DNA of 33,009 nt from positions 1 through 33,009 of the forward strand of contig JAHJLN010000289.1 in the NCBI GenBank assembly GCA_018821715.1. The letters are read 5' to 3'. Source of the DNA: Pseudomonadota bacterium (GTDB lineage: Bacteria; Desulfobacterota; Desulfobacteria; Desulfobacterales; Desulfobacteraceae). A model generated the notes under the pieces. That model was not told the DNA's origin. It saw only the letters and a list, made by a program, of their open reading frames with translations, and ran no database searches. Shown here one piece after another: positions 1-33,009 of the stretch. The stretch's first letter is position 1. Each line of letters begins with the position of its first letter. The position numbers were made by a program, and so were the translations under genes.

Positions 1-1211
1 ATTTCTTTTTCCAGGGGTACGAACCGGTGTTCAAGTCTTTTTGCATATTCTGCCGGGGTTTCGTTGGAAAATTTGGGCATACCGCTTTTGTGGCCCCAGA
101 AAATAAGCCTGGCAAATCCTTTCCCGGCATCCTCTGTTTTCCTGGTAACCGCCAGGATTGCATATTTTGAGGAAGCAAACAAAAAGAAAAGCCAGCGGAT
201 CAACCGCAAAAACAGTTTTTCTTTTTCTTTGTCAACAGGTGCCAACGGTTGTTTTGACATCAAAAATTTAAACAGACGATAAACACCATAGCTGATCATA
301 AAGAGCACCGTTAGAAAAAAGACTGCCAGGATAAAATTAATGACAAGATGATCTGTCCAGCCTGCCTGAACCGGGAGTAATGACGAATTCGAGGTTGACC
401 CCCCCGGGTTCTGAAGGGATATCCGGCCTGCTTCCGGATGATTTTTCACAGAAAAAACAAATTTCAGGATAGCAATCAGATAGGGACTCAAAGGACCTGC
501 CGCCTGTTTTAAAACCAGAAATCCGGATTCTGCAAAAAAGGTCATAAAGGGGAGCAGAACAAAAATTATCCCCATGGCACACAAAAGAAAAGCAATCGCA
601 ACACTGATCACTGCACCATACATGCGGAACCCTTCCAGATATTGTTTTTTACTGTCTGACGGGTTCCGGGAAAAAAATATGGCCAAAAGGCCAAAAAGAA
701 AGACCCCTGCCATAGAATACAGTGTTAAGGATTCTTGAATAACAATTCCCGCCTTAAGGTGGATCAACAGCTTTATCATCACCAGTAAAAATAAAAGAGA
801 AATCCCCAGGTCAAAATAATTACACACGGTTTTATAGGTCAGCTGCCGGGCGGATAATTTTGCGCCTTTATACCAGAAAAGACAAACCATGACGACGATC
901 AGGAATACCTGATACCACTGGTAAGGACTGCCGGCAAAAAGGAATGCCCAGCCCGTTGCTGCAGACACTGCCGCCCCTATCATTATGCCCGGCCCCAGGA
1001 TATGGCCAAGGATTACCCATATGCGGCGACAGCCTTTTGCCGTGAAAAAATCACCCAGGAACAGCGCTAAAAAAAATGTGGCGCATGCAATCCCCAGGGG
1101 AAAGGAAATCTGTGTTGTGGATACGGCCAGAAAATTTGCCCAGGCGCACAGCCAGCACAACTCCATGCCGCAAAAGGCCGGCAAAAGGTATTTATGGGTG
1201 TTGCATGTCAC
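1..1211 (-). CDS. DUF4129-like multi-pass membrane protein (3' end beyond window)
   Basis: An uninterrupted reading frame of 403 codons runs from a GTG at 1211-1209 off the left edge. GGAG lies 5 nt before the GTG, and the start is only 13 nt after the stop of the DUF58 gene. The translation is strongly hydrophobic, with roughly eight membrane segments. It then has a basic cytoplasmic tail ending in a segment (ETPAEYAKRLEHRF) that resembles the C-terminal DUF4129 region of proteins encoded beside MoxR and DUF58 genes. In such clusters the third gene is usually a transglutaminase-like or DUF4129 protein. No transglutaminase catalytic triad is visible in the part present. Function is unknown; it is presumably the membrane partner of the MoxR/DUF58 pair. 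The family call is moderate because the C-terminus is missing. Confidence 0.8.
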   Translation of the reverse strand, partial: MTCNTHKYLLPAFCGMELCWLCAWANFLAVSTTQISFPLGIACATFFLALFLGDFFTAKGCRRIWVILGHILGPGIMIGAAVSAATGWAFLFAGSPYQWYQVFLIVVMVCLFWYKGAKLSARQLTYKTVCNYFDLGISLLFLLVMIKLLIHLKAGIVIQESLTLYSMAGVFLFGLLAIFFSRNPSDSKKQYLEGFRMYGAVISVAIAFLLCAMGIIFVLLPFMTFFAESGFLVLKQAAGPLSPYLIAILKFVFSVKNHPEAGRISLQNPGGSTSNSSLLPVQAGWTDHLVINFILAVFFLTVLFMISYGVYRLFKFLMSKQPLAPVDKEKEKLFLRLIRWLFFLFASSKYAILAVTRKTEDAGKGFARLIFWGHKSGMPKFSNETPAEYAKRLEHRFVPLEKE

Positions 1212-1224
1212 AAAGACTCCTTTT

Positions 1225-2409
1225 TTATATGCAGATTGTATCTATGGGTTGAATGGTATCGTAAATTAAGTCGGTCTTATTTTCCAACTCACCCATGGTA
1301 CTGACAAAATATTTTATTGCTATTCTTTTATGGGCATAAAAATGTTTCATCTTTAACATGGAATCATCAATGCTGTAAGAGCAGAAAATACAGTTGATTC
1401 CCCACAATACACTGATATGGTGATGAAAAATATCAGACAACCTGCCGGCCGGTCTCATCTCCATCCTGGCAATGGTTTCAAGGATGAGTGAAAGCGATTG
1501 ACGGTTCCGGCTCAGGGGAATAAAATCAGACGTTTTGCCTTTGATAACCGCATTGGTCATAAATCCCACAGCATTGCCCCGGCTTTCAAAATAAACCGCC
1601 ATGGAAGCTGCAGCTTCCAGCATTCTTTCAAACTCGAGTTTTGCCCCATGGGCATGAAACAGGTCCACATCCACCACGATCAATAGTTTTTCCTGGACCG
1701 AGGGCTCGCACACTTTTTCCTGGAGTTTGCCAACCTTTGCGCTGGCGTTCCAGTGGATGAGCTTGACCGGTGTAAAGCTCTGGTATTCCCTTGTACCAAG
1801 AATATACACCGGGTCCTGCACCGGGCTTTTTGCACCTGGAAAACCGAAAAAATTGTGCTCAGGCATGGAAAACGGCCTGATGGGAATGATTTTCGGATAA
1901 ACAATGACATCAACCGGGTCCTGCCGGGTTTTCTGTCTTGGGAAAAAACCAAAAAGATCGGAAACTATGATGCGATGCTGCCCCATGGTATAGCATCCCC
2001 TGTTCAGGGCTTTGAGATTCCATATAAATATTGTTTTCTGAAACCATAAAAGAAAACTGCTCTCACCGGTCTTTTTGTCCGACACAAAACAGGATGACGA
2101 CATCAGGGCATTTACCTGTAACCATACCGGCAGGAATTTACTGTTTTTTGCCAAAATCTCAAGCCGGATGCTTTCCCCCGGGAAAACCCTGGTTTGATTA
2201 ATTTTTAATTCAACACTCATTTTTGAAAAGGCAAAAAGGCTCCAGACTTTGGTAAGGGCGATCAGACCCACAACCAGTAAAATCAATATCGCCATCTGGG
2301 GTTGACGGGTTAAAAGGGAAATAAAAAGAAAAACAAGGGTTATCAAAAGAATCGGTCGCGATGTAAAAATGGTTGTTTCGTGGTTTGAAACGCTATGATC
2401 CGGTGCCAT
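1225..2409 (-). CDS. DUF58 domain protein (membrane-anchored, vWA-like)
   Basis: A 394-residue protein. Two closely spaced hydrophobic segments lie at about residues 17-55, followed by a soluble region. The characteristic DUF58 block is at about residues 205-250 (GTREYQ, then IHWNASAK, then a hydrophobic strand ending in VVDVD). DUF58 proteins are encoded next to MoxR-type AAA ATPases and are thought to have a von Willebrand A-like fold, acting with MoxR in assembling or activating envelope or metal-containing proteins. The target here is unknown. The ATG at 2409 is preceded by AAGGA at 8-nt spacing. The moxR stop lies 10 nt upstream and the next gene starts 13 nt downstream, so all three are probably cotranscribed. 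Confidence 0.88.
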   Translation of the reverse strand: MAPDHSVSNHETTIFTSRPILLITLVFLFISLLTRQPQMAILILLVVGLIALTKVWSLFAFSKMSVELKINQTRVFPGESIRLEILAKNSKFLPVWLQVNALMSSSCFVSDKKTGESSFLLWFQKTIFIWNLKALNRGCYTMGQHRIIVSDLFGFFPRQKTRQDPVDVIVYPKIIPIRPFSMPEHNFFGFPGAKSPVQDPVYILGTREYQSFTPVKLIHWNASAKVGKLQEKVCEPSVQEKLLIVVDVDLFHAHGAKLEFERMLEAAASMAVYFESRGNAVGFMTNAVIKGKTSDFIPLSRNRQSLSLILETIARMEMRPAGRLSDIFHHHISVLWGINCIFCSYSIDDSMLKMKHFYAHKRIAIKYFVSTMGELENKTDLIYDTIQPIDTICI

Positions 2410-2419
2410 GGGACATCCT

Positions 2420-3361
2420 TTATCCTACCGTCCCGGTCGGAATGGGGGTTTGATCAAGAATGTCCTTTAAGATCCGATCCGGTTTTTCACCCCTGAGCCG
2501 TTCATTATCATTTAATATCAGCCGATGGGACAGAACCGGACGAACCAGTGCCTTCACATCATCGGGAAGGATGAAGTCCCGTCCCTTGAGCGCTGCCCTG
2601 GCCTGTGCCGACCGCATAAGCGCCATGGACCCCCTGGGACTTGCCCCGAACTTGATCATCCCATGATGTCGCGTTGCCTGGACAATGGTGGTGATATAAT
2701 CCCGGACAGGTTCCGACACCACAACCTTTTTTCTTTGCTGTTGAAGAATGAAAACCTGTTCCGGCGTTGCCACAGGCTTGAGTGATGAAAACGGATCATG
2801 GGTCTGAAACCGTTTCAGGATATCCATTTCCTCTTTTTTATCCGGATAGCCGATGTCTATTTTTAACAGAAATCGATCCAGCTGGGCTTCGGGCAGGGGA
2901 AATGTGCCTTCAAGCTCCACAGGATTCTGTGTGGCAATGACAAAAAAAGGAGTCGGCAAAAGATAGGTTTGGCCGTCAACCGTCACCTGCCGTTCTTCCA
3001 TGCTTTCCAGAAGGCTGGACTGGGTCCGCGGGACGGTCCGGTTTATTTCATCGGCCAGAAGAACATTTGCCATCACAGGCCCGGGCCGGAATTGAAATCT
3101 GCCTTCATGGTGAAGATACATATTAAATCCGGTAATATCAGACGGCAACAGGTCCGGGGTAAACTGAATCCGTTTATAGGATCCCCCGATAGAGGCGGCA
3201 AGGGATCTGGCCAAAAGGGTTTTGCCCACACCGGGCACATCTTCCAAAAGCACATGCCCGTCAGCCAGGAGTGCTACCAGCATCAGCTCAATGGATTCAA
3301 GCTTTCCCACCATGACCCGGGATATATTATCAATGATCTTAAAGCAGATATCAAAATCCAA
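2420..3361 (-). CDS. MoxR-family AAA+ ATPase
   Basis: A 313-residue AAA+ ATPase of the MoxR branch. Walker A is at residues 41-49 (DVPGVGKTL), Walker B at about 99-106 (NVLLADEIN) and sensor 1 at about 141-147 (VIATQNP). The MoxR-typical stretch EGTFPLPEAQLDRF spans 151-164. MoxR ATPases act as chaperones with a DUF58/vWA partner, and the next gene downstream encodes one. The start is a TTG at 3361 with AGGAGG 7 nt upstream, a strong Shine-Dalgarno for a weak initiator. It heads the moxR-DUF58-DUF4129-like operon. Length is normal for the family and the P-loop and Walker B acids are intact, so it should be an active ATPase. Confidence 0.93.
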   Translation of the reverse strand: MDFDICFKIIDNISRVMVGKLESIELMLVALLADGHVLLEDVPGVGKTLLARSLAASIGGSYKRIQFTPDLLPSDITGFNMYLHHEGRFQFRPGPVMANVLLADEINRTVPRTQSSLLESMEERQVTVDGQTYLLPTPFFVIATQNPVELEGTFPLPEAQLDRFLLKIDIGYPDKKEEMDILKRFQTHDPFSSLKPVATPEQVFILQQQRKKVVVSEPVRDYITTIVQATRHHGMIKFGASPRGSMALMRSAQARAALKGRDFILPDDVKALVRPVLSHRLILNDNERLRGEKPDRILKDILDQTPIPTGTVG

Positions 3362-3406
3362 ACCCGTTCCTCCTTTTCGCCTGTGCAGCCCTTGGGGAAA
3401 AAATTC

Positions 3407-3435
3407 ATACTAATGATTATTTTTTTTTATTTCAA
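3407..3435 (-). promoter_or_regulatory. Sigma-70-type promoter of the moxR operon
   Basis: On the minus strand, TTGAAA (3435-3430) and TAGTAT (3412-3407) are separated by exactly 17 bp. The -10 box lies 45 nt before the moxR TTG start. The spacer is an A/T tract. The match is by eye to the TTGACA/TATAAT consensus. Confidence 0.6.
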
Positions 3436-3527
3436 GCCAAAACACCATCGATATTTCCGGAAGGGTCTGCTGATATTTAAAAGGATTACTGGTTCCAAAG
3501 TTATATGGGGAGTTTCAAAAAAGAGGG

Positions 3528-3556
3528 TTGACAATTTTATTTGCTTGATTTAGTAT
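3528..3556 (+). promoter_or_regulatory. Sigma-70-type promoter of arsR
   Basis: A perfect -35 hexamer TTGACA (3528-3533) is followed by a 17-bp spacer and the -10 TAGTAT (3551-3556). Transcription would begin near 3563. That excludes the TTG at 3541 as start codon, because it falls in the spacer, and points to the ATG at 3586. The -10 box overlaps the left arm of the inverted repeat at 3554-3575, the geometry expected for autorepression. Confidence 0.75.
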
Positions 3557-3575
3557 TTAAGGAACAACTTAAATA
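3554..3575. promoter_or_regulatory. ArsR-type operator O1 (22-bp inverted repeat)
   Basis: TATTTAAG, six bases (GAACAA), then CTTAAATA: the two 8-base arms are exact reverse complements. The repeat covers the end of the -10 box and the predicted transcription start of arsR. ArsR/SmtB repressors bind AT-rich inverted repeats at such positions. A second site of the same design lies at 4018-4039. That ArsR is the bound protein is inferred. Confidence 0.65.
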
Positions 3576-3585
3576 TGGTGTAAAA

Positions 3586-4002
3586 ATGATACTTACTCAA
3601 GCAGAAATGTTCAAAGTACTTGGCGTCGACAATCGAATACGAATTATTGATCTTTTAAAAAAGAATGGGCCATTAGGGGTTAACGAGTTGTCTGAAACAC
3701 TTAAAATTTCTCCTTCCGCTGTTTCGCAGCATCTTAAGATCCTTCGGCATGCCGGTTTAGTGCGCAGTGAGCGTAAGGGATACTGGATACCCTACAAAAT
3801 AAACGAGGAGGCTTTAGAACAATGTCAGGATCTGCTTTCTAATGTCTGCTCCTGCGGATGCAAAGGAACCGGCAGGATTCGTGAAGGTGAGTTAGATGCA
3901 GCCGAAAACAAACTAACGCTTCTCAAAAACTGGGAAAAAGAATTGCAAAGAGAACTCCTTGAAGTGAGGTCTCGAATGGAGGAATTAACCGAAGAAGAAT
4001 AA
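3586..4002 (+). CDS. ArsR/SmtB-family winged-helix repressor with a C-terminal Cys cluster
   Basis: The protein is 138 residues from the ATG at 3586. A longer frame from TTG 3541 would begin inside the promoter. The winged helix lies at about residues 10-80, with the recognition helix in ISPSAVSQHLKILRHAGLV and a basic wing after it. After the winged helix comes a Cys cluster, C-S-C-G-C-K-G, at about residues 87-93, then a charged helical tail of some 45 residues that may be coiled coil. ArsR proteins dimerise and release DNA when metal, metalloid or another ligand binds. Cys placed after the wing is a plausible thiol or metal sensor, but not at the classical alpha-3 (CxC) position. It is followed by an acyl-CoA dehydrogenase homologue, not by arsenic genes. 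The ligand is unknown. Confidence 0.88.
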   Translation: MILTQAEMFKVLGVDNRIRIIDLLKKNGPLGVNELSETLKISPSAVSQHLKILRHAGLVRSERKGYWIPYKINEEALEQCQDLLSNVCSCGCKGTGRIREGELDAAENKLTLLKNWEKELQRELLEVRSRMEELTEEE

Positions 4003-4017
4003 TTTTTTTTGATTTAA

Positions 4018-4039
4018 TATTTCAGTATTTGCTTAAATA
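4018..4039. promoter_or_regulatory. ArsR-type operator O2 before the acyl-CoA dehydrogenase gene
   Basis: TATTTCAG, six bases (TATTTG), then CTTAAATA. This has the same arm length, spacer length and order as the site at 3554-3575, and 15 of 16 arm bases match it. It lies in the 59-nt gap between arsR and the dehydrogenase gene, ending 22 nt before the ATG. A TTGATT at 4009-4014 could serve as a weak -35, but no convincing -10 is seen, so the local promoter is uncertain. Confidence 0.6.
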
Positions 4040-4061
4040 ATTAACAACAAAGGAAATCAAA

Positions 4062-5213
4062 ATGAAAGAAAAAGGCAGGCACTACAATCAACAAGCCGAG
4101 ATCATTGGACTTACCAAGAAAATAGCAAAAGAACAGATTGTTCCTCAGGCATCGGAATGTGACCGAAAGGGAACCTTTCCCTGGGAGGCCATTCGCGCAA
4201 TAGGGGAAGTTGAATTACCCGCTTTAGTCATTTCCGAAAAAGAAGGCGGGATGGGTGAAGGAAGGGGGCTTTTTGCATCAGTTGTGCAGGAGCTTGCCAA
4301 AGTCTGTGCCTCGACTGCTCTCATATATACCTCCCACGTGGTCCTGGCAAAGGCAATCGAAATATCAGGCAGTGATGACTTGAAAAAAGAGTGGCTGCCG
4401 TATTTGTCAAGGTGTAAAGCGCTTGGGGCCGTCGCCGTCCATGAACAGACTGCCGGCAGTAATGCCGGTGCTATTTCCACCCGGGCAATAAAAGATGGTG
4501 ATGCTTATATTGTAAACGGTTCCAAATTCTTTATCACCTCTGGTGGCGAAGCAACTGCTTACCTGGTTCTGGTGAGGACAGACCCTGAAAAAGGTCTGGA
4601 CGGGATGAGTACGCTTCTGATTGTAAAAAACACACCAGGCCTTTCCTTTGGCCAGGCTGAAGAAAAAATGGGATTGAGAAGTACCGCTTCAAGAGAAATG
4701 TTTTTAAACGACTGCCGGGTTCCTGCAAAAAATCTTATTGGTGCTGAAGGTGAGGGGCTCAAGGTTATTGGCCAATCGCTCATTGGATGGGGATTTTATG
4801 GGGCTGCAGCCATTTCTTCAGGGATAGCAAAAGCCAGTTTGGACAAAGCGGTTAGACACGCGAGAGAAAGAACCATTGCAGGCCAACCCATTGGAGTTCA
4901 TCAAGGAGTTCAGTTCCTGATTTCAGACATGATTCTTGGATGTGAAACAATAGAGGCTTATCTGAATACCTGTGCCGCAGCAGCAGATGCCATCCCAAGC
5001 ACTATGGCCTTAAATGGATTTAAAGCAAAACTGTATGCATCTGAAGTGGCGATTGAGGTTGCCAACAAGGCGATACAGGTGATGGGCGGCCATGGCTACT
5101 GCCAGGATTACTCTGTTGAACGATTTTTCAGAGATGCCCGGGGTCTAACGCTCCATTTTAAAACATCGGAATGGCTTAAACAGGATATTGCCAAAGCTGC
5201 ACTAAAACTATGA
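4062..5213 (+). CDS. Acyl-CoA dehydrogenase superfamily flavoprotein lacking the usual catalytic Glu
   Basis: The 383 residues match the normal length of an acyl-CoA dehydrogenase. The helical N-terminal domain (1-120), beta domain (120-230) and C-terminal helical domain (230-383) are all present. Family signatures include FITSGG (157-162, flavin/substrate site), a REMFLNDCRVP block (211-221) and GGHGY (342-346). The usual C-terminal block reads Tyr-Glu-Gly-Thr-Ser-Glu, where the first Glu is the base that removes the alpha-proton. Here it reads His-Phe-Lys-Thr-Ser-Glu (365-370), placing Phe366 at the catalytic position. The alternative position used by isovaleryl- and long-chain enzymes aligns with Gly244. 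The protein probably binds FAD and a CoA thioester but may catalyse a different reaction. It follows arsR by 59 nt with an operator-like repeat between. The ATG has AAAGGA upstream. Confidence 0.9.
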   Translation: MKEKGRHYNQQAEIIGLTKKIAKEQIVPQASECDRKGTFPWEAIRAIGEVELPALVISEKEGGMGEGRGLFASVVQELAKVCASTALIYTSHVVLAKAIEISGSDDLKKEWLPYLSRCKALGAVAVHEQTAGSNAGAISTRAIKDGDAYIVNGSKFFITSGGEATAYLVLVRTDPEKGLDGMSTLLIVKNTPGLSFGQAEEKMGLRSTASREMFLNDCRVPAKNLIGAEGEGLKVIGQSLIGWGFYGAAAISSGIAKASLDKAVRHARERTIAGQPIGVHQGVQFLISDMILGCETIEAYLNTCAAAADAIPSTMALNGFKAKLYASEVAIEVANKAIQVMGGHGYCQDYSVERFFRDARGLTLHFKTSEWLKQDIAKAALKL

Positions 5214-5312
5214 CGTGGTCTTATTTTTACCCTGCGCTTTTTTGCCATGCCCGGAAATTAGCGATGATGCATGACAAATAGAGTCAATTCAACACAAAAG
5301 GAGGTGATATAT

Positions 5313-5444
5313 ATGGAAGCTGCTAAAAAGGAAAAAAAGAAAAAGGTTGAAAAAACCAAGCAACAGAAACCGGAAAAAAGAGCGGTAGAGGCCAATCTTG
5401 TTTGTGGTTGCGGTTGTATTTCTCCATTTCCAAGTAAAAAGTAG
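5313..5444 (+). CDS. 43-residue Lys-rich peptide with terminal CGCGC cluster
   Basis: A small open reading frame with a near-perfect Shine-Dalgarno (AGGAGGTGAT) 5 nt before the ATG. The first 28 residues are almost all Lys, Glu, Ala and Gln. The C-terminal part is hydrophobic, then Cys-Gly-Cys-Gly-Cys (31-35), then a short Pro/Ser/Lys tail. No signal peptide or membrane segment is present, so it is predicted cytoplasmic. The C-x-C-G-C pattern also occurs in the ArsR protein encoded upstream. It lies 99 nt after the dehydrogenase gene and is followed directly by a 15-bp perfect hairpin. I do not recognise the family. The Cys cluster could bind metal or be modified. That it is a real gene rests mainly on the ribosome-binding site and its position before the hairpin. 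Confidence 0.7.
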   Translation: MEAAKKEKKKKVEKTKQQKPEKRAVEANLVCGCGCISPFPSKK

Positions 5445-5447
5445 TCC

Positions 5448-5483
5448 AATTTCCCGGGGAGCATTGCAGCTCCCCGGGAAATT
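5448..5483. terminator. Perfect 15-bp hairpin between convergent genes
   Basis: The arms AATTTCCCGGGGAGC (5448-5462) and GCTCCCCGGGAAATT (5469-5483) pair perfectly around a 6-nt loop. The hairpin begins 3 nt after the stop of the 43-residue peptide gene and lies 21 nt beyond the stop of the minus-strand hsp20 gene. The T-tract is weak on the plus side; a short T run follows on the minus side. It is probably a shared or bidirectional terminator, or a 3'-end stabiliser. Confidence 0.65.
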
Positions 5484-5504
5484 TCAATCCTTGCAGACAT
5501 CCGG

Positions 5505-5891
5505 TCAGGCTGTTTTTATCTCAATCTGCCGGGGTTTGGCTGCCTCTGATTTTGGGAGATGAAGGAGCAATACCCCGTCTTTCAGTTCAGCCTCCACCCT
5601 TTCCACATCAATGGTCGGAGGAACGGAAAAATTTCTTACATATTCCACATTTCCAAATTCCTCCCACGTGGCCTTCCCCTGGGTTTTCAGTTTTCTTACC
5701 CCTGAAAGAGAGAGAGTTCCATTATCAATGTTAACACTGATATCCTGTTTTACCACACCCGGCATATCGGCATGGAGCAGGATTTCATCTTCATTTTCAA
5801 AGATATCTACAATTGGCGCCACTTCGTAGAGGGTGCCTGTTTTTTCAATGTTTTTTTCCGGCGCTTTTACGATGTCAGTTTTTTCGCTCAT
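5505..5891 (-). CDS. Hsp20/alpha-crystallin small heat-shock protein
   Basis: A 128-residue protein. A short N-terminal arm (about 1-25) precedes an alpha-crystallin domain (about 28-115). That domain holds the conserved block ending DGVLLLHLPKSE (the Gly-Val-Leu motif, 105-116). The C-terminal I-E-I anchor (122-124) is present. Small heat-shock proteins are ATP-independent holdases that keep unfolding proteins soluble as large oligomers. It lies 46 nt downstream of a second, distinct hsp20 gene in the same direction, so the two are probably cotranscribed. Paired Hsp20 proteins of different sequence are common in anaerobic Desulfobacterota and may form mixed oligomers; that is inference. Upstream GGAGG gives a good ribosome-binding site. 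Confidence 0.94.
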   Translation of the reverse strand: MSEKTDIVKAPEKNIEKTGTLYEVAPIVDIFENEDEILLHADMPGVVKQDISVNIDNGTLSLSGVRKLKTQGKATWEEFGNVEYVRNFSVPPTIDVERVEAELKDGVLLLHLPKSEAAKPRQIEIKTA

Positions 5892-5937
5892 GACAAACCT
5901 CCAGTATAAAAATTTGTTATGATTTATTCATTATTTT

Positions 5938-6378
5938 TCAGCCGATGGTGATTTTCTTGGGTTTTACAGCTTCTGCCTTTGGCAGTGTCAAATAAAGGAT
6001 ACCGTTTTTCAAAGTGGCCTCAACTTTGGTGGCATCCACATCTGTCGGCAATGTCAAACTTCTTGAAAAAGAATCAGCCCCTCTTTCGGTTTTATGGATT
6101 CTATACCCTTTTGGTGCATCGGAGCTGCGGGTACCTGAGATTTCAAGATAGTTGCCCTGGATGTTGACCTTGAGATCTTCTTTGGCAAGCCCTGGAACCT
6201 CGGCTCTGATTTCAAATCCTTCACCATCTTCATAAAGATTTGTTCTCGGCACGCTTCCCTGTATTGCCCACCTAAAACTGTCGGATCTGTCAAAATCACT
6301 GTACAGGTTGTCCAACCTGTTTCTCAGCAGGTTCATGGTCCCAAACAACCTGTCAATATCACTTAGCCTTGTAAACAT
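5938..6378 (-). CDS. Hsp20/alpha-crystallin small heat-shock protein
   Basis: A 146-residue protein. The aromatic N-terminal arm (1-40) carries the IDRLFG pattern often seen in class A bacterial Hsp20. An alpha-crystallin domain (about 45-135) includes AEVPGLAKEDLKV and the NGILYLTLPKAE block (Gly-Ile-Leu motif). The C-terminus ends with the I-T-I anchor. It is a cytoplasmic holdase, first gene of a two-gene hsp20 unit. The ATG at 6378 is preceded by AAAGGAGG. Its sequence differs clearly from the neighbouring Hsp20, so the pair is an old duplication or separate subfamilies rather than a recent copy. No CIRCE inverted repeat was seen in the 268-nt upstream region. Confidence 0.94.
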   Translation of the reverse strand: MFTRLSDIDRLFGTMNLLRNRLDNLYSDFDRSDSFRWAIQGSVPRTNLYEDGEGFEIRAEVPGLAKEDLKVNIQGNYLEISGTRSSDAPKGYRIHKTERGADSFSRSLTLPTDVDATKVEATLKNGILYLTLPKAEAVKPKKITIG

Positions 6379-6520
6379 AATGTCCTCCTTTGATATAAGG
6401 GTTGCTTTGATATTGCGGAAATTTTAGATATTTCAGGCAGACCCAACACGGGGTGAAAATTGATCCATATGTCGTTCTGCCAGATCTCTTTTTCCCACAA
6501 ATTCGTCTTTATTTGAGTGT

Positions 6521-6548
6521 AAATTAAATATTAAAATTTTCCTGTCAA
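6521..6548 (-). promoter_or_regulatory. Possible hsp20 promoter
   Basis: On the minus strand, TTGACA (6548-6543) is followed after 16 bp by TAATTT (6526-6521), in an AT-rich stretch 143 nt upstream of the first hsp20 gene. The -35 is perfect but the -10 is poor. A sigma-32-type CCCCAT -10 was not found at the right spacing. Weak call. Confidence 0.3.
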
Positions 6549-6646
6549 GATGATGGGGGAAAATTTTTTTTAACAATAATACCAATTAGTTAACATCATA
6601 GGGACAAACAATCATCACCCAAAAAATACCCGGCAGGAGGGACATG

Positions 6647-8269
6647 TCATGAGCTGCAGGACAACATGGAACAACCGGGTTTGCTGCGGGCCCAGTCCGG
6701 ACGTTTTTCTGCAAATTTTTCCTTGTCCGGCTGCTCATCATAGGGATGGCGAAAAAGATCCTGAAGGTCCCGGATCATTGAAAAATCGCCCTGCTCTGCC
6801 TTGTCAATTGAAAGCTGGGCCAGATAATTTCTCAACACATATTTGGGATTGACCGCATCCATTTTCTCCCGTCTTTTTTCTGGCTGCAGATTGTCTTTTT
6901 TGATGCGAAGAATATAGGTTTCAAGCCAGGCGTTGAATCGTTCCCAGTACCCATTGGTAATTTTTTCAGGGGCATAATATGCATCCATTAAAACCGCCCT
7001 TGCTGCTGTTAACTCCATATCGTCTGCCTGCCTGCCCTGGGTGTCAAGCAGGGCAAGTCTGCGAAAAAAAATAGTCATGTCCGTTTCCACCAGGGACAAA
7101 ATTTCCAGGAGCTCTTTGACCAGGCGTTCATTAATTCCGGGCACAAAGGCAGTCAACCCGAGTTTGTCGGCCATCATGGTCTGGAAACCCTTTTGATAGT
7201 AATGCCCGAAAAAATCCACTGCTGCCTGTAACGGGGCTGCGGTTCCAATGATCGGGTACAGGGCATTGGCAAGTTTCACAAGGTTCCACTGGGCGATCTG
7301 GGGCTGGTTTCCAAAACAATACCGCTTTGTCCCGGCATCGGTTGTATTGGGTGTCCATCCGGGCGTGTAATCTTCCAGCCACCCATAAGGTCCGTAATCA
7401 ATGGTCAGGCCTAAAATCGACAGGTTATCCGTGTTCATCACCCCGTGAACAAATCCCACCCGCATCCAGTGAAGAATCATGTCAGCCGTTCTCCTGCAGA
7501 TTTCCTCAAACCATTTCACATACACTTTCTGCGACGGCTCTCCCAAATGGGGAAAGTCTGTTCGAATGGTATAGTCTGCCAGTTGTTTGAGCACCTTGAT
7601 CTCACCACGGGAAGCAAAAATCTCAAAATTTCCGAACCGGGTAAAAGACGGGGAGACCCGGCAGACGACAGCACCGGGTTCCAGTTTTGGGTGACCGTCA
7701 TAAAACATGTCCCGCTCAACATCTTCTCCTGTTAAAACAAGACTTAAGGCGCGGGTAGTGGGAACCCCTAAGTGAAACATGGCTTCACTGCATAAAAACT
7801 CCCGGATGGAGGACCGCAGCACTGCCAGCCCGTCCGCTGTCCTGGAATAGGGTGTCGGGCCCGCTCCCTTGAGCTGCAATACCCAGCGCTGGGCGTGTTG
7901 GTTTACTATCTCCCCTAAATTGATCGCCCGTCCATCTCCGAGCTGACCTGCCCAGTTTCCGAACTGGTGTCCCCCGTAACAGGCGGCATAGGGTTCCATA
8001 CCCGGCATCAGCAGATTTCCTGCAAATACCCGGGTAAACGCTTCTGATTCACAAAATGCCTTGGAAAATCCCACAAGGGCTGCAACTTCACGCGAATACG
8101 CAACCAATTTCGGAGAAGACACCTGTGTCGGATTTACCCTTGAATAACAGGCTCCCAGAACCTGTCGCCGTGTATTGGCGGTCTCAGGATCCTGGGGCAG
8201 CTCCCGGACAAACCGATTATCAAATTCTATAGATTCCTTCCCATCAGAAATTGGCGTGGCATAGGTCAT
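6647..8269 (-). CDS. selO: SelO/YdiU protein adenylyltransferase
   Basis: A 540-residue pseudokinase-fold AMPylase. SelO family enzymes transfer AMP from ATP to Ser, Thr or Tyr of target proteins and are linked to redox stress. Visible landmarks are YGGHQFGNWAGQLGDGR (98-114), LQLKGAG with the nucleotide-contacting Lys134, and a SIREFLCSEA helix (154-163). The catalytic HGVMNTDN (275-282) contains Asp281 and Asn282, and Asp291 is the metal-binding Asp (TIDYGPYG). The C-terminus ends Ser-Cys-Ser-Ser, as in bacterial YdiU, with a further Cys five residues earlier. There is no in-frame UGA, so this is the non-selenocysteine form. Length is slightly above the E. coli protein. It lies downstream of two small genes and upstream of the hsp20 pair on the same strand, which fits a stress-related neighbourhood. 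Confidence 0.93.
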   Translation of the reverse strand: MTYATPISDGKESIEFDNRFVRELPQDPETANTRRQVLGACYSRVNPTQVSSPKLVAYSREVAALVGFSKAFCESEAFTRVFAGNLLMPGMEPYAACYGGHQFGNWAGQLGDGRAINLGEIVNQHAQRWVLQLKGAGPTPYSRTADGLAVLRSSIREFLCSEAMFHLGVPTTRALSLVLTGEDVERDMFYDGHPKLEPGAVVCRVSPSFTRFGNFEIFASRGEIKVLKQLADYTIRTDFPHLGEPSQKVYVKWFEEICRRTADMILHWMRVGFVHGVMNTDNLSILGLTIDYGPYGWLEDYTPGWTPNTTDAGTKRYCFGNQPQIAQWNLVKLANALYPIIGTAAPLQAAVDFFGHYYQKGFQTMMADKLGLTAFVPGINERLVKELLEILSLVETDMTIFFRRLALLDTQGRQADDMELTAARAVLMDAYYAPEKITNGYWERFNAWLETYILRIKKDNLQPEKRREKMDAVNPKYVLRNYLAQLSIDKAEQGDFSMIRDLQDLFRHPYDEQPDKEKFAEKRPDWARSKPGCSMLSCSS

Positions 8270-8289
8270 ACATCAACCTCACTTTCAGG

Positions 8290-8348
8290 TGGTGCTGTCT
8301 TTTGATTGACGGCGTTTTAAAAAAACCTTGTGGTTTTTTAAAGCACCA
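8290..8348 (-). terminator. Nested hairpin between the 58-residue gene and selO
   Basis: An inner stem pairs an arm at 8316-8327 with one at 8332-8342 (TTTAAAAAACC / GGTTTTTTAAA, one bulged base, loop TTGT). An outer 7-bp stem, TGGTGCT (8290-8296) with AGCACCA (8342-8348), encloses it. On the minus strand the inner hairpin ends in a T run, as in an intrinsic terminator, but its GC content is low. It lies 21 nt before the selO start, so a leader role is also possible. Confidence 0.35.
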
Positions 8349-8356
8349 TGGCAGGT

Positions 8357-8533
8357 TTAATATGATTGGATAAAACCTGTTCCGTTGCAAGAGGGGCATT
8401 TTTGGTCCGGCTCACATTTACAGTCTTCCCAGCCCTCATCGCCATCACTGCCGCGCCACTCCATATTGCATTCACAATTTCCTTCAATGGTTTTTTTCCC
8501 ATTGCAATGGGGACATATTATTTTTGATTCCAT
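8357..8533 (-). CDS. 58-residue DnaJ-type zinc-finger peptide
   Basis: A small ORF on the minus strand with AAGGA upstream of the ATG at 8533. The peptide holds ten or so Cys, arranged as two outer C-x-x-C-[NG]-G knuckles (CPHCNG at 7-12 and CPSCNGTG at 46-53). Between them are C-x-C pairs at 20-22 and 38-40, embedded in an acidic segment. The knuckles match the CxxCxGxG unit of the DnaJ cysteine-rich domain, which binds zinc. A two-zinc mini-domain is the likely structure. It starts 15 nt after the stop of the 85-residue gene, so the pair is probably one transcript. Function is unknown; a small chaperone cofactor is possible, given the selO and hsp20 genes downstream. Confidence 0.75.
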   Translation of the reverse strand: MESKIICPHCNGKKTIEGNCECNMEWRGSDGDEGWEDCKCEPDQKCPSCNGTGFIQSY

Positions 8534-8548
8534 GTGTTGTATTTCCTT

Positions 8549-8806
8549 TTATGAATATGTCAGATTCTTTATATTGTCCTTAAGCTGGGATATTTGCAAC
8601 CCAAGCCCGATGCACTGTTTTCCCTCCATACAGATATTTGCATCTTCCGGATCAAGATAGGTTTTTAATTGATGGTTACCTTTTTTCAGGTTTACAGCCC
8701 AGGCCTTGTTATCTTTGTCATAGTTCACATTTATGTCGATCCCGCAGTCCCCGATATCCGGGTATATGGATCTTATTTTTTCGCACAGTTGAGTTTTATT
8801 ATACAT
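8549..8806 (-). CDS. 85-residue conserved-looking hypothetical protein
   Basis: The ORF begins with ATG at 8806 after a strong GGGGGA ribosome-binding site. The predicted fold is mixed alpha/beta: an N-terminal helix (2-14), a strand-rich middle with a NVNYDKDNKAWAV pattern, then a C-terminal helix (66-80). Three Cys occur at about 8, 21 and 59, and a fourth at 65 within the ICMEGKQCIGLG segment. No signal peptide or membrane segment is present. It is the first gene of a two-gene unit with the Cys-rich 58-residue peptide. I do not recognise the family, and the function is unknown. Confidence 0.7.
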   Translation of the reverse strand: MYNKTQLCEKIRSIYPDIGDCGIDINVNYDKDNKAWAVNLKKGNHQLKTYLDPEDANICMEGKQCIGLGLQISQLKDNIKNLTYS

Positions 8807-8862
8807 GGTGTTCCCCCTTTTTTTGGTTTAAGGGTAATTTGAGATTAAACCGTCGGATTCAT

Positions 8863-8890
8863 ATACTAAAAATAATTCTTTTTAAGACAA
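8863..8890 (-). promoter_or_regulatory. Probable promoter of the 85/58-residue gene pair
   Basis: On the minus strand, TTGTCT (8890-8885), a 16-bp spacer and TAGTAT (8868-8863). The -10 lies about 57 nt before the ATG at 8806. The match is moderate on the -35 (4 of 6) and good on the -10. Confidence 0.4.
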
Positions 8891-8979
8891 TGTAAATGGC
8901 ATTTGTCACCATGGCATGATATAAAAAATTTTACAGCTATGAACACAGTGCCATTTATTTGATCAAGGTTGGGTCCACA

Positions 8980-9393
8980 ATGTTAATCATAACCGACGCC
9001 ATAAGTATTCCGGAATCTGAAATTCAGTTCCAGGCCATCCGGGCCCAGGGGGCAGGCGGGCAGAATGTCAACAAAGTTTCCACTGCAGTTCACCTGCGGT
9101 TTGATATTCACCAGTCCAGCCTGCCGGATGAGGTTAAAAACAAATTACAGGCGCTTAATGACCAGCGGATTTCAAAAACAGGGATACTGGTGATCAAGGC
9201 CCAGCGGTTTCGAAGCCAGGAAAAAAATAGGGAAGACGCCATGAATCGGTTGCAGCAGATCGTAAAAAGTGTTCTGGTAAAAAAAAAGAAACGAAAAGAG
9301 ACAAAACCCAAAAAAACAGCCGTTAAAAAACGCCTGGACAGCAAAACAAAACAAGGCAGGATTAAAGACTTGAGAAAGAAAGTGGATTATTAA
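8980..9393 (+). CDS. arfB: Alternative ribosome-rescue factor ArfB (YaeJ), peptidyl-tRNA hydrolase
   Basis: The 137-residue protein, from the ATG at 8980, matches the E. coli ArfB length (140). The frame also opens at a TTG seven codons earlier, but ArfB proteins normally start near this ATG. The class I release-factor domain carries the Gly-Gly-Gln catalytic motif at 26-28, within RAQGAGGQNVNKVSTAVHLR. A basic, Lys-rich C-terminal tail from residue 100 onward is the part that in ArfB inserts into the empty mRNA channel of a stalled ribosome. It hydrolyses peptidyl-tRNA on ribosomes lacking a stop codon. It lacks the codon-recognition domains of RF1/RF2. It stands alone between a minus-strand gene pair and the cheBR fusion. 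Confidence 0.93.
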   Translation: MLIITDAISIPESEIQFQAIRAQGAGGQNVNKVSTAVHLRFDIHQSSLPDEVKNKLQALNDQRISKTGILVIKAQRFRSQEKNREDAMNRLQQIVKSVLVKKKKRKETKPKKTAVKKRLDSKTKQGRIKDLRKKVDY

Positions 9394-9539
9394 TCCCGGA
9401 CCGGAACACGACTCCCAGTACTTTAAAAAAAATATTTGTTTGTGTCAAAATAAATGGTAGAGTTCTGAATTAATTGAATCCATTCCAATGGATTTATCCA
9501 AAAAAACATCCGACAAAGCAATAAAAAGGAGCCATCCAA

Positions 9540-12455
9540 ATGGCACAAAAAAAGAGGGAACCAGACAAAAAAACCACCCAAAAATCTGTTTCAACCCCTG
9601 GATGTCCCATTGTCGGAATGGGAGCTTCTGCCGGCGGCCTGGAGGCGTTTGAATCGTTTTTCACGTCCATGCCCCGGGACAGCGGCATGGCCTTTGTCCT
9701 GATATCGCACCTGGACCCCACCCATATCAGTCTTTTGCCGGAGCTGCTTCAAAAAAAAACAGCCATGAAGGTCTGTCCGATAGAAGATGGGATGAAAATT
9801 CAACCCGACACAGTGTATGCCATTCCCCCCAACAAGGATGTGTCAATTATTAACGGAGTCCTGCTTCTCATGGATCTGCCCCAGCCCAGGGGTTTTAACC
9901 TTCCCATTGACAATTTTTTCAGATCCCTTGCCCAGGACCAGGGGGCCAATGCCATCGCCATTGTTCTGTCCGGAACCGGCAGTGACGGCAGTTTAGGCGT
10001 AAAACAGATCAAAGGTGAACTGGGCATGGTGATGGTCCAGGATGAGGCTTCTGCCAAATATGCGGGGATGCCCCGAAGTGCGATTGCGACAGGGCTTGCA
10101 GATTATATCCTGCCCGTGGACAAGATGCCGGAGGCACTGATAAAATATACCCGGCATGCCATTATTGAATTAAAAGGCAAAATCAGTTCAGATGAAGACA
10201 ACTTTCAAAAAGCATTGCTCAAAATTTACATTCTTCTTCGGACCCACACCAACCATGACTTCTCCCTTTACAAGAAAAATACCATTATCCGTCGGATCGA
10301 AAGACGGATGCATGTGCACCAGATCGATAAAATTCAGGACTATGTCACCTATCTTGGCAAAAGCAAGCGTGAAATCCATGTTCTGTTCAAGGATCTCCTC
10401 ATCGGGGTGACAAGTTTTTTCAGGGATCCTGCAGCATTTGACAGCCTCAAGGATAAATTTTTACCCGGACTGCTTTGTGATAAACCCGAAGAGAGTGGTG
10501 TCAGAATCTGGGTCGCCGGATGCAGCACAGGTGAAGAAGCCTATTCCATTGCCATTGTTTTACACGAATGCATGGAGAAGCTGGGCCGGCATTTTGTTGT
10601 CCAGATATTTGCCACTGATCTGGATGAGGATGCCATTGCCATTGCAAGATCAGGTCTGTATCCCGTCAGTATCTCGGCCGATGTCGATCCGGAACGGTTA
10701 AACCGCTTTTTCACCAGAGAGGACAACCATTTCAGGGTCAAAAAATCCATCCGGGAAATGCTGGTATTTGCACCGCAAAACCTGACCAAGGACCCGCCCT
10801 TTACCAAACTGGATCTGCTCAGCTGCCGGAATCTTCTGATTTACCTGAGCCAGGAGCTGCAGAAAAACCTTTTCCCTGTGTTTCATTACAGCCTGAAACC
10901 GGGTGGCATCTTATTCTTAGGATCATCTGAGTCCATTGGGCAGGACTCAGGCCTGTTTAACCTGTCCGATAGGAAATGGAAAATCTTCAACCGCCGGCCC
11001 AGCCTGTCAACTGCCCATCCAGTATTGAATTTCCCGGTGTCCGCATCCCTTGAAAACCCCCTGGAAACAAAGACCACAGAAACTGTCAGACGGGTTGAAG
11101 AAATCAACAGCTTTCTGCTGGTGGAAACCATTCTGCAGCAGAGTGACACCCCCCCCTGCGCCGTCATTGATGAAAAATTAAATATCGTGTACATCCACGG
11201 CCGTACCGGCAGGTATCTGGAACCTGCCCCGGGCAAGGTCTGCAACAATATCCTGGAAATGGCAAGGCCCGGTCTGAAGGTGCCGCTGGCAGCGGCCATC
11301 CGCAAAGCCGCCACCCTTAAACAGGAAGTGACCCATACCCAAATCGATATCAAAGAAAACAGCGGTTTTATCAAGGTGACATTGACGGTAAAACCTGTCC
11401 TTGAATATGGTGCCATCCGCGGCATGCTCATGGTTGTTTTTAACGATGCCGTAAAAGCCAAAGGCCCGGCAAAGACAAGAATACCCAGAAAAAACGAAAG
11501 TATCACCCGGCTTGAACAGGAACTCCAGTATACCAGAGAAAATCTGCAGACCACCATTGAAGAGCTGGAAACCGCCAATGAAGAACTCAAATCCACGAAT
11601 GAAGAACTGCAGTCCACCAACGAGGAACTGCAGTCCACCAACGAAGAACTTGAGACGTCAAAAGAGGAGCTGCAATCCCTTAACGAGGAATCGGCAACCG
11701 TTAATGCAGAACTCCAGAGCCGGATAGATGAATTGTCAGATGCCAATGACGACATGAAAAATCTGCTGAACTCCACGCACATTGGAACGATTTTTCTGGA
11801 TATTGACCTGAATATCCGGCGGTTCACCGACATGGTCACCCGGCTGGTCCCCCTGACTGCTGCGGATATCGGCCGGCCTGTCAGTCATTTTACTACTGAA
11901 TTAAAGGCATTTGAGATCGTTGATCATGCACGGCAGGTTCTCAAGGATCTGATCACCCAGGAATGTGAAGTCCAGAGCCGGGACAGTAAATTTTTCAGAA
12001 CAAGAATCACGCCTTACCGCACCATGCACAATGTCATTGACGGTGTGGTCGTTACCTTTGAAGATATTACTGAATTCAAGAAGTTTCGTCTGACCACCCA
12101 GCGCCTGTCCGTGGTCATGGATTCAGCAGATGCCATCCTCATTCTGGATAAAGACGGTAATATTACCTTCTGGAATAAGGGGGCCCAAAAATTATATGGT
12201 TATACCCAAGCAGAAGCATTAAAAATGAATATCTGCAATATGGTGCCGGATGATAAAATTAAAGACGCTCTAGCAGTCATGAAAACAGCCTTTGCCGGCG
12301 AATTAGTTGGCAGCCTTGAAACAGACCGTCAAACAAAAGCAGGCAAAACAATACAAATCCGGCTTATTGCAGCAGCGCTCAGGGATGAAAGAAATACAAT
12401 CAACCATATCGTCATGATTGAAAGAGACGATACAAAAACCGCCAAAAATCCATAA
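9540..12455 (+). CDS. CheB-CheR fusion with coiled coil and two PAS domains (no kinase domain)
   Basis: A 971-residue soluble multidomain protein. The CheB methylesterase domain (about 22-205) has the Ser30, His57, Asp149 triad (GASAGG, SHLDP, GSDG) but no N-terminal receiver. The CheR methyltransferase domain (about 215-490) has the SAM-binding GCSTGEEAYS (327-336) and SCRNLLIYL (428-436). Next come a PAS-like region around 530-640, a heptad coiled coil (about 665-740) built from repeated NEELQST units, and two PAS domains (about 740-850 and 855-965). Such fusions often end in a histidine kinase; here the protein stops after the last PAS. The next gene, about 30 nt downstream, encodes a hybrid kinase, so the two probably act together. 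AAGGAG precedes the ATG. No chemoreceptor gene is nearby, so the methylation target is unknown. Confidence 0.93.
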   Translation: MAQKKREPDKKTTQKSVSTPGCPIVGMGASAGGLEAFESFFTSMPRDSGMAFVLISHLDPTHISLLPELLQKKTAMKVCPIEDGMKIQPDTVYAIPPNKDVSIINGVLLLMDLPQPRGFNLPIDNFFRSLAQDQGANAIAIVLSGTGSDGSLGVKQIKGELGMVMVQDEASAKYAGMPRSAIATGLADYILPVDKMPEALIKYTRHAIIELKGKISSDEDNFQKALLKIYILLRTHTNHDFSLYKKNTIIRRIERRMHVHQIDKIQDYVTYLGKSKREIHVLFKDLLIGVTSFFRDPAAFDSLKDKFLPGLLCDKPEESGVRIWVAGCSTGEEAYSIAIVLHECMEKLGRHFVVQIFATDLDEDAIAIARSGLYPVSISADVDPERLNRFFTREDNHFRVKKSIREMLVFAPQNLTKDPPFTKLDLLSCRNLLIYLSQELQKNLFPVFHYSLKPGGILFLGSSESIGQDSGLFNLSDRKWKIFNRRPSLSTAHPVLNFPVSASLENPLETKTTETVRRVEEINSFLLVETILQQSDTPPCAVIDEKLNIVYIHGRTGRYLEPAPGKVCNNILEMARPGLKVPLAAAIRKAATLKQEVTHTQIDIKENSGFIKVTLTVKPVLEYGAIRGMLMVVFNDAVKAKGPAKTRIPRKNESITRLEQELQYTRENLQTTIEELETANEELKSTNEELQSTNEELQSTNEELETSKEELQSLNEESATVNAELQSRIDELSDANDDMKNLLNSTHIGTIFLDIDLNIRRFTDMVTRLVPLTAADIGRPVSHFTTELKAFEIVDHARQVLKDLITQECEVQSRDSKFFRTRITPYRTMHNVIDGVVVTFEDITEFKKFRLTTQRLSVVMDSADAILILDKDGNITFWNKGAQKLYGYTQAEALKMNICNMVPDDKIKDALAVMKTAFAGELVGSLETDRQTKAGKTIQIRLIAAALRDERNTINHIVMIERDDTKTAKNP
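11577..11700 (+). repeat. 21-bp tandem repeats coding heptad coiled coil
   Basis: Consecutive 21-bp units encode NEELKST, NEELQST, NEELQST, NEELETS, KEELQSL and a degenerate sixth. The second and third units are almost identical at DNA level (GAAGAACTGCAGTCCACCAA). The repeat lies in frame within the CheB-CheR-PAS gene. Exact DNA repetition in a coiled-coil linker suggests recent unit expansion or slippage and makes the length variable in principle. Confidence 0.8.
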
Positions 12456-12485
12456 AGGATAAATACTCCTGTGAAAGGTGTACCA

Positions 12486-14705
12486 ATGACCCGGAACAAA
12501 ATCGCCCAGGAAAAATTTAACCGGTTACGCAGACAGGCTGAAGATCTGATGAAGGACAACGCGTTTATCCAGCCGCCAGATGCTGTTGAAAATCCGCTTC
12601 AATTAATTCATGAACTGTCAACCTACCAGATCGAGCTGGAACTGCAGAATGAAGAACTGCAGCTTTCCCAGCAGGCCCTTATGGAATCCCGGGAAAGCTA
12701 TGCCCGGCTGTATGATTTTGCACCAGTGGGGTACCTTACCGTCAGCAGAAAAGGACGTATCCAAAAGGTCAACCTGACCTTTGCAGATATGCTGTCAACA
12801 GAAAGATCAGCACTGGTAAATCAACCCTTTTCAACCTGCATCCTTCCCGAAGACCAGGATATTTACTTTGTCCATTGCCGAAAGCTCAAAGAATCCGGAA
12901 TGCCGCAGCGGTGCAAACTGCGCATACAAAAAAAGGATGGCACCTGCTTTTATGTAAACCTGGAAAGCTCTGCTGTTTCAAACAAGGATAAAGCCCCGGA
13001 GCAATACCGCACCGTGGTCATTGACATCAGCGAATACCAGCAGATAGAACAGGAGCTGACAAAATACCGCGACAGCCTGGAGGAACTGGTTGAGCAGCGC
13101 ACAGCCGATCTGAAAAAGGAAATTACCCAGCATCGACGTGTCCAGGAAGAATTAAAAAAGAGTGAACAACGTTTCAGGGCCATTGCAGATTATGCAACCG
13201 ACTGGGAAACATGGCTGGACCCAAAAGGCCGGGTGCTGTGGACCAATCCATCCATGGAACGGCTGACAGGATTCACCATGGCAGAATATACCGGGTTGAG
13301 CCTGGATGAACGGATAAAAAAAATCGTATGGCCTGAAGATCAACCAGAAGTAATCGATCACCTGAAAAAAGGATTGTCAGAAAAAGCAAGCGGCAATGAT
13401 CTGCCGTTTCGAATTTTCAGAAAAAACGGAGAAATTCGCTGGGTATCCATGTCATTCCAGCCGATTTACGGCATCAGCGGTGAATACCTGGGGCTTCGTA
13501 ACAGTATCAGGGATATAACAGAACGCAAAAATCATGAACAGGAAAAAAAAATGCTGGAAGGACAACTTATGCAGGCACAGAAAATGGAGGCATTGGGTGC
13601 CCTGTCCAGTGGAATCGCCCATGACTTTAACAACATTTTGACCAGCATTATCGCCTATACCCAGTTACTGGAGATGCGGCATTTTCCGGATGACGGATAT
13701 GTAAAAAACAGTCTGACCCAGATTTTACATTCTGCCTATCAAGCCAGGGACCTGGTCAGCCAGATAATGACATTCAGCCGCAAAACCGACCCTGCGAAAG
13801 AACCTGTCCTGCTGGAGCATGTTGTCCGGGATCTTGTAAAGATGCTCAGGCCTTCATTGCCGTCAACAATCAAGATCATAGAACAGACAAAGTTCACACA
13901 CTGCACGGTTTTTGCCGATCCGTCCCAGATGCACCAGGTATTGATGAACCTGTGCACCAATGCCGCCCATGCCATGAAATCCCGGGGAGGGATTCTGAAA
14001 ATTTCGCTTGATCTTGTGAACCTGAGCGGCAAGCAATGCCGGTCCATTGATCACATCGCTCCTGGAAAGTATGTGGAAATTACCATCAGCGATACAGGAT
14101 GCGGGATATCAGCGGAAAATATCCGGAAAATTTTTGACCCGTATTTTACAACCAAGAAAACCGGGGAAGGAACGGGCCTTGGACTTTCCGTCAGCCACGG
14201 CATTGTGAAAAACCATGATGGTGCCGTCATTGTCAGCAGCCGGCCAGATCAGGGAAGCATCTTCAAAGTTTTTATCCCCTATTTTCTCCAGGAAATCCCC
14301 GGGATAAAACAGACAGAACCCGACCCCATCCCTCCGGGGACTGCCGGTATCCTTTTTGTGGATGACGATGTGAATATTGCCGAAGGGATCCAGAAGGTAT
14401 TGAAAAATTCAGGCTATGACATTATTTATAAAACCACTGGAAAGCAGGCACTGGAGGCGCTTAATCAAACGCCGGACCGGTTTGATGTGGTGATCACGGA
14501 TTTGACCATGCCGGAAATGACCGGTGATGTTCTTGCCGCTCAAATCAAAAAAATCCGGCCTGACCTGCCTGTCATCCTGTGCTCAGGATTGCCGGAAGAA
14601 CATCATGACACCCTTTTATCAAAATATAAAGTGGATGCGTTTATTCAAAAGCCCTATAATAAAGAACATCTGATTCAAGCCATCCACAAGGTCATTGACA
14701 AATGA
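12486..14705 (+). CDS. Hybrid histidine kinase (PAS-PAS-HisKA-HATPase-receiver)
   Basis: The ATG at 12486 has GAAAGGTG 5 nt upstream and is preferred to an in-frame GTG five codons earlier. The 739 residues include a helical N-terminus with an ELELQNEELQ segment (49-58), PAS 1 (about 70-185), coiled coil (185-228), PAS 2 with PAC (228-348) and HisKA with His379 (IAHDFNN). The HATPase follows (about 470-600; N box NLCTNAAHAM, G boxes SDTGCG and GEGTGLGL), then a C-terminal receiver (about 620-739) with the acidic pocket at 625-628, phospho-acceptor Asp672 and Lys in the IQKPY motif. There are no membrane segments, so it is cytosolic. No HPt or DNA-binding response regulator is encoded nearby. 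It probably forms a unit with the upstream CheB-CheR-PAS protein, sharing the NEELQ linker style. Confidence 0.93.
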   Translation: MTRNKIAQEKFNRLRRQAEDLMKDNAFIQPPDAVENPLQLIHELSTYQIELELQNEELQLSQQALMESRESYARLYDFAPVGYLTVSRKGRIQKVNLTFADMLSTERSALVNQPFSTCILPEDQDIYFVHCRKLKESGMPQRCKLRIQKKDGTCFYVNLESSAVSNKDKAPEQYRTVVIDISEYQQIEQELTKYRDSLEELVEQRTADLKKEITQHRRVQEELKKSEQRFRAIADYATDWETWLDPKGRVLWTNPSMERLTGFTMAEYTGLSLDERIKKIVWPEDQPEVIDHLKKGLSEKASGNDLPFRIFRKNGEIRWVSMSFQPIYGISGEYLGLRNSIRDITERKNHEQEKKMLEGQLMQAQKMEALGALSSGIAHDFNNILTSIIAYTQLLEMRHFPDDGYVKNSLTQILHSAYQARDLVSQIMTFSRKTDPAKEPVLLEHVVRDLVKMLRPSLPSTIKIIEQTKFTHCTVFADPSQMHQVLMNLCTNAAHAMKSRGGILKISLDLVNLSGKQCRSIDHIAPGKYVEITISDTGCGISAENIRKIFDPYFTTKKTGEGTGLGLSVSHGIVKNHDGAVIVSSRPDQGSIFKVFIPYFLQEIPGIKQTEPDPIPPGTAGILFVDDDVNIAEGIQKVLKNSGYDIIYKTTGKQALEALNQTPDRFDVVITDLTMPEMTGDVLAAQIKKIRPDLPVILCSGLPEEHHDTLLSKYKVDAFIQKPYNKEHLIQAIHKVIDK

Positions 14706-14738
14706 AATCTCAAAGCCACTTATTGGACATCAGATGGC

Positions 14739-16643
14739 CTATGGATAAATTTGGATCTTTTTTAACACATCCATCATCTGTTTTCCGGCAGCCGGATCTT
14801 TATACGGCACCAGCTGTTCCCACTTTTCACTCGCAAGATTTTTGTTTTCTTCCAGCGCTCTTTTGACCGCTTTTTGGGAGTCTTCTTTCATCCCTTTGGC
14901 ATCATAAGCGGCCGCCAGCATCAGATAGGAGGGCCAGAAACCCGGATCCTGCACTGCTGCTTTCTCAAGTGAAAAGATGGCCTGGTCATAATCCCGGGTC
15001 AGAAAATAGGCATGGCCCAGACCAAACATATACCAGACAGGATATTTTGGATCCAGGCGGATGGCTTTTATAAAAAGGTCAATTCCAGGCCCGGGCTGGT
15101 TTGAATGGGTGAGCAGCTCTCCATAAGACGCCAGCCAGTCCGGATTGTTCGGATCAAGGGCAAGGGCTTTTTTTATTTCATCTATACCCAGGTCATGCTG
15201 CTTGGTCCAAAGATAATAATGGGCCAGCTGACTGTAACCGGCCGGTTCATCCGGATTGATTTCAATTGCCTTCTGACCCCACTCAAAAACCTTGTTTAAA
15301 ATTGCCGGGTCCTTGTCCGGCCCGAAAATCCATTGTGTAAAAAAGGTCTTTCCCATTGCGGCATAAGCTTTGGCAAACTTAGGATCCAGACGGATGGCGT
15401 TTTGGAGCAGTTCTCGGCCCTCGGCCAGTTTTCCAAGATCTGTTGAGCTGCATAATCCATTTGCCTTGAGATAGTAATCATAGGCTTCAAGATTACGGGT
15501 GCCTTTCATCATGATCCGCTTTTTATCATCACTGGTCATCCGGACAGCCAGGGCAGTGATGATTTTTTCACGCACCTCGTCCTGAAGGGAGAAAATATCT
15601 TTCAAATCACGATCATACCGCTCAGCCCAGACATGACCTTCTGTTTTTGAATCAATCAGCTGAGCCGTGATACGGACACGGTCACCCACTTTTCTGACAC
15701 TGCCTTCAAGAACATATTTCACCCCCAGATCGCGGCCGATTTTATCAATGGTTACCTTTTTGTTCTTGTAGAAAAACACAGAATTGCGGGCGATTACAAA
15801 CAATCCTGAAATCCTTGACAGATCTGTGATCAAATCTTCTGTCAGCCCGTCGGAAAAGTATTCCTGTTCTTTGTCTTTGCTCATGTTAACAAAGGGCAGC
15901 ACGGCAATGGACGGTTTGTCCGGAATTCTTAAATCCATTAACTTCTGCCGGATCATTTTTCGGTGCTCAGCAGGTGTAAAAAGGGTGTTCTTCTTAAAAA
16001 GGATACCCCCGCCAACCAGCAGCAGGATCAAAATCACTCCCACAATCCTGTGTTTTCTTCGTTTATAGGCTGGGTCATCTTTTTTGTGTCTGTATTTGAG
16101 ACTTCCTGCTGACAAAGGGTCACTCAAAACGCGATACACAGGTACAGGCCCGGAAATATTTTTCAGTTCCTTGTTTCCCAAAAATTCATACCCCAGCGGC
16201 AGCCTGTTTTTTACCTGGTCCCAGGCAGAGCCTGAAATACAGATGCCGCCGCCTTGAGCAATCCCTTCAAGCCGTGCGGCAATATTAATCCCGTCTCCAT
16301 AGATTCGTTCATCATCCTCGATAATATCTCCCAGGTTGATGCCAATTCTGAATTCCATTTTTCGATCATCCGTAAGGTCCTTATTCCGCTCCATTAATAC
16401 CTTCTGAATCTCGACGGCACATGCCACTGCATTGGTAACGCTTGAAAACTCGGATAAGATATTATCGCCGGGAGAATCTACAACCCGGCCATCATGGGTT
16501 GAAATTTTTTGGAAAAGCAGTTCTCTGCATGCTTTAATGGACGTTACGGTATCAACCTCATTCTCCGCCATGAGCCGGCTGTAATCTTTGACATCCGCTG
16601 AAAAAATGGCGGCAAGCTTGCGGTTTACTTTCCGATCATCCAT
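14739..16643 (-). CDS. Membrane class III adenylate/guanylate cyclase with TPR sensor part
   Basis: A 634-residue protein from the ATG at 16643, which is preceded by AAAAGGTG; an in-frame GTG three codons earlier forms part of that ribosome site. The N-terminal class III cyclase domain (about 10-175) has metal ligands Asp17 (FSADVKDYS) and Asp60 (SPGDN), plus Asn120 and Arg124 (GINIAARLE), so it should be active. One membrane segment lies at 200-216. Then comes a TolB/FlgO-like domain (about 243-385; PSIAVLPFVNMS, FSDGLTEDLITDLS) and TPR repeats (about 400-625). Because the cyclase is N-terminal and the rest follows the single membrane helix, the TPR part is probably periplasmic and senses envelope signals. 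It should make cAMP or cGMP. It is convergent with the hybrid kinase gene. Confidence 0.92.
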   Translation of the reverse strand: MDDRKVNRKLAAIFSADVKDYSRLMAENEVDTVTSIKACRELLFQKISTHDGRVVDSPGDNILSEFSSVTNAVACAVEIQKVLMERNKDLTDDRKMEFRIGINLGDIIEDDERIYGDGINIAARLEGIAQGGGICISGSAWDQVKNRLPLGYEFLGNKELKNISGPVPVYRVLSDPLSAGSLKYRHKKDDPAYKRRKHRIVGVILILLLVGGGILFKKNTLFTPAEHRKMIRQKLMDLRIPDKPSIAVLPFVNMSKDKEQEYFSDGLTEDLITDLSRISGLFVIARNSVFFYKNKKVTIDKIGRDLGVKYVLEGSVRKVGDRVRITAQLIDSKTEGHVWAERYDRDLKDIFSLQDEVREKIITALAVRMTSDDKKRIMMKGTRNLEAYDYYLKANGLCSSTDLGKLAEGRELLQNAIRLDPKFAKAYAAMGKTFFTQWIFGPDKDPAILNKVFEWGQKAIEINPDEPAGYSQLAHYYLWTKQHDLGIDEIKKALALDPNNPDWLASYGELLTHSNQPGPGIDLFIKAIRLDPKYPVWYMFGLGHAYFLTRDYDQAIFSLEKAAVQDPGFWPSYLMLAAAYDAKGMKEDSQKAVKRALEENKNLASEKWEQLVPYKDPAAGKQMMDVLKKIQIYP

Positions 16644-16686
16644 ATTGAGCACCTTTTAAACAGGTCTGTGTAATGAAGCCGGGGTC

Positions 16687-16715
16687 ATCATAGTAAATCT
16701 GCAGAAAAATAACAA
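16687..16715 (-). promoter_or_regulatory. Probable promoter of the cyclase-TPR gene
   Basis: On the minus strand, TTGTTA (16715-16710), a 17-bp spacer and TATGAT (16692-16687). The -10 is about 44 nt upstream of the ATG at 16643. The -35 matches 4 of 6 and the -10 matches 5 of 6. Confidence 0.5.
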
Positions 16716-16751
16716 GCCGGTTGACATCAGACCTCAGGTGCCGGTCAACGA

Positions 16752-17927
16752 TTAGAAAACCTGGTCAGGTTTATAATTCCAAAGAAAAAAGGTCACGGCA
16801 ATACCGCCTGTTAATATCAAAAGACTGCCGATGATAAAAATATAAGAAAGGCCAAAAACATCAAGAATAATTCCGGAAAGTATGGGAGATACAATCATGC
16901 CCAGGCTCCAGGCAGCATCTGTAATGCTCATCAAAGATGCCATCCCCATGGTCCGCCCCAGAAGGCCGGTGATGACAAGTCCTCCTGGCAATGAGATGCC
17001 GTTTGCCATTCCCATAAAAATGTTCAGTAAAAGGATCATCATAAACCCATCAACAAACGGCATTCCAAATACGGTCATACCCGATGCAAAGGTGCCGATA
17101 ATCACAAGATATTTTGGATTGACCCGATCCGCAAGCCTGCCGCAGGAACGCTGTAGAAATGCAATAAGAAAAATGTTGGCTGTTAAAATGATCCCCACCT
17201 GGGAGCTTGTCAGTTTAAGCTGCAAGGCAAGAATTGGTAAAAATGTATACACAGCTCCCTGCCCTGAGGCAGCAAAAAATCTCATGATAAAAATACCCAG
17301 GACCACTCGATGGGTGAACATTTTCTTAATCGAGAACCGGCTCTTGTTTCCATTGGCTCCATGGCGTTGCGCATCAGGGGGGATAAATACCATGACCAGT
17401 ATACACGTAAAAAATGCCAGTGCGCCCATGGTATAAAACGTCGCATCCATGCCGAAATGATCCCGGATGGTTCCGCCCAGGGCAGGCCCGATCCCAAGGC
17501 CGATCATTACCGCCATATTCAGGGTTCCCATATACAACCCAAGTTTTTGTTTTGGGGCAATATCCGCTGCAAGGGCCATGGCAATGGGGACCACAAGAAC
17601 GGATGCCAGTCCGTGGAAAAATCGAATGATAATAAGCATTTCAGCAGTATCCGGTATTACGTAGAAAATCGAAATAGCGGCATAGACAAAAAGACCTGCA
17701 ACAATAAACTTTTTTCTTCCCCACCTGTCGGAAAGCCGTCCCATAAATGGACTGAACAGAACCCGGGAAACATTAAAGCTTGCAATGATAAGCCCGACTA
17801 AAAATCCCCCTGCACCGAGTTCCACAGCATAAACCGGTATGAGCGGCCAGATAATGCCAAGCCCGATCATTGCCACGCCCACTGAAACGGAAAGTAAAAA
17901 AAGAATCCCGGAAGAAGATCGGTTCAT
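16752..17927 (-). CDS. MFS drug-efflux-type transporter
   Basis: A 391-residue protein with twelve predicted membrane helices in two six-helix halves. The MFS signature between helices 2 and 3 is clear (GRLSDRWGRKKF, about 63-74), and a related GRLADRVNPK loop lies in the second half. A short hydrophilic central loop (about 185-205) joins the halves. Features fit the DHA1 (12-helix) drug:proton antiporter group, which exports small hydrophobic compounds, but the substrate cannot be told. AGGAGGGGG lies upstream of the ATG, and a 30-codon reading frame overlaps the start by the ATGA tetranucleotide. The neighbouring cyclase gene lies 108 nt downstream with its own promoter. Confidence 0.9.
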   Translation of the reverse strand: MNRSSSGILFLLSVSVGVAMIGLGIIWPLIPVYAVELGAGGFLVGLIIASFNVSRVLFSPFMGRLSDRWGRKKFIVAGLFVYAAISIFYVIPDTAEMLIIIRFFHGLASVLVVPIAMALAADIAPKQKLGLYMGTLNMAVMIGLGIGPALGGTIRDHFGMDATFYTMGALAFFTCILVMVFIPPDAQRHGANGNKSRFSIKKMFTHRVVLGIFIMRFFAASGQGAVYTFLPILALQLKLTSSQVGIILTANIFLIAFLQRSCGRLADRVNPKYLVIIGTFASGMTVFGMPFVDGFMMILLLNIFMGMANGISLPGGLVITGLLGRTMGMASLMSITDAAWSLGMIVSPILSGIILDVFGLSYIFIIGSLLILTGGIAVTFFLWNYKPDQVF

Positions 17928-18016
17928 TCTCTAATCCCCCTCCTTTTATTTTTGCTGCTGAAATTCAATCGTTTCATTTCTTTTTCAAGGGTAAGTTCAA
18001 ATCCTTTTAGAATCAT
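17924..18016 (-). CDS. Possible 30-residue leader peptide overlapping the MFS start
   Basis: An ATG at 18016 with GGTGG six bases upstream opens a 30-codon frame rich in Lys, Arg and Glu. Its TGA overlaps the ATG of the transporter gene (ATGA). Such an overlap allows translational coupling. The transporter has its own strong ribosome site inside this frame. No Shine-Dalgarno-masking hairpin was seen. It may be chance. Confidence 0.3.
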   Translation of the reverse strand: MILKGFELTLEKEMKRLNFSSKNKRRGIRE

Positions 18017-18118
18017 TTTTTTCCACCACAAGCATGCGTTGTCAAACTAACTATAACTGATAAAAATTTTGATTCAACCAGAAGCATAGGATATTCTTAA
18101 AAATATTAAGCGAGTTTA

Positions 18119-18211
18119 ATGAGTGCAAGTACCCACCGGTCGGATTTTGAGTCGCCCTCACGACTGGCAAAAGAAGCCAACCTCCTTCAAATTGAGACGT
18201 TTACCCCATAA
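18119..18211 (+). other. Compact GC-rich element: two hairpins and a 30-codon frame
   Basis: This block differs from its AT-rich surroundings. It holds AGTCG-(CCCTCA)-CGACT followed two bases or less later by GGC-(AAAAGAA)-GCC, two adjacent hairpins on either strand. On the plus strand an ATG at 18119 opens a 30-codon frame ending at TAA 18211. Its translation is protein-like (a SPSRLAKEANLLQIETF segment) but lacks a good ribosome site. It could be a structured RNA, a gene remnant or a small ORF. Confidence 0.35.
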
Positions 18212-18320
18212 TGATAAACATATTGGGCGCTTTTTAACCATCTCAAGATGACTTCAAAAGAACAAAGTTGTCTAAAATAATACTCTAAGGTTTCTTTTTT
18301 TTCAGAATCATCGAATTGAT

Positions 18321-18356
18321 TCCACCCTCTCTTAACATCATCCCTGAGAGGGTGGA
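18321..18356. repeat. 11-bp perfect inverted repeat
   Basis: TCCACCCTCTC (18321-18331) and GAGAGGGTGGA (18346-18356) pair perfectly around a 14-nt loop. It lies 48 nt beyond the stop of the 54-residue peptide gene on that gene's transcript. No T-tract follows on either strand, so it is not a classical intrinsic terminator. It may stabilise a 3' end or bind a protein. Confidence 0.55.
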
Positions 18357-18403
18357 CACATCACGATAGGGCAACTTTCGTAGAATGAAGTGAAATATAA
18401 TTT

Positions 18404-18568
18404 TTATTTGCCTTTTGGACCGGGCGACGGTGGTGAAGGAAATCCACTACCATCAGGTATACCATCACCCGAGTTTGGTGCTGGTCCGGGACTACTACCA
18501 GCGTGTACCGTAGCAAAGGGCAACCCCATCAATACCAACATAACGATAAGAATTATCCATTTTTTCAT
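18404..18568 (-). CDS. 54-residue secreted Gly/Pro/Ser-rich peptide
   Basis: The ATG at 18568 follows a perfect AAGGAGGT ribosome site at 6-nt spacing. The peptide begins Met-Lys-Lys-Trp, then a hydrophobic core (4-19) and an A-x-A-like site (Val-His-Ala, 21-23), a clear Sec signal peptide. The mature part, about 31 residues, is rich in Gly, Pro, Ser and Asp, with a PNSGDGIPDGSGF segment and a Pro/Gly tail ending in Lys. The acidic Asp/Asn/Gly loop recalls calcium-binding thrombospondin type 3-like turns, but one loop is not proof. There is no Cys. It stands alone in a 920-bp gene-poor stretch. Function unknown; the signal peptide and ribosome site make it a credible gene. Confidence 0.72.
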   Translation of the reverse strand: MKKWIILIVMLVLMGLPFATVHAGSSPGPAPNSGDGIPDGSGFPSPPSPGPKGK

Positions 18569-18850
18569 CCTGTTACCTCCTTAATTAGAATTTATGCCTG
18601 CATTCTGAGTGCTCTTTTTTTAAGTCAAGTCAGGAATAGTAATACATGTTTAGAGTTCGTTTGTTCTGGAGCTGTAGATTTCGTGCTAATATCCATAGTA
18701 AGCTAAACACATTGCTGTTCAACTGGTATGTCAAGCCAAGGCCGGCGAGAACTGATCATACTTCCTAATGAGAGCGTTATTTTTGAGCACTCAAAACATA
18801 ATAAAGCGGTTTGCGTATCCAAACAAATTTACACTATCTTAACCTTTCAT
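18569..18850. other. Intergenic stretch without a recognised gene
   Basis: This 282-nt stretch lies upstream of the 54-residue peptide gene and downstream of the metallophosphoesterase gene. TTGACT and TTGACA boxes occur on the minus strand (near 18620 and 18730) without a well-spaced -10. No reading frame with a good ribosome site and no terminator-like hairpin was found. Confidence 0.5.
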
Positions 18851-20011
18851 CTAATGCAAATAAAATCTACAATTACAGTCTGTTTTATTCGCGTCCAATA
18901 ACTGAAGGCTTGCCACCCCTTGTCCTCGCAATGTCACGCGCAGAATCTGGCCGGGCCGCCAGAGCCGCATTCGCGGCCCCCATGTTCCCGTTCCTCTGCA
19001 AATGATAGCAGTCATACCATCCACTTCGTAACGTCCCTCCAGAAGGGGATATCGCTTTTGAACCAGATAACCGAATGGCCATATCTGTCCGCCGTGGGTA
19101 TGCCCGCTAAGCATCAATCCTACCCCTTCTCCAGCTGCCTTTTCAGCCTGCCACGGCGTATGGGAAAGAAGAATTGTGGCCCCGGGAGGGCGACCTACGA
19201 GAGCCTGCGAGATGGGATCGTTGTTTTGGCTGTTTCGACTTCTGGTCGTAAGATCCTCCACGCCTGCCAGGACAAGACCCGGTCTCACTTCAGCCCATGT
19301 ATTGTTCAGCAACGTAAACCCTGCTGCTTCAAACAGGTTCATTTTACTTCCCCCGTAAAATTCATGATTGCCGGAAACCGCCCAGAGCCCATAAGGTGCG
19401 GAGAGTTGCTTAAAGGGGGCAATCAATTGATCTTCAGGAGGCCCATGTCCTTCAAAGATATCACCCAGCAACAATACAAGATCGGGCTTCTGTTCCTGTA
19501 CCTGGGCAATCCGATCTGCCAGCCAGATCTTGCCCAGCTGTGAACCCAGATGCATATCCGACAAAGCCACAATCACAGTTCCATCCAGCGCAGCGGGCAA
19601 ACCGGGAAGGGTTACTTCGTATTTTTCCACCATTGGCGGTCGCAGGCCCTGAAAGAGTGCAATCACCGAGAGCATCATTCCGATTAACACGGCAAATCCT
19701 CGCAGTGAAGCCGATAGCCGGGGCATGAGAATGCCAAAAAAGGTGATGAGGTCTATTAAAAGAAGCAAAAGAAACGTCAGGAATAAAACAGCCATCCAGT
19801 TCATTCCTAAGAATTCAAGAACACCTGCAAGGATTCCTGTGCTGGAATGCCCAATAATACGACCCAAGAAAAAAATGGTCCACAGGGTCAGGCCTGTACC
19901 GATAAATATCCTTCTGGATATGTGCTGTTCCACAAATGGTATGGAAGCAGCTCTCCAGAAAACATAAACATGCATGAAGGTGCAAAGTGAAATTAAAATG
20001 GTTCCAAACAT
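18851..20011 (-). CDS. Membrane-anchored metallophosphoesterase (YkuE-like)
   Basis: A 386-residue protein. The N-terminal part carries about four membrane helices (3-20, 36-52, 70-97, 104-121), and the rest is a calcineurin-type phosphoesterase domain. All family blocks are present: SDMHLG (151-156), GDIFEGH (183-189), GNHEFYGG (214-221), SHTP (283-286) and GHTHGGQ (303-309), giving the full dinuclear metal site. The N-terminal helix bundle plus this motif set is typical of the YkuE/YaeI group, some members of which act on lipid pyrophosphates or undecaprenyl intermediates. The substrate here is not known. It starts 21 nt after the stop of the P-type ATPase gene, so they probably share a transcript. 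Confidence 0.92.
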   Translation of the reverse strand: MFGTILISLCTFMHVYVFWRAASIPFVEQHISRRIFIGTGLTLWTIFFLGRIIGHSSTGILAGVLEFLGMNWMAVLFLTFLLLLLIDLITFFGILMPRLSASLRGFAVLIGMMLSVIALFQGLRPPMVEKYEVTLPGLPAALDGTVIVALSDMHLGSQLGKIWLADRIAQVQEQKPDLVLLLGDIFEGHGPPEDQLIAPFKQLSAPYGLWAVSGNHEFYGGSKMNLFEAAGFTLLNNTWAEVRPGLVLAGVEDLTTRSRNSQNNDPISQALVGRPPGATILLSHTPWQAEKAAGEGVGLMLSGHTHGGQIWPFGYLVQKRYPLLEGRYEVDGMTAIICRGTGTWGPRMRLWRPGQILRVTLRGQGVASLQLLDANKTDCNCRFYLH

Positions 20012-20032
20012 GGTTGTTATTTTTTTACTTTC

Positions 20033-22597
20033 TTATGCATTCCTGATGAATTGGTTTTCCTTGTTGAACAAAGGAATCACCTTCAAAAGTTCCATGAGAA
20101 GGATCGCCACAAGACCACCTGCCAGCGCCAGAAGCAAATCATTCAAGGAAACCGATCCGAAACGGTACAGGCCTTTGAGAAAGGGTATTGTAAGCACAAG
20201 GCACATTACTGTGATTGTTCCTGTCATGACCCATTTGAATGCCGCATTCTTTTCTTTCAGCATGCTGATGCTTGATTTTGTCAGGGAACGATTCGATAGA
20301 ATCATTCCAAGGTTACAGACCACAAGCGTCAGAAATGCCAGTGCCCGAGCCGTCTCAGCAGAATGATCATTGCGTATGAAAAGATAAATGGCAATGGTAA
20401 CTACCAGGGTCAAGCCCCCTTGAAAAAAGCACTTCAGAAGGGTTGACCCTTCGAAGAGCCTGGCATCAAAGCTGCGCGGTTTTCGTTTCATGACTCCGCC
20501 GTCATCTTTGTCTGCTTCAAAAATCAGTGTACATGCGGGATCAATAATCAGCTCAAGAAAAACAATATGCACCGGAAATAAAATCAAGGGCCATTTCAGC
20601 AGTACGGGTATCAATGAAAGTCCTGCAATGGGAATATGAACCGAAAGGATGAACATCATCGCCTTTTTAAGATTGTCATAAATACGTCGACCCATACGCA
20701 CGGCAATCACGATGGAATTAAAATCATCATCAAGAAGCACCAGTGATGCTGCCTCACGGGCGACATCCGTGCCGCGGCCCCCCATTGCCACCCCGATATG
20801 TGCGGCTTTCAGGGCGGGCGCATCATTCACACCATCCCCCGTCATGGCAACGATTTCTTTGTTTATTTTAAGTGCCTGGACAATGCGCAGCTTCTGTTCC
20901 GGCACCATGCGGGCAAAGATGTTGACGTCTTTTATGCGCTCTGCCAGTTGTTCATCGGTTAATGTTTCCAGTTCAGTACCGGTAATATGCTGATTTGGAT
21001 TTAAAAGACCGATCTGCCGGGCAATGCTCATGGCGGTGCCTGGATAGTCCCCGGTGATCATGATCGTACGGATGCCGGCGGTGTAACATTCTTCAATCGC
21101 CCCTTTTACATTGGAGCGGACAGGGTCTTCAAGGCCAATTAATCCGATGAATTTAAACTGAAAATCATGTTGCTGCTCGGGCAGATTCATTTTCCGATGC
21201 CGGGTACACGCCACTCCGATAACCCGTTTCCCCTGATTACTGAGCATATCGATTTTTTCTTCAAGCCATTTTAATTTCAATGCATCAAAATGACAAAGAT
21301 CCGCAATGGCTTCAGGTGCGCCCTTGGCTGCGATGACAAGATCTTCACCCGAAGCCGACGTCCAGACCCGGGACATGGCAAGCAGTTCTTTGCTTAAGGG
21401 ATATTCACGCTGGAGCGTCCATGACGAGTGAAGATGCTCTGTCTGTGAAAGGGTGCGTTCACCCAGTTCTTTCATGGCCTTTTCCATGGGGTCAAAGGGG
21501 TCGACCGGGCTTGCAAGAATGCTGTACTCGACCACTTCGTGGAATTCTTCCGGAATTGCTTTATTTGTTTTCTCAATCTGAAACACCTGGTCGCCTGCCA
21601 CAATATCGGATACGGTCATTTGATTAAGGGTCAGTGTCCCTGTTTTATCAACACAGAGCACGGTTGCCGAACCAAGCGTTTCCACTGCGGGAACCCGCCG
21701 GGTCAACACCCGGAATTTTGAGATCCGCCAGGCACCAAGCGCCAGAAAAACCGTGAGAACAACCGGGAACTCCTCGGGAAGGATAGCCATGGCCAGAGAT
21801 AATCCGGCAAGAAATCCTTCCAGCAGATTGCCGCGGGTCAGCCAGTACACCACAACCACCAGTATGCAGAGAATACCGCCAACGAGTGCAAAGGTGCGGA
21901 CGACTTCGCCGGTCTGGATCTGAAGCGGGGTTCGTTCTTCTTCAAGGGATTGAAGGGCTTTGCCGATTTTCCCCAATTCGGTTCGGATTCCGGTTGCCCT
22001 GATAATCCCTGCTGCCTGGCCGGACACCACCAGAGTTCCTGAAAAAGCAAAGGGAAGATCATCCCCTCCTGGTTTCCCCATCGCAATGGATGCGTCTTGG
22101 GTGGATACTTTTCTAACGGGAACGGATTCACCGGTTAAAAGAGATTCATCAATGGAAAAATTGACAGCATGAACCAGAACACAGTCTGCGGGAACACGGT
22201 CGCCTTCCGAGAGCAGGATAACATCATCACCGACCACTTCCCGCCCGGGGATGCGTATTTTTTCCCCATCACGGATGACGTATGCACGAGGGCTGGACAG
22301 ATCCTTGAGTGCTTCAAGCGCTCTTTCGGTTTTTCGTTCCTGATAAAAGGTGATGCCGATAATAACAAAAACAAAGCCAAGCAGCATCAATGCTTCCTGA
22401 AATTCACCAGACAGCAGATACAAGGCCCCGCAAGCGATCAACAACAGGAACATGGGTTCTCTCAAGACCCCAATCAGGATATCCAGACCTTTTCGTTTTC
22501 CCTGGGTCGGCAATTCGTTAAAGCCATCTTGTTCCTGCCTCTTTAATACCTCATCCTGGGTGAGACCTTTCAAATTCTCAAACGATATCCTGCTCAT
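20033..22597 (-). CDS. P2-type cation-transporting ATPase (ion uncertain)
   Basis: An 854-residue P-type ATPase. It has an N-terminal cation-ATPase domain (7-60), an actuator domain with TGES (155-158), and the phosphorylation site Asp317 in DKTGTLT. The nucleotide domain has KGAPE (425-429); the hinge has TGDGVNDAP (586-594). About ten membrane helices are predicted. The architecture is that of SERCA/PMR1-like P2 pumps. The helix-4 ion motif reads Pro-Glu-Glu-Phe-Pro (274-278), where Ca pumps usually have Pro-Glu-Gly-Leu-Pro. The helix-6 region reads [13 protein letters not shown] instead of the common Asn/Thr-Asp-Gly pattern. Calcium is the default guess, but these differences leave the ion open. 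The metallophosphoesterase gene follows after 21 nt; the diheme cytochrome gene lies 43 nt upstream. Confidence 0.92.
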
Positions 22598-22640
22598 TTT
22601 TTTAATCCTTTAAATGAAACCTAATCCTGATATACGCATC

Positions 22641-23264
22641 CTATTGGGGAATTTTTACTATGTCATCATCATAAATCCCGTCTTCAGCTGTAGTGTGACA
22701 GGCAATACAATTTGATAATGAACCTATGGATTTTCGTTTCAATACATTCGGGGAGATATCATGGTGTTGTTTTATGATATATGGCGTTTGGGTAATTCTT
22801 AAAGGAGCCTGATTCCCAGCTCCCTGAATGATTTTGCCCGCCCGTTTTGTCGTGCTGTGGTCAGCGCTGTTGGACTTTAGATAATCTGTAACGATTTTTT
22901 GAGAATCAGCATCCAGTTCAACCGATTCTCCAAAATGGTCATCAAGGCTTGACAGGAGACTCATCCAGGAGGATTCCGGCAGGAAAACCGGCTGATATGC
23001 AAAGTGACAGGCCCCGCACTCGGCCTGGTAAACCGAATTGTTTACCGGTTTTATATCGTTATGGCGATTATCACTATTTTGGTGACGCTCCCGTTTTCTT
23101 TTTTGATGCTTGCCATTATCATCATCTTTTTTCTCACCATTCGCTAACAGGGCGCGCCATTTCTTTTCTTTATGATCATCATCGGCATAAGCCAGGAAAG
23201 AAGGGATAAAAAAAAGAGTACTGAAAACCAGACAAATTATTAAAAGCATTGTCTTGTGATCCAT
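22641..23264 (-). CDS. Periplasmic diheme cytochrome c (DHC-like)
   Basis: A 207-residue protein from the ATG at 23264, which has GGAGG 8 nt upstream. A longer frame to 23357 would bury the signal peptide. The signal peptide spans residues 1-26 (hydrophobic core 6-24, cleavage near A-Y-A). Next is a very charged Lys/Asp/His-rich linker (28-72), then two heme sites, CGACH (83-87) and CIACH (186-190). Between them lies an SSWMSLLSSLDDHFG segment typical of diheme cytochromes of the DHC type, which act as periplasmic electron carriers. The usual cytochrome b561 partner is absent. Its ribosome-binding site lies inside the last codons of the 87-residue gene, so the two are translationally linked. 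Confidence 0.9.
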   Translation of the reverse strand: MDHKTMLLIICLVFSTLFFIPSFLAYADDDHKEKKWRALLANGEKKDDDNGKHQKRKRERHQNSDNRHNDIKPVNNSVYQAECGACHFAYQPVFLPESSWMSLLSSLDDHFGESVELDADSQKIVTDYLKSNSADHSTTKRAGKIIQGAGNQAPLRITQTPYIIKQHHDISPNVLKRKSIGSLSNCIACHTTAEDGIYDDDIVKIPQ

Positions 23265-23265
23265 T

Positions 23266-23529
23266 TTAGTTTCCTCCATCATAAATCTGCCATGAAATAA
23301 TACCATTATCCTCGACAATGATTTTATATCTCCCCAAACGGAAAATGCCGGGTTCAATTATTTTGCCGGGCCCTATAGTTACATTGTCTATATTGACGTG
23401 CTGCTGATTGAAATAATTGGAGAGGGATTGTCCTGTGCTGACATCCAGCAGACTGGGGCTAAAACAATAATATTGACTCTTGTTCCAGATCGGCAATTTT
23501 CTTAGTCGTTCATGATACTCCAGTTTCAA
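23266..23529 (-). CDS. 87-residue hypothetical protein upstream of diheme cytochrome
   Basis: The frame starts with TTG at 23529, preceded by AGAGGG at 4-nt spacing, and ends 1 nt before the cytochrome ATG. Its last codons contain that gene's ribosome site. The sequence is strand-rich, with a NVTIGPGKIIEPGIFRLGRYKIIVEDNG-type pattern in the second half (broken here: NVTIGPGKII, then GRYKIIVEDNG). No signal peptide, membrane helix or metal motif is present. I do not recognise it. The tight packing supports expression with the cytochrome. Confidence 0.55.
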   Translation of the reverse strand: MKLEYHERLRKLPIWNKSQYYCFSPSLLDVSTGQSLSNYFNQQHVNIDNVTIGPGKIIEPGIFRLGRYKIIVEDNGIISWQIYDGGN

Positions 23530-23542
23530 ACAACCCTCTTTT

Positions 23543-23782
23543 TCATGGCTCCATTATTAATATATTGCTAATAATAAAGCTATTTCCAACACGATGTTCA
23601 CCAAGAGCCATATTCATTTCCCACGTATACATAAACCGATCATATTCAGCGATGATATAGTCTTCCAATCTGTATTCTTTTTTTATCATTTTTATAGCAT
23701 ATAATCTGTTAAATCGTTTTGTGGTCAATTCTGCCGGAAGAACGCTTCCCAAGCTAAATGATAAAATCTTTTCTAAAATCAT
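23543..23782 (-). CDS. 79-residue hypothetical protein, first gene of the cytochrome operon
   Basis: The ATG at 23782 follows a TATAAT box on the same strand by only 11 nt and has no Shine-Dalgarno, so it would be nearly leaderless or start further in. The sequence is mixed alpha/beta with a Lys/Tyr-rich middle and no recognised motif. The stop overlaps the ribosome region of the next gene. Codon use is AT-rich compared with genes to the left. It could be a real small gene or a remnant; low certainty. Confidence 0.4.
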   Translation of the reverse strand: MILEKILSFSLGSVLPAELTTKRFNRLYAIKMIKKEYRLEDYIIAEYDRFMYTWEMNMALGEHRVGNSFIISNILIMEP

Positions 23783-23793
23783 ATTGACAGCTA

Positions 23794-23818
23794 ATTATAA
23801 TTATGAGCAAATACTCAT
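23794..23818. promoter_or_regulatory. TetR-type palindrome and TATAAT box between the cytochrome operon and the tetR remnant
   Basis: ATGAG (23803-23807), six bases, CTCAT (23814-23818) form a perfect 5+5 palindrome. It sits next to a perfect minus-strand -10 TATAAT (23799-23794), in the interval where a -35/-10 spacer would be. The plus-strand tetR remnant starts at 23822. This is the standard geometry of a divergent TetR control region. That it is the operator is inferred. Confidence 0.55.
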
Positions 23819-23821
23819 TTT

Positions 23822-24249
23822 ATGTCAACTCGCATTTTGGATATTGGTTATGACAGCACGAGTGGGTGGGACACCTGGAGGTAGAGCAGCATAGTTTGTG
23901 CGAAGCTCTGCACGATTATGTCGCCGGAATGATGGAGATGCACGCCAGGCAACCACGATTGCAACATATTCTGCTTGAGGAGACGCCACTGCCCGAGCGA
24001 GTTCACCAGGCATTACTTGAGGCCGAACAACATGCTGCCAAAACTGTAGCCGGTCTTATCCGTTTATATCCTGAAGTTCGATCAAACTGCCTCGATCATA
24101 CCTGTTTTGTCATCGTCCAGACAGTTGAGAGTTTAACCCACCGGTACGCAGCCCATCCCGATGATCAGTTCATCCCGCGGACTATATTTGTGGATGAAGT
24201 GGTCAAAATGATTATTGCTTACCTTAAATGCGATAGCTCCTCTTTATAA
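23822..24249 (+). pseudogene. tetR-family regulator remnant: DNA-binding region deleted, ligand domain kept
   Basis: An ATG at 23822 opens a short frame beginning Met-Ser-Thr-Arg-Ile-Leu-Asp, like a TetR N-terminus, but it ends at TAG after 20 codons. A second frame, from about 23866 (GTG) to 24249, encodes a good TetR C-terminal domain: a VAGMMEMHARQPRLQHILLE-type helix pair and a final DEVVKMIIAYL helix. Only some 45 nt separate the two, where an intact gene needs about 150 nt for the helix-turn-helix. The helix-turn-helix is therefore lost and the frames are shifted. The C-terminal part could be translated from GTG but has no good ribosome site. Without the DNA-binding region it cannot repress the divergent operon in the usual way. 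Confidence 0.7.
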
Positions 24250-24372
24250 ATCCATATAACGATTTTCTTTCATTTTTCACAGCTTCAATTTACTCGCGGC
24301 TATAGATGGCATAACCGGTCACGAAATAATTGAAAATCGGGGAATGACTTTCAGAAATTATTGGACTGTTTC

Positions 24373-24816
24373 TTAATGCCATTGATACCCACAAGAAAGG
24401 CATGTTGGTTTATGAACACAAATCATTTCACCACATTCGGGACAAATCCATTTCTCTTTTTCATTCCGAATGAAATGTCTGATCCCAAACTCATTTATCA
24501 TTTTGAGATTGTCGATCATGCTCATTCCATATTTGGTTCTGTATCGTTTATCTAATTGTTTCAACCTGGTGCAAGGAAAACTATCACAACGATTGGAACA
24601 ATACTTAGTTTTACCTTTGGAGGTTTGTTCGCAGTTTCTGATTTTACATGTAGTACGGCATTTTGATTTTTGACTTTTCTGGCTATCGATCCTAAGGCAA
24701 CCTGGACATTTATTCTTTTCTCGAATGTATCCCCAACAGAGGCGGCAATTCATTCCACATGGTGCAATCAAGTTTGTAGGAATTGTTGTCGTTATTTTCC
24801 GGTGTGTTTTTGTCAT
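24373..24816 (-). CDS. DUF3795 Cys-rich protein
   Basis: The DUF3795 signature APCGMNCRLC begins about 18 residues into a 147-residue protein, followed by KCPGC, then further Cys pairs. At the C-terminus is a second zinc-knuckle pair, CPECG and CLSCGY. Total Cys is about 18, so several metal sites, zinc or iron-sulfur, are likely. Function of DUF3795 is unknown; these proteins are common in anaerobes. An in-frame ATG at 24876 would add 20 residues; neither start has a clear ribosome site, and the one chosen is nearer the family start. It lies in an AT-rich patch, convergent with the tetR remnant. Confidence 0.82.
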   Translation of the reverse strand: MTKTHRKITTTIPTNLIAPCGMNCRLCWGYIREKNKCPGCLRIDSQKSQKSKCRTTCKIRNCEQTSKGKTKYCSNRCDSFPCTRLKQLDKRYRTKYGMSMIDNLKMINEFGIRHFIRNEKEKWICPECGEMICVHKPTCLSCGYQWH

Positions 24817-25082
24817 GATCTGTATACTCAATTTTGTTTCGGCCAAGGGGTTCCCCAATTTTTTTCTGAGTAACATGCAAGAATAACTTATTCAATAACA
24901 CTTGACGGCTATCAAAAAAATATAAGAGTAGCAACTTTTTTCTGCAATAAGGATAGGCATAAGGCTTTTTTTCTGATGACCTGAAATTAATAAAATTAGA
25001 ATGATTTCAAAATGCTGCTGTTTGTGATAAAATATTAAAATCGATTTATTTTCCACCATACTTTCGGTAATTGAGCCTATAT

Positions 25083-26162
25083 ATGTTGAATTTAAAAATT
25101 AATCTAAACTTCAAGACTTACATGGAATATGCCGCCAAAGAGGTGGGCAATTTTACGATCTATGTCAATGCCGCAATAATCGGTTTCATTATATGTTTTT
25201 TTACGGGTAATTACTCTATTGTTCCGTTTGTTGTCCCCCTTTTTGTTCAAATAATAGCCAGATCAAATGTCAAGTACCGACAAAGACATATCAGTGCTTT
25301 AGTGGAATTGCCTGCTCAAACGGAAGATCCGGTTTTCATAATGGATATACAAGGGAATATACTTCTTTCTACAGGTAAAACACGGGACCTCTTTAAAAAA
25401 CACTCAATAAATAATATAAGTGGTTTTATTGACCGAAAAGCACTTGATGCGATTATTGAAATGGTATTCAGAGATACACTAAGTCCTTCTATTCCTTCTG
25501 TGGAAACCTATTCGAATATTTCACAAAAATGGTATGAAATCAAAGCAAAAACTGCAGGTATGAGCTACGGAGAAAAAACTCAAAAGGTTCTAGTGTGGTT
25601 TCAAGACATCTCTTTGAGAAAAACATATGATTTAAGGCTGCGTGACCTTTTACGCTACTCAGATTCTCTGATTTCCTCTTTAAAAGAGTTTGTCAAATCG
25701 GGTTCTATCTTCGAACATCTGTCTTTATTTCTACTAAAGGATTATGAAGCTGTTTTTATTACCAGAACGGATAAAAATAAAAATCTCGTAGGATATGTTT
25801 TTAAAATTTGTTCAGGAAAAATACAAAGATCTGAATCAATAATCATTCCCAAAGAATCACTTGCTCCCATCAATATTTCCAGAAAAGAATCCCAAATTAT
25901 ATCTGACGATATGTCTAACTATAATTCTAAAGATGACTTCCTGCACAAAAATCCTCTTGACCCCAAAGTGCTGGACTTCATTGATGTTCCAATCCAAAAT
26001 TTCATTACCTATAACGAAGCTGATATATCGATAATTGCTTTTAATTTTATATCAACCATTACAACATATGAAGAAAGTTTTTTTGAAATCCTGGTTAATA
26101 TTTATAGAACAATGGTAATGCTCGTTGAGCTGGAACAGGACCATGAAAAAAATTTAAAATAA
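25083..26162 (+). CDS. Membrane PAS-domain sensor without an output domain
   Basis: A 359-residue protein from the ATG at 25083; a TTG four codons earlier is also possible, and neither has a strong ribosome site. Two membrane helices lie at about 25-41 and 44-60. A PAS domain follows at about 75-185 (EDPVFIMDIQGNILL start, VLVWFQDISLRK end). Then a helical linker (185-210) leads to an alpha/beta region (210-355) that may be a divergent GAF domain. No kinase, GGDEF, HD or effector motif is present, so it is a sensor that must signal through a partner. GC content is near 32 percent, well below the neighbours, suggesting transfer. The gene ends 58 nt before tag. Confidence 0.8.
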   Translation: MLNLKINLNFKTYMEYAAKEVGNFTIYVNAAIIGFIICFFTGNYSIVPFVVPLFVQIIARSNVKYRQRHISALVELPAQTEDPVFIMDIQGNILLSTGKTRDLFKKHSINNISGFIDRKALDAIIEMVFRDTLSPSIPSVETYSNISQKWYEIKAKTAGMSYGEKTQKVLVWFQDISLRKTYDLRLRDLLRYSDSLISSLKEFVKSGSIFEHLSLFLLKDYEAVFITRTDKNKNLVGYVFKICSGKIQRSESIIIPKESLAPINISRKESQIISDDMSNYNSKDDFLHKNPLDPKVLDFIDVPIQNFITYNEADISIIAFNFISTITTYEESFFEILVNIYRTMVMLVELEQDHEKNLK

Positions 26163-26220
26163 AATAGAAACTGTTAAAAATAAAAAGGTTACCGACAATA
26201 ACATCAAAGGAAGACAAACA

Positions 26221-26787
26221 ATGGAACGATGCGGCTGGGAAACAAACGATCCGACCTATATCAAATACCATGATGAAGAATGGGGGGTGCCGGTTCATGA
26301 CGACAAAAAACTCTTTGAATTCATCCTTTTGGAAGGCGCACAGGCAGGACTTTCATGGTTGACGATTCTAAAAAGAAGGCCGGGGTACAAAAAAGCCTTT
26401 GCTGATTTTGATGTTGAAAAAGTGGCACGGTTCACGCCTAAAAAAATTGAAAAACTCCTTCTGGATCCCGGCATTATCCGTAACCGGCTCAAGGTTACTG
26501 CAGCCGTGACAAATGCCCGGGCCTTTATTCAGATAAAAGAAGAATTCGGGTCTTTTGACGCTTATTCCTGGCGCTTTATGGAGGGGAAACCAAAAATAAA
26601 TCATTACACCGCTTTAGACCAGATCCCGGCAACAACCAGGGAGTCCGACGTATTTTCAAAGGATCTCAAGCAGCGGGGGTTTAAATTTGTCGGTTCAACC
26701 ATTATTTATGCCCACATGCAGGCTGTGGGCATGGTCAATGATCACCTTGTCACCTGTTTCAGGTATAAAGAGGTCATGGTGGAATGA
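26221..26787 (+). CDS. tag: DNA-3-methyladenine glycosylase I
   Basis: A 188-residue base-excision repair enzyme that removes 3-methyladenine from alkylated DNA. The four zinc ligands of the E. coli enzyme are at the same positions (Cys4, His17, His175, Cys179), as is catalytic Glu38 (LLEGAQAGLSW). The N-terminus MERCGW and the RGFKFVGSTI block (151-160) are typical. The start ATG has AGGAAG upstream at 9 nt. Its last codon overlaps the next gene by ATGA, so tag and the DUF2804 gene are translationally coupled. Confidence 0.96.
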   Translation: MERCGWETNDPTYIKYHDEEWGVPVHDDKKLFEFILLEGAQAGLSWLTILKRRPGYKKAFADFDVEKVARFTPKKIEKLLLDPGIIRNRLKVTAAVTNARAFIQIKEEFGSFDAYSWRFMEGKPKINHYTALDQIPATTRESDVFSKDLKQRGFKFVGSTIIYAHMQAVGMVNDHLVTCFRYKEVMVE

Positions 26788-27806
26788 ATAAAACAAACCA
26801 ATGGGATAAACCATCTGCCATCCCCCACGGTGCATGGTCCGGCGAGTTTAATCATCCTGACACCAGAGGGCTGTTGAATTTACAGGATGATTGCCTCTCT
26901 TTTAAACGGTTCAGAGAAAAACGCTGGTGTTACATGGGAATTATTCACCCGGATATTATTTTCGGGTGCGCAGTGATCCACCTTGGATACATTGCCAGTG
27001 CCTTTGCCTTTGGATTTGACCGGCAGCAAAAAAAGATGATTCAACATTCACAGGTTTTTGTCCCCCTGGGGCAGGTCCGCTATGATCAAAACCCGGAAAC
27101 CGGCGTCTGCAGCTATAAAGGTCTCTGGAACCGGTTGATCCTTACCCATGATAAAAATAAAGGCAAAAAGAAAATCCATGCCCGGTTTTACCGGCCGGGC
27201 AGATCCCTTTCAGCTGATCTTGATGTCATTGAACCCGATGGCGGCATTTCTCCCATGAATTTTTTAATGCTCATGAAAGACAATCGGTCTGCATTTACCA
27301 CCAAAATTGCAGGACTCAAAGCCAGGGGACAGATCACACTCCATAAAAAATGCTTTGACCTTGCATCTGAAAATACTTTTGCCGTCTTTGACTGGACCCA
27401 TGGATTCTATCCACGGAAGACATCCTGGAACTGGGCATGCGGTGCCGGTTTTGCCGATGACGGGACCCGGGTTGGGTTTAATTTTTCATCCGGTGTATAT
27501 GAAAACGGGTTACTGGAAAATACGGTCTGGATTAACGGGACACCCTTTAAAACAGGAGATATCATCTTTACCTATGACCCAAGCAATCCTGAAAATTCAT
27601 GGCAGATCAAGACCAAAGACGATCTTATCAATCTAAAATTCAAACCCGAAGGCATCAGAAGGGCAAATGACAACCTTGGTATTATCAAGAGCCGTTTCAT
27701 ACAACCCTGTGGTTCATTTGAAGGATCTATACAAACAATGGGAAAAATCATTCTCCATCTTTCCTGTGTCGGCGGTGTGGTTGAAGAGCATTTTGCCAAA
27801 TGGTAA
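26784..27806 (+). CDS. DUF2804 family protein
   Basis: A 340-residue protein. It has the DUF2804 pattern: an IPHGAWSGEFN start region, KRWCYMGI (46-53), HGFYPRKTSWNWACGAG (about 210-226) and a C-terminal FEG-like end. DUF2804 proteins have a lipocalin-like beta fold related to AttH/tocopherol cyclase-type proteins, and their substrates are unknown. There is no signal peptide. It overlaps tag by 4 nt, which links it to repair of alkylated DNA or only reflects economy. Length is normal for the family. Confidence 0.87.
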   Translation: MNKTNQWDKPSAIPHGAWSGEFNHPDTRGLLNLQDDCLSFKRFREKRWCYMGIIHPDIIFGCAVIHLGYIASAFAFGFDRQQKKMIQHSQVFVPLGQVRYDQNPETGVCSYKGLWNRLILTHDKNKGKKKIHARFYRPGRSLSADLDVIEPDGGISPMNFLMLMKDNRSAFTTKIAGLKARGQITLHKKCFDLASENTFAVFDWTHGFYPRKTSWNWACGAGFADDGTRVGFNFSSGVYENGLLENTVWINGTPFKTGDIIFTYDPSNPENSWQIKTKDDLINLKFKPEGIRRANDNLGIIKSRFIQPCGSFEGSIQTMGKIILHLSCVGGVVEEHFAKW

Positions 27807-27963
27807 ACTATCGTGAAATCCTTTGAGTTTCTTGCTCTTCCCATAACAATTGGCTTTTAATTTAAATAAAAATTATGTAAGACTGACGTGATGTCTTTAA
27901 GCGCACACAGTCTATGGTCGTTATAACGGGGTTGCGTTTACATTCAATCTTTAAGGACGTGCA

Positions 27964-29688
27964 ATGGATAAAAAACTTTCCTATGAACAACTTGAAAAGC
28001 GGGTGATGGAACTTGAAAAAAAAGCTGCTAAAAAAACATTCTCCGAAAAACTGACCCGCACCCTTTTTGAGATTTCCAATGCCGTCACCATCAACACGGA
28101 TCTAAACGAGTTGTACCTGTCCATCTATACCTCCTTAGACAAGCTCATGGGATTGCCCAACTTTTATATTGCCCTTTATAAAAAAGATACCAATAAAATA
28201 TCCATTCCGTTTTTTGTGGATCAATATGATAAATATTCGCAATACGAGGATTCTTATACTGAAACCAATTCTTTAACAGGGGAGGTGCTTAAAAAAAAGA
28301 ACCCCCTGATTTTAAATGAAGCGCAATTAAAAAAAAGGGCAGCCAAGGGAAGTATTATAGGAACCACGCCCAAAGTCTGGATAGGGGTGCCCCTGCTTAA
28401 AAGGGAAATACCCTTTGGCGTAATTGCCGTGCAAAGCTATGATAACCCGAATTATTTTGGCCCCAAGGACCTTGATATTCTCATCTCTGCTTCCAACCAG
28501 ATTGCCCTTGCCATAGAAAGAAAACACTCCCTTGACGAACTGGATATGCTTAAAAATTATCTTTACAATATCATTAACTCCATGCCATCCGTACTGGTTG
28601 GGGTGGATAAAGAAGGGATTGTCACCCAGTGGAATTTCCAGGCAGAACTTGAAACCACTGTCAAAGCTGCGGATGCCATAGGAAAAAACCTTGTGGATAT
28701 CTTCCCGAGACTCTCCCGAAATATGGATCAGATAAAAGAAAGCATTGAATTCAACAAAATCAAGACCCAGTTAAAACAGGAATATTTTACAGACACCCAA
28801 ACCCGATACGAAGATATTATTATTTATCCTCTGGTCACCAATAGTGTTAACGGAGTTGTCATCCGCATGGATGACATCACGGACCAGGTAAGACTTGAAG
28901 AAATGATGATACAGTCTGAAAAAATGCTTTCCATTGGCGGACTTGCAGCAGGAATGGCCCATGAAATCAATAATCCCCTTGCCGGCATGATGCAGAATGC
29001 GCAAGTCATTTACAACAGGATTTCCAAGGATATTCCCGCCAATGAAACAGCAGCCCGGGAGGTGGGGATTACAATGAAGGATATCCGGGCATATATGGAA
29101 AAAAGGGATATTCTTCACAAGCTGGACCTGATCAATGAGACCGGAAACAGGGCAGCAAAAATTGTTAAAAACATGCTGGGCTTTGCCAGGAAAAGTGATT
29201 CCATCCTTGAAACCCAAGATCTTTCAACGGTATTGAGAAAAACCGTTGAACTTGCAAAAAGCGATTACAACCTTAAAAAACAATATGATTTCAAACTTAT
29301 CAACATCATTGAAGAATTTGATGCTGCCACCCCCCCGGTGCTGTGTGATAAAAACAAACTCCAGCAGGTTTTTTTAAACATTTTAAAAAACGGGGCACAG
29401 GCCATGTTTGAAACAAGAAGTCCTTCATTTGCACCCCGATTTATCCTTCGGATTTATAAAGAACCCGGTTTTGCCTGTATTGAAATCGAGGACAATGGCC
29501 CGGGAATGGACGAGGAAACCAGAAAAAGGCTGTTTGAACCGTTTTACACGACCAAGCCGGTTGGAGACGGCACTGGTCTGGGTCTATCTGTCTCCTATTT
29601 TATTATTGTCAAAGATCATAAAGGTGAAATGACGGTAGCGTCAACGCCGGAAAAAAGCACCAGATTTATTATTAAACTTCCATACTGA
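27964..29688 (+). CDS. Soluble histidine kinase (GAF-PAS-HisKA-HATPase)
   Basis: A 574-residue protein. A short coiled coil (5-25) is followed by a GAF domain (about 28-188), a PAS domain (195-305), HisKA with His333 (GMAHEINNPLAG) and a HATPase domain (about 420-574; DNGPGM, GDGTGLGLS). It has no membrane helix and no receiver. The HisKA helices contain an insertion of about 30 residues after the His helix (350-385), as in ZraS/NtrB-like sensors. No response regulator gene is adjacent. The ATG at 27964 has AAGGACG upstream. Its stop overlaps an ATG of the nnr frame, but the true nnr start is probably 36 nt further on. Confidence 0.93.
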   Translation: MDKKLSYEQLEKRVMELEKKAAKKTFSEKLTRTLFEISNAVTINTDLNELYLSIYTSLDKLMGLPNFYIALYKKDTNKISIPFFVDQYDKYSQYEDSYTETNSLTGEVLKKKNPLILNEAQLKKRAAKGSIIGTTPKVWIGVPLLKREIPFGVIAVQSYDNPNYFGPKDLDILISASNQIALAIERKHSLDELDMLKNYLYNIINSMPSVLVGVDKEGIVTQWNFQAELETTVKAADAIGKNLVDIFPRLSRNMDQIKESIEFNKIKTQLKQEYFTDTQTRYEDIIIYPLVTNSVNGVVIRMDDITDQVRLEEMMIQSEKMLSIGGLAAGMAHEINNPLAGMMQNAQVIYNRISKDIPANETAAREVGITMKDIRAYMEKRDILHKLDLINETGNRAAKIVKNMLGFARKSDSILETQDLSTVLRKTVELAKSDYNLKKQYDFKLINIIEEFDAATPPVLCDKNKLQQVFLNILKNGAQAMFETRSPSFAPRFILRIYKEPGFACIEIEDNGPGMDEETRKRLFEPFYTTKPVGDGTGLGLSVSYFIIVKDHKGEMTVASTPEKSTRFIIKLPY

Positions 29689-29723
29689 TGTCATTTTCAG
29701 CATCCAGTCAAGAAAGGAAGAAC

Positions 29724-31289
29724 ATGATTTTAGTCACAGCAGATCAAATGCAGGAAATGGATAAAACAACCATAGAATCCTTTGGTATTCCCGGATGTGT
29801 TTTAATGGAAAACGCCGGAAGAGGGGCGGTTGATTTTCTGTTGAAAAAATTTAAAGATATCAGACCCCAAAAGATTGCCGTGATGGCCGGCCGTGGGAAT
29901 AATGGCGGAGACGGATTTGTCATGGCAAGATATTTGATGGAAAAAAAATTTGACGTCACAGTGTTTTTGCTATCGTTAAAAAACAAGGTAAAAGGTGATG
30001 CAAAACTCAACATGGATTTTGCCCAGAAACTATGTGACCGGTCCCGCACAAGTTCCATTATTGAAATCCCGGATGCCGATGCCTTTGAGAAACAAAAAAA
30101 TCAGATGCGCCATCATGATCTGTTCATTGATGCCATTTTGGGAACCGGTCTTAATTCAGATGTCAAAGGAATTTTCAAGGATGCCATTGAATTGATGAAT
30201 GCTTCTTTAAAACCTGTTTTTTCCATTGATATCCCCTCGGGTCTTGACTCAGATACAGGTCAGCCCCTGGGGGTAGCGGTAAAAGCAGATGCCACCGCCA
30301 CCTTTGCCTTTGCCAAAGCAGGCCACATTCTCTTTCCGGGGAATACGTTTACCGGTGAGCTTTCGGTCATTGATATCGGCATCCCCGACTTTATTGCCCA
30401 AGAAAAAAACATTGCCCTTTTTTTAATTGAAAAAAATGACATTACCGCCTGTTTTACGCCAAGAGAATTTCAAAGCCATAAAGGCAGTTTCGGCCATGTG
30501 CTGGTGATTGCCGGGTCTGCCGGCAAAACCGGGGCAGCCGCGCTTTGCGCCAATGCAGCCATGCGGTGCGGAACAGGGCTGGTCACTTTAGGGGTTGCAA
30601 AAAGCCTGAACACCAGCATTGAATCCCTGGTCATTGAACCCATGACCCATCCGCTGCCTGAAAAAGACAAGGGATGTTTATCAGACACTTGTTTTGATGA
30701 AATTCAATCCTTATTAACAGGAAAGCAGGCCCTTGCTATGGGTCCGGGCCTGGGCACCCGAAAGGGTACAAAAAAATTAGTTGAAAACCTGATCCTGCAA
30801 ACCCGGGTGCCGATGATTATTGATGCAGATGCCATCAATTGTATTGCAGGAAATTCAAAGATCCTGAAAAAGAAAAAAGCACCCGCCATCCTGACCCCCC
30901 ACCCAGGTGAAATGGCCGGGCTTTGCGGGATGACAACCTCGGATGTCCAGGCAGACAGGATCGGCATTGCATCCAGTTTTGCCAAAACCCATGACTGCAT
31001 CCTGATTTTAAAAGGCGCCCAGACCGTTGTCAGTCTTCCCAACGGCAGATCCTATATTTGTCCCACCGGCAATCCCGGCATGGCGTCCGGCGGGATGGGC
31101 GATGTGCTGACCGGCATGATTGCAGGCTTTTGTGCCCAGGGGTTTACACCTGAAAATGCAAGCCTTGCAGGGGTGTATATCCATGGGCTTTGTGCAGACA
31201 TTCTTTCCTGTGATATGGGAGCTTTCGGCTTTGTTGCCACAGACATGATTCAAATGATTCCAAAAACCATTCATCAGTATCTATTATGA
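29724..31289 (+). CDS. nnr: Bifunctional NAD(P)H-hydrate epimerase / ADP-dependent dehydratase
   Basis: A 521-residue protein from the ATG at 29724, which has AAAGGAAG just upstream; a frame from 29688 would add 12 unlikely residues. The N-terminal YjeF_N epimerase (about 1-215) has GRGNNGGDG (56-64) and the SIDIPSGLDSDTG loop (167-179). The C-terminal ribokinase-like dehydratase (about 240-515) has TPHPGE (391-396) and GNPGMASGGMGDVLTG (449-464) with catalytic Asp460. Together they repair hydrated NADH and NADPH using ADP in this bacterial fusion. The gene overlaps tsaE by 4 nt (ATGA), a pairing often seen in bacteria. Confidence 0.95.
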   Translation: MILVTADQMQEMDKTTIESFGIPGCVLMENAGRGAVDFLLKKFKDIRPQKIAVMAGRGNNGGDGFVMARYLMEKKFDVTVFLLSLKNKVKGDAKLNMDFAQKLCDRSRTSSIIEIPDADAFEKQKNQMRHHDLFIDAILGTGLNSDVKGIFKDAIELMNASLKPVFSIDIPSGLDSDTGQPLGVAVKADATATFAFAKAGHILFPGNTFTGELSVIDIGIPDFIAQEKNIALFLIEKNDITACFTPREFQSHKGSFGHVLVIAGSAGKTGAAALCANAAMRCGTGLVTLGVAKSLNTSIESLVIEPMTHPLPEKDKGCLSDTCFDEIQSLLTGKQALAMGPGLGTRKGTKKLVENLILQTRVPMIIDADAINCIAGNSKILKKKKAPAILTPHPGEMAGLCGMTTSDVQADRIGIASSFAKTHDCILILKGAQTVVSLPNGRSYICPTGNPGMASGGMGDVLTGMIAGFCAQGFTPENASLAGVYIHGLCADILSCDMGAFGFVATDMIQMIPKTIHQYLL

Positions 31290-31750
31290 AATCCATAGAA
31301 TCAAAAACTTCAGATCAGACATTTGAACTGGGAAACGCCCTGGGCAAACTGATTTCAAAAGCAACCTGCATTGCCTTAAACGGTGAGCTGGGTGCCGGCA
31401 AGACAACATTTGTCCAGGGACTTGCAAAGGGACTGGGGGTTTCGGATAAATATTATGTCACAAGCCCCACATTCAACATCATTAATGAATATCCGACGCG
31501 GCTGTTCACCTTGTGCCATCTCGACCTTTACCGGCTGGGATCTTTTGATGAACTGGAATATATCGGATTTGATGATCTTGTGGACGATACCCATATTATT
31601 GTTGTTGAATGGCCCCGGATTTTAAATGATATTTCCTTTGAGTTTGATATCCGGATCAATTTTGAATTTGATGACCAGTATAACAGAATAATATCTGTTT
31701 TTGCCTCTGGACAACACGGATCAAATCTGCTAAGCAAACTAGTTTTATAA
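31286..31750 (+). CDS. tsaE: tRNA threonylcarbamoyladenosine biosynthesis ATPase TsaE
   Basis: A 154-residue ATPase required with TsaB, TsaC and TsaD for t6A37 modification of ANN-decoding tRNAs. The P-loop is at residues 33-41 (GELGAGKTT). The switch HLDLYRL (about 78-84) and the VVEWPR block (about 107-112) are also typical. Coupled to nnr by the ATGA overlap. No tsaB or tsaD is in the window. It is followed 31 nt later by the aspartate kinase gene. Confidence 0.95.
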   Translation: MKSIESKTSDQTFELGNALGKLISKATCIALNGELGAGKTTFVQGLAKGLGVSDKYYVTSPTFNIINEYPTRLFTLCHLDLYRLGSFDELEYIGFDDLVDDTHIIVVEWPRILNDISFEFDIRINFEFDDQYNRIISVFASGQHGSNLLSKLVL

Positions 31751-31781
31751 ATACTAATTTTTTACGAATAACGGAGTTATT

Positions 31782-33009
31782 ATGGCATTAAGAGTACAAA
31801 AATACGGCGGAACCTCGGTTGCCGACATTGAACGTATCAATACGGTTGCCGACAGGGTCCAGAAAGCGTACGATGAAGGCGACAAGGTAGTTGTTGTGCT
31901 CTCTGCCATGTCAGGTGTTACCGACAGCCTTATCAGTCTTGCAAAAAAGGCTGCAAAGACACCGGACAAAAGAGAGCTTGACGTACTGCTTGCCACGGGT
32001 GAACAGACCACTGCTGCCCTGCTTGCCATGATCCTCAAATCAAGAGGATACAATGCAAAATCTTTTCTTGGTTTCCAGGCAGGCATTCGAACGGATAAAA
32101 TATCGGGCAAGGCAAGAATACTGGATATTGACTGTAAAAAAATACAATTTGCCCTTGAAGATGGATATATTGCGGTGGTTGCAGGATTCCAGGGTGCAGA
32201 TGAAGACGGTGACATCACAACCCTTGGCCGGGGCGGATCCGATACATCCGCCGTTGCCATTGCATCGTCCCTGAAAGCCGATGTCTGTGAAATCTTCACA
32301 GATGTGGATGGCGTATATACCACAGACCCCAGAATCTGCAGCAGTGCAAGAAAAATCAGCAAGATATCCTATGAAGAAATGCTTGAGATGGCCATTTTGG
32401 GTGCCAAGGTTCTTCAGATCCGTTCGGTTGAGTTTGCAAAAAAATATAATGTGCCCGTGCACGTAAGGTCATCATTCAATGAGGAGGAAGGAACAATGGT
32501 CGTCAACGAGAGTTCAGATATGGAAAGTGTGGTTGTCTCCGGTATTACCTGTGATATGAATGAGGCAAGAATCACATTAAAACGAGTTCCGGACCAGCCC
32601 GGCATTTCGGCAAAAATATTCACCCCCCTTGCCGAGGCGGAAATATGTGTGGATATGATTATTCAGAACACCCGCTCCGGCGGCGACACCGACCTGACGT
32701 TTACCGTAACCAAAGATGACTTTGAGCGGGCCAAAGAAATTTCGGAAAAAGTTGCCAAGGAAATTGGTGCGACTGATATTCTCACGGCCCAGGAAATTGC
32801 CAAGGTATCGGTTATCGGCCTTGGGATGAAAAGTCATTCCGGCGTGGCAGCCACAATGTTCCAGGCCCTGGCATCTGAAAATATCAATATCCGGCTGATC
32901 AGCACATCTGAAATCAGGATCTCCTGCGTAATCCTGGCAAAATATGCTGAACTTGCCGTAAGAACCCTTCACACCGCATTCGGACTTGACCAGAAAAAGG
33001 CAACCCCGA
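31782..33009 (+). CDS. lysC: Aspartate kinase (3' end beyond window)
   Basis: An open frame from the ATG at 31782, with GGAG 7 nt upstream, to the right edge, giving 409 codons. Since such enzymes are about 405-415 residues long, only the last few codons are missing. The kinase domain (1-about 245) has KYGGTSV (7-13), an ATGEQ block and GRGGSDTSA (about 149-157). Two ACT domains follow (about 265-335 and 345-405), with [16 protein letters not shown] and [12 protein letters not shown], the site where lysine and/or threonine inhibit. The enzyme phosphorylates aspartate, the first step to lysine, threonine, methionine and diaminopimelate. No riboswitch was seen before it, so it is probably read through from tsaE. 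Confidence 0.95.

Follow-up and report, generated by a model that had tools for sequence, protein, structure and literature searches.

The arsR locus of the window (the whole stretch of 33,009 nucleotides that was analysed) looks like an undescribed metal- or sulfur-stress cassette of small size. Its near-constant elements are: an operator, arsR, a second operator and a small cysteine peptide. The best explanation, to which we assign a probability of roughly 0.6, is a small self-repressing switch for a thiophilic ligand. The features on which this reading rests are listed by position in the window.

3528 to 3556, plus strand: putative sigma-70 promoter of arsR, TTGACA-17-TAGTAT, 10/12 in a consensus scan.
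3554 to 3575, no strand assigned: operator 1, TATTTAAG-GAACAA-CTTAAATA, overlapping the -10 hexamer.
3586 to 4002, plus strand: arsR, 138 aa, a winged-helix repressor with a C88-S-C90-G-C92 motif towards the C-terminus and a long C-terminal helix.
4003 to 4010, plus strand: T8 tract that begins right behind the arsR stop and ends 7 bases before operator 2, a spacing kept in most of 67 rows.
4018 to 4039, no strand assigned: operator 2, TATTTCAG-TATTTG-CTTAAATA, overlapped by a weak promoter-like match (4014 to 4041).
4062 to 5213, plus strand: acad, encoding a flavoprotein of 383 aa with the acyl-CoA dehydrogenase (ACAD) fold, in which Lys367 replaces the catalytic Glu (Pfam, alignments and model).
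5297 to 5307, plus strand: strong Shine-Dalgarno sequence of the microprotein, AAAGGAGGTGA.
5313 to 5444, plus strand: lysine-rich CGCGC microprotein of 43 aa (codons 5313 to 5441 plus stop), absent from the sequence-only reading that preceded this analysis.

That reading had described two matching 22-bp sites, one of them on the -10 box before arsR. Both are confirmed as to position, arms of 8+8 bases, a spacer of 6 in each and agreement at 15/16 arm bases, and operator 1 does overlap the -10 hexamer TAGTAT (3551 to 3556). Operator 2 is followed by a third half-site, TTAA (4041 to 4044), and the extended form that includes it, TTMAGN6CTKAAN4TTAA, has operator 2 as its single match in the genome. 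Across the window's own genome (5,733,440 bases in 447 contigs), perfect matches to TATTTMAGN6CTKAAATA are limited to operators 1 and 2; there is no further place at one mismatch, and the next-ranked places carry two. At up to three mismatches, 317 matches are found versus 260 for the reversed control pattern. Taken together, the next-ranked places and the control count make a loose search (two to three mismatches) uninformative, whereas a strict search (zero or one mismatch) is specific. Restricted to the window, a loose search gives 3 matches, a number also reached in 3/100 shuffles. These window-only statistics are weak because loose matches are counted, and whole-genome and cross-genome tests were used instead.

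A core pattern, TTAAGTNATTGCTTAA, was derived from relatives and is not matched exactly by either site of the window. This core has 15 exact matches in 12/291 genomes, compared with 4 for the reversed control. Thirteen of the 15 lie at arsR of the window's family, damaged copies in genomes G003 and G005 included, and the other two (G054 and G220) lie inside unrelated coding sequence. The possibility, raised earlier, that the pattern might occur at random genome positions is therefore not borne out for strict matches, in the window's genome or in the relatives.

The operator pair is also retained beside related arsR genes. Close arsR orthologues occur in 11/96 other genomes (E <=4.6e-42, 53-93% identity), and the window and these 11 relatives all carry one site upstream of arsR and one just after its stop (12/12 loci, 11-16 of 16 arm bases); in 8/12, nothing else in the locus DNA scores as high. 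A wider set, which includes genomes of the 96-genome set and is for that reason not independent of it, comprises the best 80 of 97 relatives, with ArsR identities to the window of 49-93%. For the operator count, 79 loci were usable, window included (L135 was left out beforehand and L092 was dropped for its short upstream stretch). Sites of at least 12/16 are present upstream in 71, downstream in 66 and on both sides in 60, versus both sides in 0.38% of shuffles; as the loci are related, these are not 79 independent trials. At this threshold, the control stretches give 4/79 inside arsR and 0/70 at 900 bp away. Both sites reach at least 11/16 in 69/79 loci (7.42% of shuffles), with 10/79 falling below that value on at least one side, and at least 13/16 in 38/79 (0.03%).

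On these numbers, it is hardly credible that operator 2 is a chance look-alike. Such an explanation could draw on a pattern that is short and AT-rich and has common loose matches, but it is opposed by the conservation of the pair and the specificity of strict matches, and the 79-locus test refutes it unless the loci form one near-identical lineage, which ArsR identities as low as 49% do not suggest. The earlier argument that two independent chance matches are improbable is upheld, and the pair appears to be conserved and very unlikely to be a product of chance.

The two operators differ in their promoter context. A TTGACA-like element at matching distance appears in the 71-row upstream profile of arsR. 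At operator 2, there is no good -35/-10 pair, and neither profile nor promoter scan finds TTGACA on that side. Operator 2 is possibly a second repressed promoter and possibly a roadblock or attenuator. In the latter case, polymerase that started at the arsR promoter would be stopped by bound ArsR where it pauses on T-rich sequence, and no separate promoter would be repressed. We regard this as a tentative but serious alternative: the T tract is rigidly spaced just before operator 2 (T content 77-95% at -14 to -8 from it, 67 rows), TTGACA is lacking there and the promoter-like match is weak (9/12), and yet this match does overlap operator 2, and no terminator-like stem was found after arsR in the window. 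The T tract occupies the same place before operator 2 in other loci, also without a terminator stem.

ArsR belongs to the ArsR/SmtB superfamily. It scores 87.7 bits against NCBIfam NF033788 (cut-off 55) and 58.1 against PF01022 (cut-off 22), Foldseek matches it to SrnR, CzrA and SmtB, and its own promoter carries an inverted-repeat operator that is conserved and lies over the -10 box. The longest frame begins at 3541; the ATG at 3586 was chosen as the start because close orthologues start there. In the predicted structure (mean pLDDT 87, pTM 0.60), the CxCGC motif lies in a loop after helix 5, and the long C-terminal helix spans residues 109-137. The only cysteines are 80, 88, 90 and 92. Across 46 ArsR sequences, Cys 88 and Cys 90 are invariant and Cys 92 is kept in at least 90%; Cys 80 is replaced in some, for example in L102. 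Judged from its sequence, the cluster of three close thiolates would suit a thiophilic metal(loid). Comparison with the two metal sites defined in the accessible text of PMC8790569 finds neither the alpha3N cysteine nor the alpha5 site (DxHx10Hx2E) in ArsR, the helix 5 of which (74-85) contains no His. The sequence also stays below the TsoR equivalog (44.3 bits, cut-off 115) and the BigR equivalog (34.5 bits, cut-off 155).

The other near-constant coding element is the microprotein. Stretches similar to its ribosome site, of the form AGGAGGTGA, precede many of its counterparts. A rule combining a Shine-Dalgarno-like stretch with a cysteine cluster identifies the peptide in 73/81 loci, a count that cannot also prove the stretch, since the rule required it. 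Eight loci lack a peptide by this rule: L058, L059, L061, L062, L067, L075, L087 and L098. L061 does have a peptide with a weaker ribosome site, and L059 and L062 stop at contig ends. Overall, a CGCGC-type microprotein of 20-67 residues is present in 74/81 loci, undecidable in two and not found in five (L058, L067, L075, L087 and L098). L075 and L098 have neither a peptide nor a good operator 2, but the pairing is imperfect: in L067 and L087 operator 2 is kept and no peptide is found, and L130 and L134 have the peptide with a downstream place of only 8/16. Among fifteen microproteins of 33 codons, differing codons are synonymous in 775/2209 cases in frame versus 257/2320 and 230/2235 in the other frames. 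Judging by codon use, this is a clear coding signal and suggests that the microproteins are translated.

Two forms of the microprotein occur: a lysine-rich form, as in the window, and a form with a coiled-coil tail in 19 loci (class ii), often with more cysteines. The window peptide and six others have no Pfam or NCBIfam match above cut-off, and they do not qualify for a metallothionein family there. In L086, a DsrE-like gene after arsR is flanked by two nearly identical CGCGC peptides.

The class ii tail resembles the C-terminus of ArsR. An hhalign comparison gives a probability of 97.8 and a score of 60.1, above the maximum of 50.7 in 200 heptad-block shuffles. Scored separately, the coiled-coil part reaches 36.4 versus at most 28.6 in 100 shuffles, and the cysteine part reaches a probability of 27% over 6 columns; part of the 60.1 score is therefore generic coiled coil. 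The likeness is suggestive and provides a hypothesis only. If pursued, the sensor end of ArsR would have been copied into its target: the class ii microprotein, with its CGC cluster and coiled-coil tail, would be a detached sensor domain that takes ligand from the repressor or pairs with it (titration or hand-off), and the base-less ACAD-fold flavoprotein would process the captured metal(loid) or sulfur species. This would be a new kind of sensor-effector pair, and we consider it rather unlikely.

The protein encoded by acad has the domains and fold of an acyl-CoA dehydrogenase. Three domains are recognized (PF02771, PF02770 and PF00441), and the model (pLDDT 91) aligns with solved ACADs at TM 0.88-0.93 among the 50 rows listed. 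The catalytic Glu is found neither in an EGT motif nor at the isovaleryl-type position. At its place, HFKTSEW is present in 10/10 complete cassette members that are more than 60% identical, window included, and HFMTAE in the distant ACAD of L134. In L124 and L126, the ACAD lies upstream of arsR, is 35-37% identical and keeps YEGT. With the Glu missing, the name dehydrogenase, given to this protein earlier, is doubtful. Unlike in the known Glu-less ACADs, alignments place a Gly at what we take to be the alternative base position of isovaleryl-type enzymes. An ACAD fold with the Glu replaced is shared with 3-sulfinopropionyl-CoA desulfinase, which performs another reaction. Most ACADs conserve the Glu, and the long-chain, isovaleryl- and benzylmalonyl-CoA dehydrogenases have Gly or Ala instead, with Lys not named in the accessible part of that source (PMC11659651); the cassette protein resembles these three in fold and in the replaced Glu, and differs from them, as far as that text describes them, in having Lys.

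The ACAD-like gene is optional cargo, and most of the 80 loci show none. A full-length ACAD of the window type follows in 10/80 loci (L056, L058, L060, L063, L066, L069, L091, L116, L130 and L134), with the peptide preceding it in L091 and L134; the ACAD of L062 is cut by a contig end, and L057 and L064 contain remnants. In the window and in nine further loci, one of which is cut by a contig end, the ACAD gene comes immediately after arsR without an intervening peptide. Searching from the enzyme side (291 genomes, threshold E 1e-100, at most 6 candidates scored per genome) identifies a subfamily member in 7/291 genomes. Six lie directly beside arsR and the seventh is split by contig ends: in G144, the ACAD starts at base 4 of a contig and arsR is near the end of another. 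With 6/7 beside arsR, the link between the two genes is genuine, and in the 291 genomes searched the subfamily is confined to the cassette. The proposal of an ArsR regulon with a dehydrogenase therefore survives in part: the gene belongs to the cassette and does not define the regulon.

The same loci bear on a different role for ArsR, as a CoA-thioester-responsive regulator of fatty-acid or aromatic degradation that is built on an ArsR scaffold and acts chiefly on the dehydrogenase gene. This is quite improbable. In most of the 80 loci, sites and peptide are retained in the absence of an ACAD, and L057 and L064 keep ArsR, operator 1 and the peptide while their ACAD is a remnant. The direct succession of arsR and ACAD in the window and nine loci would fit such a regulator, as would the electron-transfer flavoprotein (ETF) alpha and beta genes found 2.6-4.4 kb downstream, on the other strand, in L044/L060 (same genome); besides this pair, however, inspection by eye of the genes listed around the 11 ACAD loci revealed none of beta-oxidation type, and the catalytic Glu is missing. 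A dedicated role of the ACAD gene in fatty-acid metabolism is unlikely.

Other loci carry different cargo. Twelve loci, which do not overlap with the ACAD loci, encode a CopD-type membrane protein downstream. The 12 proteins form one sequence cluster, of which L095 and L106 were checked against PF05425. The gene starts 85-100 bases after the peptide in 10/11 measured cases, with no operator-like site above 11/16 between. A methyltransferase, presumably reminiscent of arsenite methyltransferases, is encoded near L102, L105, L112 and L134, possibly as a matter of synteny; Pfam assigns general methyltransferase domains only. On an ArsR tree built from few columns, the ACAD and CopD labels are clustered, with 4 changes each versus a shuffled mean of 9.2, and a tree of so few columns fits either a single gain or several gains of this cargo. 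The tree's Myxococcota label for 'Deltaproteobacteria' records looks like a name-mapping effect.

Returning to the self-repressing switch, the proposed mechanism involves: repression by apo-ArsR at both operators; release upon ligand capture; and sequestration of the ligand by the microprotein. Apo-ArsR, presumably as a dimer, would occupy operator 1, where it covers the -10 box of the arsR promoter, as well as operator 2 between arsR and acad, and in this way keep arsR and the downstream acad and microprotein genes silent. Capture of a thiophilic ligand by the CxCGC cysteines just after helix 5 would make ArsR leave both sites. The main product would be the CGCGC microprotein, whose ribosome site is close to ideal; it probably binds the same ligand via the same kind of motif, and this sequestration would end induction. 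Having lost the usual catalytic base, the ACAD-fold protein probably catalyses some flavin chemistry that is not alpha,beta-dehydrogenation, or else plays a supporting part under the same stress.

As ligand, a metal(loid) is the most likely candidate (for example As(III), Sb(III), Cd, Pb, Hg or Cu(I)) and reactive sulfur comes second, although sequence cannot separate metal from sulfur. A metal link is favoured because of the CxCGC motif in ArsR, the CGCGC motif in the peptide and the CopD-type gene in 12 other loci; the earlier contrast with metal export does not exclude it.

SqrR and BigR are sulfur-sensing ArsR proteins, and a reactive-sulfur switch of their kind would have CxCGC sense polysulfide or persulfide and the CGCGC peptide act as a sulfane-sulfur carrier. 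The cassette would share with them the ArsR fold, cysteine-based sensing and sulfur-linked targets; it differs in an ArsR that falls below the BigR equivalog cut-off and in cysteines arranged as CxCGC. Many hosts are named as sulfate-reducer groups, a DsrE-like gene lies beside L086 and L087, and the ACAD-fold desulfinase provides a sulfur-related precedent. DsbD/thioredoxin and rhodanese-like genes occur near about eight loci (L102, L103, L105, L112, L115, L117, L122 and L129, assigned by clustering with one of each Pfam-checked), but these neighbours lie on the opposite strand, most of the loci concerned cluster with one another in the ArsR tree, and their recurrence near the cassette could be simple synteny. 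In our judgement, the three-cysteine geometry and the CopD cargo suit metals better, and a sulfur switch, possible as it is, is doubtful.

Cyanobacterial SmtB-SmtA and AzuR-NmtA, in which an ArsR/SmtB repressor controls a metallothionein (PMC8790569), offer a known parallel. As described in the available portion of that source, these systems and the cassette have in common: an ArsR/SmtB repressor; an inverted-repeat operator near the promoter; and a small cysteine-rich product as the main target. In contrast, the cassette peptide has a short CGCGC cluster and reaches no Pfam or NCBIfam cut-off, its sensor has CxCGC after helix 5 instead of an alpha3N or alpha5 site, two operators frame its arsR, and ACAD or CopD-type cargo is optional. 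The cassette would thus operate in the manner of SmtB-SmtA, but with a different sensor site, a different peptide and additional cargo. The hgcAB-linked ArsR of Pseudodesulfovibrio mercurii ND132 (PMC10349881 and PMC7438021, in their accessible parts) is likewise an ArsR-type regulator in Desulfobacterota with a non-export target. A cassette of ArsR, CGCGC peptide and ACAD has no description in the literature searched, as far as its accessible text extends, most subscription journals being outside its scope.

Should the switch reading hold, anaerobes would have a recurrent stress switch that has escaped naming because its key product, of 20-67 residues, lies below the family cut-offs of the two libraries scanned. 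For anoxic environments, it would supply a sensor part with two operators already in place, and it would link a cysteine microprotein to its regulator across many lineages. It would also single out an ACAD-fold subfamily whose members are probably not dehydrogenases and whose chemistry might be worked out starting from the inducer.

Going by record titles, hosts of the best 80 of 97 relatives belong mostly to Desulfobacterota/Deltaproteobacteria groups. A few are assigned to Planctomycetota (including Scalindua and Brocadiaceae), Nitrospinota, Nitrospirae, KSB1, Deferribacteres, Poribacteria, WOR-3, Stahlbacteria, Desantisbacteria, Methylomirabilota and Actinobacteria; as nearly all hosts are metagenome bins, single odd placements may be binning errors. 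Flanking genes appear to differ between cassettes in the subset of loci compared by eye. Plasmid records contain no ArsR match at E 1e-20, and among viral contigs 28 stretches fit a pattern and none encodes a relative. Carriage by plasmid or phage is thus not supported.

Two second or lone cassettes show partial arsR genes. In L175 (G005:C20 near 59916), the arsR frame is continuous but lacks the recognition-helix region; the part coding for the sensor tail is preserved, as are the operator and the CGCGC peptide. In L177 (G003:C908 near 28404), arsR is damaged and the DNA-binding part alone is left. Elsewhere in the window, an open frame at 23866 to 24249 matches only the C-terminal domain of TetR regulators (PF17918), with no DNA-binding part matched. 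At 5505 to 6378, two tandem Hsp20-family genes (PF00011) on the minus strand converge on the cassette.
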